A program made the position numbers and the translations under genes. A DNA stretch of 64,000 nt, from positions 62,001 to 126,000 of the forward strand of contig NZ_JARUKV010000010.1 of NCBI RefSeq assembly GCF_029688865.1, read 5' to 3'. The DNA is from Natronococcus sp. A-GB7 (GTDB lineage Archaea > Halobacteriota > Halobacteria > Halobacteriales > Natrialbaceae). Within the stretch, counting starts at the first letter, position 1; every line of letters starts with the position of its first letter. Positions 1-64,000 of this stretch are shown in pieces. Below the pieces are notes generated by a model. It was given only the letters and a program-made list of their open reading frames with translations, was not told the origin of the DNA and searched no databases.

Positions 1-1856
1 AGCGCCGAGTCGATCAGGTCCGGGCGGTTGGTCGTCGCGATCACGACGACGTCCTCGAGCTCCTCGAGCCCGTCGAGCTCCGTGAGCAGCTGGGAGACGA
101 CGCGTTCGCCGACGCCGGAGTCACCCTGTCGCTGGCCGCGTTCGCCCGCGATCGAGTCGATCTCGTCGAAGAAGATCACGGTCGGGGCGTTCGAACGGGC
201 CTTCTCGAAGACCTCGCGGACGCCCTTCTCGGACTCGCCGACGTACTTGTTCAGCAGTTCGGGCCCCTTGATCGAGATGAAGTTCGACTGGGACTCGTTG
301 GCCACCGCTTTGGCGAGCAGGGTCTTCCCCGTGCCGGGCGGGCCGTACATGAGGACGCCCTTGGCGGCCTCCATGTCCATCTGCTCGAACACCTCGGGGT
401 AGTCCAGCGGCCACTGGATCGTCTCGCGCAGCCGTTCTTTGGTGTCGCCGAGACCGCCGACGTCGTCCCACGTGACGTCCGGCACCTCGACGAACACCTC
501 CCGGAGCGCCGAGGGCTGGATCCCCTTCATCGCCTCCTTGATGTCGCCTTCGGTCACCTCGAGAGACTCGAGGACCTCGGCGTCGATCTCGTCGGACTCC
601 AGATCGAGATCGGGACGGATCCGTCGCAGGGCGTTCATCGCACCCTCGCGGGCCAGCGACTCGAGGTCCGCGCCGACGAAGCCGTGGGTGTTCTCGGCGT
701 AGTGGTCGAGGTCGATATCCTCGCTGAGGGGCATCCCGCGGGTGTGGACCTGCAGGATCTCCTTGCGGCCGCCCTTGTCGGGGACGCCGATCTCGATCTC
801 GCGGTCGAACCGGCCGCCACGACGGAGTGCGGGGTCGATCGCGTCGACGCGGTTGGTCGCCGCGATGACGGTGACGCGGCCCCGCTCCTCGAGGCCGTCC
901 ATCAGGCTCAGCAGCTGGGCGACGACCCGGCGTTCGACGTCGCCGCCGGCCTCCTCGCGTTTGGCGGCGATGGAGTCGAGCTCGTCGATGAAGATGATCG
1001 CAGGGGCGTTCTCCTCGGCCTCCTCGAACACTTCACGGAGCTGTTCCTCCGATTCGCCGTAGTACTTCGACATGATCTCCGGACCGGAGATCGTTTCGAA
1101 GTGGGCGTCGATCTCGTTGGCAACGGCCTTCGCCATGAGGGTCTTCCCGGTGCCCGGCGGGCCGTGCAGCAGGACGCCCTTGGGCGGCTCGATCCCCAGC
1201 TGCTGGAACAGCTCGGGGTGGCGCATCGGCAGCTCGATCATCTCGCGGACCTGATCGAGCTCGTCGTCGAGCCCGCCGATGTCCTCGTAGGTGATGTTCG
1301 GCACGCCCTCCGGCGATTCGCCGGCTTCGGAGCTGACCTGCTCGGCCGGGGTCTCCGAGATCTCGATGTTCGTCGAGTCGGTGATGACGACCGTCCCGGA
1401 GGGGTCGGCGCTGGCGATCTTCAGCGGCACCGACTGGCCGGAGCTGGCCATCGGGCCGAACGACAGCGAGAACGGCACCGTCTGCCCCTCGGTAACGGCC
1501 TGGCCGGACAGCTTGTCGCGCACGAGCGGGCCGATATCGCCGCGAATGCGGAGGTTCTGCGGGAGCGCGACCGTGACCGAGTTCGCGGGTTTGACGTCGG
1601 CAGGCTCGACGCTTACGTTGTCGTCGATCCCGACGTCGGCCTCCTGACGCAGGCGGCCGTCGATGCGAACGATGCCACGGCCCTCATCCTCGGGGTAGCC
1701 GGGCCAGACCCGCGCGACGGCCTGGCTGTCATCGTTGCCCTCGATGACGATGTAATCGCCGTTCTCGAGGTCGAGTTCGCGCATCGAGACGCGGTCGATC
1801 GCGGCGAGTCCGCGGCCCGCGTCCTTCTGCTTCAGGGGTTTGACGGTGAGTTTCAT
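1..1856 (-). CDS. cdc48: CDC48/VCP-type AAA+ ATPase, C-terminus cut by window edge
   Basis: Hexameric AAA+ unfoldase that extracts and unfolds proteins, in archaea probably feeding the proteasome. The visible part is about 618 residues read right to left. It has an N-terminal CDC48 double-psi barrel region (first ~190 residues), D1 with Walker A GPPGTGKT near residue 231 and Walker [10 protein letters not shown] near 285, and D2 with Walker A GPPGTGKT near 504 and Walker [11 protein letters not shown] near 559. The family is usually about 740-760 residues, so some 130 C-terminal residues lie outside the window. The start ATG (1854-1856) overlaps the stop of the upstream small gene by four bases, so the two are co-transcribed. 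Identification is secure. Confidence 0.97.
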
Positions 1857-2101
1857 TGGTTGCCCTCCAGTTCGACAGTGAGCACGCCGTTTCTGATAAA
1901 CGTGTGCGCGTCAGCTGCGCCGTCGGGCAGCTCGAACTCGTACTGGTCGTCGCCGTCGACGACGATGACCGTTCCGTCGGCGACATCGGCGGCGGCGTCG
2001 GTACTCGCCGTGCCGAAGTCGACGGCCAGCACCGATCCGTCCTCGTACTCGTAGCGACGAGCGATCTGCTCGTCTCCACGGGTGAATTGATCGAGTGTCA
2101 T
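1853..2101 (-). CDS. small acidic Hsp20-like/DUF7127-type protein upstream of cdc48
   Basis: An 82-residue acidic protein whose stop overlaps the cdc48 start in an ATGA arrangement. Its C-terminal half ([11 protein letters not shown] ... [12 protein letters not shown]) resembles the last beta strands of an alpha-crystallin/Hsp20 domain, where F.NGVL.V is typical. Haloarchaeal genomes commonly carry such a small protein directly before cdc48, and I recall the family as DUF7127. Translational coupling suggests a substrate-recruiting or holding partner for the unfoldase, but that role is inferred. The family number is from memory. Confidence 0.8.
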
Positions 2102-2130
2102 GGTGATACTAACTACGGGTAAGTGCTACT

Positions 2131-2142
2131 AGTATATAAGTA
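2131..2142 (-). promoter_or_regulatory. TATA box of the cdc48 operon
   Basis: On the minus strand CTTATATACT lies about 35 bases upstream of the ATG at 2101, in an AT-rich island within GC-rich DNA. The 8-bp palindrome TACTAGTA (2127-2134) overlaps its downstream edge. The spacing implies a 5' leader of roughly 10 bases. Confidence 0.6.
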
Positions 2143-2277
2143 TTTCCCCGACGAATCACGGTACGGAACCGGGGTGCAATAGAAGGGGCTTGTTCGCAGT
2201 TCAATGTACGGACTCCGTACTCAGGTTCCTATCGGCTCCGTCCGTTCCTGCCGGTTGTGCCGACGCCGGCTCGAGCC

Positions 2278-2283
2278 TTTATA
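2278..2283 (+). promoter_or_regulatory. TATA box of the alpha/beta hydrolase gene
   Basis: TTTATA lies 25-30 bases before the ATG at 2308, which fits a leaderless haloarchaeal transcript. It supports choosing 2308 over in-frame codons further upstream. Confidence 0.55.
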
Positions 2284-2307
2284 CCAGTTCCCCTCGTCCG
2301 GAGGTGT

Positions 2308-3084
2308 ATGGAAACGGTTCGACACCACGGCCGGGAGACGGCCTACGAGGTCGCCGATCGAGGGGGAACGGGGCCGGCGATCTGTTTCGTCCACGGCAGC
2401 GGTGGGTCGCGGGCGGCCTGGAAGGCACAGCATCGCCTCGCCGACCGGTACCCGGTCGTCACCATCGACCTCAGCGGACACGGCGACTCCGAGGACGTCG
2501 CCGCCAGTGCCGGCTACACGGCGCTGTCGGCGTACGCCGACGACGTCGCGGCGGTCCTCGAGGAAACGGATGCGAGGATCCTGGGGGGGAGCTCCCTGGG
2601 CGGAGCCGTCGCTATGCACCTCCTCCTCGAGCGCGAGCCCGACGTCGACGGGATCGTTCTGGCCGGAACGGGCGCCAAACTTGGCGTGCTCCAGGACCTG
2701 CTCGAGTGGCTCGACACCGACTTCGACCGGGCCCTCGAGTTCCTCCACGGTCCGGATCGTCTCCTTCATGACCCCGGTCCCGAGCTTCGCGACGAGTCGA
2801 TCGAACGGATGCGCGAGTGCGGACAGGGAACCGTACGACGGGACTTCCGAACCTGTCATCGCTTCGACGTCCGCGACGACGTTCATCGGATCGACGTCCC
2901 CGCGCTCGCGGTCTACGGCGAGTACGACCAGTTGACGCCCCCGCAGTACCACGAGTATCTCGCGGACGAGATCGGCGAGGGCGACCTCGTCGAGATCGAG
3001 GACGCGGCCCACCTGGCGATGCTCGAGCAGCCGACGGCGTTCAACGAGGCTGTCGCGGCGTTCGTGGGCGGGCTCGAGGAGTAA
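2308..3084 (+). CDS. alpha/beta hydrolase
   Basis: A 258-residue alpha/beta-hydrolase-fold enzyme. The oxyanion-hole motif FVHGSGGS is at residues 27-34, the nucleophile elbow G-S-S-L-G puts the catalytic serine at S96, and the acid and base fit D207 (YGEYDQLTP) and H235 (DAAHLAMLEQP). No signal peptide is seen, so it is probably cytosolic. I chose the ATG at 2308 because it follows a GAGGTG and has a TATA box 25-30 bases upstream. The substrate cannot be told; the fold includes esterases, lipases and C-C hydrolases. It is a single-gene transcript facing panB. Confidence 0.9.
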   Translation: METVRHHGRETAYEVADRGGTGPAICFVHGSGGSRAAWKAQHRLADRYPVVTIDLSGHGDSEDVAASAGYTALSAYADDVAAVLEETDARILGGSSLGGAVAMHLLLEREPDVDGIVLAGTGAKLGVLQDLLEWLDTDFDRALEFLHGPDRLLHDPGPELRDESIERMRECGQGTVRRDFRTCHRFDVRDDVHRIDVPALAVYGEYDQLTPPQYHEYLADEIGEGDLVEIEDAAHLAMLEQPTAFNEAVAAFVGGLEE

Positions 3085-3222
3085 CAGTAACCCGAGAGTT
3101 CCCGGGAGGCTGACTACGCTCTGGAGTAGGTTGTTCCGGCACCGAGGAGAACGACGGCACCGACGGGCAGAAACGTCGCCGTGTCCGGGCCGAGCCACCG
3201 CAGCTCGTCGGCCCTTCGAGGG

Positions 3223-4035
3223 TCAGTACAGGTCGTCGAGGTCCCGCTCCTCGTGGCTGTGTTCCTCGGCCGGGAACTCGCCGGACTCGACGGCCTCGAC
3301 GTAACCCTCGACGGCCGAGCTCATCTCCTCGCGGACGTTGCCGAACTGCTTCGAGAAGGAGGGCGACCAGTCGCTGAGGCCGACGGCGTCGTCGACGACC
3401 AGCACCTGGCCGTCGCAGTCGGGGCCGGCGCCGATCCCGATCGTCGGGATCTCGAGCGCCTCGGTGATCTCGGCCGCGAGGTTCGACGGAACGTGCTCCA
3501 GGACGAGCGAGAACGCGCCGGCCTCCTCGTGGGCGACGGCCAGCTCGAGCATGCGCTCGGCTGCCTTCTGGTCGGTTCCCTGGCGCGGGTAGCCGCCGTA
3601 CTGGTTGACGTGCTGGGGCGTCAGGCCGAGGTGGGCCATCACGGGAATGCCGAGCTGGACCATCGTCTCGGTCAGCTCGACGGTGTGGGGCCCGGACTCG
3701 AGTTTCACCGCGGCAGCACCCTCTTCTTTGAGCATTCGGCCGGCGTTCTCGAGGCTGTCCGTCTCGTCGACGCCGAAGGAGAGAAACGGCATGTCGGCGA
3801 CGACCAGCGCCTCGTCGGTCGCCCGGGAGACCGCGCCGACGCGGGCTGCGACGTCGTCGACGGTTACCGGTAGCGTCGTCTCGTACCCGAGCGAGGTGTT
3901 GCCGACGCTGTCGCCGACCAGGATCACGTCCACGTCGGCCTCGTCGACGATCTCGGCCGTCGGCGCGTCGTAGGCCGTCAGCATCGTGATCGGTTCGGTT
4001 CCGGCTGTCGACTGCAGCTCCCGTACGGTAGGCAT
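3223..4035 (-). CDS. panB: 3-methyl-2-oxobutanoate hydroxymethyltransferase
   Basis: First step of pantoate synthesis: it transfers a hydroxymethyl group from methylene-tetrahydrofolate (or the archaeal equivalent) to 2-oxoisovalerate, leading to coenzyme A. The protein has 270 residues, close to the family norm of about 265. Metal and active-site positions are visible: D42 in VGDSVGN, D81 in VADMPF, E113 in KLESG and catalytic E180 in SLVLEHVP. GIGAGPDCDGQVLV near residue 200 is also characteristic. The C-terminal tail is acidic and His-containing. No other pantothenate gene is adjacent. Confidence 0.97.
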   Translation of the reverse strand: MPTVRELQSTAGTEPITMLTAYDAPTAEIVDEADVDVILVGDSVGNTSLGYETTLPVTVDDVAARVGAVSRATDEALVVADMPFLSFGVDETDSLENAGRMLKEEGAAAVKLESGPHTVELTETMVQLGIPVMAHLGLTPQHVNQYGGYPRQGTDQKAAERMLELAVAHEEAGAFSLVLEHVPSNLAAEITEALEIPTIGIGAGPDCDGQVLVVDDAVGLSDWSPSFSKQFGNVREEMSSAVEGYVEAVESGEFPAEEHSHEERDLDDLY

Positions 4036-4131
4036 ACGTGTGGGTTCGGCTCCCGCGAGTAAACGCCATCGTTCCGCGCCGACGATCTGCCACCCGCGAC
4101 TGTTAAGAGGACCCGGTGAACACCTTCGAAC

Positions 4132-4365
4132 GTGCCAGAACGCGTCGAAACGACCTCGCCGGACGGCGTCGACTTCGGGTGGGTGATGCAGACGACGTTC
4201 GTCGTCACGATCCTCGTCGGCGCGCCGATCGTCGCCCTGCTGTCGATCGGCGCCGACCTCCCGAGCTGGGGCGCTCGAGCCGAGTTCGCGATCCGAGTGG
4301 GTGCCGTCGTCTGGCTACTCGTGGCGCTGTCGGTGTTCGCGTACGCGAAGCGCACGCAGGAGTAG
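4132..4365 (+). CDS. small two-helix membrane protein (DUF5822-like)
   Basis: A 77-residue protein with a GTG start. It has a short N-terminal acidic segment followed by two hydrophobic helices (about residues 18-40 and 51-72) and a short basic tail. I recall it as a conserved haloarchaeal family, DUF5822; the number is from memory. It ends exactly where the convergent HAD gene ends, with the two stop codons abutting at 4365/4366. Function unknown. Confidence 0.75.
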   Translation: MPERVETTSPDGVDFGWVMQTTFVVTILVGAPIVALLSIGADLPSWGARAEFAIRVGAVVWLLVALSVFAYAKRTQE

Positions 4366-4896
4366 CTACTCGCCGCCCTCGACGTACTCGAAGTCGACGC
4401 CCGCACGATCGGCCGTCCGCTCGTCGCGCTCGGTGTCGCCGATAAACAGCGTTGACGACGGTTGCGCGCCGAGCCCGCGGACGGTCTCGAGCAGCGGCTC
4501 TGGGTCGGGCTTTCGCGTCTCGACGGTGTCTCGACCCACGACGGCGTCGACCGCGGGCTCGAGCGCGTGTTCCTCGAGCGCGATCCAACAGGCGGCCTCG
4601 CAGTTGAGCGAGCAGACGCCGACGGGAACTGATCGCTCGAGGGCCTCGTCCGCGCGGGTCAGGCGGCGGGACAGCCGCGCACCCTCGCGTTCGTGGTCGG
4701 CGATCGTCTCCTCGACAGCCGGCGCGATCTCGAACTTGCTCGCGGCCTCGAGCAGCTCCCAGAGGTTCTCGCTCGGCGGTTCGGTGGCGGCCCGGGCGTA
4801 CACCGCGATAACGTCGATCGCGACGGCGTTCCAGTCGACGGCGAGGTCGACGAGGGTTCCGTCCAGGTCGTAGACGACGGCATCGTATTCGGTCAC
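4366..4896 (-). CDS. HAD-superfamily phosphatase, phosphoglycolate-phosphatase-like
   Basis: A 176-residue HAD subclass IA hydrolase. Motif I is D10-L-D12-G-T, the motif II serine is probably S96, the motif III lysine is K129 in TRKPDPEP, and motif IV acidic residues are D154 and D158 in FIGDTERDE. A helical cap lies between residues 15 and 85. It is shorter than typical Gph (about 220 residues) because of a reduced cap. The likely reaction is dephosphorylation of a small phosphorylated metabolite; the substrate is not known. The following acyl-CoA dehydrogenase shows no functional link. Confidence 0.88.
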   Translation of the reverse strand: MTEYDAVVYDLDGTLVDLAVDWNAVAIDVIAVYARAATEPPSENLWELLEAASKFEIAPAVEETIADHEREGARLSRRLTRADEALERSVPVGVCSLNCEAACWIALEEHALEPAVDAVVGRDTVETRKPDPEPLLETVRGLGAQPSSTLFIGDTERDERTADRAGVDFEYVEGGE

Positions 4897-4938
4897 GACC
4901 GGTGATAGGGACGCGAGCAGAATAGCGACTTCGGTCCG

Positions 4939-6063
4939 CTACTCGAGCAGGTGGCGCGCGATCACCTTCTTCTGGACCTCGGTGGTCCCCTCGTAGATCT
5001 CGGTGATCTTGGCGTCCCGGTAGAGCCGTTCGACCTCGCCCTCGGTGACGTAGCCGTAGCCGCCGTGGATCTGGACGGCCTCGTTGGTGACGTGCATGGC
5101 CGTCTCGCTGGCGAAGTACTTCGCCATGCTCGCGGTCAGTCCGGCGCTGCCCGACGCGCGCTCGCGTGCCGCCTCGCGGGTCAGCAGCCGACTCGCCTTG
5201 ATTCGGGTCGCCATCTCGGCGAGCTTGTGGCGAATCGACTGGAACTCGCCGATCGGCTGGTCGAACTGTTCGCGCTCCTCGCTGTACTCGAGCGCTTCGT
5301 CCATCGCACACTGGGCGAGGCCGACTGACTGTGCCGCGATGGCGATCCGACCGCCCGTGAGGATGTGAAAGGCGGCCGAGAGACCGCGTCCCTCCTCTGT
5401 CAGCCGGTTCTCGGCGGGGATCCGGACGTCGTCGAATGTGAGACTCGTCGTGTCGCTGGCTCGGAGCCCGAGCTTGTCCTCCTTCTCGCCGACCGAGAGC
5501 CCGTCGACGTCGCCCGGCACGAGAAACTGGGTCACCGTCGAGGGGTCGTCGCGGTCGGTCTTCGCGAAGAGGACGTAGACGCCCGCCCGCTTCCCGTTCG
5601 TGATCCACTGCTTCTCGCCGTTGATAACGTACTCGTCGCCCTCCCTGCGGGCCTCGGTCGACATCTCGGCGGGGTTCGAGCCGGCGTGGGGCTCCGAGAG
5701 CGCGAACGCGCCGACGGGACGACCCTCGGCCATGTCGGGGAGCCACCGTTCCTTGAGGTCCTCGCTGCCGAACTCGGCGATACAGGATGTTGCCAGCGAG
5801 TGAACCGACAGCGCCGTCGCGACCGCGAGCGCGCCGTAGGCGACCTCCTCGTTGACGACGGCGGCCGTCACGGGGTCGGCGTCATAGCCGCCGTACGCCT
5901 CGGGCACGGTGAGGCTCGTCAGGTCGAGCTCGGCGAGCCCGTCCCAGACGTCCTCGGGAAACTCCTGGCGCTGGTCGGCCTCGAGCGCCGTCGGTCTGAT
6001 CTCCTCGCGGGCGAACTCGCGAACGACGTCGCGAACCGCCGCCTGCTCGTCGGTGAGTTCCAT
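4939..6063 (-). CDS. acyl-CoA dehydrogenase
   Basis: An FAD-dependent acyl-CoA dehydrogenase of 374 residues, the usual length, acting in fatty-acid or branched-chain acyl-CoA oxidation. The N-terminal helical domain begins LTDEQAAVRD. The middle beta domain contains FALSEPHAGSNP and the flavin-binding region VINGEKQWITNG. The C-terminal helical domain ends with IHGGYGYVTEG and IYEGTTEVQ, giving catalytic base E358 at the position used by short- and medium-chain enzymes. Chain-length preference cannot be read from sequence. An electron-transfer flavoprotein is the expected acceptor but is not in this window. Confidence 0.95.
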   Translation of the reverse strand: MELTDEQAAVRDVVREFAREEIRPTALEADQRQEFPEDVWDGLAELDLTSLTVPEAYGGYDADPVTAAVVNEEVAYGALAVATALSVHSLATSCIAEFGSEDLKERWLPDMAEGRPVGAFALSEPHAGSNPAEMSTEARREGDEYVINGEKQWITNGKRAGVYVLFAKTDRDDPSTVTQFLVPGDVDGLSVGEKEDKLGLRASDTTSLTFDDVRIPAENRLTEEGRGLSAAFHILTGGRIAIAAQSVGLAQCAMDEALEYSEEREQFDQPIGEFQSIRHKLAEMATRIKASRLLTREAARERASGSAGLTASMAKYFASETAMHVTNEAVQIHGGYGYVTEGEVERLYRDAKITEIYEGTTEVQKKVIARHLLE

Positions 6064-6110
6064 ACGTCCCTATTCGAGCGCGGTGGCAAAAATGGCCACC
6101 ACTCGAGCGC

Positions 6111-6788
6111 TCACCCCTCGCCGAGCCCGTCGGCCGACGCGTCGAGCTGCTCGCTCGCGAGAACGCGGTTCGCCCGGCGGAGTCGCTCGGAGAGGGCCTG
6201 GTGGGAGATCTCGAGTTCGCCCGCAAGCTCCTCGAGGGAGATCTCCCGGGGAACGTCGTAGTACCCCTGCTGGTAGGCCTCGGCGATCGCCTCCCGCTGG
6301 GGGTCGGTCAGGGTCGCCGCCATCTCGAGGCCCTCGTCCGCCTCGGCCTCGACCATGCGCCTGACGTCGATCCGCGCGTCCCGCTCCTGAAGGTCGGAGA
6401 CGGCCTCGGAGACGCCCTCCCGCCGGGGAAACAACAGCGTAACCGTCCAGCGGCCGTTCGCGACCTCGGCGTCGAGAACCGTCCCGTCGTTCGCGTAGAC
6501 CGCGCTGCAGACGGGCGTGGCGTCGTCGGCGTACCGGATTCGGAACAGCCACTCGTCGGCGTCGGGCCGCCGGAGCAGTCGGCGAAACGACTCGACGGTG
6601 GAGTCGTCCTCGAGTGCGTCCTCGACCGCGTCGGCGTCGGAACCCGCGAACCAGATCAGCGGGGCGGTCCGGACCGAGTCGTCGACGACGACGCTCTCGA
6701 CCCGAAGCTCGAACGCCGACAGCGACCGGATCGTCGGCTCGAGCGCGAACTCGTCGGTGGGGACGGCGAGCTCCGCGATCGTCGTCAC
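6111..6788 (-). CDS. bacterio-opsin-activator-type HTH regulator (HTH_10)
   Basis: A 225-residue regulator of the haloarchaeal Bat-like family. The N-terminal ~165 residues form a sensor-like alpha/beta region, and the C-terminus is the HTH_10 domain (LTDPQREAIAEAY ... ISLEELAGELEISHQALSERLRR). I chose the GTG at 6786-6788 because the protein then begins VTTIAELAVPTDEF, the conserved start of this family; an in-frame ATG 32 codons upstream adds an unrelated Arg-rich stretch. It lies 47 bases downstream of no obvious partner and just upstream of the acyl-CoA dehydrogenase, which it might control. A second, divergent member is at 48935-49609. Confidence 0.88.
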   Translation of the reverse strand: MTTIAELAVPTDEFALEPTIRSLSAFELRVESVVVDDSVRTAPLIWFAGSDADAVEDALEDDSTVESFRRLLRRPDADEWLFRIRYADDATPVCSAVYANDGTVLDAEVANGRWTVTLLFPRREGVSEAVSDLQERDARIDVRRMVEAEADEGLEMAATLTDPQREAIAEAYQQGYYDVPREISLEELAGELEISHQALSERLRRANRVLASEQLDASADGLGEG

Positions 6789-7013
6789 GTTCGATCCCCC
6801 TTCCCGTTCGCGTTCGAGCCCGGTCGCCCGTCGATTCCGATGCCGGAGCCGTACTGGCACTCGTATCCGTTCATAGCTGATCACCTGGTTCGATCGTACG
6901 ACGCTGCGTGTCGATCACACCCGCACTCGACTGCGCTTGCGAAAGGGACAGCTCCGACGGAGTTGATGGGCCGGCCTACCTATTTCGGTGGTTCAAGTAC
7001 CGATCCCGGTCGG

Positions 7014-8258
7014 CTATCCGAGCCTCGCGAGCCGATTGAGCGCGTACGTCGTCTGCAGGACGTCCACGCTCTTTCCGCGGTCGAAGACGAGCTCGTCGGT
7101 TCCAAGGACGTGCTCGAGGGTGTCCTGGGAGGCGTGTTCCGGCGCGGCCGCGATCCCGGCGTCGTTCTCCGCGACCCACTCCATGACGCGGCGATCGCTC
7201 TTGGAGTCGCCCATCACCAGCGCGAACGGATCGTCGATCCCGAGTACCTCGAGCGCGCGCTCGACGCCGACGACCTTGTTCAGCTCGAGGCTGCCGATCT
7301 CGGCGGCGTCGGCCTCGTAGTAGGCGACGTCGATTCGCCCGAGGACGTCCGCGAGTTCGTCGGGGATCGACTCGTCGTCCCGATCGGGGTACGCACCCCC
7401 CTCCTCGAGGACGGTCCTGATTTCGGGGTCCTGATCGGCGTAGAACGTGCGGGTCCGATCGCGGATCTCCTCGCCGTCGAACCCGATCGCCTCGCCGACG
7501 GCGTCGGCCAGCAGGTCGATCAGGTAGACGAGCGCGTCGTCGATGATCTCGCGAGCGTCGGCCGACCCGGTCTCGTAGTTGGGTTTCATCGTGACGTTGA
7601 ACTCGTTGCCCTGCAGGTGACAGCCACGCCTGAGTGTGTCGGGGGCCTCCGTCAGGACTCGAGCCCGCAGGTCGTCGAACACCTCGCGGATCTCCTCGTC
7701 GAGCTCCTCGTACAGCAGCTGTTTGGTCTCGGCGCCGTGACCGGGCGTGAACACGCCGGTCCCCGCCTCGTAGACGATCGATAGCTCCCCGGAGTGGACG
7801 ATCTCGCTACCCAGCCCCTGAATGGCAAACCCCTTGACGTTCTCCAGGGTCTGGCCCGTACAGATCACGATCGGGACCCCGGCCTCGTGAAACTCCGTCA
7901 GGACGTGGAGGGTCTCTCGAGGGATCTCGTTGTCCGTACTGCCGGCCGAGCGCAGCGTCTCGTCGACGTCGAGGACCAGCACGTTCACGCCGCGGCCATA
8001 CTTGGCCTCGAGGTCGAGCGCGGTAAACGCCTGGTCGCGGGTCGCCCGCGCGGCGATCTCCGCGAACGTCTCGCCGGCGGCGAACGCCGATCTGATCTCG
8101 TCCTTCCGGTCCTCGAGCTCCTCGTTTGCCTCCTGCCAGTGCTCGAGGGCGACCCGGGAGTCGACGGCCGGAAAGACGTCGACGAACTCCTGGTACTCCC
8201 GCAACGTCTTCGTGTCGTACTCGTCGTAGAGCTGGTAGACGAGATCGTACCGTTCCAT
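7014..8258 (-). CDS. HAD-superfamily sugar-phosphatase-like protein
   Basis: A 414-residue protein with a HAD type IIB layout. An N-terminal helical segment of about 90 residues precedes motif I, VLDVDETLR, near residues 95-101. The region VPIVICTGQTLENVKG resembles HAD motif II (T/S followed by G), and the C-terminal motif IV is MGDSKSDRRV near residue 348. Such proteins dephosphorylate sugar phosphates or similar molecules. I started it at the ATG 8256-8258; the frame is open further upstream but that part lies antisense to gfcR. It is divergent from gfcR, a regulator of glycolytic genes, so a role in sugar-phosphate turnover is possible. Confidence 0.85.
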   Translation of the reverse strand: MERYDLVYQLYDEYDTKTLREYQEFVDVFPAVDSRVALEHWQEANEELEDRKDEIRSAFAAGETFAEIAARATRDQAFTALDLEAKYGRGVNVLVLDVDETLRSAGSTDNEIPRETLHVLTEFHEAGVPIVICTGQTLENVKGFAIQGLGSEIVHSGELSIVYEAGTGVFTPGHGAETKQLLYEELDEEIREVFDDLRARVLTEAPDTLRRGCHLQGNEFNVTMKPNYETGSADAREIIDDALVYLIDLLADAVGEAIGFDGEEIRDRTRTFYADQDPEIRTVLEEGGAYPDRDDESIPDELADVLGRIDVAYYEADAAEIGSLELNKVVGVERALEVLGIDDPFALVMGDSKSDRRVMEWVAENDAGIAAAPEHASQDTLEHVLGTDELVFDRGKSVDVLQTTYALNRLARLG

Positions 8259-8350
8259 ACCCGGGATACCGGAGAGACAAGTGATAATCCTTGCCAATAC
8301 TGAGAGTCTTTCCAGGGAGTCGAGGCGACGTTCGTCGGCTGCGACACGAA

Positions 8351-8358
8351 TATAAAAA
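8351..8358 (+). promoter_or_regulatory. TATA box of gfcR
   Basis: TATAAAAA sits 21-28 bases before the ATG at 8379, preceded by a purine-rich CGAA that fits a BRE element. The spacing indicates a leaderless transcript. Confidence 0.7.
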
Positions 8359-8378
8359 CGGCGCGCGAACCCTGAGGC

Positions 8379-9029
8379 ATGAAAAACGTTGACGACCTCA
8401 TCGAGAGTGCCGCCGAACTCGCAGACCAGGGGCTCTCGAAGGGCGAGATCGCGGACGAGCTGAACGTCTCCCGGGAGACCGCGAGCTGGCTGGTCGAGCG
8501 CGGCGACGCGACGGCCGAGCCCTCGAGCCAGTCGACCCGGCACTCCGCCGGGAACGGCGGCCCGCAGGACATCCACGTCGACTGGTCGGCGATCGGACGG
8601 GACAGCAAACGGATGGGTTCGATCGCGGAGGCCATGGCCGACCTGCTCGCCAAGCACGGCGAGGACGTCGATCTGACCGTCGGCATCGAGAAGGCAGGCG
8701 GTCCCATCGCGACGCTCATCGCGAGCGAACTCGAGAGTGACCTCTCGACGTACACGCCCGCGAAACACCAGTGGGAGGAGGGCGACATCGAGGAGCTCGG
8801 CGGCACGTTCTCGCGAAACTTCGCGGGCATCCGCAACCGCGAGTGTTACGTCGTCGACGACACCATCACGAGCGGCACTACGATGCGCGAGACGATCGCG
8901 GCAATCCGATCGGAGGGCGGCGAGCCGCTTGCGTGTGTCGTCCTCGCGGACAAACAGGGCGTCGAGGAGATCGAGGGCGTTCCCGTCTACTCGCTGTTGC
9001 AGGTCATCAGCGTCGGCAAGGACGAGTAA
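8379..9029 (+). CDS. gfcR: transcriptional regulator GfcR (PRTase-fold)
   Basis: A 216-residue regulator combining an N-terminal helix-turn-helix (residues 1-42, KGEIADELNVSRETASWLV) with a phosphoribosyltransferase-type domain. The PRPP-binding motif VVDDTITSGTT is at residues 158-168. This architecture matches GfcR of haloarchaea, an activator of sugar-degradation genes described in Haloferax that is often misannotated as orotate phosphoribosyltransferase (PyrE-like). A direct catalytic role is unlikely but cannot be excluded from sequence. It is single-gene, leaderless, and followed by a stem-loop at 9051-9074. Confidence 0.9.
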   Translation: MKNVDDLIESAAELADQGLSKGEIADELNVSRETASWLVERGDATAEPSSQSTRHSAGNGGPQDIHVDWSAIGRDSKRMGSIAEAMADLLAKHGEDVDLTVGIEKAGGPIATLIASELESDLSTYTPAKHQWEEGDIEELGGTFSRNFAGIRNRECYVVDDTITSGTTMRETIAAIRSEGGEPLACVVLADKQGVEEIEGVPVYSLLQVISVGKDE

Positions 9030-9050
9030 CGGCTCCGACGGAACAGCCCG

Positions 9051-9074
9051 ACCGTTCCGTCCGTTCGGAACGGT
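9051..9074 (+). terminator. stem-loop after gfcR
   Basis: A perfect 9-bp inverted repeat, ACCGTTCCG / CGGAACGGT with a 6-base loop, lies 22 bases after the gfcR stop. A short T run (GTTTTC, from 9082) follows. Archaeal termination relies mainly on T tracts, so the role of the hairpin is uncertain. Confidence 0.45.
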
Positions 9075-9297
9075 AACTGGCGTTTTCGACGCACGGACGT
9101 CCCGGTCCGGTCGGCCGATCTGTCGTTACCGTCGCCGAACGATACGCCCCGGTCGCGGAACGGTCGGCTCGAGCGACGCGGCTTTTCTCGCTCGAGGACT
9201 GGTTCGACGTAACTGTAGTTTGTGGTCGGCGGAGCGAGAATAGGCAGCGCATTCTCTTTGCGATAGGCTTCTCAGACCCGATTCGGAGTGACTGAAC

Positions 9298-9729
9298 ATG
9301 ACGGACCATCTCACACGTCGGCGTCTGATCGCACTGAGCGGCACAGTTAGCGCTATCGCGATCGCCGGATGTAACGACGATCCCGAGGACGATCCGGAGG
9401 AAGATCCCGAAGAGGACCCGGAGGAGGATCCGGTCGAGGATGACGAGGAAGACGACCCGATGGACGATGAGGAGGACGATCCGATGGACGATGAGGAGGA
9501 CGATCCGATGGACGACGAGGAAGACGATCCGATGGACGATGAGGAGGACGACGAGGAAGAGGACGACCCGATGGACGATGAAGAGGACGACGAGGAAGAG
9601 GACGACGAGGAAGACGATCCGATGGACGATGAAGAGGAAGACGACCCAGAGGACGAGGAAGAAGACGACCCGATGGACGATGAAGAGGACGATCCGATGG
9701 ACGACGAGGACGACGAAGACGAGGAGTAA
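9298..9729 (+). CDS. Tat lipoprotein with acidic DPMDDEEDD tandem repeats
   Basis: A 143-residue protein. The N-terminus is a Tat lipoprotein signal: THRRL-type twin arginine (TRRRLIALSG), a hydrophobic stretch, and the lipobox AIAGC with lipidated C25. Everything after C25 is low complexity: first EEDP/DDPE units, then about seven copies of DPMDDEEDD interspersed with EEEDD, ending DDEDDEDEE. No folded domain is visible. It should be anchored on the outer membrane face as a highly negative, hydrated or cation-binding tail. The repeats are also tandem at the DNA level, so copy number may vary. Function unknown. Confidence 0.75.
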   Translation: MTDHLTRRRLIALSGTVSAIAIAGCNDDPEDDPEEDPEEDPEEDPVEDDEEDDPMDDEEDDPMDDEEDDPMDDEEDDPMDDEEDDEEEDDPMDDEEDDEEEDDEEDDPMDDEEEDDPEDEEEDDPMDDEEDDPMDDEDDEDEE

Positions 9730-9867
9730 CCCTCCGAACTCGGCCTCGAGGGACTGCAGCGACGTCCCACCGGCGTTCGGCAGAGAGCATCCGCGGAACC
9801 GCCGCTGGATCAGCGACGGCGCTGGACGGACGGCGGCATTTGTCGGATAAAAGAGGTGGTATCGGCG

Positions 9868-10830
9868 TTAGCCGTGGATTCCCATCGCTTCGATCTGTTC
9901 CTGATACCGGTTCCGGATGGTGACTTCGGTCACCTGGGCGACGTCGGCGACCTCGCGCTGGGTCTTTTTCTCGTTACACAGCAGCGAGGCAGCGTAGATC
10001 GCCGCAGCGGCGTACCCGGTCGGGGATTTGCCCGAGAGCAGTCCTTCCTCGGCCGTCTTTTCGATGATTTCGTTGGCCTTGGTCTGGACCTCTTCGGACA
10101 GTTCGAGTTCGGAACAGAAGCGGGGAACGTACTTTTTCGGATCGACGGGGCGCATCTCGAGGCCGAGTTCCTGCGAGATGTATCGATACGTGCGACCGAT
10201 CTCCTTTCGTTCGACGCGTGAAACTTCCGAGATCTCCTCTAAGCTCCGCGGGATGCCCTCCTTGCGACAGGCGGCGTACAGCGCCGAGGTGGCGACGCCC
10301 TCGATCGATCGGCCGCGGATGAGGTCCTCCTTGAGCGCGCGTCGGTAGATGACCGACGCCACCTCGCGGACCGATCGCGGCACACCCAGCGCCGACGCCA
10401 TCCGGTCGATTTCCGAGAGCGCGAACTGCAGGTTGCGCTCGCCAGCGTCCTTGGTTCGGATGCGTTCCTGCCACTTGCGCAGGCGGTGCATCTGACTGCG
10501 TTTCTTCGAGGAGATCGAGCGACCGTAGGCGTCCTTGTCCTTCCAGTCGATCGTCGTCGTCAGCCCCTTGTCGTGCATCGTCTGTGTCGTCGGGGCGCCG
10601 ACGCGGGACTTCTCCTGTCGTTCCTGGTGGTTGAACGCCCGCCACTCCGGACCGGGGTCGATCTTCTCCTCCTCGACGACGAGCCCACAGTCTTCACAGA
10701 TGAGCTCACCCCGATCGGAGTCTTTCACGAGATTATCCGATTCGCACTCGGGGCAGGCACGTACCCCCTCTTGCTCCTCGGATTCGTCCGTTTCACGCAT
10801 TCGCTCCCGCTGGCGGGTGGACCGTGTCAT
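9868..10830 (-). CDS. tfb: transcription initiation factor TFB
   Basis: Archaeal homologue of TFIIB that bridges TBP-bound promoters and RNA polymerase. The protein has 320 residues. The N-terminal zinc ribbon uses C26, C29, C45 and C48 (CPEC ... CEDC). The B-finger/linker region includes [11 protein letters not shown]. Two cyclin-fold repeats follow (about residues 125-215 and 225-315), with the second-repeat helix-turn-helix near [20 protein letters not shown] binding the BRE. Haloarchaea carry several TFB paralogues; which one this is cannot be told here. The promoter is unusually palindromic. Confidence 0.97.
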
Positions 10831-10839
10831 CGCGCTTTT

Positions 10840-10867
10840 ATAGTAGTACTACTATGATATATAAGTT
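10840..10867 (-). promoter_or_regulatory. tfb promoter: TATA box plus 16-bp palindrome
   Basis: On the minus strand AACTTATATATC (10867-10856) is an excellent TATA box. The perfect 16-bp palindrome ATAGTAGTACTACTAT (10840-10855) abuts its downstream edge and ends 10 bases before the tfb start codon. It therefore covers the segment between TATA and the expected transcription start, where a bound repressor would block initiation. Confidence 0.65.
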
Positions 10868-10961
10868 CTGGGGTTCCCCTTCCGACATATTCCTAGTATC
10901 CGGCGAAAACGGCGGCCACAGCGGTTCAGCGGGATGGTTTACGATTTGAAACCGGAAAACC

Positions 10962-10966
10962 TTTAT
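10962..10966 (+). promoter_or_regulatory. TATA-like element of rnhA
   Basis: CTTTATCC centred about 28 bases upstream of the rnhA ATG (10993), consistent with a leaderless transcript. Confidence 0.45.
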
Positions 10967-10992
10967 CCGGCTCTCCTCGAGCACGGACACGA

Positions 10993-11586
10993 ATGCCAGT
11001 CATCGAGTGCGACGTCGACGACGCCCGCGAGCGCCTCGAGGAGGCGGGCGTCACCGTCGACGCCGGAAACACCGAACACGAACGCTGGCGAGCGACTCGC
11101 GACGGCGCGACGGCCGTCGCCTACGACGACAAGGTCGTGATTCAGGGCGAGACGCCCCGCAAGCTCGAGGCCCTGCTCCGCGAGGGCGGCGGTCGAGCCC
11201 ACGTCTACTTCGACGGCGCCAGCCGCGGCAATCCCGGGCCGGCGGCGATCGGCTGGGTGATCGTCACGAGCGAGGGAATCGTCGCCGAGGGGGGCGAGCG
11301 GATCGGTCGAACGACGAACAACCAGGCCGAGTACGCGGCGCTGATCACGGCACTGGAGGCGGCCGAGGAGTACGGCTACGGCGAAGTTCACGCCCGGGGC
11401 GACTCCGAACTGATCGTCAAGCAGGTCCGCGGCGAGTACGACACCAACAACCCCGAACTGCGCGAGCAGCGGGTTCGGGCGCTCGAGCTGCTCTCCTCGT
11501 TCGACGACTGGACCCTCGAGTACGTCCCGCGGGAGGTCAACGACCGCGCGGACGGGCTGGCCAACGAGGCGCTGGACCAGGGATAG
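10993..11586 (+). CDS. rnhA: ribonuclease HI
   Basis: Cleaves the RNA strand of RNA:DNA hybrids. The 197-residue protein has a typical RNase HI core from about residue 68. Catalytic acids are D74 (YFDGASRGNPGP), E113 (NNQAEYAAL), D137 (ARGDSELIVKQ) and D187 (NDRADGLAN). The first ~65 residues (CDVDDARERLEEAGVTVDAG and onward) are an extra haloarchaeal domain that resembles a small substrate-binding module and is not the eukaryotic hybrid-binding domain. It is followed after 45 bases by a conserved partner gene, probably in the same operon. Confidence 0.95.
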   Translation: MPVIECDVDDARERLEEAGVTVDAGNTEHERWRATRDGATAVAYDDKVVIQGETPRKLEALLREGGGRAHVYFDGASRGNPGPAAIGWVIVTSEGIVAEGGERIGRTTNNQAEYAALITALEAAEEYGYGEVHARGDSELIVKQVRGEYDTNNPELREQRVRALELLSSFDDWTLEYVPREVNDRADGLANEALDQG

Positions 11587-11631
11587 CGCCGAAAACGGCA
11601 ACGGAAAGGGCTTCGAGCGCGAACGACGGGT

Positions 11632-12267
11632 ATGAGCGACCTCGAGAACGGGACGGAGGCCGACGGTGACCGGTCGTCCGACGGGGAACGGTCCCCGGGA
11701 GAACTGCCCGACGACGTCGTCGACGAGGCCGAACGACTGACGCGGCTGGCTCGCACCGCGACCGACGAGAACGAGCGAACAGCTCGGCTCGAGCGACGCG
11801 ACGACCTGCTTTCCGAACACGAGTTCACCGCCCGCGTTCGGGACGAGGAGGACGCGACGCTCGTGCTCCACCCCGAGGAGTGGCACGCCGACGGCGTCAT
11901 CAGGACTGATCGCATCGAAGATATCGATCGGGCGATCGAGATCCAGCTCGAGGGCACCGAGGATCCCGACGACTGGCAGGCAGTCGACGAACGAAACCGC
12001 GAGCTGGTCGCCGAGGTCAGGGCGGCCCACGGCGACGTTCACGGCGACAACGCGGTCGCCCTCGCGGACTTCTTCGGCAATCACTACGCGAAGCCGATCG
12101 AATCGGCGACGTCGGCGGAACTCGAGGAGTTCCTGACGGGGTACTTCGTTCGGAACGCCTGGCCCTCCGAAAAGCAACGAGACGTGGTCGAGGAGTCGGT
12201 CGATCTCGTCTTCGAGGCGGCCGACGAGCCACACCCGGAGCTACGGAGCTCGTCGACCGTCGAATAA
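11632..12267 (+). CDS. rnhA-operon protein (DUF7108-like)
   Basis: A 211-residue soluble acidic protein, 45 bases downstream of rnhA on the same strand. I recall this pair as conserved in haloarchaea, where the second gene is called rnhA operon protein (DUF7108, number from memory). The N-terminal 25 residues look disordered and acidic. The rest is mostly helical, with the recognisable stretches LVLHPEEWHADGVIR and ADFFGNHYAKPIESAT. No catalytic motif or membrane segment is seen. Its role is unknown; co-transcription hints at RNA:DNA hybrid processing. Confidence 0.75.
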   Translation: MSDLENGTEADGDRSSDGERSPGELPDDVVDEAERLTRLARTATDENERTARLERRDDLLSEHEFTARVRDEEDATLVLHPEEWHADGVIRTDRIEDIDRAIEIQLEGTEDPDDWQAVDERNRELVAEVRAAHGDVHGDNAVALADFFGNHYAKPIESATSAELEEFLTGYFVRNAWPSEKQRDVVEESVDLVFEAADEPHPELRSSSTVE

Positions 12268-12357
12268 AACGGACGGTTCAGCGCCGATCTACACGTGTTC
12301 GGTGTGATCGAACGCGAACGGAGGTTCTGACACCTTAGTTATCGCTCGGTGCAGCAC

Positions 12358-12424
12358 CAACTGAAACTGTTTGCACCCGATCGCACGACCGTCGTGCGAT
12401 CGGGTGCGCACTGACTTTCAGTTG
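12358..12424. repeat. nested palindrome between convergent genes
   Basis: The inner part is a perfect inverted repeat with 17-bp arms (12373-12389 and 12391-12407, arm GCACCCGATCGCACGAC) around a single central C, i.e. a 35-bp near-palindrome. It is framed by a second, 9-bp inverted repeat, CAACTGAAA (12358-12366) / TTTCAGTTG (12416-12424), whose right arm contains the stop codon of the padR-type gene. It sits between two convergent genes, so a bidirectional terminator, an RNA-stability hairpin, a protein-binding site or a small mobile-element remnant are all possible. Confidence 0.8.
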
Positions 12425-12786
12425 CTACTGTAGCTCTCGTCGACGAGCTGGCGGATCTCGTCGGCGCGGTCGTCGTCCGTGACGATCTTCGAGAGCGACC
12501 ACTGGACGCCGTCGAGGACGGCCTCGTACCCCTCGTCGGTCAGCGAGTACTGGTTCGTCCGCTTGTCGAGTTCGCTCTTCTCGACCAGCCCGAGCTCGAC
12601 GAGTTCGTCGAGGTTCGGGTAGAGTCGGCCGTGGTTGACCTCGGTTCCGTAGTACTCCTCGAGTTCGCGCTTGATCGCCAGGCCGTACATCGGCTCCTTT
12701 GCGAGGATGGTGAGGATGTTGGTCTGGAACGCGGTCAGCTCGCGTGCGACACTCTGATCGCTGCTGATTGATTGTGCCTCTGACAT
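12418..12786 (-). CDS. PadR-family transcriptional regulator
   Basis: A 122-residue winged-helix regulator of the PadR family. The conserved core is visible: LTAFQTNILTILAKEPMYGLAIKREL, then VNHGRLYPNLDELVELGLVEK (recognition helix and wing) and TNQYSLTDEGYEAV. A short C-terminal helix for dimerisation follows. It is transcribed alone and convergent with the rnhA operon. PadR proteins usually repress nearby genes in response to small molecules; no clear target is adjacent. The TATA-like CTTAAATAG (12808-12819) lies about 27 bases upstream. Confidence 0.92.
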   Translation of the reverse strand: MSEAQSISSDQSVARELTAFQTNILTILAKEPMYGLAIKRELEEYYGTEVNHGRLYPNLDELVELGLVEKSELDKRTNQYSLTDEGYEAVLDGVQWSLSKIVTDDDRADEIRQLVDESYSSN

Positions 12787-12807
12787 AGTCGTGTAACAGT
12801 CACCGGA

Positions 12808-12819
12808 CTATTTAAGACT
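12808..12819 (-). promoter_or_regulatory. TATA box of the padR-type gene
   Basis: On the minus strand CTTAAATAGTCC is centred about 27 bases upstream of the ATG at 12786, implying a leaderless transcript. Confidence 0.55.
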
Positions 12820-12987
12820 TCTCAACTATTTTGCTGGATCGACCCGCAGACCCCCTCCAGCAGCCGATACCGGCTCGAACGTCGATCTTCCGAGTTCCGT
12901 ACTCCACGCTCCGTCGGCAGTCGTCGGCCGTGACGGCTGATACGATTACGAAAGTACTTTTTGGCCCACCGTGAACGTCCGAGATAC

Positions 12988-13518
12988 ATGGTCAATCTCT
13001 GGGAAGACCTCGAGACCGGACCGAACCCGCCAGAAGAGATCTACGCCGTCGTCGAGTGTCTCAAGGGCGAGCGCAACAAGTACGAGTACGACAAGGACGT
13101 CCCCGGCGTCGTCCTCGATCGCGTGCTCCACTCGAACGTCCACTACCCCTCCGACTACGGCTTCATCCCGCAGTCGTACTACGACGACGAGGACCCCTTC
13201 GACGTGATGGTTCTCGTCGAGGATCAGACGTTCCCCGGCTGTATCATCGAGGCTCGTCCCGTCGCCCTGATGAAGATGGACGACGACGGCGAGCAGGACG
13301 ACAAGGTGATCGCCGTCCCGAGCGAGGATCCCCGCTACGACCACATCGAGGACCTCGAGGACATCACCCAGCAGCAACTCGACGAGATCGACGAGTTCTT
13401 CCAGACGTACAAGAACTTAGAGGAGGGCAAGGAAGTCGAGACCCAGGGCTGGGAGGACCGTCAGGCCGCCTACGACGCGATCGAACACGCCCAGGATCTC
13501 TACGACGAGAACTTCTAG
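12988..13518 (+). CDS. ppa: inorganic pyrophosphatase
   Basis: Soluble family I pyrophosphatase that hydrolyses PPi to phosphate and pulls biosynthetic reactions forward. The protein has 176 residues, the usual archaeal length. Active-site signatures are visible: E, K and R residues around ECLKGERNKYEYDK, Y and D in SDYGFIPQSYY, and the metal-binding acidic cluster DDEDPFDVMVL. I chose the ATG at 12988 (MVNLWEDLETGPNPPE), which matches family N-termini; the nine extra upstream codons do not. Confidence 0.96.
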   Translation: MVNLWEDLETGPNPPEEIYAVVECLKGERNKYEYDKDVPGVVLDRVLHSNVHYPSDYGFIPQSYYDDEDPFDVMVLVEDQTFPGCIIEARPVALMKMDDDGEQDDKVIAVPSEDPRYDHIEDLEDITQQQLDEIDEFFQTYKNLEEGKEVETQGWEDRQAAYDAIEHAQDLYDENF

Positions 13519-13607
13519 CGGCGACCCCCGCGCCCACGTTCGATTTTCCGCCGACGGATTCGCCGGAGTTATTCCAGCCCGCCCGCCGTATGTGTTATGA
13601 GCATGGG

Positions 13608-13617
13608 TAATTTTATT
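13608..13617 (+). promoter_or_regulatory. TATA-like box of the 44-residue ORF
   Basis: TAATTTTATT, an AT-only stretch in GC-rich DNA, lies about 28-37 bases before the ATG at 13645. It supports expression of the small gene. Confidence 0.4.
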
Positions 13618-13644
13618 GGGTGAGCCGTCGTACTACCGTCCGTC

Positions 13645-13779
13645 ATGGCAGCAACCAACCCGTCCCCACGAGAATCCGCGTCGACCACCGAGTCGGTCGA
13701 ATCCGGTACCGGGATGGCCCACCTGACGGTCGTCCCGACGAACTTCCGCTCCGAGAGCGCGGACGAGGAGACGGAGTAG
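13645..13779 (+). CDS. small hypothetical protein, 44 residues
   Basis: ATG-initiated 44-codon reading frame ending in TAG. The first half is Ser/Thr/Glu-rich (ASTTESVESGTG) and the second carries a short conserved-looking strand, MAHLTVVPTNFRSE, before an acidic end. A TATA-like element lies about 30 bases upstream and no other gene competes for this strand. I do not recognise a family. The antisense strand is also open here but is Arg-rich and looks like a shadow. The composition and promoter make this a moderately likely microprotein gene. Confidence 0.4.
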   Translation: MAATNPSPRESASTTESVESGTGMAHLTVVPTNFRSESADEETE

Positions 13780-13986
13780 CCCGGTTCCCGATCGCCCGCC
13801 GCGAGAGCGACCGGAGATCCTGCCGGTTTCTACGAGCTCCTCGAGGATCCCCTCCACCGGCGTCGGTCTACGTGTTCGGTGCGACAGTCGGCGACGCTGA
13901 ACGCGAAACCAAGATCGGCGTCACCGGTTCTCGAAAACAGTGTCCGGAAACGAACCTTCTTGTATACGGTCGGACTACGGCCCCGC

Positions 13987-15330
13987 ATGGGTTTGTTCGA
14001 CCGGCTGCGGGGTGACGACTCCCCCCGAGTCGCGTTTATCGGCGTCGACGGCGTGCCGTACAGTCTGCTCTCCGAACACGAGGACCGCTTCCCGAACTTC
14101 GCGTCGCTGGCGGCCGACGGCACCGCGAGCGAGATTTCGAGCATCGTCCCGCCCGAGTCCAGCGCCTGCTGGCCGTCGCTGACCACCGGCGTCAACCCCG
14201 GTGAGACGGGCGTCTACGGCTTCCAGGACCGGGAGGTCGGCACGTACGACACGTACGTGCCGATGGGCCGGGAGGTCCAGGCCGACCGCGTCTGGGACCG
14301 CGTCCAGGAGGAGGGGCTCAAGGCGACCGTGATGAACGTCCCCGTTACGTTCCCGCCGCAGCGAAACGTGCAGCGCATGGTGTCGGGCTTTCTCTCGCCC
14401 GACCTCGAGAAGGCCGCCTACCCCGACGACGTCCGCGACTACCTCGAGACGCTCGACTACCGCATCGACGTCAACCCGAAACTCGGCCACGAGGAGGAAA
14501 AGGAGGCGTTCATCGAGGACGCCCACGAGACGATCGACGCCCGCTTCGAGGCGTTCGAACACTACATCGAGGAGGACGACTGGGATCTGTTCTTCGGCGT
14601 CTTCATGACGACCGACCGGGTCAACCACTTCCTCTTCAAGGACTACGAGCGCGACGGCCAGTACAAGGAGGAGTTCCTCGACTTTTACGAGAAGGTCGAC
14701 GACTATATCGGACGGCTGCGCGAGGCCCTTCCCGAGGACGTCACGCTGATCGTCGCCTCCGACCACGGGTTCACGAGCCTCGACTACGAGGTCCACTTCA
14801 ACGAGTGGCTCATCGAGGAGGGCTGGCTCTCCTTCGAGGGCGACGAGCCCGAGGAGCTCGGCGACATCGCCACGGAGACGAAGGCCTACTCCTTCATCCC
14901 CGGTCGGTTCTATCTCAACCTCGAGGGTCGCGAACCGCGGGGTTCGGTTTCCGAAGACGAGTACGACGAGGTTCGCGACGAGCTCAAGGCCGACCTCGAG
15001 GCCCTCGAGGGCCCCAACGGCGAGAAGGTCGTCGACCGCGTCGTCGAGAAGGAAGCGGCCTTCCGGGGCGACCACGACGACATCGCGCCGGATCTGGTCG
15101 CGATTCCGAACGACGGCTTCGACCTCAAGTCCGGTTTCAAGGCCGACTCCGAGATCTTCACCACCGGTCCGCGAAACGGAATGCACAGCTTCGACGACAC
15201 CTCGCTGTACATCGACGACCCCGACGCCTCGATCGGCGACGCCGACCTCTTCGACATCGCCCCGACAATCCTCGACCTGATGGACCTCGAGTACAGCCGC
15301 GGCGACTTCGACGGCGCGAGTCTCGTATAG
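13987..15330 (+). CDS. alkaline-phosphatase-superfamily (type I phosphodiesterase-like) enzyme
   Basis: A 447-residue cytosolic member of the alkaline phosphatase/nucleotide pyrophosphatase superfamily. Metal ligand D21 is in VAFIGVDGVPY, and the nucleophile is probably S58 in PPESSACWPSLTTG, aligned to the Thr/Ser of family proteins. The other metal sites fit MTTDRVNHF, VASDHGF and a C-terminal H in NGMHSFDDTS. No signal peptide is present. Typical substrates are phosphodiesters, nucleotides or phosphonates; I cannot choose among them. The ATG at 13987 is favoured because TTGTATAC lies about 25 bases upstream. Confidence 0.9.
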   Translation: MGLFDRLRGDDSPRVAFIGVDGVPYSLLSEHEDRFPNFASLAADGTASEISSIVPPESSACWPSLTTGVNPGETGVYGFQDREVGTYDTYVPMGREVQADRVWDRVQEEGLKATVMNVPVTFPPQRNVQRMVSGFLSPDLEKAAYPDDVRDYLETLDYRIDVNPKLGHEEEKEAFIEDAHETIDARFEAFEHYIEEDDWDLFFGVFMTTDRVNHFLFKDYERDGQYKEEFLDFYEKVDDYIGRLREALPEDVTLIVASDHGFTSLDYEVHFNEWLIEEGWLSFEGDEPEELGDIATETKAYSFIPGRFYLNLEGREPRGSVSEDEYDEVRDELKADLEALEGPNGEKVVDRVVEKEAAFRGDHDDIAPDLVAIPNDGFDLKSGFKADSEIFTTGPRNGMHSFDDTSLYIDDPDASIGDADLFDIAPTILDLMDLEYSRGDFDGASLV

Positions 15331-15394
15331 AACGCGCTGGGAACCGCCCTTTCGTGTCACAACGACTTGTCGTATTTACCGACGAGCGTCGAGC

Positions 15395-15454
15395 ATGGGC
15401 GATCGACTCGTCGTCGGTGGCGTCGCGCTCGCGGTGCTTGTGAGTGCCTGGTAA
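15395..15454 (+). CDS. possible 19-residue hydrophobic peptide
   Basis: A 20-codon frame, MGDRLVVGGVALAVLVSAW followed by TAA, with a TATA-like GTATTTACC about 20-25 bases upstream. The peptide would be a single short transmembrane or membrane-associated helix. Short frames arise by chance, and no homologue is known to me. It lies between the phosphatase-like gene and the DUF371 gene, both on the same strand. Confidence 0.2.
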   Translation: MGDRLVVGGVALAVLVSAW

Positions 15455-15579
15455 GCTGGCTTACGGGCTCGCTGGCCGTCCTCGGCGGCGCCGTCTCCGG
15501 GAGTTTCGAACCGGGTAACGGGCGACGGCCTGAGAGCCGAGTCGATCCCGTTTTCCGCCCGGCTCGACTCCGCCAGGGT

Positions 15580-15993
15580 ATGCAGGAAGTCATCCGCGCT
15601 CGAGGACACGAACACGTCAGCGCCGAACACGCGAGCACGTTCGAGGTGACGACCGACGACTACCTCACACCCGCCGGAGACTGCATCCTGGCGATCGACG
15701 CCGATCGGGCGCCCGCCGACTTCGACCCCGAGTTCGTCGAGGCTTGCCGAGACGAAGCGGCGACGATCACCGTCGAGATCGAGGCCAACGGCCACCGCGA
15801 GTCGGTCGCGGGACGCGGCGATCCCGACCTCGAGTTCACGAACGAGCGCAGCGCGGTCGGACGAACCAGCGACTACGTGGACGACCGAACGGTCGTGGTC
15901 GGCGCCGAGTTCGCTGCGGAGGGGTTCGACCGAGAGCTCGTCGACGCGCTCGCCGAGGGCGCCGAGGCGACGGTGACGCTGACGGTCGAGTAG
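15580..15993 (+). CDS. DUF371 family protein
   Basis: A 137-residue archaeal DUF371 protein. Family features visible are ISAEHASTFEVTTDDYLTPAGDCI-type opening (GHEHVSAEHASTFEVT), the central IAIDADRAPADF-like segment, and the late RTSDYVDDRTVVVGAEFAA block. Many DUF371 proteins have KSD in place of the RTSD seen here. I started it at ATG 15580, which matches family N-termini; upstream in-frame codons are Arg-rich and unlike the family. The function is unknown. Confidence 0.85.
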   Translation: MQEVIRARGHEHVSAEHASTFEVTTDDYLTPAGDCILAIDADRAPADFDPEFVEACRDEAATITVEIEANGHRESVAGRGDPDLEFTNERSAVGRTSDYVDDRTVVVGAEFAAEGFDRELVDALAEGAEATVTLTVE

Positions 15994-16125
15994 CGGGACT
16001 GCCCCGCGATCGACGGTTTCCGTGGCCTTCACCGACGGTGTCGCGTTCGAATCGTCCGTCGCGGGCGACTGTCTCGGGCACCGAACGTTTTTCCGTCAAA
16101 CTGGTGATCGGTAACGAGAGACGTG

Positions 16126-16431
16126 ATGCTCGATACACAAACCACTGACCACCTCGAACAGCGGCTGGGCCGGGTCGAATCGCTCGATGAACTCCAGGCG
16201 TTCGTCGCCGCGACGTCGCGAGCGCTCGATGAGCCGTCGGCCGAACCGATCGACGTCCAGCGGGAGGAGCGGGTGATCGGCGGCCTCGAGCGACTGCTCG
16301 CCGGCATTCGGGAGAAACTCGAGACGCTGGCCGCCGAGGAGGGTGCGGAGAGCTACCAGCTCAGCGTCGCCGGCGGGACGACCGGGCTCTCAGTGACGGT
16401 GTCGGTCTCGTACACCTCCGGAGATCCATAG
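16126..16431 (+). CDS. hypothetical haloarchaeal protein, 101 residues
   Basis: An acidic soluble protein of 101 residues. The first ~70 form helices (TTDHLEQRLGRVESLDELQAF and ERVIGGLERLLAGIREKLETL), and the end is a beta-rich Gly/Ser/Thr segment, YQLSVAGGTTGLSVTVSVSY. A GTG immediately precedes the ATG and could also initiate. No motif is recognised. It lies upstream of the endonuclease III-type gene on the same strand with a gap of 128 bases. Confidence 0.6.
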   Translation: MLDTQTTDHLEQRLGRVESLDELQAFVAATSRALDEPSAEPIDVQREERVIGGLERLLAGIREKLETLAAEEGAESYQLSVAGGTTGLSVTVSVSYTSGDP

Positions 16432-16559
16432 ACGGGGAACTCGTGAGGACGGTGAGGCGCCCGCTCGAGCGAGGGGGTCGTGACGGGCGGTCGATCGAGC
16501 GATCGAGCCGGATCGCTGATTCCACGGCGGTTTTGCTTCTCGAACCCGAATCCCAACGT

Positions 16560-17375
16560 ATGAACGACGATCAGGAGCCGTCGGTCAACATCAGCGGCGG
16601 CGAGACGGGCGGCGGGACCGCCGCGGAGTTCGACCCGGCGACCGCCGACACTCGTGCCGAGCGCGTCGTCGATCGGCTCGGCGAGTTGTACTGGGAGAAG
16701 AGCTACGGCGGGCAGGACGCCTTCACCTGTCTCGTGCGGACGATCCTGAGCCAGAACACGAGCGACAAGGCGAGCCAGCCGGCCCACGACTCGCTGGTTG
16801 ACAGGTACGGAGGCGAATCGACGGACCTCGCGGAATCGCTCGCCAACGCCGAACAGTCCGCGCTCGCCGAGACGATCAGCTCCGCCGGGCTGTACAACCA
16901 GAAATCGGAGATGATCATCGGCGCAGCCGAGGAAATCCTCGAGGAGTTCGGCTCGGCTGCGGCGTTCGACGATTTCGTCAGGAACGAGAAACCGGAGGCC
17001 GTCCGTGAGCGGCTACTCGAGATCCACGGCGTCGGCCCGAAGACCGCCGACTGCGTTCTGCTGTTCGCGGGCGGGCGCGGCGGCGTCTTCCCCGTCGACA
17101 CGCACGTCCACCGGATCTACCGCCGGCTGGGGATCGCTCCCGCCGACGCCGACCACGAGGAAGTTCGGGCGGTCCTCGAGCGCGAAATCCCTGCCGCGAA
17201 GTGTGGCTTCGGCCACACGGCGTCGATCCAGTTCGGGCGGGAGTACTGCACAGCCCGGAAGCCGGTCTGTCTCGAGGATCCCGACGCCTGTCCGATGGCC
17301 GACGTCTGTGAGCAGGTAGGGGTCTACCCGGAGACGGGCGAGGTCGTCGATCCGGCCGACGCGCCGGAGTCCTGA
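16560..17375 (+). CDS. nth: endonuclease III-family DNA glycosylase/AP lyase
   Basis: A base-excision-repair glycosylase of the HhH-GPD superfamily, 271 residues. The helix-hairpin-helix is LLEIHGVGPKTADCVLLFA with the catalytic lysine in GPKTAD, and the catalytic aspartate is in FPVDTHVHRIYRR. The C-terminal iron-sulfur cluster loop has four cysteines (EYC ... PVC ... DAC ... DVC), though the middle spacing is wider than the classic C-x6-C-x2-C-x5-C. The N-terminal ~25 residues are a Gly/Glu-rich extension. Endonuclease III (thymine glycol) is the best reading; a MutY-like or uracil-specific role is less likely. Confidence 0.88.
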   Translation: MNDDQEPSVNISGGETGGGTAAEFDPATADTRAERVVDRLGELYWEKSYGGQDAFTCLVRTILSQNTSDKASQPAHDSLVDRYGGESTDLAESLANAEQSALAETISSAGLYNQKSEMIIGAAEEILEEFGSAAAFDDFVRNEKPEAVRERLLEIHGVGPKTADCVLLFAGGRGGVFPVDTHVHRIYRRLGIAPADADHEEVRAVLEREIPAAKCGFGHTASIQFGREYCTARKPVCLEDPDACPMADVCEQVGVYPETGEVVDPADAPES

Positions 17376-17412
17376 TCGGTCGACCCGATCATCGAGTTCG
17401 CCCTGTTCGGTG

Positions 17413-17520
17413 ATGATCGCCGGAGCGGTCTCGTTCAGCGTCCTGTGTTTCCTCTTTCGGGCGACGACGATTCCGCCGTCGCTCGAACTCGCCGTCATCG
17501 TGACGGCGTGGCTCGGGTGA
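17413..17520 (+). CDS. possible 35-residue membrane peptide
   Basis: ATG (preceded directly by an in-frame GTG) opens a 35-codon frame: a hydrophobic start MIAGAVSFSVLCFLF, a short loop RATTIPPSLE, then LAVIVTAWLG and TGA. It would form one or two short membrane helices. It is the only open frame of that kind in the 429-base gap and sits 38 bases after the nth-type stop. No homologue is recognised. Confidence 0.3.
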   Translation: MIAGAVSFSVLCFLFRATTIPPSLELAVIVTAWLG

Positions 17521-17772
17521 GTCGACGCCGTTCCCGCTCTGGTCTCGGCCCGGAACCCGATCGAGATCCCGCCGTACGTCCCGTTCAGGTTCGAGTGGAA
17601 ACCTGGTTCGCGCCCGAGGCGGAATCGTCCGGCGATCGGTCCGACGGGGACGGTTCCGAACGACCGACCGACGAATCGCGACGTCCGATCGGCACCGATT
17701 CGCCGACGAAAGCTCGATACGACGGCCGGTCCCCTCTGTTTTCATCGGCTATTATTACTACATCATAACGCC

Positions 17773-17780
17773 TTTATGTC
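17773..17780 (+). promoter_or_regulatory. TATA-like box of the ABC transporter operon
   Basis: CCTTTATGTC centred about 30 bases before the ATG at 17805, at the end of an AT-rich stretch, compatible with a leaderless or short-leader mRNA for the four-gene operon. Confidence 0.5.
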
Positions 17781-17804
17781 GCAATCCGGGTTTACCGGGT
17801 ACTC

Positions 17805-18953
17805 ATGGCTGCAGACCCGAACCGGGATGCAGAAACCAACGACGCGAAGTCAGCGATCGGCTCTTCAACCGACTCTCGAGTAACCCCGACCTCCAGGCGC
17901 CGTTTCCTGTCCGCTGCGGCGGCCGGCTCGGCGACCGCACTCGCGGGCTGTGCCGAACTCGCCGGCAGCGACGGCGAGGACGTGTTGCGGGTGAGCGTCT
18001 GGAGCGGAAACTACGCCGATCGTTTCGAAGAAGGGCTCGTCACCCAGTACGAGGACGAACACGACGTCGAGATCGACGTCCACCGTGGCTGGGACGACAT
18101 CCTTACCGACATCCAGAACGCGCCGGAGGACGAGCCGCCGTTCGACGTGACGGTCGCCGAGGGGAACTTCTACTACTACGGCCGCCAGGACGACCTCTTC
18201 GAGCCGATCCGCGAGGAAAACGTTCCCAACGCCGACGGGATCATCGACTACTACGCGGAGATGCGGGGGACGGAGTACGGACTGCCGGTCGACGGCGCGC
18301 CCTGTACCATTATCCACCGCGAGGACGCCGACGTCGAGCCCGAGACCTGGGGCGATCTCTCCTCGGAGACCGTCGCCGAAAGCGAGGGGATCGGCGTCGA
18401 CACCGGGTTCTGGTGGTACCCACTCTACGCCGCCGCGATCGGCATGGACGAGGCCGAGGGAGCCGAGGAGATGCACGACGCGGAGCTCCACGATGACGTC
18501 CTCGAGACCCTCGAGGACTGGAATGTCGAGAGCTGGGCCAGCTCCGGCGAGGACATCTGGCAGGCGTTCGACAACGGCGTCATCGACGTCGCCCAGTGGT
18601 ACTACGACCAGACGGCCGCCGACATCGACGACTACGACGGGCTCACCCACACGATGCCCGAGGAGACCACCGGCTGGTTCAACAACTGGTGTGTCGTCCA
18701 GGGGACCGATCGACGCGACGAGGCCGAGGAGTTCATCAACTTCCTGCTCGACGCCGAGGTCCAGTCCGAGTGGGCCGAAACCCACCCGATGATGTTCAGC
18801 AACGAGGACATCACCTACCCCGAAGAGCTCGAGGACGACCTGCCGACGACGACCGAGGAAGCCGAGACCATCGCCTTCCCCGACTGGGAGTACCTCGGCG
18901 AGCACGCCGGCGAACTCTCGGACGCGTTCTCGAGCATCCAGCAGAGTTCCTGA
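17805..18953 (+). CDS. polyamine-type ABC transporter substrate-binding lipoprotein
   Basis: Extracytoplasmic binding protein of the PotD/PotF class, 382 residues. It has a Tat lipoprotein signal with RRRFL at residues 31-35, a hydrophobic region, and the lipobox ALAGC with lipidated C49. The mature part begins LRVSVWSGNYADRFEEG and follows the type II periplasmic-binding fold. Context is decisive: an ATPase and two permeases of the same class follow. Ligand could be spermidine/putrescine or another small organic compound; binding residues cannot be assigned. The N-terminal 30 residues before the twin arginine are longer than usual. Confidence 0.92.
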   Translation: MAADPNRDAETNDAKSAIGSSTDSRVTPTSRRRFLSAAAAGSATALAGCAELAGSDGEDVLRVSVWSGNYADRFEEGLVTQYEDEHDVEIDVHRGWDDILTDIQNAPEDEPPFDVTVAEGNFYYYGRQDDLFEPIREENVPNADGIIDYYAEMRGTEYGLPVDGAPCTIIHREDADVEPETWGDLSSETVAESEGIGVDTGFWWYPLYAAAIGMDEAEGAEEMHDAELHDDVLETLEDWNVESWASSGEDIWQAFDNGVIDVAQWYYDQTAADIDDYDGLTHTMPEETTGWFNNWCVVQGTDRRDEAEEFINFLLDAEVQSEWAETHPMMFSNEDITYPEELEDDLPTTTEEAETIAFPDWEYLGEHAGELSDAFSSIQQSS

Positions 18954-18987
18954 CGACGATCTCCTTTCATTCACCTACTACGTATCA

Positions 18988-20127
18988 ATGTCAGAGATTA
19001 CGTTACGCGACCTGGAGAAGCGCTACGGCGAGACAACCGCAGTCCAGGACGTCTCGGTCGAGATTCGGGACGGCGAGCTGCTCTGTTTGCTCGGACCCAG
19101 CGGCAGCGGCAAGTCGACGACGTTGCGAATGATCGCCGGCCTCGAGACGCCGACCAGCGGCGAGATCACGCTCGACGGAGCCGACGTCACCGACCAGCCG
19201 GCTTACGAACGCAACACCTCGACGGTGTTCCAGGACTGGGCGCTGTTTCCCCACAAAACGGTCCTGGAGAACGTCGCGTTCGGACTCAAGATGCGCGACG
19301 TGCCGAAAGACGAGCGCCGCGAGCGCGCCGAGGCGATGCTCGAGCGCGTCCAGATGGGCGGCTACGGCGACGAGGACCCGACGACGCTGAGCGGGGGCCA
19401 GAAGCAGCGCGTCGCGCTGGCCCGCTCGCTCGCGGTCAACCCTGACGTCCTGTTGCTCGACGAGCCGCTGTCGAACCTCGACAAGCGCCTCCGCGAGGAC
19501 ATGCAGATCGAACTCCGCGAGATCCACGAGGATCTCGAAGAGACGTTCGTCCACGTTACCCACGACCAGGACGAGGCGTTTACCCTGGCCGACCGCATCG
19601 GGATCATGGACCAGGGTGAACTGATCCAGGTCGGCGAGCCCACCGAGGTCTACGAGAACCCTGCAAACCGCTTTATCGAGGGCTTTCTGGGCGATACGAA
19701 CTTCGTCGACAGCCAGGTCGTCGGCGTCACGGACGGAGCCGTCCGCGTCGAGACCGAACTCGGGTACGAGCTCGTACTCCCGACCGATCGTAACCCCGAC
19801 GTCGCCGAAGGGACGGAGTTGACGCTGTCGCTGCGTCCCGAGGTGCTCTCGATCGAACGGGATCCGACCGCCGACGCCGTCGAGGGACACGAACAGCCGA
19901 TGCTCGCCGACGGGAGCACGTCGAACGCCGTCGTCGGCACGGTCGAGAACGTCCTCTACCGGGGGTCGACGGTGCGGTACTCCGTCTCGGTCAACGGGAC
20001 CTCGATGTTCGCCGAGCGGACGGGCGCGAGTACCGACGCGCTGACCGCGGGTGAGGAGATCCGCATCGAGTGGGACGGCACCGACGTGCTCGCGTTCCGC
20101 ACCGACGGCTCGCGGGTGACGCTCTAA
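18988..20127 (+). CDS. polyamine-type ABC transporter ATP-binding protein
   Basis: A 379-residue PotA-like ATPase. Walker A GPSGSGKST is at residues 36-44, the signature LSGGQKQRVALARSL begins near residue 133, Walker B is VLLLDEPLSNLD, and the H-loop is HVTHDQDEAF. The C-terminal ~130 residues form a TOBE regulatory domain (LSLRPEVLSIE). It follows the binding-protein gene by 34 bases and precedes the first permease by 2 bases, so it is clearly in one operon. It energises import at the cytoplasmic membrane. Confidence 0.96.
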   Translation: MSEITLRDLEKRYGETTAVQDVSVEIRDGELLCLLGPSGSGKSTTLRMIAGLETPTSGEITLDGADVTDQPAYERNTSTVFQDWALFPHKTVLENVAFGLKMRDVPKDERRERAEAMLERVQMGGYGDEDPTTLSGGQKQRVALARSLAVNPDVLLLDEPLSNLDKRLREDMQIELREIHEDLEETFVHVTHDQDEAFTLADRIGIMDQGELIQVGEPTEVYENPANRFIEGFLGDTNFVDSQVVGVTDGAVRVETELGYELVLPTDRNPDVAEGTELTLSLRPEVLSIERDPTADAVEGHEQPMLADGSTSNAVVGTVENVLYRGSTVRYSVSVNGTSMFAERTGASTDALTAGEEIRIEWDGTDVLAFRTDGSRVTL

Positions 20128-20129
20128 CA

Positions 20130-21047
20130 ATGGCGGAGACGAACTCGCAGTTTCCGCGCTCGCTGAAGGGCGTTCGGGAGTCGCTCGGCCAGCAGTCCGG
20201 CTCGAACCGGGCCCTGCTGTTGATGGCCCCGCTGCTCGCCTTCGAGCTGCTGGTGTTCGTGGTTCCGTTCTTCATCCTCCTGCGGATCAGCTTCGCGGAG
20301 GAGTCGAGCGACCTCGTCTACGCCGAGGGAACCTGGACGCTCGAGGCCTACTCGAGCGTTCTCACGAGCGATCTTATCTGGAGCATCGTCGGCTACTCGT
20401 TCCTGCTTGGAATCGTCGTTACGGTGCTGTCGGTCCTGATCGGCCTGTTTTACGCCTACGCGATCTGGCGGTCGACGGGACTCCTCAAGTCACTGTTGCT
20501 GTTCTCGGTCGTGCTCCCGCTGCTGACGACGCTCGTCATCAGGACGTACGCGTTCAACCCGCTGCTGTCGCCATCGGGGACGCTCAACGAGCTGTTGCTC
20601 TCGCTGGGGCTGATCTCGAGTCCGATCCAGTTCGTCCCCGGGACCGTCGGCGTCGTCGTCGGCCAGCTCTACATCGTGCTCCCCTACGCGGTGCTGGCGA
20701 TCTACAGCGTGCTGGCGACGATGGACTGGCACGTCGTCGAGGCCGCCCGCGACCTCGGAGCGAGCCGTCCGCGCTCGGTGCTCGAGGTTGTCGTCCCGCA
20801 GGCGATGCCCGGCGTCATCGTCGCGGCAGTGATCTCGTTCGCCTGGAGCGTCGGGGCCTACGCCGCACCCGACCTGCTGTCGGGCAACATCACGTTCGCG
20901 ATGCAGGTCGAGGGGCTGATGCTCTCGGATATGCGCTATCCGCTTGCGGCCGCGTTCTCGGTGCTCATGTTGCTGTTGATGCTGGTCAGTATCGCGATCA
21001 TGTTTACCCTGCTCAACCGAATCGGAGGTGAGTTCGAGCTTGCGTAG
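20130..21047 (+). CDS. polyamine-type ABC transporter permease 1 (PotB-like)
   Basis: A 305-residue inner-membrane permease with six predicted helices. The ATPase-docking EAA loop is DWHVVEAARDLGASRPRSVLEVVVPQAMPG, placed before the fifth helix. The ATG at 20130 is two bases after the ATPase stop. The first ~28 residues are cytoplasmic. It pairs with the next permease, whose start overlaps this gene by 20 bases. Confidence 0.93.
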   Translation: MAETNSQFPRSLKGVRESLGQQSGSNRALLLMAPLLAFELLVFVVPFFILLRISFAEESSDLVYAEGTWTLEAYSSVLTSDLIWSIVGYSFLLGIVVTVLSVLIGLFYAYAIWRSTGLLKSLLLFSVVLPLLTTLVIRTYAFNPLLSPSGTLNELLLSLGLISSPIQFVPGTVGVVVGQLYIVLPYAVLAIYSVLATMDWHVVEAARDLGASRPRSVLEVVVPQAMPGVIVAAVISFAWSVGAYAAPDLLSGNITFAMQVEGLMLSDMRYPLAAAFSVLMLLLMLVSIAIMFTLLNRIGGEFELA

Positions 21048-21843
21048 AGAACCCCTCGAGACCGCGGCGTTCCGCGCCGGCTACCTGACCCTGCTGGCGC
21101 TCATGCTGTTGCCGCTGCTGGTGGTCGTCGTGACGTCGTTCTCCGGTACGGGACGGCTCGCGTTCCCGCCGGAGAGCTACTCGCTGGTGTGGTACGGCGA
21201 GTTCCTCGACAGCGTCCGCTGGCTCGACGCCTTTACGAACAGCATCGTCATCGGCGTCGGTACCGCGCTGGTCGCGACGCTGCTGGGCGTGATGGGTGCG
21301 TTCGGCCAGGAGATCGACGACGGCTCGCTGGGAACGGTGCTGGCGCCGCTGGTTCTGATCCCGCTTTTGATTCCGCCGGTGATCCTCGGGATCACGCTGC
21401 TGATGTACTTCAACGAGGTCGGGCTCCGGGGCTCGTACGCGAGCATCGTGCTGGCCCACACGCTCTGGGCGACGCCGCTAGTCTACTTCGTCATGCGGTC
21501 GGTGTTCAGCCGATTCGACTGGCAACAGTTAGACGCCGCACAGGACCTCGGCGCCGGTCCGGTCCAGTCGTTCGTTTACGTCGTCCTCCCGAACGTGAAA
21601 CACGGGATCTTCGTCGGCGGGCTGCTGGCCTTCATCATCAGCCTCCAGGAGTTCGTGATGGCGCTGTTCCTCTCGACGCCAAGCACCGAGACGATCCCCG
21701 TCCTCGCCTGGACCGAGATCCGGCAGGCGCTGGATCCGATGGTCAGCGTCGTCTCGACGTTCCTGATCGTCATCTCGGTCGTCGGGATCCTCCTCGCTGT
21801 AGTCGCGACGAACCTCGAGTGGCTCTCGAAACAGCTCTCCTAG
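21028..21843 (+). CDS. polyamine-type ABC transporter permease 2 (PotC-like)
   Basis: A 271-residue permease with six hydrophobic helices and the EAA loop DWQQLDAAQDLGAGPVQSFVYVVLP. It starts at GTG 21028, overlapping the previous gene by 20 bases and preceded by GGAG, so translation is coupled. It is the last gene of the operon. No partner enzyme for polyamine degradation follows. Confidence 0.93.
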   Translation: MSSSLRREPLETAAFRAGYLTLLALMLLPLLVVVVTSFSGTGRLAFPPESYSLVWYGEFLDSVRWLDAFTNSIVIGVGTALVATLLGVMGAFGQEIDDGSLGTVLAPLVLIPLLIPPVILGITLLMYFNEVGLRGSYASIVLAHTLWATPLVYFVMRSVFSRFDWQQLDAAQDLGAGPVQSFVYVVLPNVKHGIFVGGLLAFIISLQEFVMALFLSTPSTETIPVLAWTEIRQALDPMVSVVSTFLIVISVVGILLAVVATNLEWLSKQLS

Positions 21844-22271
21844 CAGGGGAGAGTAACCCGGCTTCGGTATTCAGAATCTGCGTGAGACTCGCGTTCAGTA
21901 GAGGCGGACGGCGTATCGCTTCGTTCTGACCTTTCCTTCTGCGGTGGTGCGCGCTGTCGACCGCCTGAGCGCGAGCGAGGGCGGTCGATAACATCGTGCG
22001 AGGGATGAGCGACCGAGCGCAGCGAGTGAGCGAATCGGCTGGGGAGGACGTGGCAATCCCGTGTGTTCGTGTGAGCAGAACCTGCTACTCGCCAGTATCC
22101 CCTGAAAGCCCCTGGCCCTTCCAGTCCCACCCGGCAGTGGTTGGTTGAGGCTACAGATACAACGCCGGCCGTTCCATTCGCACGCTCTGCGTAGCGACTC
22201 GAGCCACTCGTATTCACAGTCAGACCGAACAACAAAACCCTATTATCAACTACTGCTAGCGATCCGCCGCT
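21844..22271. repeat. gene-free region resembling a dispersed haloarchaeal repeat
   Basis: No convincing gene. The segment about 21940-22110 has a hairpin (TCGACCGCC 21957-21965 / GGCGGTCGA 21980-21988) and phrases such as GAGCGACCGAGCGCAGCGAG and the minus-strand GGATACTGGCGAGTAGCAGG. I recall closely similar text in intergenic regions of other haloarchaea, where it is sometimes called as a spurious Ser/Arg/His-rich protein. It may be a repeat family or a worn mobile-element remnant; this is recognition from memory. Confidence 0.4.
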
Positions 22272-23246
22272 TCAGTAGCTGAACTGGATCAGCGCCGAGC
22301 CCGCGAGGACGATCATCGACGCCGAGGCCTTCTGGGCCAGCGTGAATGGGTCGAACTGTTCCTGGAGCAGCGCGGGCGCGAGCTTCGACAGCGCGAGCGC
22401 GCCGACGAACACCATCATCACGTCGAGTTTGGTGATCGCGGTCGCCAGCGAGACGGGGCCGTGCTCGAGCGCCCGGATGAACGTAAAGAGCCCGACGGCG
22501 TTGAGCAGGCCGCCGACCAGCAGTAGCTTCGTCCCCTTAGTGAGCCGTACGCGTCCGGCCAGCAGGTCGGCGGGGTTCGGTTCGACCCCGCCGCCGCGAA
22601 ACGGGACGACCGCGGCGATCGAGGCCAGTCCGCCGAGGCTGATCCAGAACAGGATCTCGACGGTGCCGAAGCCGTCCGTGAGTACCTTCATCCCCGTGTT
22701 GAACACCGCGAAGGCGATCGCGGCGAGGACGGCGACGCCAACCGTCGAGAACGTCAGGCTCTCGCGGAACGAGCCGGCGTCGCGGTCGTAGGAGATGAAC
22801 AGCGCGCCGAAGACGACCAGCCCGACGCCGGCGTAGACGCCCGAGGGGAACGCCTCGTCGAGGATCAGAAAGCCGAGCACGAGCACGAAGACGGTCTCGA
22901 GCGACAGCGCCGGGACGAACCGCGAGACGTCGCCGTTGACCAGCCCCCAGTAGTAGATCCCGTAGGCGATCGTCGAGACGATGCCGAAGCCGAGCGCGAC
23001 CGCGATCGGCGCGGGCTCGGCTCCCGGAACCGCGCCGCCGCCCGCCCCGGTCAGACTGTTTCGGATCGCGGGCCACTCGAGAACAAGTCCGACGAGGACG
23101 TAGACGGCGTAGAAGGGAATGCAGTTATAGATCGCCAGCGTCAGCGGGTCGTCGATCTCGACGCCGCTGACGACCTTCGAGAGCAGCGCGATCACGGCGT
23201 AGATTCCCGCAGTCAGGAAGGCATAGAGGAACCATGTCGACATCAT
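22272..23246 (-). CDS. DMT-superfamily (EamA-like) transporter
   Basis: A 324-residue integral membrane protein with ten predicted helices arranged as two EamA repeats (first repeat about residues 1-150, second about 165-320). Glycine-rich helix pairs such as VGLVVFGALFISYDRD, and the repeat ends at GSALIQFSY, are typical. Members export or import small metabolites, amino acids or nucleotide sugars; the substrate is unknown. Two adjacent ATG codons (23246 and 23243) could start it. It is transcribed alone. Confidence 0.88.
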   Translation of the reverse strand: MMSTWFLYAFLTAGIYAVIALLSKVVSGVEIDDPLTLAIYNCIPFYAVYVLVGLVLEWPAIRNSLTGAGGGAVPGAEPAPIAVALGFGIVSTIAYGIYYWGLVNGDVSRFVPALSLETVFVLVLGFLILDEAFPSGVYAGVGLVVFGALFISYDRDAGSFRESLTFSTVGVAVLAAIAFAVFNTGMKVLTDGFGTVEILFWISLGGLASIAAVVPFRGGGVEPNPADLLAGRVRLTKGTKLLLVGGLLNAVGLFTFIRALEHGPVSLATAITKLDVMMVFVGALALSKLAPALLQEQFDPFTLAQKASASMIVLAGSALIQFSY

Positions 23247-23586
23247 GGACGGGTCGCCCCCCGAACGGTGTCGTTCGCGGACGACCGACCGGCGTTACAA
23301 CCCTCGAGACGGCGACCGCTCTCGTCGCGTTCCATCGTTCCTAACCGAATGTCTCGAGTCCCAAGAGTCTCCCGTAAGAAGGTGCTGGTGTCACGCGCTC
23401 GCACGGCCGGTTCGTCGTGGACCCGGGTTTCAATCGAGCGTTCGAATCACGGGGGCGAACGGGTCGGAGCGTGGTAGGGACGAACCGTCGCTCGTCCGAT
23501 ATACCGATCGCACGCACCTGACACTACTCGAGACTGTACACGAACGAGGGGAGACGTTTCAGGTTGGTGTTCCCTGTACGCGGGCT
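23247..23586. other. 340-base divergent intergenic region
   Basis: Lies between the divergent DMT transporter and the membrane-protein gene. It must hold both promoters. Open frames here are Arg/Ser-rich shadows. I see no strong TATA box, repeat or RNA structure. Confidence 0.5.
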
Positions 23587-24582
23587 ATGACCGACGACAC
23601 CAGCTGGCGTCACTCGGTGTTTCGGTGGACAGTTATCGAGGGGAACCGGTTGACCGTCGCCGGCGTACTTCTCGGCGGAATCGCGTTGCTGTTGCTCGCC
23701 TTGCTCGTCGTGAACCTGTTTCCTCGAGCGCCCGGTGAACCGCTGTACCTCCTGTTTAGCTCGTTTCTCGGCGGAAACCTTACACTTATAACGGTCGTCA
23801 TCGCGATCAACCAGCTCGTGTTCTCTCGAGAGCTCGGCTCGCCGGGCAATCTGGAACGGCGAACCCGAAACGCCGTCGAGTACCGCGATCAGGTCCAGGA
23901 TGTGATGGACCAGGCGGTGAGTCCGGTGATGCCGGGATCGTTCCTGCTCGTCCTTCACGAGAACCTCGGCAAGCGGGCCCAGTCGCTGCGCGAGACGGTG
24001 ACCGACTCCCTCGACGGCGATCTCTCTGCGGAGATCGACGAACTCGTGGGCGCGCTCCGAGGCGACGTCAGAACCGTCACGAGGGCGGTCGACACGCCCG
24101 GCGCGGACGAACAGATCTTCGGCGCGATCGCGGCGACGCTGGGGACGACACAGGCCGAACAGCTGTACGATCTCGCCCGGATCGAGACGGAGTACGACGC
24201 ACAACTGACCGACGAACAGCGCGAGCTGTTCACGTCGATCCGCGAGCACCTGCTCCATATCGACGTCGCCCGGAAGTACTTCCGGACAGTGTACATCACG
24301 AAGGAGCTCTCCTTTCTCTCGCGGGTGCTGCTGATCGTCGGACTCCCGGCGCAGCTGTTTCTCGCCGCGACGCTCGCGGTGTACGATCTCGCGGCGATCG
24401 AGGCGCTCCCGGCGGCGGGAATCGTCGCTGCGACGCTCGTCGCTATGGTCGCCTGCTTCGCGCCGCTTTCGATCCTGGCGTCGTTCGTTCTTCGACTGTC
24501 GTGGGTCGCACAGCGAAACGCGACCGTGATGCCCTTCGCAGCCTCGGAAAAGGATTATACCCTGTTTTCGACCGACGAGTGA
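23587..24582 (+). CDS. haloarchaeal multi-pass membrane protein of unknown function
   Basis: A 331-residue protein. Two hydrophobic helices are near the N-terminus (about residues 22-46 and 55-80), a long soluble helical domain spans residues 85-240, and two more helices are near the C-terminus (about 250-275 and 285-315). The soluble part is rich in Glu/Asp/Leu heptads (LYDLARIETEYDAQLTDEQ), suggesting coiled-coil contacts. I recall such proteins as conserved haloarchaeal hypotheticals. ATG 23587 is chosen because upstream in-frame sequence is low-quality. No function assigned. Confidence 0.75.
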   Translation: MTDDTSWRHSVFRWTVIEGNRLTVAGVLLGGIALLLLALLVVNLFPRAPGEPLYLLFSSFLGGNLTLITVVIAINQLVFSRELGSPGNLERRTRNAVEYRDQVQDVMDQAVSPVMPGSFLLVLHENLGKRAQSLRETVTDSLDGDLSAEIDELVGALRGDVRTVTRAVDTPGADEQIFGAIAATLGTTQAEQLYDLARIETEYDAQLTDEQRELFTSIREHLLHIDVARKYFRTVYITKELSFLSRVLLIVGLPAQLFLAATLAVYDLAAIEALPAAGIVAATLVAMVACFAPLSILASFVLRLSWVAQRNATVMPFAASEKDYTLFSTDE

Positions 24583-24642
24583 CGGGTCAAACCAGGGGAT
24601 CGGTACAGCTCTCGTGTCGCCGACCTGCGCTCCGACGGTCCC

Positions 24643-26577
24643 TCAGAGGAATCGGAACGTCTCGAGGTTCTTCGGTGCGAACGTTCGCATGTTGTAGTCG
24701 TGGTACAGCGCCGAGGAGAGGTCCTGTGTGGAGCGCTCGTCGCCGTGGACACAGAGCACCTTCTCGGGGCGGGGGTTCATCGTCTTGACGAAGTTCTCGA
24801 GGCCGGCCCGATCGGCGTGGCCGGAGAAGCCGTCGACGGTCTCGACGTTCATGTTTAGCGAGAGCGTGCCGCGACCGCCGCCATTGCCCATGGCGCCGAC
24901 CTCGCTGGTCGGGATCTCGTCCCAGCCGTTCTGGATGCGTCGGCCGAGCGTTCCCTGGGCCTGGTAGCCGACGAACACGAGCGAGGAGTCCGGGTCGGGA
25001 CCGAGGTGGCTCAGCCAGGACATGATCGGGCCGCCGGTGACCATCCCTGACGTCGAGAGGATGATGCAGGGGCCGCCGTCGGCGACGTCCTGACGTTCCT
25101 CCTCCCCGGCGTCGATGTGGTTGAACTGCTCGGCGAGGAACGGGTTCTCGTCGTCGTGGAAGATCCGATCCCGCAGGTCGTCGCGGAGGTACTCGGGGTA
25201 GGTCGTGTGGATCGCCGTCGCCTCCCAGATCATCCCGTCGAGGTGGACGGGCATCTCGGGGATCTTGCCCGAGCGCATCGCCTCCTCTAAGACGAGCATG
25301 ATCTCCTGTGAGCGACCCACGGCGAAGGCGGGAATGAGGACCTTCCCGTCGCGGTCGTGAGCCTCGTTGATAACGTCGACGAGCTTTCGCTCGGAGTCCT
25401 CCTGATCGGTCTGGTAGTCGTTGCGACCGCCGTAGGTCGACTCCAGCACCAGGGTCTCGACGCGCGGGAAATCGTTGACGGCGCCGTTGAACAGACGCGT
25501 ATCGTCGTAGTGGATGTCACCCGAGAACGCGACGTTGTAGAGGCCGTCGCCGATGTGGAAATGGGAGACGGCCGAGCCGAGGATGTGACCAGCGTTGTGC
25601 AGCGTCAGCTTAACGTCGGGGGCGATGTCGGTAACGTCGCCGTACTCGAGCGGGATAGTGTGTTTGATCGCCTCGCGAACCATCTCGGACTCGTAGGGCG
25701 GTGTACGTCCCTCCTTGGAGGCGACATCGAGGTAGTCGAGTGTCAGCAGTCCCATCAGGTCCCGCGTGGGCTCGGTGCAGTAGATCGGGCCGTCGTAACC
25801 GTACTTAAAGAGGAGCGGGATCAGCGCGGAGTGGTCGAGGTGGGCGTGGGTCAGGACGACGGCGTCGATGGTCTGGGCGCCAGCGCCGAGCGCCTCGGGG
25901 GCGTGGAGGTACGGGACCTCCCCTTCGGCGCCAGGCTTGTCGCCACAGTCGATGAGGATCCGGGTTTCGGGCGTCGACAGGATAAATGATGCCCGACCGA
26001 CCTCGCGACAACAGCCCAGCGTCGTGATCCGGACGTACTCGTCGTCGGACATCTCCTCGCGGTGGATCTGCCGGCCCACCCGCTCCAAGATATCCCGACG
26101 GTCGTCCCGTTCCTGCTTGAGGAAGCTCCGAACGTTCGAGACCGTCGAGGACTCGATCGGCGGCGTGCGGACGACTTCGGGCGTCCAGCCGACGCTTTTG
26201 GTGATATCCCGAAGCGTCGAGCCGTGACGGCCGATGACCATGCCGGGTTTCTCGGCCTCGATGACGACCTCGCCCGTGTCGGCGTGGAAGTCGAGGTCGG
26301 TGACGCCGGCCTCCTCCGGAATGACGTTCATGATCTGCTCGCGAGCCTCGTTGGGCCGCGAGAGAACGCTCGGGTCCGGGCGGACGGTGATCCGCTTGCG
26401 GAGCTTGCTCGCCAGCTTGCGGATGAGATCACCCTGTTGGGCGAACTCCTTGGGGTCGCGCGTGTACACGACCAGCTCCGGGCCTTCGTACTTCACCGAG
26501 GAAACCGAGATATCGTTCGGTAACTCGCTCGTGATCTCTGCTTTCAAATCGTCGAGTTGCTGCTCTACAGTGCTCAT
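24643..26577 (-). CDS. fttA: aCPSF1/FttA: KH-domain beta-CASP ribonuclease, transcription termination factor
   Basis: The conserved archaeal CPSF-73 homologue, 644 residues. It cleaves nascent RNA 3' ends and drives termination. The N-terminal ~140 residues contain KH-like RNA-binding domains (GMVIGRHGSTLRDI). The metallo-beta-lactamase core follows, with HAHLDHS near residues 243-249 binding two zinc ions. The beta-CASP insert includes GMVTGGPIMSWL, and the C-terminal motif is CVHGDERS with the final dimerisation segment. ATG 26577 (MSTVEQQLDDLK) matches family starts; the frame is open upstream without family sequence. Confidence 0.96.
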   Translation of the reverse strand: MSTVEQQLDDLKAEITSELPNDISVSSVKYEGPELVVYTRDPKEFAQQGDLIRKLASKLRKRITVRPDPSVLSRPNEAREQIMNVIPEEAGVTDLDFHADTGEVVIEAEKPGMVIGRHGSTLRDITKSVGWTPEVVRTPPIESSTVSNVRSFLKQERDDRRDILERVGRQIHREEMSDDEYVRITTLGCCREVGRASFILSTPETRILIDCGDKPGAEGEVPYLHAPEALGAGAQTIDAVVLTHAHLDHSALIPLLFKYGYDGPIYCTEPTRDLMGLLTLDYLDVASKEGRTPPYESEMVREAIKHTIPLEYGDVTDIAPDVKLTLHNAGHILGSAVSHFHIGDGLYNVAFSGDIHYDDTRLFNGAVNDFPRVETLVLESTYGGRNDYQTDQEDSERKLVDVINEAHDRDGKVLIPAFAVGRSQEIMLVLEEAMRSGKIPEMPVHLDGMIWEATAIHTTYPEYLRDDLRDRIFHDDENPFLAEQFNHIDAGEEERQDVADGGPCIILSTSGMVTGGPIMSWLSHLGPDPDSSLVFVGYQAQGTLGRRIQNGWDEIPTSEVGAMGNGGGRGTLSLNMNVETVDGFSGHADRAGLENFVKTMNPRPEKVLCVHGDERSTQDLSSALYHDYNMRTFAPKNLETFRFL

Positions 26578-26923
26578 AATCGCCAGTTGTCGATTGCGTG
26601 AACTCGCCGACGAGGGGACGTCGGAGTCGCCGAAACGAACCCACCACCGCGGGGACCGTCGATGGACCACCGGTCGCCGATCGTCGGCCGTTGCAGTGAT
26701 ACTGCCGACGACCTCGGGCGACGGTACCGTCGGACAACGGAGGGTCGGTTCCGTCCGGTGTCCCGAATCATTGTGTGATGGTTCGTCCGACGAAGACGTA
26801 CCCAGGTCGGTTATCCTGGTCCGTGCGGGAAGATTCCAGGGAGAACCCGCTTACCCGTGGCTATTCTTTGCGTGGTATAAAAGCCTTCGCAAAAACCAGG
26901 GTGGTTCGGCCCGAAGTGACCGT
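26578..26923. other. 346-base divergent promoter region
   Basis: Between divergent fttA and the 160-residue gene. The only clear element is the TATA box GGTATAAAAG (26874-26883) serving the right-hand gene. No RNA gene or repeat is seen. Confidence 0.55.
26874..26883 (+). promoter_or_regulatory. TATA box before the 160-residue gene
   Basis: GGTATAAAAG lies 41-50 bases before the ATG at 26924, predicting a transcript with a leader of about 15-20 bases, unlike most leaderless genes here. Confidence 0.65.
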
Positions 26924-27406
26924 ATGCATCTCACACCGGAGCGCGTCGCGGCCGAGTACGAGTGGGTTATCGACCAAGCCAACACCGTCGTCCCGATTAT
27001 CAACGGCGTGCGCGACGATCTGGGATCGATCTTCGAGACCGACGTCGATCCCGTCACGGAGGACGCCTACCGCGGGGAGGTCGACACTGTCTTCGCCGAC
27101 GGCGACCTCGCGGTCAACGTCGCCGCGATGGTCGCGATCCTGCGCGAACTCGACGTCGAGGGCGACTACCCCGGGTTTATCGTCGACGAGATCGTCGGTC
27201 GGGAGCTGGCGGCGACGATAGCCGGCACCCAGCCCCTGCGAACCCTCGGCGAGGCGACGTTTCACTACGCCGACCTGCAGGTTCACGGCGACGAGAGCGA
27301 AAACGCGGGCGTCGACGACTGCGAGGCCGCGCTGGCCGCGGGGTTTCAGGAGCGACTACCGGGTTGGAACTGGACCGAACGGGAGAGCCCCTTCGGCGTA
27401 CGGTAG
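26924..27406 (+). CDS. conserved haloarchaeal protein, 160 residues
   Basis: A soluble acidic 160-residue protein beginning MHLTPERVAAEYEWVIDQAN. Middle parts alternate helices (LAVNVAAMVAILRELDVEG) and a short strand. The late stretch TLGEATFHYADLQVHGDE and the final LPGWNWTERE are distinctive. No catalytic motif or membrane segment is seen. I cannot name a family confidently. It has its own strong TATA box. Confidence 0.7.
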   Translation: MHLTPERVAAEYEWVIDQANTVVPIINGVRDDLGSIFETDVDPVTEDAYRGEVDTVFADGDLAVNVAAMVAILRELDVEGDYPGFIVDEIVGRELAATIAGTQPLRTLGEATFHYADLQVHGDESENAGVDDCEAALAAGFQERLPGWNWTERESPFGVR

Positions 27407-27421
27407 GGACTCGAGGGGCGG

Positions 27422-28087
27422 TCAGTCGTCGCCGTTCTCGTCTTCGTCCTCGGTCTCGGGATCGCCGTTCTCGTCCCCGTCGGTTTCGTCTCCCTCCTCG
27501 GCCTCGGGGTCTTCCTCGTCGTCCGACTCGTCGCCGTCGTCCGCGCCGTTTTCTTCGTCGTCGGCTTCGTCTTCTTCGAGTTCGTCCTCCCCAGCTTCGT
27601 CGTCCTCGGGCTCCTCCTCGACGTCGATATCCTCCTCGGGATCGGTCGGATCCGGCTGCTGTTCTTGCTCCTCGAGGATTCGGTCGTAGGCCGCGCCCTC
27701 GGAGAGCGACGCGATCGGTCCTCCCTTGAGCTCGTCGACGATCGCCTCGGCCTCCCCGTCGATCCGGTAGAGTCCGTACTCGGGACTCGAGTCCTCGATC
27801 GTGATGTCGTCGCCCTCTTCGGCTCGGGACTCGAAGTCGTCGATCGACTCCTCGACGAGCTCCTGCTGGCGCTGCTGGGCTTCCATCATGTCGATCTCCT
27901 CGTTTTCGACCTGCTCCTGGAGCTCCTCGATCTCCGCGGAGTCCGGCCCGATGACGGCCGTCAGAACGTCGTCGTACTCGCCGTCGTCGTCGCCGAGCAG
28001 CCCGAGGTCGCTGCAGCCGGCCAGTGCTGCTGCGGTCCCCGTCCCGGTAAGCTGGAGGAATCGCCGCCGATCGTGTTCGCTAGTCAT
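27422..28087 (-). CDS. acidic Tat lipoprotein
   Basis: A 221-residue secreted protein. The signal has RRRF at residues 7-10 and the lipobox ALAGC with C25. After it comes a ~120-residue region that may fold: two helices (AEIEELQEQVENEEIDMMEAQQ, ELVEESIDDFESRAEE) and the strand EYGLYRIDGEAE. The last ~75 residues are low-complexity Asp/Glu with a few Gly and Asn. It would be lipid-anchored outside the cell with a highly negative tail. No known domain is recognised. Confidence 0.75.
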   Translation of the reverse strand: MTSEHDRRRFLQLTGTGTAAALAGCSDLGLLGDDDGEYDDVLTAVIGPDSAEIEELQEQVENEEIDMMEAQQRQQELVEESIDDFESRAEEGDDITIEDSSPEYGLYRIDGEAEAIVDELKGGPIASLSEGAAYDRILEEQEQQPDPTDPEEDIDVEEEPEDDEAGEDELEEDEADDEENGADDGDESDDEEDPEAEEGDETDGDENGDPETEDEDENGDD

Positions 28088-28187
28088 TGGTGGCTCGAAC
28101 GCGTCTCCCCACGAAAATAAGGGTTTTCGATCACCCCACACCTGCGGTCCGGATCCCTTTTGTCCGTCAGTCGGCTACCACGGGGCA

Positions 28188-28928
28188 GTGACATCCGGTA
28201 TCCGGCACCCGCAGGCGACGACGCTCGAGCACCCCGCCCTCGAGGACGCTCGCGAGGCGATCGCCGACGGCATCGACCGGGAGGCGATGATCACGGTGTT
28301 CGGCCGCTGTTCCGTCGATTACGACGGTCGGGCCTCGAGCCGACTCGAGGCCGGCGACCGCCACCTCATGCTCAAACCCGACGGCGCGGCGCTGGTCCAC
28401 ACCGACGAGGGCCAACAGCCAGTCAACTGGCAGCCGCCCGGCTGCGAGCACGCGGTTCGCTGCGAGGACGGCGCGCTCGTAATCGAGAGCCTGCGCTCCT
28501 CGCCCGACGAGCGACTGCTCGTCAGCTTCGAGCTCGTGTTGCAGGTCTCGACGTTCGCGGGCTCGGATCCGACGGAACTCGCCGTCATCGGCACCGAGGA
28601 GGACCTCCGCCAGCGAATCCTCGAGGAGCCGACCCTGCTCGAGGTCGGCTTCACGCCGCTTGCGACCGAGCGGGACACGCCCGCCGGCGCGGTCGACATC
28701 TACGGCGAGGATTCGGCGGGCCGCTCGGTCGTCGTCGAACTCAAGCGCCGACGCGTCGGCCCCGACGCGGTGAGTCAGCTGCGCCGCTACGTCGACGCCC
28801 TGGAGCGGGATCTCCACGCCGACGCCTCGGTTCGGGGGATCCTCGTCGCGCCGTCCGTCACGGATCGAGCGGAGCGGCTGCTGGCCCGTCACGACCTCGA
28901 GTTCGTCGCACTCGAGCCGACCGACTGA
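28188..28928 (+). CDS. nucS: endonuclease NucS
   Basis: A 246-residue NucS/EndoMS nuclease (PF01939). It cleaves mismatched or branched DNA and gives mismatch correction in many archaea. The N-terminal DNA-binding domain spans about residues 1-125, and the RecB-like catalytic domain contains AGAVDIYGED, VVVELKRRR (catalytic E and K) and VSQLRRYVDAL. It starts at GTG 28188. A MutS homologue is encoded only 1.1 kb away on the opposite strand, so two mismatch-repair proteins are neighbours. Confidence 0.95.
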   Translation: MTSGIRHPQATTLEHPALEDAREAIADGIDREAMITVFGRCSVDYDGRASSRLEAGDRHLMLKPDGAALVHTDEGQQPVNWQPPGCEHAVRCEDGALVIESLRSSPDERLLVSFELVLQVSTFAGSDPTELAVIGTEEDLRQRILEEPTLLEVGFTPLATERDTPAGAVDIYGEDSAGRSVVVELKRRRVGPDAVSQLRRYVDALERDLHADASVRGILVAPSVTDRAERLLARHDLEFVALEPTD

Positions 28929-29384
28929 CTACGGTGCGTAGGTCCCCTCGAGCTGGCCCTGCGCGAGGACGTGGCCGCTCATCGCCGATCTGAGGCCGTC
29001 GGCGTCCGTCTCGGGGTCGAGCTCGAGGGTCGTATCGAGGGCGAAGATCGCGAACCGATACGTGTGCTCCCGATCCGGCGGACTCGGACCGCCGTAGCCG
29101 ACGTCGCCGAAGTCGTTCGTCCCCTCCACCGCGTCGGCAGCGTCCCAGTTCTCGGGGATCGTTTCGGCCTCCGGAGGAACGTTCCAGACGACCCAGTGGT
29201 CCCAGACCTTCCCCGCGGGTTCGACCGCGTCGGGATCGTCCACGATCAACGCGAGCGATTCGACCTCGTCGGGCACGCCCTCGGTCTCGAGAGGTGGGTT
29301 GACGTTCGTTTCGCCGTAGCCGTACCGCTCGGGGATGCGTTCGCCGTCGTCGAACGCGGGGCTCGTGAGGGTAAGCGTCGCCAT
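28929..29384 (-). CDS. YbhB/YbcL-family (phosphatidylethanolamine-binding-like) protein
   Basis: A 151-residue Raf-kinase-inhibitor/PEBP-fold protein. Anion-pocket residues fit DDPDAVEPAGKVWDHWVVWNVPP, the conserved D-P-D-A ... H-W-V-x-x-x-I/V-P pattern. GYGGPSPPDREHTYRF is the second ligand-site motif. Bacterial and archaeal members have no settled function. Tandem ATG codons at 29387 and 29384 are both possible; I chose the second (MATLTLTSPAFD). Its stop abuts the nucS stop in convergent orientation. Confidence 0.92.
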   Translation of the reverse strand: MATLTLTSPAFDDGERIPERYGYGETNVNPPLETEGVPDEVESLALIVDDPDAVEPAGKVWDHWVVWNVPPEAETIPENWDAADAVEGTNDFGDVGYGGPSPPDREHTYRFAIFALDTTLELDPETDADGLRSAMSGHVLAQGQLEGTYAP

Positions 29385-29483
29385 CATCCACTCTCCCACC
29401 TCGCCCACGAAGTAAGTTACACCGCGACCCGGTGACGTCGGTGTCAGCGCGAACTTATCCCGCTCGCTCGCCTAGCGCCGGTG

Positions 29484-29960
29484 ATGACAGTTGCCTCTCG
29501 ACTCACGAGCCGCAGCGATAGCGATGACGAACCCGTCGAGCAGACCGAAACGGTCTCCGAGACGGCCGACGACCGGTCGGTAACCGACACCCCAACTTTC
29601 CGCCTCGGGCGCATCCTCTTCGGAGGCGTGCTCGCGTTCAACGCGATCGACAACCTGCGGAACCTCGAGGAGCGCATCGGCTACGCGGAGTTCAAGGGCG
29701 CACCCGAGCCCGACCGCACCGTCCCCGCGGCGAGCGTCGGCCTGCTGCTCGGCGGGCTCGGCGTCGTCCTCTGGAAGCTCCCGGCCGCGGCTGCGCTGGG
29801 AATCGCCGGCTTCCTGGCCGGCACGACGCCCGTAATGCACGACTTCTGGAACCAGGACGATCCGGAGGACAGACAGCAAGAGCAGATCCAGTTCCTCAAA
29901 AACACCGCGCTGTTCGGTGCCGCGCTCGCGTTCGCACGTGTCGCCCGCCGTTCGGAGTAA
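29484..29960 (+). CDS. DoxX-like membrane protein
   Basis: A 158-residue protein with a disordered, Glu/Thr-rich N-terminus of ~40 residues and then four hydrophobic segments (about 42-58, 78-96, 98-114 and 133-152). GRILFGGVLAFNAIDNLRNLEERIGYAEFKG is DoxX-like. DoxX proteins are small quinone-linked or redox-related membrane proteins; a particular role here is unknown. GTG 29481 directly precedes the chosen ATG. Confidence 0.82.
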   Translation: MTVASRLTSRSDSDDEPVEQTETVSETADDRSVTDTPTFRLGRILFGGVLAFNAIDNLRNLEERIGYAEFKGAPEPDRTVPAASVGLLLGGLGVVLWKLPAAAALGIAGFLAGTTPVMHDFWNQDDPEDRQQEQIQFLKNTALFGAALAFARVARRSE

Positions 29961-29989
29961 CCGCGACGCTCCCTTCTTCGCCGTTTCGA

Positions 29990-32677
29990 CTACTCCTCGA
30001 GCAGCCGCTGTAACCGATCGAGCTCCGTCAGCGCCTCGACGGGCGTGAGGTGGGCCAGCTCGAGCGAGCGGAGCTCCCTCGCGACGTCGTCGGGAACCCC
30101 CTGACTCCCGCCGTCCGTCGACGCCGGGGCGTGGGCGTCCCCTCGTTCCTGCGGATCGGCCCGTGGCTCAGGCCCGTCTCCCGCCGGCTCGTCGGCGTTT
30201 TCCGCGACGAGCTCCCGGGAGCGCTCGACGACCGACTCGGGGACGCCCGCGGCGGTCGCGACCTCGACGCCGTAAGACCCCGTCGCCGCGCCGGGGGCGA
30301 TCTCGTGGTGGAAGACGACCTCCCCCTCGCGCTGTTCGACCTCGAAGTGCAGCGTGAACGCGGCCTCGAGCTCGTCGGCCAGCTCGGTTAGCGGGTGGTG
30401 GTGGGTCGCGAACAGGGTCGTCGCGCCGACCTCGTCGTGGAGGTGTTCGGTGATCGCCTGCGCGATGGCGAGCCCGTCGGCCGTCGAGGTTCCCCGACCG
30501 ACCTCGTCTAACAGGACCAGCGAGCGCTCGTCGGCCTCTCGCAGGATCGTCGCGAGCTCGTCCATCTCGACCATGAACGTCGAGCGCCCGCCCGCGATGT
30601 CGTCGCTGGCGCCGACGCGGGTGAAGATTCGGTCGACGGGCGAGATCCGGGCGGACTCGGCGGGGACGAAACTGCCGACCTGTGCGAGGAGGACGATCTG
30701 GGCCACCTGGCGCATGTACGTCGACTTCCCCGACATGTTCGGACCAGTGATCACCGCCAGCCGTCGCTCCGGCGAGAGAGCGGCGCCGTTGGGGACGAAC
30801 GACTCCTGGGTGCGCTCGACGACGGGGTGGCGCCCGCCCTCGACGTCGATCTCGAGCCCGTCGGTCGCCTCCTCGTCGCGTTCTGCGATCTCCGGCCGGC
30901 AGTAGTCGTACTGGGCCGCGACGGTCGCAAGCGAGACGAGGGCGTCGACCGTCGCCAGCGCGTCGGCGAGCGCCTGGACGCGCTCGACCTCGTCGGCGAC
31001 CGCGCTTCGCACCTCGCAGAACAGCTCGTACTCGAGCTCGTCCGCGCGCTCCTCGGCGCCGACGATCTCGTCCTCGCGCTCCTTGAGCTCGGGCGTGACG
31101 AACCGCTCGGAGTTCTTCAGCGTCTGGCGGCGCTGATAGTTCTCCGGTACCGCATCGAGGTTCGGATTCGTCACCTCGATGTAGTAGCCGTGAACGGAGT
31201 TGTAGCCGACCTTCAGCGAGTCGACCCCGGTTCGCTCGCGCTCGTGAGCCTCGAGGTCGTCGATCCACTGCTTGCCGTCACGCGCGGTTCCCCGGAGGTC
31301 GTCGAGGACCTCGTCGTACTCCTCCGCGACGATCCCGCCCTCGGTGATCTCGATGGGCGGGTCCGAGACGACGGCGTCGTCGATCAGTTCGCGGACGTCC
31401 GCGAGGGGGTCGAGATCCTCGCGTAGCTCCCGAAGCCGCGCGCAGTCGGCGTCGGCCAGCCCATCCCGGATCTCCGGAACGACCGCCAGCGTGTCCCGCA
31501 GCGAGCGCAGGTCCCGGGCGTTGGCCCGTTCGCGGGAGATCCGTCCGATCAGTCGCTCGAGATCGTAGACGTCCCGAAGCAGTTCGTATAGTTGCTCGCG
31601 GCACTGGACCGACCCGGTCAGCTCCTCGACGGCGTCGAGGCGGGCCTCGATCCGGTCGGGCTCGAGCAGCGGGCGTCGAATCCAATCGCGGAGCGCTCGC
31701 CCGCCGAGCGCGCTCGCGGTCTCGTCGAGAACGCCGACCAGCGTCGCGTCCTCCCGAGCCCGCACCGCGCGGGGTTCGAACAGCTCGAGGCTCCGCAGGG
31801 CGACGGCGTCGAGCAGGAGGTACTCGCGGGGATCGTACCGGGTGAGGTGGGTGAGATACTCGAGGCGATTCCGTGCAGTACCGTCGGCGTCCTCGTCCGT
31901 ACCGCTCTCGGCGCCGCCGCGGGCGTACTCCGCGTACTCGAGCAGGGCCCCGCAGGCCCGGATCTCCGCGTCGCCGGCCAGCAGGGCGTCGGGCTCGCCG
32001 AAGTACGTCGAGACGGTTTCGGTCGCGCGCTCGAGGGCGAACGCGTCGGGGTCGAACGGCGTCACCATGCAGCCCTCCGGGAGGGGATCGCCGCTCGAGT
32101 CGGGGCCGACGACCGCCTCCGAGGGATCGAATCGGCTCACCTCGTCTGCTATCGCCTCCGCTGACGTCGAACTCGTCGCGAGGAAGTCACCCGTCGAGAC
32201 GTCGAGCAGGGCCAGCGCCAGCGTCCGTTCGCGCCCGTCACCGCGGGCGAGCGCGGCTACGAAGTTGTTGTCGTCGCTCGCCAGCAGCTCGTCCTCGGTG
32301 AGCGTCCCGGGCGTGATAACGCGGGTAACCGCCCGCTCGACGACCCCCGGGGACTCGCCGGGCTCCTCGATCTGGTCGGCGACGGCGACCCGGTAGCCGG
32401 CCTCGAGCAGCTCCTCGATGTACGACTCGGCGTTGTCGACCGGAATCCCGGTCATCGGGTACTCTCCCGTGCTGTCCTCGCGGCTGGTCAGGGTCACCTC
32501 GAGCAAGCGGGCGGTGCGCTCGGCGGCGCCGCAGAACGTCTCGTAGAAGTCCCCCACCTGAAAGAGCACGAGCGCGTCGTCGTAGCGCGCACAGAGGTCG
32601 TGGTACTGACGCATCATCGGCGTCAGCTCGTCGCGTTTCTCGGCCATCGCGTCTGGCGGGCCAAGCGCCGGATCCAT
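29990..32677 (-). CDS. mutS: DNA mismatch repair protein MutS
   Basis: An 895-residue MutS1. The mismatch-recognition Phe-Xaa-Glu motif is F44-Y45-E46 in VGDFYETF. Core and lever domains follow, then the ABC-type ATPase with Walker [10 protein letters not shown] near residue 645 and the segment [27 protein letters not shown] is Walker B. The C-terminus has a disordered insert ([19 protein letters not shown]) before the final helical region [17 protein letters not shown]. MutS in haloarchaea was probably acquired from bacteria. mutL is not in this window. Confidence 0.97.
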
Positions 32678-32717
32678 ACCCGAACTCGGCCGCTCGACGG
32701 GGAAATAGCTTGCTGGA

Positions 32718-33050
32718 TTAGCGCTCGAGGTAGTACTCGAGGTGATCCGTGCAGCCGGGGTTGAACGCCGTTTCGCAGTTCGGACACCGCGAGTCCGAGT
32801 CGAGGTACGCCGGCGCCGTCATCGCCGTCCCGCAGGCGCCACACAGTACCGAGGCCTCGTCGAATCTGTCGCTCGGCCAGACGACTGCCTCGTGGTCGGC
32901 GACGGCTTCGTGGCAGCGAAAACAGGGGTAGTACCGCTCGCAGCAGCCGAAGCGGAACGCGACGACGTCGCGTTCGGTGTGGTAGTGTTCACAGCGCGTC
33001 TCGGGATCGACCTCGAGTCCGTACACCGGAGTGTCGTCGACGAGTTGCAC
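32718..33050 (-). CDS. CHY-type zinc-finger protein
   Basis: A 110-residue protein rich in zinc ligands: C20, H22 and H24; C36, C37; C43, C46, H47; H53; C70 and C73; C89 and C92; C100 and H103. The pattern CEHYH ... CC ... CFRCH matches the CHY zinc finger of RCHY1-like proteins, with a C-terminal zinc ribbon. In archaea the role is unknown. It sits between mutS and the gas vesicle gene gvpO on the same strand, with gaps of 40 and 107 bases. Confidence 0.9.
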
Positions 33051-33157
33051 GGTCGCCTCGAGGACGGGGAACGGTTTCGTCGTTTCGACGAGTTGCGGCG
33101 AAAAACGGTAGACTGGAGAATGACCGACGGGAGCTGTCCGACTCGAGAGCGACGGGG

Positions 33158-33715
33158 TTACTCGAAGGCCTTCGTGTCGCCGCGGCGGTAGCGACCGAGC
33201 CGTCGGTACCCCTGGACGACGCCGTCCTCGTCGAGTTCGATCTCGTAGCGGCCGATGATGTCCTGGGTGTCGGGGACGGCCGACCGTTCGACGACTTCGA
33301 CGACGGCGCGCCAGCCCTCGTCCATCGGCGAGATCTCGCTGACGCCGTCGAACTCGTGACCGATGAGTTTGCCGGCGGTCGACTGAACGATCTTCCGAAT
33401 CGCCAGCACGCCCTCGATCTGGTCTTTCCCGTCGACGTCGCCCGTGTCGACGTCCTCGGGATCGGTCGCCTCCTCGTCGGCCATCTCGGCCGACTGGACG
33501 TCCTCCTGCTCCTCGCTCTCGGCTTCCGATTGATCTTGGTCGTCGTCCTGGTCCTCTTGCTCCTGTTCGTCGGCTGATTGACTCTCGCTCACGGTTGGAT
33601 CACTCTCGTCGTGTTGATAACAGAACCCGTCGTCCTGGGCCGGACGGGAGCACCGCTCCCCGTCCCCGGTTTTCGCCTGACACTGGTCCGCTGTATTCGA
33701 TTCTGCTTCGGCCAT
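33158..33715 (-). CDS. gvpO: gas vesicle protein GvpO with N-terminal zinc-knuckle motif
   Basis: A 185-residue GvpO. The C-terminal ~90 residues are the conserved GvpO domain (LAIRKIVQSTAGKLIGHEFDGVSEISP ... DIIGRYEIELDEDGVVQGYRRLGRY). Ahead of it lie an acidic/Gln-rich linker and, at residues 12-35, C12-x9-C22-x9-C32-x2-H35, which resembles the CCCH knuckle in small haloarchaeal and bacterial proteins (CQAKT ... RCSRPA ... FCYQH). Classical GvpO is about 120-140 residues. GvpO is needed for vesicle formation in Halobacterium, with evidence for a role in gvpA expression. The gene starts four bases after gvpN's stop. Confidence 0.93.
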   Translation of the reverse strand: MAEAESNTADQCQAKTGDGERCSRPAQDDGFCYQHDESDPTVSESQSADEQEQEDQDDDQDQSEAESEEQEDVQSAEMADEEATDPEDVDTGDVDGKDQIEGVLAIRKIVQSTAGKLIGHEFDGVSEISPMDEGWRAVVEVVERSAVPDTQDIIGRYEIELDEDGVVQGYRRLGRYRRGDTKAFE

Positions 33716-33719
33716 CGTC

Positions 33720-34778
33720 TTAGAGCGCGTCGCTGATTGCGTCGCGGAGCTCGTCGATTCCGTCGCCCTCGCCGGCGATCTTCGGTGCGAGCACGTCGGT
33801 GAACACGTCGACGAGCAGTTCGTCGTCGAACTCCTCGGCGCCGTCCTCGGCGAACACCGACAGCCCCTCTGCCGCAGTGATCGCCGCGCGCGTGCCGACG
33901 ACGATGTCGAGTTCTTCCCGGAGCGTTCGGATCGCGTCGACCACCTGTTCGATCGTCTCCTCGGGTACGTCGACGTGGGCGGCGACGATCTCGCGTTCGG
34001 TTTCGGCGTCGTAGTAGTCGACGTTGACGCCGACGAACCGGTCGAGCAGCGCGTCCTGCTGTTCGTGGACGCCGGCGTACTCGACGTCGTTCGAGGTTAC
34101 GAGCAGTCGGAACTCGGGGTGGACGTCGATCGTCCGATCCTCGCCGTGTTTGCCCGGTCGCTCGAGGATCCCCTCCTCGAGCACTGACAGCAAGACGTTG
34201 TGAGCCGAGGGATCGCTCCGCGAGAACTCGTTGTAGACGAGCGTCGCGCCCTCCTTGACCGCGACCGAGAGTGGGTTGTCGACCCACCGCTCGCGGACGA
34301 CCTCGGTCGTCTTGCTGACGCCGCTGACGAACTGGTCGCGTTCCTCGTAGCGCTCGCCGCCGGAGTGGGTGCCGACGAGTTCGGCGGTGCCGACGGCCTC
34401 GTCGCCGTTGATCCAGACCACCGGACGGCCGCGCTCGGCGGCGGCCGACAGCGCGAGGGCGGTCTTCCCGCAGCCGGTTGGACCGATCAGGTGGACCGGC
34501 TGGTCGGCCTCGAGCCAGCCGACGATTCGGTTCCGAACCGACGCGACCGCGTCGGTTTCGACGAACGGATCGGGGGCGATCTCCTCGGGGCTCGACAGCG
34601 GCGATCCGTCCGAACTGCCGGAGCCGCCGGTGCTTCCGGAGCTACCGCTCGTCCCGTTCGACGCGCGCTTGCGCTCCTTCTTGGCCATCTTCTTCGCCTT
34701 CCGACGCTTCTTCTTGCTCCGATCCGACCTGATCTTCCGGCCACGAACCTTGCGGTCCCGCGAAGACGAATCCCCCAT
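33720..34778 (-). CDS. gvpN: gas vesicle protein GvpN (AAA+ ATPase)
   Basis: A MoxR-like AAA+ ATPase that helps vesicle growth. It has 352 residues. Walker A GPTGCGKT is at 99-106. The Walker B region is GATLVYNEFSRSDP, with arginine-finger motifs later. The N-terminal ~68 residues are unusual: a Lys/Arg-rich stretch (KKKRRKAKKMAKKERKR) followed by a Ser/Gly linker. Basic N-termini occur in other GvpN proteins, but this one is long. It lies five bases before the gvpA stop on the same strand. Confidence 0.95.
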   Translation of the reverse strand: MGDSSSRDRKVRGRKIRSDRSKKKRRKAKKMAKKERKRASNGTSGSSGSTGGSGSSDGSPLSSPEEIAPDPFVETDAVASVRNRIVGWLEADQPVHLIGPTGCGKTALALSAAAERGRPVVWINGDEAVGTAELVGTHSGGERYEERDQFVSGVSKTTEVVRERWVDNPLSVAVKEGATLVYNEFSRSDPSAHNVLLSVLEEGILERPGKHGEDRTIDVHPEFRLLVTSNDVEYAGVHEQQDALLDRFVGVNVDYYDAETEREIVAAHVDVPEETIEQVVDAIRTLREELDIVVGTRAAITAAEGLSVFAEDGAEEFDDELLVDVFTDVLAPKIAGEGDGIDELRDAISDAL

Positions 34779-34783
34779 GTGGA

Positions 34784-35068
34784 TTATTCGGAGGCGGACT
34801 GTGGCGAGGACTCTGGTCGTTCCTCGATCTCGAGCTCCTCGAGGTCCTCGAGATCGCCCTCTGCGGTCGCTTGTTCAATTTTTGAGATCTCCTCCGCGTA
34901 GTGGAGGAAGGTGTCGACGGAGGCGACGACGACGCGGGCTTCGATCGTCAGGAGTTCGATTCCGACGACCGAGACGCGTGCCCAGACGTCGATGACGACG
35001 CCCTTGTCGAGAACACGGTCCAGTACTTCCGCGAGACTCGAAGCATTTGGTCGCTGTTGGGATGCCAT
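34784..35068 (-). CDS. gvpA: gas vesicle major structural protein GvpA
   Basis: The 94-residue structural subunit of the gas vesicle shell. The conserved core spans residues 10-65 ([20 protein letters not shown] ... [14 protein letters not shown]). Beyond residue ~68 the protein has an acidic tail ([18 protein letters not shown]) longer than that of Halobacterium GvpA (76 residues). Start ATG 35066-35068 is chosen to give [11 protein letters not shown]; the frame is open 12 codons further up. It is first of the leftward gvpA-N-O operon. Confidence 0.96.
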
Positions 35069-35300
35069 TGTAACCCGCCGTTCTCGTGCGACCCGTACAA
35101 ACACTGTCGCTGCGCATGCAAGCTAACCCTCGCTTCGAGGGGTGTACTCGCCGACGCTGCGTCTGCAAGCAGCACCATAACGCGCGCGGGAGCCCTACCG
35201 ACACGACGAGTTGTCGATCCAGTAGGTCTTATCTTATGGTACGGACACACACCTCGTTCGGACGGTTCGATCGATCGCAGCGACGGACGGTGATGCGGTC
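35069..35300. promoter_or_regulatory. gvpA/gvpF divergent promoter region
   Basis: This 232-base segment must hold both gvp promoters. It has a near-exact direct repeat, CGCTGCG-CATGCAAGC at 35108-35123 and CGCTGCG-TCTGCAAGC at 35155-35170 (14 of 16 identical), and between them the small hairpin CCCTCG-CTT-CGAGGG (35127-35141). A TATA-like TTATCTTATGG (35229-35239) may serve gvpF. On the minus strand a weak GTTTGTAC near 35095 may serve gvpA. No obvious GvpE activator sequence was recognised. Confidence 0.5.
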
Positions 35301-35927
35301 GTGAGTCACATATACGTCTACGGCGTCGTCGAGGCAAGCGACGACGTCGAGTTCGAGACGGACGCGGTCGGTGACGCGGACCGCGTCTACACGATCTCCC
35401 ACCGTCGCTACGCGGCAGTCGTCTCGGACATCGACACGACCGAGCCCGAAGAGACCGACGAGGACGCCCAGCGCCACGACGATGTGCTCCGCGAGATCAT
35501 GGAGTACGAGGGCGGCCAGACGATCGTCCCGATGCGGTTCGGGATGGCGTTCGAGGGGAACCGCGAGCTGAAAAACGTTCTCCGGAACGCACAGCCGGCG
35601 TTTCGCCGCGCCCTTCGGGATATCGACGGGAAGATCGAACTCGGCCTCAAGCTCGTCGAGGAGGAAGACGCCGACGTCGACCGCGAAACGGTCGAGGACG
35701 ACGTCGCCGACCGCTTCGAGCCGATCGCCGAGCAGTCGGTACCCAACGACCTGTTCAGCGACCGGCTGGTGTTCAACCGGTCGTATCTGGTCGAAAAGGA
35801 CGATCAGGAGGCGTTCGGCGACGCGGTCGGCGAGCTCGAGGAGGCGTACGAGGATCGACTCATCGTCCAGTACACCGGCCCGTTCGCACCGTACAGCTTC
35901 GTCGACGTCAAGATCGGGGCCCAGTAA
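35301..35927 (+). CDS. gvpF: gas vesicle protein GvpF
   Basis: A 208-residue GvpF/GvpL-family protein that in Halobacterium contacts GvpA and is essential. Both ends are typical: HIYVYGVVEASD at the start and YTGPFAPYSFVDV near the end. Start is GTG 35301. A conserved MRFGMAFEG lies in the middle. It is the first gene of the rightward operon; gvpG begins two bases after its stop. Confidence 0.95.
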   Translation: MSHIYVYGVVEASDDVEFETDAVGDADRVYTISHRRYAAVVSDIDTTEPEETDEDAQRHDDVLREIMEYEGGQTIVPMRFGMAFEGNRELKNVLRNAQPAFRRALRDIDGKIELGLKLVEEEDADVDRETVEDDVADRFEPIAEQSVPNDLFSDRLVFNRSYLVEKDDQEAFGDAVGELEEAYEDRLIVQYTGPFAPYSFVDVKIGAQ

Positions 35928-35929
35928 CC

Positions 35930-36184
35930 ATGTTCGTGCTCGACGATCTCCTGTTCCGGCCGTTCATCGGTATCGTCGACGCGTTACACTCGATCGCGCT
36001 CGACGAACTGTACGATCTAAACGAGCTCGAGGACCAGCTCAAGGAGAACCAGCTGCTGTACGAACTCGGCGAACGGCCCGAGGCGGAGTACCGCGAACGG
36101 AAGGCCGAACTCGAGGAAGAGATCGAGATCGCTCGCGAGGTCCACGAGCGGTTCTCTAGCGGCCGCGTAGAGGTGAAACGATAA
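35930..36184 (+). CDS. gvpG: gas vesicle protein GvpG
   Basis: An 84-residue predominantly helical protein (FVLDDLLFRPFIGIVDALHSIAL then a long Glu/Lys coiled-coil segment), of the usual GvpG size. It is part of the accessory complex with GvpF, H, J, K, L and M. It abuts gvpH, whose ATG directly follows its stop. Confidence 0.95.
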   Translation: MFVLDDLLFRPFIGIVDALHSIALDELYDLNELEDQLKENQLLYELGERPEAEYRERKAELEEEIEIAREVHERFSSGRVEVKR

Positions 36185-36688
36185 ATGTCCGACTACACCG
36201 ACGATCCGACCGAACCGAACGACGACCGCAACGACCGCTCCGACCACTGGCTGACGAGCCTGCTGTCGGCTCTCGAGCGACTCGAGGGCAGTGACGGGTC
36301 GGCAACCGGTCGCCGAAAACGGAGTTCGATGAGTCTGAACTACGACGTCTCGGTCGGTTCGGGGCTCGACCGGGCGATCGACAGGGTTCGAGCGCCGACC
36401 GACGATACTCCTGGCCGGAAGCGATCCCGGCGCCAACGCCGCTCGCCCTCGCCGGACGGTCACGTCACCTCTCGGCTACACGACGAGGAGCTGCTGGTCA
36501 CGGCCGATATCGCCGGCGCCGACGCGGACGACGTCACGGTCGGCTTCGACGGGGACGAACTCGTCGTCGCCGTCTCCGGCAGCGAACTCGGTCGGGTCGA
36601 CGTTCCCTGGGATGATCGGACGTCACGAGCGACGTTCAAAAACGGCGTGCTGACCGTCGTCGTCGAACCCGTGGAGGACCAGCGATGA
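36185..36688 (+). CDS. gvpH: gas vesicle protein GvpH (Hsp20-like)
   Basis: A 167-residue protein whose C-terminal ~75 residues form an alpha-crystallin-like domain (LLVTADIAGADADDVTVGFDG ... ATFKNGVLTVVVEP). The first ~95 residues are charged and probably disordered, with an Arg/Lys block (GRKRSRRQRR) at about 79-88. GvpH can stabilise other Gvp proteins as a small chaperone. The stop overlaps the next ATG by four bases. Confidence 0.93.
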   Translation: MSDYTDDPTEPNDDRNDRSDHWLTSLLSALERLEGSDGSATGRRKRSSMSLNYDVSVGSGLDRAIDRVRAPTDDTPGRKRSRRQRRSPSPDGHVTSRLHDEELLVTADIAGADADDVTVGFDGDELVVAVSGSELGRVDVPWDDRTSRATFKNGVLTVVVEPVEDQR

Positions 36689-37599
36689 GCGAGGGCGAGG
36701 ACGAAGAGACGTTCGAAGAACTGCTCTCGGCGGCCGAGTCGAGCCTCGAGAACCTCGAGTCATCGCTCGAGGGAGTCGACACGCCCGACGAGCTCGGCGA
36801 CGGCGACCTCGAGGAGCTGCTCGGCGACGTCGATACGCTCGTCCGGATCGCCGAGGAGACGGCCGAGCTGATCGAGTCGCTGGATCTGACGGAGCTCCCG
36901 GAGGCCGTCGACCGCGACGACCTGCTCGAGGCGATCGAAACGGGCGAGATCCCCGATGCGCTGGCCGACGAGGAGACCGGTGCGAGCGACGTCATCGATC
37001 TCACCCAGCTGTTCTCGGCGCTGGACCTGCTGAGCATGTGGGATGCTGCCGACCTGACCGAGATCTGGGAGGAGAAACGCGAACTCGACGACGCGACCGA
37101 CGAGCTCGACGACGAGGACGACGGCGCCCTCGAGGACGCCGCCGAGACCGTCGTCGACGAGGGAACGGACCTGATCGGCGACGAGGACGAGGACGGGCTC
37201 TTCGAGGAGATCGACCCGAGGGAGGCGGCGATGGAGGCCTTCGAGAAGCCCGATATCGAGGACGATCCGGAGGCGTACCAGGTGTTCATCCAGCAGCAGG
37301 CAATGCGCGGGATCGACGCCTTCCGCGACGCCTTACTCGAGACCCACGAGACGTTCCAGGGGCTCTACGAAACCAACCGGGAGAAGATGCGACGGGAGGA
37401 CACGAGCCCGTCCTCGCGGAACCCGACTGCGGCCTCGACGCTGCCGACGGAGCGACGCGATATCGGTACCAGCGACACGCGCCACTCGACGGTGCCCCAG
37501 CAGGTCAAGCTCTCGACGGCGCCGACCCGCAGGCGCATCTACGGCCGTCGGTTCGAACTCGAACTCGAGCGAAAACGACGCCAACAGAACAATGACTGA
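36685..37599 (+). CDS. gas vesicle locus protein at the gvpI position, 304 residues
   Basis: A 304-residue protein in the place of gvpI, overlapping gvpH by four bases. The first ~200 residues are acidic and helical (TFEELLSAAESSLENLESSLEG ... DEDDGALEDAAETVVDEG). A middle block, DDPEAYQVFIQQQAMRGIDA, is near residue 205. The last ~60 residues turn basic, PQQVKLSTAPTRRRIYGRR then LELERKRRQQNND. GvpI proteins I know are around 140 residues and basic. This could be a fused or enlarged GvpI whose C-terminus keeps the basic part, or a different protein. I do not assign a function. Confidence 0.7.
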   Translation: MSEGEDEETFEELLSAAESSLENLESSLEGVDTPDELGDGDLEELLGDVDTLVRIAEETAELIESLDLTELPEAVDRDDLLEAIETGEIPDALADEETGASDVIDLTQLFSALDLLSMWDAADLTEIWEEKRELDDATDELDDEDDGALEDAAETVVDEGTDLIGDEDEDGLFEEIDPREAAMEAFEKPDIEDDPEAYQVFIQQQAMRGIDAFRDALLETHETFQGLYETNREKMRREDTSPSSRNPTAASTLPTERRDIGTSDTRHSTVPQQVKLSTAPTRRRIYGRRFELELERKRRQQNND

Positions 37600-37733
37600 C
37601 ACCATACGCAGCAGCCGGACGAAGCGAACGAGTATCGCCGGCCGATCCTCGAGCGGTGACGCTCGCGCGATCGGAACGGCCACGGCTGAACGACCGATCC
37701 GGGACAACGACGGACACGGCGGAGGTGATCGGC

Positions 37734-38246
37734 GTGGTCGATGAGTTCCAGCCCAGCCGACAGAAGGCCGACCTCGCCGAGGTCGTCGAGATGCTGCTCG
37801 ACAAGGGGATCGTCATCAACGCCGACATCGCCGTCTCGATCGGCGACACCCAGCTCCTTGGCATTCAGCTCCGGGCCGCGATCGCCTCCTTCGAGACCGC
37901 GGCGAAGTACGGTCTCGAGTTCCCCGAGGGAACGGACATGCAACGCCTCGCCGAGGCCGTCGACGACCCCGAACTCGCCGAGGAGCGACAGGCGACCGCA
38001 CCGGTCGATCCGACCCGCGGCGTCAACGTGACAGCCGAACCCGACGAGGAAGAAGACGGGTCGAACGGCGAGGACGAAGCCGAGTCCGACGGCGGAGACG
38101 ACGTCGTAGCAGCCGACCACCCCGGGCTGAGTCCCGACCCTGATCAACCGACCAGCGGCGGGTTCGACCTGCTCAGCGACGACGCAGACGACGAGTCGGG
38201 GGACGAATCGACCGACGAGGAGACCGAGGAAGCGGAGGAGGACTGA
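37734..38246 (+). CDS. gvpJ: gas vesicle protein GvpJ
   Basis: A GvpA paralogue needed for vesicle assembly. The core QKADLAEVVEMLLDKGIVIN ... GTDMQRLAEAV covers about residues 10-75. After it comes an unusually long acidic tail of ~95 residues. GTG 37734 is preferred because GGAGGTGA (37721-37728) is a strong Shine-Dalgarno at good spacing and gives the short N-terminus usual in the family. A GTG at 37656 would add 26 unrelated residues. The 134 bases after the preceding gene are otherwise unexplained. Confidence 0.9.
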   Translation: MVDEFQPSRQKADLAEVVEMLLDKGIVINADIAVSIGDTQLLGIQLRAAIASFETAAKYGLEFPEGTDMQRLAEAVDDPELAEERQATAPVDPTRGVNVTAEPDEEEDGSNGEDEAESDGGDDVVAADHPGLSPDPDQPTSGGFDLLSDDADDESGDESTDEETEEAEED

Positions 38247-38249
38247 CCC

Positions 38250-38594
38250 GTGTCGACGATCGACGTCGGCGACGGCGAGAACGCGCGCGACGGGCTGTTG
38301 ACGCTCGTCATCGCCGTCGTCGAGATCCTGATCGAAGCTCTCGAGGGTGAGGCCGTCCGGCGCATGGAGTCGGGCGATCTCACCGACGAGGAGATCGAAC
38401 GCCTCGGCGGCCAGCTCGCGACGATCGAGGCCGAGATCGAACAGCTCAAGGAAGACGAGGGGATCGAGGACGGCGTTGATGACCTCCGGGGCGAGCTGGA
38501 CGGACTCGTCACCGACGCGATCGAACAGCTCCAGGGGGAGACGACCGCCTCGAACAAGCCCGGCTACTCCGTGTTCGGAGGTGAGGAGCAGTGA
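38250..38594 (+). CDS. gvpK: gas vesicle protein GvpK
   Basis: A 114-residue GvpK with a GTG start. Recognisable core: [29 protein letters not shown] and the long helix [22 protein letters not shown]. It ends [10 protein letters not shown]. Three bases separate it from gvpJ and its stop overlaps gvpL's GTG by four bases. Confidence 0.95.
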
Positions 38595-39496
38595 GTTCCG
38601 ACGACCGCGACGAGCGAGCCGAGGGCGCCGACCGGGAGCCGGGTGTCGACGCCGACGAGGTTCCCGAGATCGACGAGGGTCGGTACCTCTACTGTCTCGT
38701 ACGGGCGAACGCGGACGCCAACCTCGAGCTGACGGGGATCGACGACGAGCCGGTCTCGATCGTCGTCGAAGACGGGATCGGTGCGGTCGTCCACGCCTGC
38801 GAGGGGATCTACGACTCGGCCGATCTCGCGCAGGTCAGACGCTGGCTCGTTCGCCACCAGACGGTCATCGACGAGGCCAGCGAGCGGTTCGGGACACCGA
38901 TTCCGTTCCAGTTCGACACGATCCTCCGGGGTGACGACGAGCGCGTCCGAGAGTGGATCGACGACGAACGGGACACGCTCGGGCAGGCACTGTCGGGGCT
39001 TGCCGACCACTGGGAGTACCGCGTCGAAGTCGTCGAGGTCGATCCCGTCGACGACGAGACGCTGATCGAACGGGACGACCGACTTCAGGAGCTTCACGAG
39101 AAGATCGACGACTCCGAGGAGGGAACGGCGTTCTTACTCGAGAAGAAACTCGACCAGCGCCTGGCTGCGGTGCGGGCGAACCGCCGGGAGTCGGCGACCG
39201 ACGACCTCGAGGAGCGCCTCGCCGCCGAGGCCCGCGAGGTCCACTCCCTCGAACGCTCCCCTTCGGCGTCGCTTTCCGACGAGGTCGCCGACGAGGACGA
39301 CGGTGAGGGAGAGACGCTGTGTCGACTCACGCTGCTGGCCCACGAGGACGACGAGGGGGCCATCGGCTCGATACTCGACGACGTGGCGGCGACGGACGGG
39401 CTCGAGGTCCGGTTTACGGGGCCGTGGCCGCCGTACACGTTCGCGCCGGAGCTTGGCAGCGGCGAGGGAACGACCGACGGAGGACGACGGCCATGA
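38591..39496 (+). CDS. gvpL: gas vesicle protein GvpL
   Basis: A 301-residue GvpF/GvpL-family protein that links the accessory complex. The N-terminal strand [13 protein letters not shown] and C-terminal [14 protein letters not shown] match GvpF's pattern. The middle helix includes [18 protein letters not shown], and an acidic insert lies near residues 220-240. It starts at GTG 38591, overlapping gvpK, and its stop overlaps gvpM. Confidence 0.95.
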
Positions 39497-39786
39497 GACC
39501 GCGAAAGGACGAGGACGCGCTGGTCGACGTGCTCGACGTCGTGCTCAGAGACGGGGCGATCCTTCGCGCCGACGTGATCATCTCGGTCGCGGACGTGCCG
39601 CTGGTCGGGATCAAACTCTCGGCGGCGATCGCCGGAATGGAGACGATGACCGAGTACGGACTGTTCCAGAAGTGGGACGTCGATCGGCGGGCCAGAGCGG
39701 TCGAACGCCGGCAGTACGGCCGAGGGCGCGACGACGACCAGGAGTCGATCACTGTCAACGGCCGGAAGCGAGACGAACTCGAGTAA
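39493..39786 (+). CDS. gvpM: gas vesicle protein GvpM
   Basis: A 97-residue GvpA paralogue. Core: DALVDVLDVVLRDGAILRAD, VPLVGIKLSAAIAGMETMTEYGLF. The C-terminus is basic then acidic. Highly homologous to GvpJ and GvpA, it is thought to help nucleate the vesicle. It closes the rightward operon, overlapping gvpL in an ATGA. Confidence 0.94.
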   Translation: MRPRKDEDALVDVLDVVLRDGAILRADVIISVADVPLVGIKLSAAIAGMETMTEYGLFQKWDVDRRARAVERRQYGRGRDDDQESITVNGRKRDELE

Positions 39787-39820
39787 CGGGACACCCAACT
39801 CCGAGAGAGGGACCGAGCGG

Positions 39821-40036
39821 TCAGGCGAACGTCGGTCGCTCGGTCGTGAGCTCGACCTCCCCGGAGACGGTCTCCTCGTCGCGGTCCTCGTCGTAGACGT
39901 ACTGTCCGGAGCCGCCACAGAGCGTACACTCGTAGTTCTCGGAAATCTCGTTGATCATCTCGCCGTCCTCGAAGTAGACGCGGCTCTGGACGATCTGCAG
40001 GAACTGCGGCGTCTCGCAGTTGGCACAGCTGATCAT
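39821..40036 (-). CDS. small zinc-ribbon protein (DUF7838-like)
   Basis: A 71-residue protein with two CxxC pairs: C4/C7 (SCANC) and C37/C40 (ECTLCGGSGQY). They should form one zinc beta-ribbon. The C-terminus is acidic. I recall the family as DUF7838 in haloarchaea; the number is from memory. It is convergent with gvpM and probably unrelated to gas vesicles. Confidence 0.8.
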   Translation of the reverse strand: MISCANCETPQFLQIVQSRVYFEDGEMINEISENYECTLCGGSGQYVYDEDRDEETVSGEVELTTERPTFA

Positions 40037-40724
40037 ATCGGTGAGGTAGCCGTGATCGGTTGTAGTTATCCGGCTTGTAACCGGTGGATCGGGACCCCCT
40101 ATGGACGTCTTACCTGTCAGGCGCCGTCAGCTCGACGGCCGGACCGAGCACCCCGCTTCTCGAGCGGTTACGAAGCGGCGCAAACGCAGAGTAAACGAGT
40201 CATAATCGCAAGACGGAAGCGGAATCGTTCGGGTACCGAGAGGCGAATTAGTGACCGAACAACCGTCGGTATGGCGGACACGAACGACGAGGTACTGACG
40301 TCGGGCCGAACGATCGGCGACGACTCGTACCCGAAACGACCGACGGGATCGGTCCTCGTCCGAGAGGCGGCTCGTCCGTCAGCTCGCACGCTGATAGCGA
40401 CGGGCTCCGGCCGACCGTGCGTTCGTCCTCCGTAGCCGAGCGCTACGTCGGCGGTATACACTCCCTGTCGAGAGTTCGGCCGTACTAGCATGTGACAAGC
40501 CGCCGCATAACAATGTCGGTCTCGTGCGACTCTTCGTCCGCGGGGATACCCCCCGCCGGGTGCGCGCTCGGCCCGGACGCCGACGCGCTGACCGGCCGAC
40601 TGCGTGCGGTCGTACCCGGAACGCTCGGACGTGGACTCGCCCCCGCTTCGAGTACGCTCATGTCTCTCACGCCAGGGTGGGTTTCCCGCCCCCACCCGGT
40701 TCAAAACGCTCGCGAGCCCCGCGC
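40037..40724. other. 688-base region without a convincing gene
   Basis: It holds at most weak short frames: plus-strand 40271-40435 (54 codons, starting MADTNDEVLTSGRTIGDDSY and ending Arg/Pro-rich) and minus-strand 40485-40670 (61 codons, ending SHETDIVMRRLVTC). Neither has a promoter or known homologue. The region may include remnants of a lost gene. No repeats or RNA gene are recognised. Confidence 0.5.
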
Positions 40725-41786
40725 TCAGAATTCGGTAACGACCGGAATGCCGACGGTACCGTAGTCGTCCATTGCAGCAAGGGTCTCGGGCAGTTCCTCG
40801 AGCGAGAGTCGCTCGCCGATGATCTTGCTCGGATCGAGGGTTCCCGCCGCGATCAGCCGGAACAGCTCCTCGTAGCGAACCAGCGGCATGCCGAAGGAGC
40901 CGCGGAAGTCGATCTCCTGCATCGTCATCGCGTCGACCGGGAGGGAGACCTCGCCGCCCTCCTCGTCGGTCGTGAGTCCGACCTGGACGTGGCGACCGCG
41001 CTTCCCGAGGCTGCCGATCGAGTTGCGGCAGGTCTCGGCGATCCCGAGCGCGTCGATCGACACGTCCGCACCGCCGTCGGCCAGCGCTTTCACCTCGCTG
41101 GCGGGGTTGTCGGCCTCGTCGGCGTTGACGGTGTCGACCGCGCCGAGCTCGCGGGCCCGCTCGAGTTTGTTCTCGCGGACGTCGACGGCGATCGGCTGGG
41201 CGCCGATCGCGCTCGCGATGTGGATCGCGGAGAGTCCGACGCCGCCACAGCCGTGGACGGCAACCCTGTCGCCGGGCCGCAGATCGGCGCGGTCGGCCAG
41301 CGCGTGGTAGGCGGTCATGAACCGACAGCCCAGCCCCGCCATCTCGGCGAACTCGACGTCCTCGGGGAGTTTCACGCAGTTGAAATCCGCCTCCCGAACC
41401 GGGAACGCCTCCGCGAACGCGCCGGGGGTGATGCTCGTAAACCCGAGTGGAACGACCGTCTCGCAGACGTTCGCCCGCCCGGTTCGACAGTGCCGGCAGC
41501 TTCCGTCGGCGAGGTGGAACGGGACGGTGACGCGGTCGCCCTCCGCGAGCGTCTCGACGTCCTCGCCGACCGCCGCCACGATGCCCGCGGGTTCGTGACC
41601 CAGAATCTGTCCCGGCTGGGCCTGCGCGCCGACCCACTCCCAGTCGCCCTGCCAGGCGTGCCAGTCGCTTCGACACACTCCGCAGGCTTCGGTCTCGACG
41701 ACGACCTGATCGGGTTCGGGCTTCGGGTAGTCGACGGACTGGATCTCGAGCGGTTCGCCGTACTCCGCGAGTACTGCAGCTCTCAT
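40725..41786 (-). CDS. zinc-dependent alcohol dehydrogenase (MDR family)
   Basis: A 353-residue NAD(P)-dependent medium-chain dehydrogenase. Catalytic zinc ligands fit C38 (ACGVC), H64 and E65 (GHEPAG). The structural zinc site has only three cysteines, C97, C100 and C108 (CRHCRTGRANVC), with D94 where the fourth cysteine normally stands. The Rossmann motif is VHGCGGVGLSAI. The ATG at 41784-41786 (MRAAVLAEYG) matches family starts. Substrate could be a primary or secondary alcohol. Confidence 0.94.
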   Translation of the reverse strand: MRAAVLAEYGEPLEIQSVDYPKPEPDQVVVETEACGVCRSDWHAWQGDWEWVGAQAQPGQILGHEPAGIVAAVGEDVETLAEGDRVTVPFHLADGSCRHCRTGRANVCETVVPLGFTSITPGAFAEAFPVREADFNCVKLPEDVEFAEMAGLGCRFMTAYHALADRADLRPGDRVAVHGCGGVGLSAIHIASAIGAQPIAVDVRENKLERARELGAVDTVNADEADNPASEVKALADGGADVSIDALGIAETCRNSIGSLGKRGRHVQVGLTTDEEGGEVSLPVDAMTMQEIDFRGSFGMPLVRYEELFRLIAAGTLDPSKIIGERLSLEELPETLAAMDDYGTVGIPVVTEF

Positions 41787-41927
41787 GTGTTGGGAGTACA
41801 CACACCGCGTACAAAACTGTATGCGGCCTGACTCGAGCGTCCGGTACTACGCTGCTCGCTGTTCCGGTCCGGTGGCGCCAGGGATTTCGTCGGTTTCGGT
41901 GACATTCATACAGATCACCCCACGGGG

Positions 41928-41943
41928 AATCAATTGATTAATA
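41928..41943 (+). promoter_or_regulatory. promoter of the KaiC-like gene: 12-bp palindrome and TATA-like box
   Basis: AATCAATTGATT (41928-41939) is a perfect 12-bp palindrome. It runs directly into TTAATA (41938-41943), about 20-25 bases upstream of the ATG at 41963. A regulator bound here would cover the TATA/BRE region. Confidence 0.5.
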
Positions 41944-41962
41944 CCGCCCAATTTCGTTTGAT

Positions 41963-43438
41963 ATGGCTGTGGCATCCAATATTACGCTGATGAACAGCGG
42001 GATCAACGGCCTGGATGAGATCCTCCACGGAGGGCTCGCGAAGGGACGGATGTATCTCGTCCACGGCCAACCCGGCACCGGGAAGACGCTGCTCGGTATG
42101 CACTTTTTGGAGGAGGGGTTGCAAAACGGCGAGACGGTGCTGTTCATCCACGGAGAGGAGTCCAGACAGGAGATTCTGGCCAACGGCGATGCGGTCAATA
42201 TCGATATCAGCGACGCCGAGTTTCTCGATCTCGGCCCGGAGTCGGACTTCTTTACCGACGACGACTCGTACGACTTAGTCGAGCCAAGCGACATCGAGCG
42301 CGATCGCTACACCAAGCGCATTCACGAGGCGATCAGGGAAATCAACCCCTCCCGTGTCGTCCTCGACCCGATCTCACAGCTCAGGTACGTCGAGGCCAAC
42401 GAGTACCAGTTCCGCAAGCGGATCCTCTCCTTTATGCGGTTTCTCAAGCAACACGAGATCACGGTCCTCGTCACGGCGACGCTGCACTCCAAACCCGAGT
42501 ACGACACCGAGTTGCGCTCGCTCAGCGACGGAATCATCAAGCTCACCCGTGGCAAGGAAGGACGGCGCGTCGAGGCGACGAAACACCGCGCGCTCGGTCA
42601 GATGGGCGGCGATCACGGGATGGCGATCCGGGAGAACGGACTCGAGATCTATCCCCGCCTTATTCCCGAATCACACCAGCACGCGTTCAAGCCCAAACGG
42701 ATCCACTCGGGAATCGACGAACTCGACGAGCTACTCGGCGGCGGGTTCGACCAGCGCACAGTCACGTTCATCAGCGGACCGACGGGTGCCGGCAAGACCT
42801 CGACTGGAACGCAGCTACTGACGCAGGCGGCCAGAGACGGACTCAACTCCGCGATCTACCTGTTCGAGGAGAACATGGAGACGTTCACTCACCGCTCGGA
42901 GTCGATCGGCATCCCCGTCACGGAGCTGCGCGAGGAGGGGACCCTCTCGGTGAACGAGGTCGAGCCGCTTGCGCTCTCGAGCGAGGAGTTCGCCCACATG
43001 GTCATCGAGCAGGTCGAGGAGGAGGGGACCGATATCGTGATGATCGACGGGATCGACGGCTACACGATCGCGATTCAGGGACAGGAGTCCGAACTCGTCC
43101 GGGAGCTCCACGCACTGGCGCGCTATCTGAAGAACAAGGGCATCACGGTGTTGATCACGAACGAGATCTCCGAGATCACCGGGATCACGGAGGCGACCGA
43201 CAACCAGCTCAGCTACATCGCGGACAACATCGCGTTCGTCAGCTACGTCGAGATGGACGGGAGTCTCCGGAAGGTCATCGGCGTGCTCAAGAAACGAACC
43301 GGAAGCTTCGAAAAAACGCTTCGGGAGTTCGAGATCACCGGCGACGGTATCCGCGTCGGCGAGCCGCTGACCGGCCTTCACGGTATCCTGCAGGGCTCAC
43401 CGATGGGACGAACGATCGATCCCGCACGGAACGAATGA
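41963..43438 (+). CDS. KaiC-like double-domain RecA-family ATPase
   Basis: A 491-residue KaiC-type signalling ATPase with two RecA domains. Domain 1 has Walker A GQPGTGKT at 35-42 and INPSRVVLDPISQLRY. Domain 2 has Walker A GPTGAGKT near 272-279 and DIVMIDGIDGYT. KaiC is the central oscillator ATPase of cyanobacteria. Haloarchaea carry several KaiC-like proteins of less clear function. A histidine kinase follows after 40 bases on the same strand, making a signalling pair. Whether autophosphorylation sites exist in domain 2 cannot be decided by eye. Confidence 0.9.
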   Translation: MAVASNITLMNSGINGLDEILHGGLAKGRMYLVHGQPGTGKTLLGMHFLEEGLQNGETVLFIHGEESRQEILANGDAVNIDISDAEFLDLGPESDFFTDDDSYDLVEPSDIERDRYTKRIHEAIREINPSRVVLDPISQLRYVEANEYQFRKRILSFMRFLKQHEITVLVTATLHSKPEYDTELRSLSDGIIKLTRGKEGRRVEATKHRALGQMGGDHGMAIRENGLEIYPRLIPESHQHAFKPKRIHSGIDELDELLGGGFDQRTVTFISGPTGAGKTSTGTQLLTQAARDGLNSAIYLFEENMETFTHRSESIGIPVTELREEGTLSVNEVEPLALSSEEFAHMVIEQVEEEGTDIVMIDGIDGYTIAIQGQESELVRELHALARYLKNKGITVLITNEISEITGITEATDNQLSYIADNIAFVSYVEMDGSLRKVIGVLKKRTGSFEKTLREFEITGDGIRVGEPLTGLHGILQGSPMGRTIDPARNE

Positions 43439-43478
43439 TCACACCACACCGCAGTCCGACGAAATACCGAGCCCGCGT

Positions 43479-44579
43479 ATGAGCAGGAACGATCGGCAGA
43501 ACACGGTCCAGCTGCTCATCAACGAGGAGGGGAATCGCACTGCGGTTCGGGAGCTGCTCACCGACTACTACGAGGTCGAGACCGAGCCGTCGCTCGTCGA
43601 AGCCGACCTCTATCTCGTCGACGACTACTCGTTTCACGACTACCACGACGCGCTCCGCGAGCACGTCCACGAGAGCGACCCGGTCTTCTGTCCCGTCGTT
43701 CTCGTCCGCCGCGACGACGACCACCACAGGGTCACGCTACCGAACCCGGACGAACGCGACCCGCCGCTGCTCGTCGACGACATCGTCGAGGCACCGATCG
43801 ATCGGACGCTGCTCTTTCGGCGGCTGAACACGCTGCTCGTCCGACGCAGCCAGTCCCAGGAGCTGATGCACTACATCTCGAAGCTCGAGGAGTCGAACCG
43901 GTCGCTCGAGCAGTTCGCCTACGCCGCCTCCCACGACCTCCAGGAGCCGCTCCGGATGGTCTCGAGCTACCTCCAGCTGATCGATCAGCGCTACGAGGAC
44001 GAACTCGACGAGGAAGGTCGGGAGTTCCTCGGCTACGCCATCGACGGCGCCAACCGGATGCGGGACATGATCGAGGGGCTGCTCGAGTACTCCCGCGTCG
44101 ACACCCGCGGCAGTCCGCTCGAGCCGACCGATCTCGAGGCCGTCCTCGACGAGGCGCTCGCGGACCTCAGAATGAAGATCGACGAGCACGACGCCGAGAT
44201 CGAAGCCGAACCGCTCCCGACCGTTCTGGGCGACGACGACCAGCTCCGACAGGTGTTCCAGAACCTGCTGAACAACGCGATCGAGTACAGCGGCGACAGA
44301 CCCCCTCGAGTACGGGTCAGCGCACGACGACAGGACAGAACGTGGCGGATCGCCGTCTCCGACGACGGCGTCGGGATCGACCCCGAGGATCAGGACCGAA
44401 TCTTCGAGCTGTTCCAGCGGCTACACAGCCACAAGGAACACGCGGGAAGCGGAATCGGGCTCGCTCTCTGTAAGCGGATCGTCGAACGCCACGACGGACG
44501 AATCTGGGTCGATTCCGACTCGAGCTCGGGCGCGACGTTTTCGTTTACGCTCCCGGCGCTCGACGCTCGACGGGAGTGA
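43479..44579 (+). CDS. sensor histidine kinase with receiver-like N-terminus
   Basis: A 366-residue soluble histidine kinase. Residues 1-122 look like a receiver or pseudo-receiver domain (LYLVDDYSFHDYHDAL with acidic D48/D49, then PVVLVRRDDDHHRV). A short coiled coil (125-145) leads to the HisKA helix with phosphoacceptor H152 in AASHDLQEPLRM. The HATPase domain has N265/N266 (FQNLLNNAIEYS), G1 SDDGVGID and G2 GSGIGLALCK. No membrane segment is present. It probably forms a signalling unit with the preceding KaiC-like ATPase. A stem-loop follows its stop. Confidence 0.92.
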   Translation: MSRNDRQNTVQLLINEEGNRTAVRELLTDYYEVETEPSLVEADLYLVDDYSFHDYHDALREHVHESDPVFCPVVLVRRDDDHHRVTLPNPDERDPPLLVDDIVEAPIDRTLLFRRLNTLLVRRSQSQELMHYISKLEESNRSLEQFAYAASHDLQEPLRMVSSYLQLIDQRYEDELDEEGREFLGYAIDGANRMRDMIEGLLEYSRVDTRGSPLEPTDLEAVLDEALADLRMKIDEHDAEIEAEPLPTVLGDDDQLRQVFQNLLNNAIEYSGDRPPRVRVSARRQDRTWRIAVSDDGVGIDPEDQDRIFELFQRLHSHKEHAGSGIGLALCKRIVERHDGRIWVDSDSSSGATFSFTLPALDARRE

Positions 44580-44580
44580 C

Positions 44581-44607
44581 CGCCGAGGTGCAAGCTGTGA
44601 CTCGGCG
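44581..44607 (+). terminator. stem-loop after the histidine kinase gene
   Basis: A 7-bp inverted repeat CGCCGAG / CTCGGCG with a 13-base loop starts one base after the stop codon. There is no strong T tract right after it, so termination at this place is only possible. Confidence 0.3.
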
Positions 44608-44693
44608 AGAAGTGCGGTAACAGCCACCATAGTTCCACCGCTGAATTCAAAGATAGGAAGGTGCTTTACGCTGGACCCACTCCGACTAGCCGA

Positions 44694-45497
44694 ATGAGGC
44701 GACGTCGAATCCTGGCCGCCGGCGGAGTGGTTGTCGGAACGTCCGTCGCCGGCGCGGCGAGCCGACTGACTGACGGCGCGGAGTTAGTAGCGCGCGCTCG
44801 CGACTCGAGCGACGAGAGTGCGCTCGAGACGAACGCGGAGACGCTGCTGTCCGACACGGTTCACGAGACGACGCTGTACGAGATCGACGCCCCGGCGGAC
44901 GGGCCGACAGTGATGATCTTCGGCGGCGTTCACGGCGACGAGTACAACGGGATCGACGTCGCACGCGAGGTGGTCGACTGGGCTCCCGACGCTGGGACGC
45001 TCGTCACCGTTCCCGAAACCGACCGCGTCGCGGTCGAAAACGACGAACGGGAGGGAGTCGATGGCGACCTGAACCGCCAGTTTCCGGCCGAGGAGGGACC
45101 AGCGAGCGACCTCGCGGTCGGCATCTGGGACGCCGTCGAACGCCACGATCCCGACGTTGTACTGGATCTCCACCGATCGCTCGGCGTCTACGGCGTCCAC
45201 CAGCAGTACGTCGGTCAGGCGTTGTTCTACTCGCCGGGTGCCGACGGAGAATCGATCGCGGCGACGCTCAACGACGAGGCCGTGCCGTGGTATCTCCCGA
45301 TGCACCGGTTCGTCGCCCACGAGAGTCACCTCTCCGGGCCGCTACTGTTCCACGAGACCGCACGGGAACTCGACGCCGCGTCGTATCTCTTCGAGACGAC
45401 CAACTTCCTCCTCGATCGCGAGACGAAAAACGAGATGACGCGAATCGCGACCGCAGCGGTGCTCGACCGACACGGACTGCTCGAGGGGGGTCCGTGA
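44694..45497 (+). CDS. exported succinylglutamate desuccinylase/aspartoacylase-like (M14) enzyme
   Basis: A 267-residue zinc hydrolase of the AstE/AspA group. The N-terminus is a Tat-type signal (RRRRILAAGG then a hydrophobic stretch to ~residue 23), so the enzyme should work outside the membrane. Zinc ligands H80 and E83 are in GGVHGDEYNG and H160 is in VVLDLHRS. DLNRQFP supplies the substrate-binding R128. The substrate might be an N-acyl amino acid or peptide. It is followed by a small membrane protein with overlapping stop and start. Confidence 0.85.
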   Translation: MRRRRILAAGGVVVGTSVAGAASRLTDGAELVARARDSSDESALETNAETLLSDTVHETTLYEIDAPADGPTVMIFGGVHGDEYNGIDVAREVVDWAPDAGTLVTVPETDRVAVENDEREGVDGDLNRQFPAEEGPASDLAVGIWDAVERHDPDVVLDLHRSLGVYGVHQQYVGQALFYSPGADGESIAATLNDEAVPWYLPMHRFVAHESHLSGPLLFHETARELDAASYLFETTNFLLDRETKNEMTRIATAAVLDRHGLLEGGP

Positions 45498-45781
45498 TGG
45501 CGCCGTCGCTTCGACGGGTGCTGACCGCCCCCGCGACGATCGCGACGTTCCTCTTGCTGGTCGTCCCGCTGGCGCTGGGCTGGTTCAGAACGTCGCTGCT
45601 GTCGCCGCTCGCGCTGCCAGGATATCTGATCTACATGGTTGGGTCGGCGATCGGCAATCTCGTCGCGCCGCGGTTCGAACTTTGGGTCTACTGGATCCCG
45701 TTTCTGGCGGGTTCTTACGGCATCGCCGTGACGATCGGTTACGCCGTCGAGCTCTTGGTCGATCGACCCGAGTCGCTCTGA
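45497..45781 (+). CDS. small membrane protein linked to the M14-type enzyme
   Basis: A 94-residue protein with three or so hydrophobic segments (about 10-29, 36-56, 64-86). Its ATG shares one base with the TGA of the M14-type gene, so the two are translationally coupled. The middle GYLIYMVGSAIGNLVAPRFELWVYW is distinctive. I do not recognise a family; it may anchor or assist the exported enzyme. Confidence 0.65.
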   Translation: MAPSLRRVLTAPATIATFLLLVVPLALGWFRTSLLSPLALPGYLIYMVGSAIGNLVAPRFELWVYWIPFLAGSYGIAVTIGYAVELLVDRPESL

Positions 45782-45900
45782 GGTCTTCGTCCTCGACGTC
45801 CCGTCCCGATCGACTCCTTACGCCGAACTTTCGTTCTCTGTGTGCGAACTGCTAGCAAGGCTTATGATGGGTGGACCCATAGCCCCGCGTACACACCGAT

Positions 45901-46239
45901 ATGCCATCCAGGTCCCGACCGCCCCGATCGACCACCCTCTCGCTGTCACACGACGAGCACTGGACGCTTCATCACGTGTTGCTCCACCGAATCGAACAGG
46001 AAGAAACCGCTGCCGACCCGACAGACGTCGACTCGCCGCCCCTCGAGCTGTTTCAGGCGTTCGAGACGATCGACGGCGGAGCGGTCCGGTTTACCGACCC
46101 CCAGCTCGAGGCGATTCAGACGACTCTCGCCAGCTACCAGCGGTCGACGGACTGGTGGGAGCTCGAGCGCGGCGCACTCGAGTCGCTACTCGAGCACGTT
46201 ACGGACGCCCTCGAGACCGATCGGCTGCCAGCCGACTGA
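45901..46239 (+). CDS. conserved haloarchaeal protein, 112 residues
   Basis: A 112-residue soluble protein. Core: LSLSHDEHWTLHHVLLHRIEQEE, then AVRFTDPQLEAIQTTLASYQ and a C-terminal Leu-rich helix. The His-containing HWTLHHVLLHRIE pattern is familiar from haloarchaeal hypothetical proteins (possibly DUF7853, from memory). A TATA-like CTTATGATG lies about 30-40 bases upstream. No function known. Confidence 0.7.
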   Translation: MPSRSRPPRSTTLSLSHDEHWTLHHVLLHRIEQEETAADPTDVDSPPLELFQAFETIDGGAVRFTDPQLEAIQTTLASYQRSTDWWELERGALESLLEHVTDALETDRLPAD

Positions 46240-46339
46240 CTCGAGGGCGTGCGGAGAGAACGGTGCGACGGATACCCCGAGCGACGGCATGGCGCTCGGC
46301 GGTCGTCAGTAGTACAAGCAGCCGATCGTCTCGGCGGCG

Positions 46340-47476
46340 TTAGCAGTCGACCGGAAGGTCGTCGACGGTGCGGTCGCCGCTGAGGTCGTAGTCCTCGCCG
46401 GCGCCGATGCTGCCGTCCGAACTCCCGCCGCTGGTGTCGTCAGCGGACTCGTCGTCGTAGCCGTCATCGTCGTCGTCTTCGTAGCCGTCGTCGTCTTCGT
46501 AGCTGTCGTCGTCGTCTTCGTAGCCGTCGTCGTCGTCGTCGCCATCGGTTTCCTCGGTCGACTCGTCGGCTTCGTCGGCTGACTCGTCGACTTCGTCTGC
46601 GTCGTCAGCGTCGGCTTCGTCGGAGTCCTGAACCTCGGATTCCGTCTGTGGTTCCTCGGCGTCATCGTCGCCGTCGTCCGATTCGGCGTCGGCGTCGTCG
46701 TCAGATTCGGCATCGACGTCTTCATCGTCGGACTCGGCGTCGGCGTCCGTCTCTGCATCGTCCTCGAGTTTGTCCTCGGACTTCTCCCCCTCGGGCGCGG
46801 CGTCGAGACGGGCGTCGAGCCAGTCGATGATCGCCTGGGTTCCGTGGTGTGGCGCGGTCGTGTCGCCGGCCAGCTCGAGCTGTGGCGTATAGGTGATCCC
46901 GTCGTTGCTGGCCAGGGTAGCGACTTCCTCGACCGCCCCGTCGTACTCGCCGGCTTCCGCGCGGTCGATGACGGCGTCGACGTTCGACACGTCGGCAGCA
47001 CGCGCTCGGTTCTCGAGCTCCTCGTAGCTGATGTGTCCCGACGGCATATCCGAGTACGTCTCGGTCACGAACTGCCAGTAGCTGTTCGGGTCCTCGTCCC
47101 AGACGGCGAGTCCGACGGCCGCGAGCCGCGAATCGGTGCCCGAAATGAACGGCTGTGAGGTGTCGCCCGGCTCGTACGCGAGGTTGCAGAACTCGACGTT
47201 GAGTTGACCGTCGGCGACGAACTCCGAGATGATCTCCTGGAGGTTTCCGGAGACGAAGTCCTGGCTCGACGGACACTTGAAGTTCCCGTAGAAGGTTGCG
47301 GTCGGCGCGTCGCTGTTCGTCCCGACCGTCGGATACGTGCGTTCGTCGGCGTCGTCCGGAATCGGTACCCCGTCGGACGATGCGTTCCCGGACGCGACCC
47401 CAGCGAGTCCGAGCAGCGAAACGGCCCCAGTAGTTGTCAGTACACTTCGACGTGTCGTCTGCGACTTCCGTGACAT
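46340..47476 (-). CDS. exported DsbA-like thioredoxin-fold protein with long acidic tail
   Basis: A 378-residue protein. The N-terminus is a Tat signal (TTRRSVLTTTG ... VASGNA). Residues ~45-225 form a DsbA-type thioredoxin domain (ATFYGNFKCPSSQDFVSG ... GITYTPQLELAG, with the cis-Pro as TP). The usual CxxC is CPSS, so the second, resolving cysteine is missing. The last ~150 residues are low complexity: AESDDDADAESDDGDDDAEE, then YEDDDD units, finishing DDLPVDC. ATG 47476 is preferred because GAGGTG lies at good spacing; an upstream in-frame GTG (47485) is the alternative. Confidence 0.85.
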   Translation of the reverse strand: MSRKSQTTRRSVLTTTGAVSLLGLAGVASGNASSDGVPIPDDADERTYPTVGTNSDAPTATFYGNFKCPSSQDFVSGNLQEIISEFVADGQLNVEFCNLAYEPGDTSQPFISGTDSRLAAVGLAVWDEDPNSYWQFVTETYSDMPSGHISYEELENRARAADVSNVDAVIDRAEAGEYDGAVEEVATLASNDGITYTPQLELAGDTTAPHHGTQAIIDWLDARLDAAPEGEKSEDKLEDDAETDADAESDDEDVDAESDDDADAESDDGDDDAEEPQTESEVQDSDEADADDADEVDESADEADESTEETDGDDDDDGYEDDDDSYEDDDGYEDDDDDGYDDESADDTSGGSSDGSIGAGEDYDLSGDRTVDDLPVDC

Positions 47477-48026
47477 CGACTGCACCTCATCAGGGAGGGA
47501 GTATAAACGGGTTCAGCCGTTCTGTACGCTTCCCCGAACTTTACCAAGCTTCTACCCGTTCCAGACATCTCTCGGAACCACAACTGATCGGTGCACTGTT
47601 TCAGTCCGATTCGAGTCGTTGGCGTCGTACCCAGCAAAACGCAAGCAAGCGCCGTCGTTCGCGAGAGCGAACGATTACTCTCACCCCCAATTCGAGTTTC
47701 GATTCTCGAAATGATGTAAGTACAGCAGGCGGTTCCGACTATCCTAACTTCTATTTTGCTGATGTTTATCTAGAGATCGAATGTCGTGGTAACGACTGTC
47801 AGTATCGACCGGCCCCCAGAACTGTATCGGCTCTCGAGACGAGGCTTCTGTCGTATCGGTTACCAAACCCGGCAGCGAGATCCTTTGTCCGGAGGTGGGT
47901 TCGGCGACGGTCGCCCGTCCTGCTACCGTGCCGTGCCGACTCGGAGCGGTTGCGAGAGCGGGGCTCGTCCCGACGGTCGCGTCCTCCGGCGAAGGGGCGG
48001 TTCCTCGAAGCGTCGACGGCCCGATC
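47477..48026. other. 550-base region without a recognised gene
   Basis: Between the DsbA-like gene and pirin. It holds the inverted repeat CGTTCGC-GAGA-GCGAACG (47656-47673). The stretch 47690-47790 is clearly AT-richer than the surroundings, which may mark foreign or decayed sequence. No protein-like frame or RNA gene is seen. Confidence 0.5.
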
Positions 48027-48791
48027 TCAGCGGCCGATCGTTCCGCTGCGGGTGACCGGAGCGTCGGGATCGATACGAAACGCGATCACCGTCGATTCCT
48101 CGGTTGCGGCGACGGACACGTCGGTTTCTCCGGTCACGAGCGCGCTCTCCGTGTACCCGACCGACGCGCCGTCGACCGTGACCGCGCCCTCGAAGACGTA
48201 CAGGTAAGTGTCCCATTCCGGCCGAGGGGGGAGCGTAACGGCCGCGCCGGCGTCGAGACGGCAGTCGTAGCAGTGGACGTCGTTGCGGACGGATAGCGGG
48301 GCCTCGCTGTCTTCGGGACCGAACAGGTGACGCCACTCGTTGCGAACCGCGTCGGGAATCCGCTCGTGCTGGATGCCCGGCTCGAGCTCGAGGCTGTGAG
48401 GACGGACGAATATCTGGAGCATCCGCAGCGGCGGATCGTCTGCGGCGGTTTCCTCGGCGTGCCAGAAGCCGCTGCCGGCGTTCATCACCATCAGGTGGTC
48501 CGGATCCGTGATCAGTTCGTTTCCCTGTCGGTCGTCGTGGCGCATCACGCCCTCGGGAACCCACGAGACGATCTCCTCGTTGCGGTGTTGGTGCATTCGG
48601 ATCACCGTCCCCGGGTCCATGAACGACTCGACGACGGTCGCCAGCGGCCCGTAGCCGTGATCGTCGTGACCGGGAACCGCTCGGCCGGGAAAGTTGAAGT
48701 GCGTCCTGAAGTTGCCCTGATCCTGTGAAACCGCCGTTCGCGGGGCCGTATGGATCTGAAGGTTCGAGCGTGCTGATCCGGACTCGTCCAT
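48027..48791 (-). CDS. pirin family protein
   Basis: A 254-residue bicupin of the pirin family. The N-terminal cupin's metal ligands fit H67 and H69 (RMHQHRNEEIVSWV), H111 and E113 (GFWHAEET). Conserved phrases include GPLATVVESFMDPGT and MRHDDRQGNELI. Pirins may act as quercetinase-like dioxygenases or redox-linked regulators; the role here is unknown. It is transcribed alone. Confidence 0.93.
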   Translation of the reverse strand: MDESGSARSNLQIHTAPRTAVSQDQGNFRTHFNFPGRAVPGHDDHGYGPLATVVESFMDPGTVIRMHQHRNEEIVSWVPEGVMRHDDRQGNELITDPDHLMVMNAGSGFWHAEETAADDPPLRMLQIFVRPHSLELEPGIQHERIPDAVRNEWRHLFGPEDSEAPLSVRNDVHCYDCRLDAGAAVTLPPRPEWDTYLYVFEGAVTVDGASVGYTESALVTGETDVSVAATEESTVIAFRIDPDAPVTRSGTIGR

Positions 48792-48934
48792 TGCCGACGT
48801 TAGCGGTCCCGTGGCTAAATGCGTTCTGAGCGTTCGAATCTCGCACCCTACGTGTGGATAGCGGAGACGAGTACGGGTCGCGAGCGTCGCCCGTTTTGTG
48901 ATGGGTTCTATCTGCCCCGGATTCCGACCGGCGG

Positions 48935-49609
48935 TTAGTCAGAGAGCCCCGGGGAGGGTGCTGGTTCCGCCTCCTCCGGCGTTACGTCGAGTTCCGACGC
49001 GACCAGCGACCGGTACGCGCGACGAAGCCGCTCGGAAAGGGCCTGGTGGGAAACGTCGAGCTCCTCGGAGAGTTCCTGCATCGAAACGTCCCGTGGGATT
49101 TCGAAGTAGCCGTGGTTGATAGCCGCGACGAGGGTTTCGTACTGGTTCTGCGTGAGGCCGGACTGCGAGCCGGTTTCGCCGTTCGTATCGTAGAGGCGGA
49201 TCACCGTCGGCTCGAGGTCCTGTTCCTCGAGTCGGGTGTGAATCGAGCTCGCGTCGCTGCGCTCTTGTACTCGAATATCGAGGATCCAGGAGCGACCCGT
49301 GGCCGAGGCGTCCAGGATAGTTCCGCCCTCCTCGAGCACCAGCTCGAAGAGGTCGATCGTTTTCGGCGCGAACTCGACGTTGTACAGCCACTGTTCGTCG
49401 TCTCCGCTGACCAGCGCGTACTCCTCGATCGTCGAGGCTTCCGCCAGGCCCGTCTCGATCTCCGCTTTCGATGCACCGGAGAGCCACAGATCGTACCCGT
49501 TCGAGACGACCCCGGCCTCCGCTTCGCACGTGAGCGACGGCACGGACTCGAACAGTTCCGCCAGCCCGGTCCCCTCGCTCGAGATCTCGAGATTGATGAT
49601 CGAGGTCAT
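48935..49609 (-). CDS. bacterio-opsin-activator-type HTH regulator (second)
   Basis: A 224-residue protein of the same family as 6111-6788. N-terminal sensor-like region (residues 1-150) and C-terminal HTH_10 (LTQNQYETLVAAINHGYFEIP ... MQELSEELDVSHQALSERLRRAYRSLV). ATG 49607-49609 gives MTSIINLEISSEG, the normal family start. It sits upstream of the pirin gene on the same strand, separated by 143 bases; whether it controls pirin is open. Confidence 0.88.
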   Translation of the reverse strand: MTSIINLEISSEGTGLAELFESVPSLTCEAEAGVVSNGYDLWLSGASKAEIETGLAEASTIEEYALVSGDDEQWLYNVEFAPKTIDLFELVLEEGGTILDASATGRSWILDIRVQERSDASSIHTRLEEQDLEPTVIRLYDTNGETGSQSGLTQNQYETLVAAINHGYFEIPRDVSMQELSEELDVSHQALSERLRRAYRSLVASELDVTPEEAEPAPSPGLSD

Positions 49610-49827
49610 GTGTTCGATTCGAACGACACGCCCCAGTTCCATAGGGGCGGCTCCAAATTTGCTAGCACCGTCAATAGAGAAAGTATCGCTGTGTTACATC
49701 CGATGCCGTAACGACGACCGAGAATCCGTTCCACTTCGGCCTCGGAATCCGGGTCGCTCGAGGTGTCAGACGTCCCGAGTCGACGATCCGGGTCTCGAGC
49801 GAACGGATACCGCCCCAGTGGGGCCGA

Positions 49828-50292
49828 TCAGTCGTCGGCTTCGGTCTCGAGCCGGAACTGCTCGTTTTCGGAGACGGCCTCGAGGACGATACTGGTGTTC
49901 GATCGGGTAAGGTCGGGATCAGTGATCAGGGCCTTGATCTGGTCGTTCATGTCGTCGGTATCCTCGAACTTCCCGATCGCGATGATATCGTAGTCGCCGG
50001 TAACCTCGTAGACGGAGACGATCTGATCGTGATCCCGAAGTGTGGACGTGATCTCCGAGAGGGCGCTTCCGTCCACTTTGAGCTGCATCACGGCGGTCAC
50101 GTCGTATCCGGCGGCGGCGTAGTCGACGACCGGTGTGTATCCCTGGATGACGCCCTCCGCTTCGAGGTCAGAGAGGTGGTTCGAGACGGTCGTGACGGAG
50201 ACGTCGAGCTCCTCGGCGAGGCTCCGAAGGCTGGCGCGTCCGTTCTCGAGCAGTTCGTTTACTAGATCCGTATCGAGGTGTTCGTAGGCCAC
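49828..50292 (-). CDS. Lrp/AsnC-family transcriptional regulator
   Basis: A 154-residue Lrp-type regulator. N-terminal winged HTH (residues 1-50, [21 protein letters not shown]) and C-terminal RAM/ASNC ligand-binding domain ([20 protein letters not shown] ... [19 protein letters not shown]). I chose GTG 50292: it gives a family-like start and a TATA-like element (GTTTAGAC, 50317-50324) is centred 28 bases upstream. The upstream open frame is not family-like. Confidence 0.92.
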
Positions 50293-50316
50293 TGCGTAGT
50301 ACGATCTCTCCACTCC

Positions 50317-50324
50317 GTCTAAAC
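50317..50324 (-). promoter_or_regulatory. TATA-like box of the Lrp-type gene
   Basis: On the minus strand GTTTAGAC is centred 28 bases before the GTG at 50292, in a locally AT-richer stretch. It supports a leaderless transcript starting at this GTG. Confidence 0.4.
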
Positions 50325-50568
50325 AGTTACGAACAGTCAGTTTTTCGCCCTCGTATTTGAATTTGCAGTTACCTCCGGCGACTACCCGTTGCCGTTTTGA
50401 CGAGACGTCCACTCGAGCCGATCTGCGTTCTCGCGCACAGCGGCCGATGGGTGTACGGCTCCGGCCCCCTGACACCGACCTGGCGGGACGGCACCTCGCT
50501 TCGCCCACGGCTTCGCTGCTCGCGTTTGGTGGGACCTGCTCACAGCCCGTTCGTCCCCGAGTCGTCGA

Positions 50569-50964
50569 CTGGACTTCGGACAGATTCGAGCGACGCTCGA
50601 GAACGTGCCCGCTTTGCTCGCAGAACCCCGGTCCAGTTCGAATCTGTCGTACCGATCCCCGACGGAACGATGATTCGCTTCGCTCGACAGTTCGTTTCCT
50701 CGGAGATGGGTTGGGGCAGATTTGGACCACGGTCGTTCCGCTACGCTCCACTCCTTAGCTCGAACTACCGACCGTTTTTGACGACGCGGACTCCTCGCGC
50801 TGCTCGTCGTCGTTGTGTCGTCAAAAATGGGTTGGGGCAGATTTGAACCACGCCGAGACGGTCTCGCTCGCTCCCTGCGGTCGCTGCGCGAGTTGCGACT
50901 CGCCTAGTTCAAACTGCCCAACGTAACGAATTTGCTGCTCGCGGATTGCTCGCAGCAAAATTAG
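50569..50964. repeat. array of partial tRNA-Val 3'-end copies and hairpins
   Basis: The 17-base string TGGGTTGGGGCAGATTT, the 3' end of the neighbouring tRNA-Val, occurs at 50707-50723 and 50828-50844 as well as in the tRNA itself (50965-50981). Each extra copy is followed by an inverted, degenerate T-arm copy (50756-50773 and 50905-50922). Between units lies a perfect 11-bp inverted repeat TTTTTGACGAC / GTCGTCAAAAA (50775-50785, 50817-50827). A weaker third unit is near 50576-50650. These look like repeated insertion or duplication products at the tRNA gene. Confidence 0.75.
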
Positions 50965-51039
50965 TGGGTTGGGGCAGATTTGAACTGCCGACTTCCTCCG
51001 TGTGAAGGAGGTATCATAACCGGACTAGATCACCAACCC
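50965..51039 (-). tRNA. tRNA-Val (CAC)
   Basis: On the minus strand a 75-nucleotide cloverleaf folds. The acceptor stem is GGGTTGG / CCAACCC with discriminator A. The anticodon arm is CCTCC-TTCACAC-GGAGG with anticodon CAC, which reads valine codon GUG. The T arm is GGCAG-TTCAAAT-CTGCC. No CCA is encoded. The 3' flank starts CTAATTTTGCTGC and forms a hairpin with a T run, fitting termination. Haloarchaea usually have several tRNA-Val genes. Confidence 0.95.
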
Positions 51040-51117
51040 GCATCCCGTGATATCCGTGCGCTCGACTTAAGCCTTCCTTTCACTTCCGGCTCTCGAGGCC
51101 CCGCGTCGCTCGAGCGA

Positions 51118-51651
51118 TCAGTACTGTGGGGCTTCCTCGGGTTCGCCCTCGCGCTGGTTGACCAGCCGGGCGAACGTGAACAGCCCGTCCGAGAGGCGGT
51201 TGAGGTACTCGACGGTTCGTTCGTTGATCCGCTCGCTCGAGGCCAGCCCGACGGTGCGGCGTTCGGCCCGCCGACAGACCGCGCGGGCGTGGTGAAGCCG
51301 AGCCCCGTGATCGCTGCCGGTGGGCAAAATAAACGAGGTCAGGGGCTCGAGTTCCTCGTCGTACTCGTCGATCCAGTCCTCGATCGTCTCGACGTGGTCG
51401 GCCCGGATCTCGGGGTCGTCCTCGTCGGGATCGGGGTTCGCGAGGTCGGCCTGGACGACGTGGAGGTGGTTCTGGATCGTTCGCAGTCGCTCGTCGACGT
51501 CGTCGTACCCGGTGGGACGCACCGTGCCGACCAGCGCGTTGACCTCGTCGACGGTACCGTAGGCCTCGATCCGCGGATCGGTCTTCGAGACGCGAGTCAT
51601 GTCCCGGAGGTCAGTCTCGCCGTCGTCGCCGCGACCGGTGTAGATCGCCAT
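51118..51651 (-). CDS. cob(I)yrinic acid a,c-diamide/cobalamin adenosyltransferase (PduO-type)
   Basis: A 177-residue ATP:cob(I)alamin adenosyltransferase that makes adenosylcobalamin. The ATP-binding signature YTGRGDDGETDL is at the N-terminus. Characteristic motifs are RIEAYGTVDEVNALVG, FILPTGSDHGARLHHARAVCRRAER and YLNRLSDGLFTFAR. The ATG at 51649-51651 (MAIYTGRG) is chosen to fit the family. No other cobalamin gene is adjacent. Confidence 0.96.
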   Translation of the reverse strand: MAIYTGRGDDGETDLRDMTRVSKTDPRIEAYGTVDEVNALVGTVRPTGYDDVDERLRTIQNHLHVVQADLANPDPDEDDPEIRADHVETIEDWIDEYDEELEPLTSFILPTGSDHGARLHHARAVCRRAERRTVGLASSERINERTVEYLNRLSDGLFTFARLVNQREGEPEEAPQY

Positions 51652-51731
51652 GTCGGGATCGACGGACGGTTTGCACTTAACTTCGCCGTCCACGGCGGCG
51701 ATCGGTCGCCTCCGCTCGCCCGAATCAGTAC

Positions 51732-51739
51732 GTTAAACA
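51732..51739 (+). promoter_or_regulatory. TATA-like box of the CPxCG zinc-ribbon gene
   Basis: GTTAAACA is centred about 28 bases before the ATG at 51763, suggesting a leaderless transcript. Confidence 0.4.
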
Positions 51740-51762
51740 CGCTCGATTCGGTAGTGGCCGGT

Positions 51763-51924
51763 ATGGCCCTGGAACTCGACCACGAGTGTCCGAACTGCGG
51801 GGAGAAGACGTTCTACCGCGCCGCGAGCACGACGGTACACCTCGGCGAGAAGGTCAAGTGGCACTGTCCGGACTGCGACTACGGCTTCGTGCGGATCAAC
51901 GGCATCGACTCGAGCGCGGCCTGA
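51763..51924 (+). CDS. small CPxCG-type zinc-ribbon protein
   Basis: A 53-residue protein with C9/C12 (ECPNCGEKTFY) and C35/C38 (HCPDCDYGFVR), a classic single zinc beta-ribbon. Between them lies TTVHLGEKVKW. Such microproteins are abundant in haloarchaea and some affect growth, biofilm or motility; this one's role is unknown. It is 135 bases ahead of the NADK-fusion gene. Confidence 0.85.
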   Translation: MALELDHECPNCGEKTFYRAASTTVHLGEKVKWHCPDCDYGFVRINGIDSSAA

Positions 51925-52058
51925 GTCGACTCGAGCGGGGATTTTCCCACTCGAGTTTTCGAGGAGCACCGAGTTCGTCACGACTGCGGACGAACCCGGT
52001 CCCGAACAGTCGAGAGCGAACGCCAGACCCATACTCTCGCGGTTCGACGACTCACTCG

Positions 52059-53756
52059 ATGCAAGGACGCCGGCTCGCGACGACCGAGGAGATCATCGCG
52101 ATCGTTAGCCCCGACAGCGACGACGTCGTCGCTCGCCTCGCGGCCTGGGCCGACGACCGCGGGGTCGGGCTCTCGACGGTCGACGTCGGCGAGCCGATCG
52201 GTGACGTCTACGACGAGAATCGGGCCACGCTCGGGGTTACGATCGGTGGCGACGGGACCTTCCTCGAGGGGATCAAGACGTTCGCTCCACGGGGCGTTCC
52301 CCAGCTCGGCGTCAATACGGGCACGCTCGCGTTTCTCTCGCGCGTCGAGCCCGAGGACCTCGAGGCGGCCCTCGACGAGGTGATCCGCGGTCGGGCGACG
52401 ATCGACAGTCGCCAGCAGGTCGCCGTCCGCGGTTCGGGCCTCGAGGCGACCGGGATCAACGACGTCATGATCGAGCACGTCCCGCCGGAGAACCCGATCG
52501 ACCGAAAGGTGACCCGGCTGGACGTCTACGCCGACGACGAGTACGTCGGCGAGTTCGAGGGGACCGGGATCGCCGTTTCGACGCCGACGGGCTCGACGGG
52601 CGTCTCGCTGTCGGCCAACGGCCCGATCCACTATCCGGCGAACAACCACACCCTCCAGCTGGTTCCGCTCCACACCCACCAGCTCGGGGTGCGGCCGATC
52701 GTCGTCTCGCCCGAGACGGAACTTCGGATTCGGACGCAGGGCCCCGCGAGCCTACTGGTCGACGGCGGGCGGGCCAACGCGCTCCTCGAGGAGGGCGAGG
52801 AGGTGCTGATCACGGGCGCCCAGAAGCTCGCCCACGTCGTCCACACCAGCTACGACGACCACTTCTTCACCGCGATCTCGAAGAAGCTCGGCTGGGACAT
52901 TCGCGATGTCGACGAACCGCCGCGGGTCCCCGCGTCGCGGTCGGAAACGGGTGCCGACGGCGACGACTTCCTCGAGCGCGCGCGGACGATCGCTACCGAG
53001 GCGGCCGAGGCGGCCGGCGAACCCCTCCGGGAGCTCCACGGCCAGGTCGAGTCCATTGCGGTCAAAAGCGACAAGTCCGACATCGTTACCGAGGCCGACC
53101 ACCAGGCCAACCGGATCATCACGACGGTGATCGAAAACGAGTTTCCCGACCACGGGATCGTCTCCGAGGAGCGCCCGCGGGACGTCCGCGAGGACGGCTA
53201 CACCTGGGTGGTCGACCCTCTCGACGGAACCGGGAACTTCGCCCACGGCAACCCCAACTACTCGATATCGATCGCGCTGCTCGAGGGCGAGTACCCCGTC
53301 GTCGGCGTCGTCTACGTCCCAGAAACGGACGAACTGTTCAGCGCGATCGCGGGGCAGGGTGCCCGCCGGGACGGCGATCCGATCGAGACCACCGACCGGG
53401 ATCGCCTCGACGAGAGCATGCTCATCTCCGGCTACGACCCGGACGGCTCCTTTCTCACGCGGTTCTACCAGGAGACCCGCGGCGTCCGACGGCTCGGGTC
53501 GACCGCGCTCAACTGCTGTTACCTCGCCAGCGGCAGCGCCGACGCCACCTGGGAGTACGACACCTACCCCTGGGACGTCGCCGCCGGCCTGGTGATCGCC
53601 CGCGAGGCCGGGGCCCGGCTCACCGACGAGCGGGGCGAACCGTTCGTCTTCGAACTCGAGACGGAGGGACGGTCGGCTCTACTGGGCTCGAACGGCCCGC
53701 TCCATCCGGCGCTGCTCGAGCACCTCGAGGGTGGGCGGGACGACTGCGAGCGGTAG
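52059..53756 (+). CDS. fused NAD kinase - inositol monophosphatase-family (NADP phosphatase-like) protein
   Basis: A 565-residue two-domain enzyme. The first ~280 residues are NAD kinase: GGDGT at 63-67, then NTGTLAFLS, a conserved late NDVMIEH and TPTGSTGVSLSANGP. The last ~265 are an inositol monophosphatase-family domain: E in DIVTEADHQANR, E in GIVSEE, DPLDGTGNF near 386-394 and YPWDVAAGL near 503. The archaeal enzyme MJ0917 has the same two activities (NADP phosphatase and NAD kinase), but I recall its domains in the opposite order. It should balance NAD and NADP, although the phosphatase part might have another substrate. ATG 52059 lies 10 bases beyond an Arg-rich segment. Confidence 0.93.
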   Translation: MQGRRLATTEEIIAIVSPDSDDVVARLAAWADDRGVGLSTVDVGEPIGDVYDENRATLGVTIGGDGTFLEGIKTFAPRGVPQLGVNTGTLAFLSRVEPEDLEAALDEVIRGRATIDSRQQVAVRGSGLEATGINDVMIEHVPPENPIDRKVTRLDVYADDEYVGEFEGTGIAVSTPTGSTGVSLSANGPIHYPANNHTLQLVPLHTHQLGVRPIVVSPETELRIRTQGPASLLVDGGRANALLEEGEEVLITGAQKLAHVVHTSYDDHFFTAISKKLGWDIRDVDEPPRVPASRSETGADGDDFLERARTIATEAAEAAGEPLRELHGQVESIAVKSDKSDIVTEADHQANRIITTVIENEFPDHGIVSEERPRDVREDGYTWVVDPLDGTGNFAHGNPNYSISIALLEGEYPVVGVVYVPETDELFSAIAGQGARRDGDPIETTDRDRLDESMLISGYDPDGSFLTRFYQETRGVRRLGSTALNCCYLASGSADATWEYDTYPWDVAAGLVIAREAGARLTDERGEPFVFELETEGRSALLGSNGPLHPALLEHLEGGRDDCER

Positions 53757-53780
53757 CCGGGCGGAGAGGGTCGACAGCGG

Positions 53781-54302
53781 TCAGCTCAGAACGGCCACGC
53801 CGGCGACCGCCGCACCGACGTAGACGCTGTGGTAGAGTGCGGTCGCGATCGACATGTGGAACGCGTACCGGCCCGCCGGGTAGGAACTCAACGCCGCGGG
53901 AACGGCGATGATGCCCCGACTCACCGGGACGACGTTGGTCGTAAAGATCGCGACCCCGCCGTGTCGTTCGAACCAGCGATCGAGCCGGCGGTACCGTGCC
54001 GACTGCGGGTCGAGTTCGACGTACGGAAGCTCCTCGAGGACGGACCAGCCGTAGCGACTGACGGCGAGATACAGCACCAGTTGCCCGAGGACGTGGGCGA
54101 TCGTGACGACGACGACGACGAGTACGGCCTCGCGACCCGTGAAGCCGCCCCCGACGACGTAGCCGGGGAGGAAGACGCTCGTCGGGAAAACCTTGCCGAC
54201 GAGCGCTCCCTTCAGCACGAACACCCCGAACAGCACCGGGAGGCCGAAGGCTCGGATCGCGGCCTGGAGAACGTCGACGGACGTCGCCGTCGATCCGATC
54301 AT
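53781..54302 (-). CDS. DedA/VTT-family membrane protein
   Basis: A 173-residue SNARE-associated (DedA-like) membrane protein. Family marks: KVFPTSVFLPGYVVGGGF, then the amphipathic WFERHGGVAIFTTNVVPVSRGIIAVPAALSSYP, with Arg and Pro residues typical of the VTT domain, and two C-terminal helices. DedA proteins flip lipids (undecaprenyl- or polyprenyl-phosphate carriers, phospholipids) in bacteria; the archaeal role is likely lipid-related but not certain. Confidence 0.88.
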   Translation of the reverse strand: MIGSTATSVDVLQAAIRAFGLPVLFGVFVLKGALVGKVFPTSVFLPGYVVGGGFTGREAVLVVVVVTIAHVLGQLVLYLAVSRYGWSVLEELPYVELDPQSARYRRLDRWFERHGGVAIFTTNVVPVSRGIIAVPAALSSYPAGRYAFHMSIATALYHSVYVGAAVAGVAVLS

Positions 54303-54552
54303 CGCTCGGCTTCGGCCGGCCCCGTTCGGACGATTTGTTCCGCTGCCAACATTCTCGTTAACTATCTGCTCCAGCCCGCCACGTTATTTATTTTGTGGTG
54401 ATCCTAACAACGATCTAATTGACCGAGTCGAACAGGGATGGGACGGTCTGGTGGCGGTCGCCGATCGCGGTCGGTCCCGGTTCTCCCTTCCCTCGAGCAT
54501 CGCTTGCCGGTTCCTGTACGGTCCTAACGGGCGGGGACGTACACCCGCGGAC

Positions 54553-55404
54553 ATGCAAACGATCGCCGATCGCCGGGTACAGTTCGGCGAGTTCGCCGGC
54601 CCCCTCGCGCACGGAGCGTCGTTTTTCGACTGGCAGCTGATCTCGACCCAGGAGGTTGCCGCCGCGTTCGACTACTCCTTCGCGGAGATCCTCGCCGACG
54701 GCGGGATCCCCTACGCGCCCGTGGTCGTCGCCACCTCCGTCGAGCGCTACCCGCACCTTGGGGAGACGATCTCGGTCGAGACGGTACCCCGGCGCGTCGG
54801 GGACTCGAGCGTGGAGCTCGTCTACGAGATCAACGACGACGACGAAAACCGGCTGGCGACGGCTCGAATGACCCACGTGACGATCGGACCCGACGGCGCC
54901 GCGCTGGCGCTGCCCGAGGACGTTCGGGCGGCGTTCGCGGACGCCTGCGTCGATCGGGATCCGTCAGTCGGTCCCGCGAGTGAGCCGAACGCGGAGGACG
55001 AAACTGGAGCGCTGGCGTCGTTCTCCTCGTCGTTCGAGATCCACAGCCCCCACATCGAGGGCGCCGAGTTAGCGTACTTCGAGGAGTACCCGCGCTTCGC
55101 CGACGTCGCCCTCGAGCACCACCTCGAGGAGCGCGGAACGAGCCTCGACGAGCTGCGGGGCGAGAACGAGCCCTACCGAATCCGAGACTGGCGCTGGGAG
55201 TTCAAGGCACCAGTTCAGTTCGAGACGACGCTGCGGGTCGACTGCGACGTCCTCGAGGCATCCGACGAGACGATCCGGATCGCCCACGAGCTCTCGAGCG
55301 ACGGCCGAACGAACATCGAGGGGATCACCGAGTACGGCTGTTTCGACCGCTCCGGGGCGCCAGTCGCGTTCGACGAGGCGATGCTCGAGCCGTTCCGAAC
55401 GTAG
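54553..55404 (+). CDS. double-hotdog acyl-CoA thioesterase-like protein
   Basis: A 283-residue protein with two consecutive hotdog folds (about 1-120 and 145-283). The first begins RRVQFGEFAGPLAHGASFFDWQ and contains VSVETVPRRVGDSSVELVYE. The second has FSSSFEIHSPHIEGAELAYFEEYPRF and then VQFETTLRVDCDVLEA. These are features of thioesterase/acyl-ACP hydrolase pairs. The ATG at 54553 is a choice; in-frame sequence extends upstream. Substrate unknown. Some haloarchaeal relatives are called acyl-CoA thioesterase. Confidence 0.85.
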   Translation: MQTIADRRVQFGEFAGPLAHGASFFDWQLISTQEVAAAFDYSFAEILADGGIPYAPVVVATSVERYPHLGETISVETVPRRVGDSSVELVYEINDDDENRLATARMTHVTIGPDGAALALPEDVRAAFADACVDRDPSVGPASEPNAEDETGALASFSSSFEIHSPHIEGAELAYFEEYPRFADVALEHHLEERGTSLDELRGENEPYRIRDWRWEFKAPVQFETTLRVDCDVLEASDETIRIAHELSSDGRTNIEGITEYGCFDRSGAPVAFDEAMLEPFRT

Positions 55405-55419
55405 CGAACCGGTCCCGCT

Positions 55420-56904
55420 CTATTCGTCGTTCTCGAGGGCGTGCCAGGACAGCCGCGGGCTCCGCGCCGCGTCGGTCTGGTCGATCCGACGGGCGGCCGT
55501 CCGCTCGGGGGCTGCCTCGAGGGTCTCGTCGTCCTCCGCGGCGACGGCGTTGAACGCGGCGGCGAGCCGGTCTAAGGTGTCCTTGCTCTCGACCTCCGTC
55601 GGCTCGGTCATCAGCGCCTCGGGAACGATCTCGGGCCACTTCGTCGTCGGCGGGTGGACGCCGTAGTCGAGCATCCGTTTGGCGACGTCGGCCGCGTCCT
55701 GGTCGCCCGCGCTGGCGACGAACTCGTGGTGGAACGGCTCGTAGGGAACGTCGTACTCGATCTGACTGGCGAGGTAGTTCGCGTTGAGCACGGCCGTCGC
55801 GCTGGCGTCTAACAGGCCCTCGTCGCCCAGCCGAGCGATGTAGGCGAACGTCTTGACGAGCACGAGCCAGTTGCCCTGGTAGCCGTGGACCTTGCCGATG
55901 GTGTGGTCGGGGTCGAACAGCTCGTAGGTCGGCTCGGAGCCGCTCGAGTCGTCGGCCTCGCGAACGCGAGGGGCCGGCAGGAACGGCGCCAGCTCGTCGA
56001 CGACGCCGACCGGGCCGGCACCGGGGCCGCCGCCGCCGTGGGGCGTCGCGAACGTCTTGTGGACGTTGTAGTGCATCACGTCGAAGCCCATGTCGCCCGG
56101 CCGGGCGCGACCCAGGAGGGCGTTCAGATTGGCGCCGTCGTAGTACAGCAGCCCGCCCACGTCGTGGACCATCTCGGCGATCTCGGTGATGTCGCGCTCG
56201 AACAGGCCGAGCGTGTTCGGATTCGTGAGCATCAGTGCCGCCGTGTTCTCGCTCAGGGCGGCCTCGAGCGCCTCGAGGTCGACCCGTCCCTCGTCGTCGC
56301 TGGGCAGGGAGACGACGTCGTAGCCGCCCAGCGCCGCGGTCGCGAAGTTGGTGCCGTGGGCGCTCTCGGGAACGATCACCTCGTCGCGGTGGCCCTCGCC
56401 GTTGTGCTCGTGGTAGGCCGTTGCGACGCGGATCCCGACGAACTCGCCGGCCGCCCCTGCGGGCGGCTGCAGCGTCACGGCGTCCATCCCGCCGATCCGT
56501 CCGAGATAGTCCTGCAGTCGGTACATGAGTTCGAGGGATCCCTGAACCGACGTTTCGGAGCGATCCGGGTGGACTGCAGCCTTCGGCAGCGCCGCCACGT
56601 CCTCGGTGAACTTGGGGTTGTACTTCATCGTACACGACCCCAGCGGGTAGGGGCCGCTGTCGATTCCGTAGATCATCTGGGAGAGCCGCGTGTAGTGGCG
56701 GGCCAGTTCGGGCTCGGAGAGGGCCGGCAGCTCGAGGGAGTCCCGCGTCAGGTCGTCGGGCAGCGGCGAGTCGTCGTCGCCGCCGATCTCGACCGTCGTC
56801 CGGTCCTTCTCCGAGAGCAGGGGCTCGTACTGGCCGTCCTCGACGTAGCGAGCCTGGTCGTAACGCGCACGGTCGTCGCGTCCGGCGCCCGAGTCGTCGC
56901 TCAT
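55420..56904 (-). CDS. gcvPB: glycine dehydrogenase (decarboxylating) subunit 2, P-protein
   Basis: The C-terminal-half subunit of the glycine cleavage P-protein, 494 residues. PLP binds the lysine in [21 protein letters not shown] (near residue 283). DGANLNAL and [10 protein letters not shown] are also characteristic. With GcvPA it decarboxylates glycine and passes the aminomethyl group to GcvH. The N-terminal ~50 residues are acidic and unrelated to the family. It starts at ATG 56904, overlapping the gcvPA stop. Confidence 0.96.
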
Positions 56905-58238
56905 CGGGCCACCTCCGTGAACGCGTCGACGAACGGATCGATCCGCTCGTCGGGGACGCCGGCGACACACACCTGAATCTCGTGTTCGCCGACGACGTGG
57001 ACGGCGAAGCCGCGCTTCTCGAGGTCGTCGGCGACGGCCCGTGCGGGCTGGTCGACGCGGGCGACGAACTCTCTGAGGTGGTGGCGGTCGTGAACCGGCG
57101 CTGTGACGCCGACGATCTCGTCCAGTCGGTCGGCGAGGTCGTCTGCGCGTGTCACGCCGCGCTTCGCGAGGTCGACCATGCCGTCCGGCCCGAGGTACGC
57201 GGCGTGCATCGCGGTTCGCAACGCCACCCACGCCTGGTTCGTACAGATGTTACTCGTCGCGCGCTCCCGGCGGATGTGCTGTTCGCGGGTCTGCAGCGTC
57301 AGCGTGTACGCCCGTCGGTCGGTTGCGTCCTCGCCGGCACCGACGAGTCGGCCGGGTACCTGCCGCAGATAATCCTCACGGCAGGCGAACAGGCCCAGCC
57401 CCATCCCGTAGCTCGTCGGCAGTCCGAGCACGCTCGCGTCGCCGACGACGACGTCGACGCCGACGTCAGCGGGGCGCTGGAGCACGGAGAGCGCAACCGG
57501 GTCCGAACCGAGGACGAACAGCGCGTCGGCCTCGCCTGCGAGATCGCCGATCTCGGCGAGTCGCTCCTCGATCGTTCCCCGTACCGTCGGGTTCTCGGCG
57601 TAGACCATCACGACGTCCTCGTCGACGGCGTCGGCGAGGGCGTCGAGATCGGCGTTTGCGTCGTCCGTCGGGTACGTCGCTACCTCGAGATCGGTGCCGG
57701 CGACGTAGTTCTCGAGCGTGCTCCGGCGTCCCTCGAGCAGGAGGTCGGGAACGAGGACGCGGTGGCCGCTCGTGGACCGAACTCGCTCGGCGAGGGTTGC
57801 GGCCTCACCCAGCGCCGTCGCGGCGTCGTACATCGAGCAGTTCGCGACCTCGAGACCCGTCAGTTCGACCAGTAGCGACTGGTACTCGAACAGCGCCTGC
57901 AGGAAGCCCTGGGAGACCTCGGGCTGGTACTGCGTGTAGGAGGTGAGGAACTCCGAGCGATCCGCCAGGTGGTCGATCAGCGAGGGGACGTAGTAGCCGT
58001 AGTGACCCCGACCGAGCAGCTCGGTTAGCTCGTCGTTTCGCCCCAGTACCGATCGTACCAGCCGCCTCGTCTCCCGTTCGCTTCGCGCGTCGATTCCGAA
58101 CGCGTCCTCGAAGCGAACATCGTCGGGGATGTCGAACAGTTCCTCGACGTCGTCGACGCCGACCGACTCGAGCATCGCCGTCCGTTCGTCGTCCGTGTAG
58201 GGAGCGTAGGGGCTCCCGGTAGCGTGTGATCCGTTCAT
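56901..58238 (-). CDS. gcvPA: glycine dehydrogenase (decarboxylating) subunit 1, P-protein
   Basis: The N-terminal-half subunit of the P-protein, 445 residues. Family marks: [42 protein letters not shown] and [21 protein letters not shown]. It lacks the PLP lysine, as expected for this half. It overlaps gcvPB by four bases (ATGA), so the pair is coupled. The upstream gene is an unrelated permease; gcvT and gcvH are not in the window. Confidence 0.96.
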
Positions 58239-58368
58239 GTGTAGCGAGGGTCCCGGTCGTCTCGGATCCGCCCGTTGCGATCGCGGCGAGTCCGGGTTTC
58301 GTTCCGAGACACGATACGTGGTAGTTACGGACACGGGGTAATGAACGCACCTCTTCGCGGGGCGAGTA

Positions 58369-59619
58369 TCACTCGGCGGAGTCGGGTTCGGAACCGGTCG
58401 ACCCCGACCGGTCGCTGTTGGATTCGGGGTCCGGTTCCGGACCGGGCTCGGCAGGGGGCTCCGCGCTCGAGTCGCCGCCCGGATCGTCCTCCTCGTCCGG
58501 GATCGGCGACTCATCGGTGATCCCCGTGCTCGGGGCCGTGTCGGCCGCGGGATCGGCCGCGGGAAGCGGTCCGACCGGCGGGTCCCCCTCGGCGATCGCC
58601 CACTCACGGGCGAACAGATCGAGGGTGATCTTCGCGCCGCCGAGAACGACAGGGCCGATAAAGAGCCCGACCGCGCCGAAGACGACGAGGCCGCCGAAGA
58701 TGCCGACGACGACGATCGCGGAGTTGAAGGCGCTCGTGCGGCCGATGAGGGCGGGTCGGAGGTACGTGTCGGAGGCGCTGACGAGCAGGCCGTAGCCGAC
58801 GAGGATCGCCGCGGGGACGGTTTCGCCGATCACCGCCAGGTAGATCGAGATCGGCATCCAGACGGCGAAGACGCCGATCAGGGGGAGCAACGCGGCGACG
58901 AACGCGGCGACGGTGAGCAACACGACCGCCGGCACGTCGAGAAACATGAGTCCGACGCCCAGCAGGACGGCCTGGATCATCGCGACGACGACGTTGCCGA
59001 CGACCGACGCCCACATGAGCTGATCGAGTTCGGTGAGCAGCTCCCGCTGCACGTGGTCCTTGACGGGGAGTACGTACTGCACCCAGCCGACGAGCCGATC
59101 GCCGTCGCGGAGAAGCGCAAAGAGCACGAACACCGTCACCGTCAGCCCGATGGCGATCGACGGAACGCCGCCGACGAACTCGAGCGCACCGGTCGCGAGC
59201 TCCTGTAACCCGGTCGCGATCGGCTCCTGATAGGTGTCGTACGTCTCCTGGAGGTCGACGGGGTAGCCGAACTCCGTCTCGATCTGCTGTTCGATATCCT
59301 GTACGTTGAGCGTCCCGTCCTGGACGTCCATGGCGATGTCGAGCGCCTGCCCGAGCGCGATCGCGAGCACGTACATCACCGGCAGCAGAATCGTTAGGAT
59401 CGCGACGACGACGAGGACGAGCGCGGCCGTCATCGACCGAACGTACTTCTCGAGCTGGCGCTGGGCGGGCATGAGAATGTACGCGAGGATCACGCCGAGC
59501 AGGACGTACTGGAGATACGGCAGGACGATAAGCGCCGCGAGCAGAACGCTGACGAGGGTGAGAACGACCAATCCCGCTCTGTCGGAGAGCCACTCGGACA
59601 GCTCCGGGCGCGTCGACAT
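58369..59619 (-). CDS. AI-2E family transporter
   Basis: A 416-residue integral membrane protein with about eight helices. Family signature: [40 protein letters not shown], then [38 protein letters not shown]. The last ~75 residues are a disordered acidic/Pro/Ser tail. Bacterial members export autoinducer-2 or act as Na+/H+ antiporters; the substrate here is unknown. Confidence 0.9.
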
Positions 59620-59756
59620 AGCTTCCGATTGGGTGGCCAGGACTAATTAGTTCGCGTTGAGATCGCTCCGCTGTCGCCGAAGGGGCGCCGTCGGTCAGTT
59701 CCGAAGCGACCGCGAGCTGGCCTGCGCTCGCTCCGAAAAACCGGTAATAGCTCGTC

Positions 59757-62231
59757 TCAGTCCTCGAGCAGCGACCGCGAGGAGTTCGTGACGACCAGGA
59801 GGCTGCTCGCACCCATCGCGAGCGCGGCGAACAGCGGGTTGAGCAGTCCCGTCACGGCAAGCGGGATCGCGATCCCGTTGTAACAGAAGGCCCAGCCGAT
59901 GTTGCCCTTCACTCGGCGGTCGGTCGCTCGCGCGAGTTCGAAGACGGTGTCGACCGACCCGAGGTCGTCGTCGACGAGCGCGACGTCGGCCGCGTCCGCA
60001 GCCATCGCGGTCCCGCCGCCGAGTGCGATCCCGAGGTCGGCGGCAGCCAGCGCCGGCGCGTCGTTGGTTCCGTCGCCGATCATAACCGTCCGACCCGTTC
60101 GCTTGAGCCGTTCGACGGTCTCGGCTTTCCCCTCCGGCGGGACACCCGCGAACACCCGGTCGACCGACGGCTCCTCGCGGAACCGACGGGCCGCGCGGGC
60201 GTCGTCGCCGGTGAGCACGACGACGTCGGTGTCCGTCTCCGCGATGGCCGACAGCGTCTCCGACCATCCCTCGCGAAGGTCGTCGCCGACGACGATCACA
60301 CCCTCGGCGACGCCGTTCCGGCCGACGGCGACCGGAACGCGTCCCGTCTCGCGCCCCGACTCGATGCGGCGGGCGACGTCGTCGGGAACCGTCCACCCCC
60401 GATCGCGAAGGAGATCGGGGTGGCCGACGACGATCTCGTCGCCGTCGACGACGCCCGCGACGCCGTTGCGGTGGCTCTCGAAGGAGTCGATACCGTCGTC
60501 AGCTTCCCCCTCGGTCTCGAGGGTGTCCTCGTCCTCGCCGTCGACTCGAGCCGAGCCGGGGGCCGACTCGGTCTCGAGCGTGCCGCCGTCCGCGACGGGG
60601 CGCTCGGCGGCGATCGCCTGCCCGACCGGGTGCGCGGAGCGGCGCTCGAGTCTGGCCGCCTGCTCGAACAACCCGTCCTCGAGGTCGGTCTCGACGACGG
60701 TCATCTCCCCGGTCGTCAGCGTTCCCGTCTTGTCGAAGACGACGGTGTCGGCGTCGCGGATGCGCTCGAAGACGGTGTCGTCGAAGACGACGATCGACTG
60801 CTCCAGGGCGTCGCGAATCCCCGCCGCGACCGCCAGCGGGGTCGCCAGTCCGAGCGCGCACGGACAGGAGACGATCAACACGGTGAGCCCGACCAGCAGG
60901 GCGTCGGCGACGCCCGCACCGGTCAGGAGGTAGATCGTCGTCACGACGACCGAGAGGACCAGCACGAGCGGGACGAAGATCGTCGCCAGCTTGTCGGCGA
61001 GCTTCTGGATCCCGTGGCTCGAGCTCTGGAGGTCCCAGACGAGTTCGGTGACCCGATCGAGGCTGCTGGTGGCATCCTCGCCGACGCGGACGGTGATGGC
61101 GCCGTCGGTGACCATCGACCCGCCGACGACCCGGTCGCCGGCCGTCTTCCCGACGGGCAGGGACTCGCCGGTGACGACGGCCTCGTCGACGGCGACATCG
61201 CCCTCGACGACCTCGCCGTCGACGGGGATCCGCTCGCCGGCCCGCACGAGGAGTCGGTCGTCGGCCTCGAGGTCGTCGACGGCGACCTCCTCGTGGCTCC
61301 CGTCCGGGCCGACGCGACGGGCCTCGTCGATCTGGACTGCCGTGAGGTCCGAGAGGCGCTCGGTGGCCTTCTCCTTGATCGTCGACTCGTAGTAGTTGCC
61401 GACCGAGACGATAACGATGATCGCGACGGTGACGTCGTAGTAGATGTGGTCGCCGCCGACGGCGATCGACAGCGTGCTGTAGAGGTAGGCGCTGACGGCC
61501 GCGATCGTTACCAGCAGGTCCATGTTCGGCGACCGGGTCTTCGCGGCGACGTAGGCGCCCTGCAGGATCGGCTTGCCGGTCACGCCCAGCACGATCGTCG
61601 TCAGCGCGGCGATCATCAGGTAAAACGGCGTCGCGAGCTCGCTCGCCAGCGCCTGGCTGAGGAACTCGTACGTTCGTTCGTCGTAGAACAGCCCGCCGAA
61701 GTAGGTTGGGTAGATGATCAGCAGGTACTGCATCATCACCATCATCCCCATGAGGACGCCGACGACGATCCGGCCCATCATCCAGTTGTCGGCCTTCCGG
61801 CGCATGAACGCGTCCTCACGGTCGTAGGCGCTGTACCCCAGCCCGCTGATCGCCTCCTCGAGTTGGGTCTGGGAGACGGCATCGGGATCGTGGTCGATCC
61901 GAACCGTGTCGGTGACGTAGCTCGAGTCGGCGTTGCTGACACCGTCCTCCCGGAGTGCGGCTGACTCGATGAACGCCTCGCAGGTCGCACAGTGCATCCC
62001 GTCGACCTCGAGGTACGTCGACTCGTGGTCGTCGGGCACCGCCCGCTCCCCGGCGTCGGCACGCTGTCGACGGACGTCCTCGGGGGCGACGTCCTCGACG
62101 TCGCCCAGCGCGTCGTAGACGTCCCGGCAGCCGACACAGCAGAAGCGGTTCCCCTCGTCGTCAGTGACGTCGCTGCCCTCGACGGGAAGCTCACACAGGG
62201 TGCAACCGGTTTCGTGGGTGTGGTCTGTCAT
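59757..62231 (-). CDS. CcoI-type copper-transporting P1B ATPase
   Basis: An 824-residue P-type ATPase. The N-terminus has a cysteine-rich metal-binding domain (C10, C13, C31, C32, C35) typical of CcoI/FixI-type pumps, followed by an HMA domain with C81-A-T-C84. The transmembrane metal site is SCPCALG near residue 454, the phosphorylation motif DKTGT near 498, TGES near 357 and GDGTNDAP near 717. An acidic insert (about 555-600) sits in the nucleotide-binding domain. Copper export or delivery to cytochrome oxidase is likely. The upstream SafE-like gene is four bases away. Confidence 0.93.
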   Translation of the reverse strand: MTDHTHETGCTLCELPVEGSDVTDDEGNRFCCVGCRDVYDALGDVEDVAPEDVRRQRADAGERAVPDDHESTYLEVDGMHCATCEAFIESAALREDGVSNADSSYVTDTVRIDHDPDAVSQTQLEEAISGLGYSAYDREDAFMRRKADNWMMGRIVVGVLMGMMVMMQYLLIIYPTYFGGLFYDERTYEFLSQALASELATPFYLMIAALTTIVLGVTGKPILQGAYVAAKTRSPNMDLLVTIAAVSAYLYSTLSIAVGGDHIYYDVTVAIIVIVSVGNYYESTIKEKATERLSDLTAVQIDEARRVGPDGSHEEVAVDDLEADDRLLVRAGERIPVDGEVVEGDVAVDEAVVTGESLPVGKTAGDRVVGGSMVTDGAITVRVGEDATSSLDRVTELVWDLQSSSHGIQKLADKLATIFVPLVLVLSVVVTTIYLLTGAGVADALLVGLTVLIVSCPCALGLATPLAVAAGIRDALEQSIVVFDDTVFERIRDADTVVFDKTGTLTTGEMTVVETDLEDGLFEQAARLERRSAHPVGQAIAAERPVADGGTLETESAPGSARVDGEDEDTLETEGEADDGIDSFESHRNGVAGVVDGDEIVVGHPDLLRDRGWTVPDDVARRIESGRETGRVPVAVGRNGVAEGVIVVGDDLREGWSETLSAIAETDTDVVVLTGDDARAARRFREEPSVDRVFAGVPPEGKAETVERLKRTGRTVMIGDGTNDAPALAAADLGIALGGGTAMAADAADVALVDDDLGSVDTVFELARATDRRVKGNIGWAFCYNGIAIPLAVTGLLNPLFAALAMGASSLLVVTNSSRSLLED

Positions 62232-62234
62232 CGT

Positions 62235-63035
62235 TCAGTGGTGGTCGTGGGCGTCGGCTCCCGGTGCGTCGATCCCGTCGTAGAACGGGAGCTCGGGATG
62301 AGGCAGGTGGATCCCGATACTCATCAGTCCGTGGGCAAAGAGGACGTAGCCCAGCACGACGAACGCAACCCCGAGCAGGCGGTGGACTCGCTGGCGGTGG
62401 ACGACGTCGACCGACTCGATGACGGTGCCGTAGAGAAACACCGCGGGAACGGTCCCGATTCCCAGCGCCGCGAGCGCGAGGGCACCCCCGGCCGGCGACC
62501 CGGTCGCGAACGCGTAGAGGAAGGCCGGGTAGAGGATCGGACAGGGGAGCAGCCCGTGAAGCGCGCCCAGCCCGACGATGCCGGGGCCGTTCGCGAGTCG
62601 ATCGACGTGGCCCATCAGCCAGCCGGTCAGGCGCTCGAGGCCGGGCAGGTGGATCCCGCCCGTCGTCCGCCCGAGCAGGTAGTAGATCCCGGTGGCGATG
62701 ACGAACCCGCCGACGAGCAGGCCGACGCCACCTCGGATCGGTTCGACCAGGGGCGTCAGCGAGTCGGTCGTGACGAACAGGAGGCCGCCGAGCGCGCCGA
62801 AGAGGGCACCGAGGAGCGTGTAGCTCGCGGTTCGACCGAGGTTGAACAGCGCGTGCTGGCGCACCTCGTACGTGCTCAGGTGCGAGCCGCGTTTTCCGGT
62901 CGCCGCGCCGTCGTCCATCCGACCCGCGTAGACGGTCACCAGCGGCCCACACATTCCGATACAGTGGGCGCCGGCCAGCAGGCCGATGAGCAGGAACAGC
63001 GCGACGTCGATGCCGAGGAGGGTAAACGGGTCCAT
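62235..63035 (-). CDS. TauE/SafE-like membrane protein (UreH/CcoS-type partner)
   Basis: A 266-residue protein with six or seven helices. Cysteine-containing motifs GAHCIGMCGPLV (helix 1) and HGLLPCPILYPAFL (about residue 160) are typical of the DsbD/SafE-type family linked to copper and cytochrome oxidase assembly. The C-terminus is His/Asp-rich, DAHDHH. Three bases separate its stop from the ATPase start, so they form an operon and should act together in copper handling at the membrane. Confidence 0.88.
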   Translation of the reverse strand: MDPFTLLGIDVALFLLIGLLAGAHCIGMCGPLVTVYAGRMDDGAATGKRGSHLSTYEVRQHALFNLGRTASYTLLGALFGALGGLLFVTTDSLTPLVEPIRGGVGLLVGGFVIATGIYYLLGRTTGGIHLPGLERLTGWLMGHVDRLANGPGIVGLGALHGLLPCPILYPAFLYAFATGSPAGGALALAALGIGTVPAVFLYGTVIESVDVVHRQRVHRLLGVAFVVLGYVLFAHGLMSIGIHLPHPELPFYDGIDAPGADAHDHH

Positions 63036-63244
63036 GTGTGGTCGGAGTCGAGGGCGATCGGGAGGCGGTACTCGTTGCTCGAGCTATCCGCCGGACAGGG
63101 TAATCGGTTTCGCCTCGAGCCACGCTCGGCCGCGGCGTCGAGGAAGCGAGCGCCGAACGACCGTACGGGTTCGGGTCCGAGCCAGCACCACACCGCGTCC
63201 GAAACGGACAAACGACTATCACGTTCGCGCCCGAACGAGGACGT

Positions 63245-63466
63245 ATGCTTCGAACCCTCCTCTCGCGCGTGCTGCCCGGGTCCGACGACGGCCGCGACGA
63301 GACGGGCTCGGATCGGGACGAGACCGACTCCGAGTTCGCGGGCTCGCGGCTCGACGCGTCAGTGGTACACGCTCACGGCGGGGACGTCACACTCGAGAAC
63401 GACGCCGACGCCGACGAGCTCGAGTCGCGGGCGCGAGCGGCCGAGCGGGAGCGGTGGCGGGAGTAA
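63245..63466 (+). CDS. hypothetical acidic protein, 73 residues
   Basis: A 73-residue charged protein: a short basic start (MLRTLLSRVLPG), an acidic middle and a C-terminal charged helix (LESRARAAERERWRE). No family is recognised. Its composition suits a real haloarchaeal gene, and it has space on this strand between the divergent SafE-like gene and dpsA. Confidence 0.55.
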   Translation: MLRTLLSRVLPGSDDGRDETGSDRDETDSEFAGSRLDASVVHAHGGDVTLENDADADELESRARAAERERWRE

Positions 63467-63484
63467 GTCGGTCCTGGCGATCGG

Positions 63485-64000
63485 TCAGTCGAGTGCGTTC
63501 TGCCGAACGAGCGTGTCTTCGGCGAGGTACCGCTCGAGGACGTGAGCGTCGTCCTCGAGGACCACGAGGCGCTCGCGAAGCAGTTCGCCGGTGGCCGTCT
63601 CGCCGACCCGTTCGACCTGCTCGACGTGGTCGCGAAACAGCGCCGCGAGCGTCGCGTACCCCTCGAGATCGCGCTCGAGCGACGACCGCACGTCGTAGTG
63701 GTGGGGCGCTTCGATGTGGATGGGCGCGTGCTGGCGGATCCCCATCGGACCGCAGACCGGCACCCCGCCGAGCGCGTGGACACGAACCGCGAGGGCGTCG
63801 GTCGTCTCGGCGAGTCGATCGGCGGCGTCCTCGAGAAAGCCGCCGAGGTCCTCGCGTTCGGCTCCCTCGAGCAGCCAGTAGTGTTTCCGGACCTGATTGA
63901 ACAGGATGTACAGTCCCGAGAGCTCGGCGTTCAGCGCGTCGACGACCCGCTTTGCCGCCTCGCGATCGATTCGGAGCTCGTTCTCGCCGATCGTGTTCCA
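63485..64000 (-). CDS. dpsA: DNA-protecting ferritin DpsA, N-terminus cut by window edge
   Basis: The visible ~171 residues are the Dps/ferritin-like four-helix bundle that stores iron and shields DNA. Matches to haloarchaeal DpsA are clear: VVDALNAELSGLYILFNQVRKHYW, LEGAEREDLGGFLEDAADR, HALGGVPVCGP, YDVRSSLERDLEGYATL and ending DTLVRQNALD. The ferroxidase ligands are expected at the H in RKHYW and the E/D in ADRLAE-like positions. Only the first few residues are probably missing. Confidence 0.93.
   Translation of the reverse strand, partial: WNTIGENELRIDREAAKRVVDALNAELSGLYILFNQVRKHYWLLEGAEREDLGGFLEDAADRLAETTDALAVRVHALGGVPVCGPMGIRQHAPIHIEAPHHYDVRSSLERDLEGYATLAALFRDHVEQVERVGETATGELLRERLVVLEDDAHVLERYLAEDTLVRQNALD

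What the first reader, a model, noticed from the sequence alone, without database searches (positions are those of the whole stretch)
50569..51039. Serial partial copies of tRNA-Val 3' end with inverted T-arm copies and hairpins
The 3' end of tRNA-Val is repeated twice upstream on the plus strand (121 and 137 bases apart). Each copy has a matching inverted fragment, and an 11-bp perfect inverted repeat separates the units. tRNA 3' ends are common attachment sites for integrative elements, so these may be scars of successive integrations. The regular hairpin layout could also make them independent small elements.
Basis: seen in the sequence. Interest (0 to 1): 0.6.

Follow-up and report, generated by a model that had tools for sequence, protein, structure and literature searches.

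The report
Haloarchaeal tRNA-anchored hairpin repeat arrays
Next to this valine tRNA gene, and next to about half of all tRNA genes in this salt-loving archaeon and its relatives, sit tiny gene-less DNA units that each end in a fresh copy of that particular tRNA's tail, which looks like a widespread, apparently undescribed kind of miniature element that inserts again and again at tRNA ends.

Summary
Downstream of tRNA-Val(CAC), on the minus strand, lie three tandem units. Each reads hairpin A, inverted T-arm copy, hairpin B, then a 21-nt copy of the tRNA's own 3' end (G53 to N73).

BLAST with this array hits the rest of the genome only beside other tRNA genes. About 23 of 44 tRNA genes carry units, each copying its own tRNA. 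The motif occurs in 339 of 392 Halobacteria genomes but in 4 of 204 other Halobacteriota genomes. An exact hairpin-B end was found in 58 stretches among 84,980 species, all Halobacteria; it lies downstream of 20 tRNA species and is nearly always followed by the local tRNA's tail.

Sister Natronococcus species show clean empty and occupied sites, and B hairpins replaced beside an unchanged A. Arrays are polarised: the tRNA-distal copy is the most decayed. Both hairpins change with base-pair compensation.

Best explanation: gene-less mobile cassettes inserted site-specifically at tRNA T-loops by an unidentified enzyme, duplicating the tRNA end. Cas1 and reverse transcriptase are not needed; tyrosine recombinases are the only tested family found everywhere. 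"Successive integrations" is partly right, but these are not scars of large elements. Function, transcription and enzyme remain unknown.

The parts
50964..51039 (-). tRNA-Val(CAC) gene; its G53-N73 (GTTCAAATCTGCCCCAACCCA, 50965-50985) is the sequence copied in the units
   Evidence: ARAGORN; Rfam tRNA 60.5 bits
50927..50963 (-). Unit 1 hairpin A (TAATTTTGCTG-CGAGCAATCCGCGAG-CAGCAAATT)
   Evidence: fold z -2.4 (DNA) / -3.0 (RNA); conserved loop motif CGARCAA..CGYGAG
50907..50921 (-). Unit 1 inverted T-arm copy (TTGGGCAGTTTGAAC)
   Evidence: tRNA-specificity shown for the family
50849..50906 (-). Unit 1 hairpin B (GAGTCGC..GACCGTCTCGGCGTG type)
50828..50848 (-). Unit 1 direct copy of the tRNA 3' end, 21/21
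50775..50827 (-).
   Evidence: (I3)
50758..50770 (-). Unit 2 inverted T-arm copy, decayed (CGGTAGTTCGAGC)
50728..50757 (-). Unit 2 hairpin B (GGAGTGGAGC..GGAACGACCGTG type)
50707..50727 (-). Unit 2 direct copy of the tRNA 3' end, 20/21
50656..50706 (-). Unit 3 hairpin A, degenerate
   Evidence: sequence inspection
50636..50648 (-). Unit 3 inverted T-arm copy (GACAGATTCGAAC)
50592..50635 (-). Unit 3 hairpin B (GGACCGGGGTTCTGCG..GTTCTCGAGCGTC, the CCGAGGTTC type)
   Evidence: type shared class-wide
50570..50591 (-). Unit 3 direct copy of the tRNA 3' end, decayed (one insertion, several mismatches); last copy of the array
   Evidence: fits the polarity seen in 54 arrays

Best explanation
The units are members of a Halobacteria-wide family of gene-less mobile cassettes, about 67-212 bp before the copied tail, that insert at tRNA genes. 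Each insertion puts [hairpin A - inverted T-arm - hairpin B] directly after the intact tRNA, with a copy of that tRNA's last 21 nt (G53 at the start of the T-loop, to the discriminator base N73) on its far side. Repeated insertion or tandem duplication stacks units, so the newest lie beside the tRNA and the farthest decay. Shown: family, class restriction, tRNA anchoring, target-derived direct and inverted copies, fixed junction at G53/T54, empty and occupied sites, B replacement beside unchanged A, array polarity, compensatory base changes in the hairpins. Inferred: that an enzyme does this by recognising the folded hairpins and the T-loop. The likeliest is a chromosomal or trans-acting tyrosine recombinase using the T-loop as crossover site. 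The enzyme and the exact chemistry (conservative exchange or duplication of a staggered target) are unknown.
For: (1) In 62 places the exact 12-nt B end plus GTTCRAATC is followed by the local tRNA's own next 12 nt: in 60 testable places 11.15/12 matches vs 6.43 when tRNAs are permuted (max 7.27 of 2000). 60 of 62 lie 71-426 nt downstream of a tRNA, 20 tRNA species; the other two lie at locus edges. (2) In 147 first units, identity between copy and tRNA starts sharply at G53 and drops after N73. (3) Empty/occupied pairs in Natronococcus: Thr(TGT) L302 vs L277, Tyr L033 vs L281, Lys(TTT) L270 vs L003/L300; Val(CAC) is empty in 3 of 9 species. (4) B swapped with the same A: Val(CAC) L202/L204, Val(GAC) L215/L216, Ser(TGA) L277/L302. 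(5) In 54 arrays the last copy is 1.95 nt more diverged, p = 1.2e-7. (6) Motif in 339/392 Halobacteria vs 4/204 other Halobacteriota. (7) B stem 2: 39 cells changed on both sides vs 12.2 in shuffles, 0/500. (8) Of four enzyme families tested in 46 genomes, only tyrosine recombinases occur in every unit-rich genome.
Against: No enzyme is linked: no tRNA was found near any of the 10 integrase-domain genes of this genome, and integrases are equally present in genomes without pattern matches. No excised circle or active transposition has been seen. The tRNA-specific inverted copy is not explained by a simple insertion and would need pairing selection or fold-back copying. B swaps and homogenised inner copies could also come from gene conversion. 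A conservative integrase that carries its own tRNA tail would struggle to move between different tRNAs. If the tail is instead a target duplication, 21 nt is long and terminal inverted repeats are absent.
Confidence: 0.55

Rival explanations
1. Structured tRNA-trailer elements kept by selection: hairpins A and B act in the transcript or in the DNA (termination, protection from read-through, tRNA 3' processing, or a small RNA). They spread between tRNA genes by gene conversion and multiply by unequal crossing-over at the 21-nt repeats; mobility is incidental.
For: Compensatory changes in B stem 2 and in A; conserved unpaired positions (T.T mismatch, asymmetric loop); presence in 80 of 86 genera; strict position after tRNAs; T-runs at the start of A; perfect 144-bp tandem duplication at Gly(GCC); G.T pairs exceed A.C mismatches in stems, which leans to a folded tRNA-sense strand.
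Against: Whole units are absent at the same tRNA in sister species about 91-93% identical over the flanking gene. About half of the tRNA genes have none. Copy number varies from none to four per tRNA. No Rfam family matches and no transcription data were available.
Confidence: 0.27
2. Scars of successive integrations of ordinary viruses, plasmids or integrative elements, each leaving a displaced tRNA end.
For: Displaced tRNA 3' ends are the normal mark of tRNA-targeted integrases (PMC8371274, PMC4383910). The T-loop is a known sub-site for integration (PMC8371274).
Against: The intervening DNA is one homologous hairpin family across many genera, not random element ends. Three B-end patterns give 0 hits in IMG/VR, and the array gives no hit in phage records. 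Two plasmid hits are megaplasmids; one is the cobO-tRNA-Val(CAC) locus itself. No integrase gene was seen at these sites.
Confidence: 0.08
3. Casposon- or CRISPR-like integration by a Cas1 family enzyme that duplicates the tRNA end as its repeat.
For: [quoted passage not shown] Polarised arrays with a decayed distal repeat resemble CRISPR arrays.
Against: 12 of 23 unit-rich genomes have no Cas1 at all. Units have no terminal inverted repeats (5.38 vs 5.30 between unrelated units). The duplication is 21 nt and starts inside the T-loop.
Confidence: 0.04
4. Retro-insertion: a tRNA-trailer RNA is reverse-transcribed and inserted at the tRNA.
For: The unit starts right after N73, where mature tRNA 3' ends are cut; the inverted copy could arise by fold-back copying (both inference).
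Against: No reverse transcriptase domain (PF00078) in any of 23 unit-rich genomes.
Confidence: 0.03

Closest known systems
E. coli tyrT/rtT repeats (Rfam rtT; from memory)
   Same: Tandem repeats of 100-200 bp downstream of a tRNA gene, each carrying the tRNA's 3' end.
   Different: rtT is known at one tRNA of enterobacteria. Here there is a class-wide family at 20+ tRNA species, with an inverted T-arm copy and two hairpins. No Rfam match.
tRNA-targeted integrative elements (archaeal tyrosine integrases; PMC8371274)
   Same: Junction in the T-loop, intact tRNA, displaced tRNA 3' end on the far side.
   Different: No integrase, no genes; the same element ends serve 20 tRNA species; stacked units.
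PATEs of Haloquadratum (PMC3119063)
   Same: Short gene-less haloarchaeal elements with near-terminal palindromes and no terminal inverted repeats.
   Different: PATEs make no target duplication; these carry a 21-nt target-derived copy. Y1 transposases are absent from 5 of 23 unit-rich genomes.
Integron attC cassettes
   Same: Arrays anchored at one site; a folded hairpin with an unpaired spacer before a GTT junction and a variable tip resembles attC.
   Different: GTTCRAA does not fit the GTTRRRY box (from memory); no IntI or attI seen; no cassette genes.
Casposons / CRISPR adaptation (PMC6977970)
   Same: Insertion at tRNA 3' ends with duplication; polarised arrays.
   Different: No terminal inverted repeats, longer duplication, Cas1 absent from half of the unit-rich genomes.

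Membership tests
tRNA-targeted integrative element | tRNA regenerated and its 3' fragment displaced at the far end | tested here: met
   intact tRNA and a copy of G53-N73
tRNA-targeted integrative element | integrase gene inside the element | tested here: not met
   Units are 67-212 bp; no tRNA near the 10 integrase-domain genes of this genome
MITE of a DDE transposon / casposon MITE | terminal inverted repeats | tested here: not met
   end match 5.38 of 12 vs 5.30 between different units
Casposon / Cas1-dependent insertion | Cas1 in the same genome | tested here: not met
   absent in 12 of 23 unit-rich genomes
PATE / IS200-IS605 derivative | no target duplication | tested here: not met
   21-nt target-derived copy
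PATE / IS200-IS605 derivative | Y1 transposase present to mobilise it | tested here: not met
   none in 5 of 23 unit-rich genomes
Integron cassette (attC) | R box GTTRRRY and folded site with unpaired spacer | tested here: inconclusive
   Folded site with asymmetric loop present; R box not matched (consensus from memory)
Integron cassette (attC) | IntI gene beside attI | not tested
   No IntI-specific profile was run; only PF00589 was searched
Retro-element | reverse transcriptase in the genome | tested here: not met
   0 of 23 unit-rich genomes
rtT RNA (tyrT repeats) | match to the Rfam model | tested here: not met
   E <= 1 over 49800-51900: only the tRNA and chance hits
Structured functional RNA | compensatory base-pair changes | tested here: met
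   39 cells vs 12.2 in shuffles, 0/500; does not by itself separate RNA from single-stranded DNA
Structured functional RNA | expression | not testable with these tools
   no transcriptome data

The most novel reading that the evidence does not exclude
A new class of self-stacking mobile cassette. An enzyme present across Halobacteria recognises folded hairpin ends and the universal tRNA T-loop, inserts gene-less cassettes at any tRNA, and copies the target's own tail in direct and inverted form, building polarised arrays at tRNA genes much as CRISPR or integron arrays grow.
Probability: 0.35. Interest if true: 0.9.

Novelty: new variant of a known kind. Interest (0 to 1): 0.75.

Why it matters
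tRNA genes are the classic docking sites of mobile DNA, yet a repeat family sitting at roughly half of the tRNA genes of a haloarchaeon, and found in 80 of 86 sampled genera, seems not to have been described in the papers I could search. It offers a natural record of tRNA-end insertion: distal copies can keep older T-loop alleles, as at Ser(TGA) in Natronococcus. It raises a testable question: which enzyme joins the same hairpin end to twenty different tRNAs exactly at G53/T54? If the units are transcribed, they are also a new structured trailer on many tRNA transcripts.

Tried and rejected
Chance repeats: rejected. Known RNA family: no Rfam hit. Cas1, Y1 transposase and reverse transcriptase as required enzymes: rejected by absence from unit-rich genomes. 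Terminal inverted repeats: none. Duplication running beyond the tRNA: at Thr(TGT) 13 nt past the tRNA are also shared between element and flank, but Lys, Tyr and Arg sites do not share them, so this was not taken as the rule. G.T versus A.C test for RNA or DNA pairing: mild G.T excess, partly from mis-anchored hairpins; left undecided. The 772-aa frame with a weak integrase match (L320) was looked at because of the published BAT-type fam30-04 family; only mechanical ORFs overlapping an acyl-CoA synthetase-like frame were seen, so it was dropped. Literature: ten searches of an open library found no description; subscription papers were not searchable.

Full report
What is in the window. tRNA-Val(CAC) lies at 50964-51039 on the minus strand. 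Read in tRNA sense, it is followed by three units, each made of hairpin A, a short inverted copy of the T-arm, hairpin B, and a 21-nt copy of the tRNA's last bases GTTCAAATCTGCCCCAACCCA (G53 to the discriminator N73). Copies 1 and 2 match 21/21 and 20/21, and copy 3 is decayed. The 11-bp inverted repeat it noted is the stem of hairpin A2. Unit 1 folds far better than shuffled sequence (z -5.2 as DNA, -6.0 as RNA). Unit 2 as a whole does not, which fits decay.

It is a genome-wide family. BLAST of 324 bp of the array against the own genome found further hits downstream of tRNA-Val(GAC), Lys(TTT), Gly(TCC), Ser(CGA) and Val(TAC), plus one weak hit at C6:73107, about 70 nt past the tRNA at C6:72962-73036. 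Reading all tRNA genes, about 23 of 44 have at least one unit, and each unit carries the 3' end of its own tRNA. Ser(CGA) has four units, Phe three, and Gly(GCC) two identical 144-bp units.

It is class-wide and class-specific. The motif ATTTGAA N37-67 GTTCAAATC occurs in 339 of 392 Halobacteria genomes and 80 of 86 genera, while the reversed-pattern control is essentially empty. All 30 loci fetched from that search have a tRNA next to the match. In other classes of the phylum a slightly longer pattern hits 4 of 204 genomes, against 35 of 43 Halobacteria in the same search. An exact 21-mer from one B end (TTCTCGGGCGTRGTTCRAATC), searched in 84,980 species, gave 58 stretches, all haloarchaeal. 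Those records (for example contig lengths of Natronococcus amylolyticus and Natronococcus sp. A-GB1) place the window's genus as Natronococcus.

The tail belongs to the target, not to the element. Among 62 places with the same B end, 60 lie 71-426 nt downstream of a tRNA; the other two are at locus edges, and one of them (L359) shows the preceding tRNA end. Twenty tRNA species are involved. The 12 nt after the shared T-loop match the local tRNA at 11.15 of 12, against 6.43 after permuting tRNAs (maximum 7.27 in 2000 permutations). In 147 first units, identity to the tRNA begins abruptly at G53 and falls after N73 (the plateau is partly conditioned by the search, the edges are not). The inverted copy is also tRNA-specific: summed score 1052 versus 816 +/- 15 permuted, with T-stem positions above permutation both overall and for units with one fixed B type. 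It is less exact than the direct copy and mostly stops at the acceptor stem.

Turnover. At Val(CAC), six of nine Natronococcus species have units and three have none. Thr(TGT), Tyr and Lys(TTT) give clean empty/occupied pairs in which the flank continues after the copied tail. Sister species share hairpin A but carry a different B at Val(CAC), Val(GAC) and Ser(TGA). A modules resemble each other more within a tRNA type (0.54) than between types (0.35), and both exceed shuffled (0.25). In 54 arrays of two or more units the last copy is the most diverged (mean 1.95 nt, p = 1.2e-7). Homogenisation of inner copies could contribute to this. At Ser(TGA) in G366 and N. jeotgali, and in Natribaculum breve (L326), a distal copy has GTTCGAATC while the tRNA has GTTCAAATC, as if it kept an older allele.

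Structure. Hairpin B has an outer stem formed by the inverted and direct T-arm copies, an asymmetric internal loop, a second stem, often a T.T mismatch, and a variable tip. In 28 class-wide sequences the second stem shows compensatory change: 39 cells with both sides changed against 12.2 in shuffles, 0 of 500. The outer stem was fixed by the search pattern and says nothing. Hairpin A has matching arms around CGARCAA..CGYGAG and also changes with compensation. Whether RNA or single-stranded DNA is the folded form is undecided.

Mechanism. The data fit site-specific insertion at the tRNA end: fixed junction, target-derived tail, empty sites, polarity. Which enzyme is unknown. I compared 23 unit-rich genomes with 23 genomes lacking pattern matches. 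Cas1 is missing from 12 unit-rich genomes, Y1 transposase from 5, and reverse transcriptase from all 23. Tyrosine recombinase domains are in all 46, so they are the only candidate tested that could act everywhere, but they are not specific to unit-rich genomes. A conservative integrase alone does not easily explain movement between different tRNAs, because the inserted tail would have to fit each tRNA; duplication of a staggered target would. I commit to enzyme-driven, T-loop-directed insertion of small folded cassettes at 0.55, with selected trailer structures spread by recombination as the main rival at 0.27.

Comparison with known systems. Archaeal integrases are known to use the T-loop among other tRNA sites (PMC8371274), and displaced tRNA ends mark islands (PMC4383910), but those elements carry genes. 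Haloquadratum PATEs are small, palindromic and lack terminal repeats, but make no target duplication (PMC3119063). Casposons duplicate 14-15 bp at tRNA ends (PMC6977970), but have terminal inverted repeats and Cas1. E. coli tyrT/rtT repeats (from memory) share the layout at a single tRNA. None is met on all tested features, so I file it under none of them.

Limits. Pattern counts miss variant units. 'Unit-lacking' genomes are defined by one exact pattern. One genome per species was available. No expression data were available. The literature search covered open papers only.

Noticed in passing
L310 (NZ_CP031306.1:200211-205374): In Natronorubrum bangense the cobO - tRNA-Val(CAC) locus orthologous to this window, with its units, lies on an 828-kb plasmid record rather than on the chromosome record.
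   Followed up: partly
own genome L003, L011; G248 L276, L289; G366 L300, L243: Several copied tRNA tails (Lys, Ala, Arg-CCG, Phe unit 3) carry a one-base change or insertion inside the T-loop (GTTCANAATC), as if the copy were barred from acting as a T-loop or as a new target.
   Followed up: no
G132:C1 (1286616, 1700740, 2436424, 3770334, 821011): A congeneric complete genome has several dispersed tRNA hits of near-identical score, possibly tRNA copies carried by mobile elements.
   Followed up: no
49828-50751: The mechanical 307-aa minus-strand ORF (Lrp/AsnC-like regulator) is over-extended into the array; the real start is probably near 50294.
   Followed up: no
L041 (own genome, tRNA-Thr(TGT)): A lone copied tRNA tail sits only 8 nt after the tRNA, while a sister species has a full unit there; it looks like a deletion remnant of a unit.
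   Followed up: partly
L357 (Haladaptatus sp. DYF46, tRNA-Lys(TTT)): Three tandem units with exact 111-bp spacing and perfect tails, followed by a fourth decayed copy; a good candidate for recent activity.
   Followed up: no
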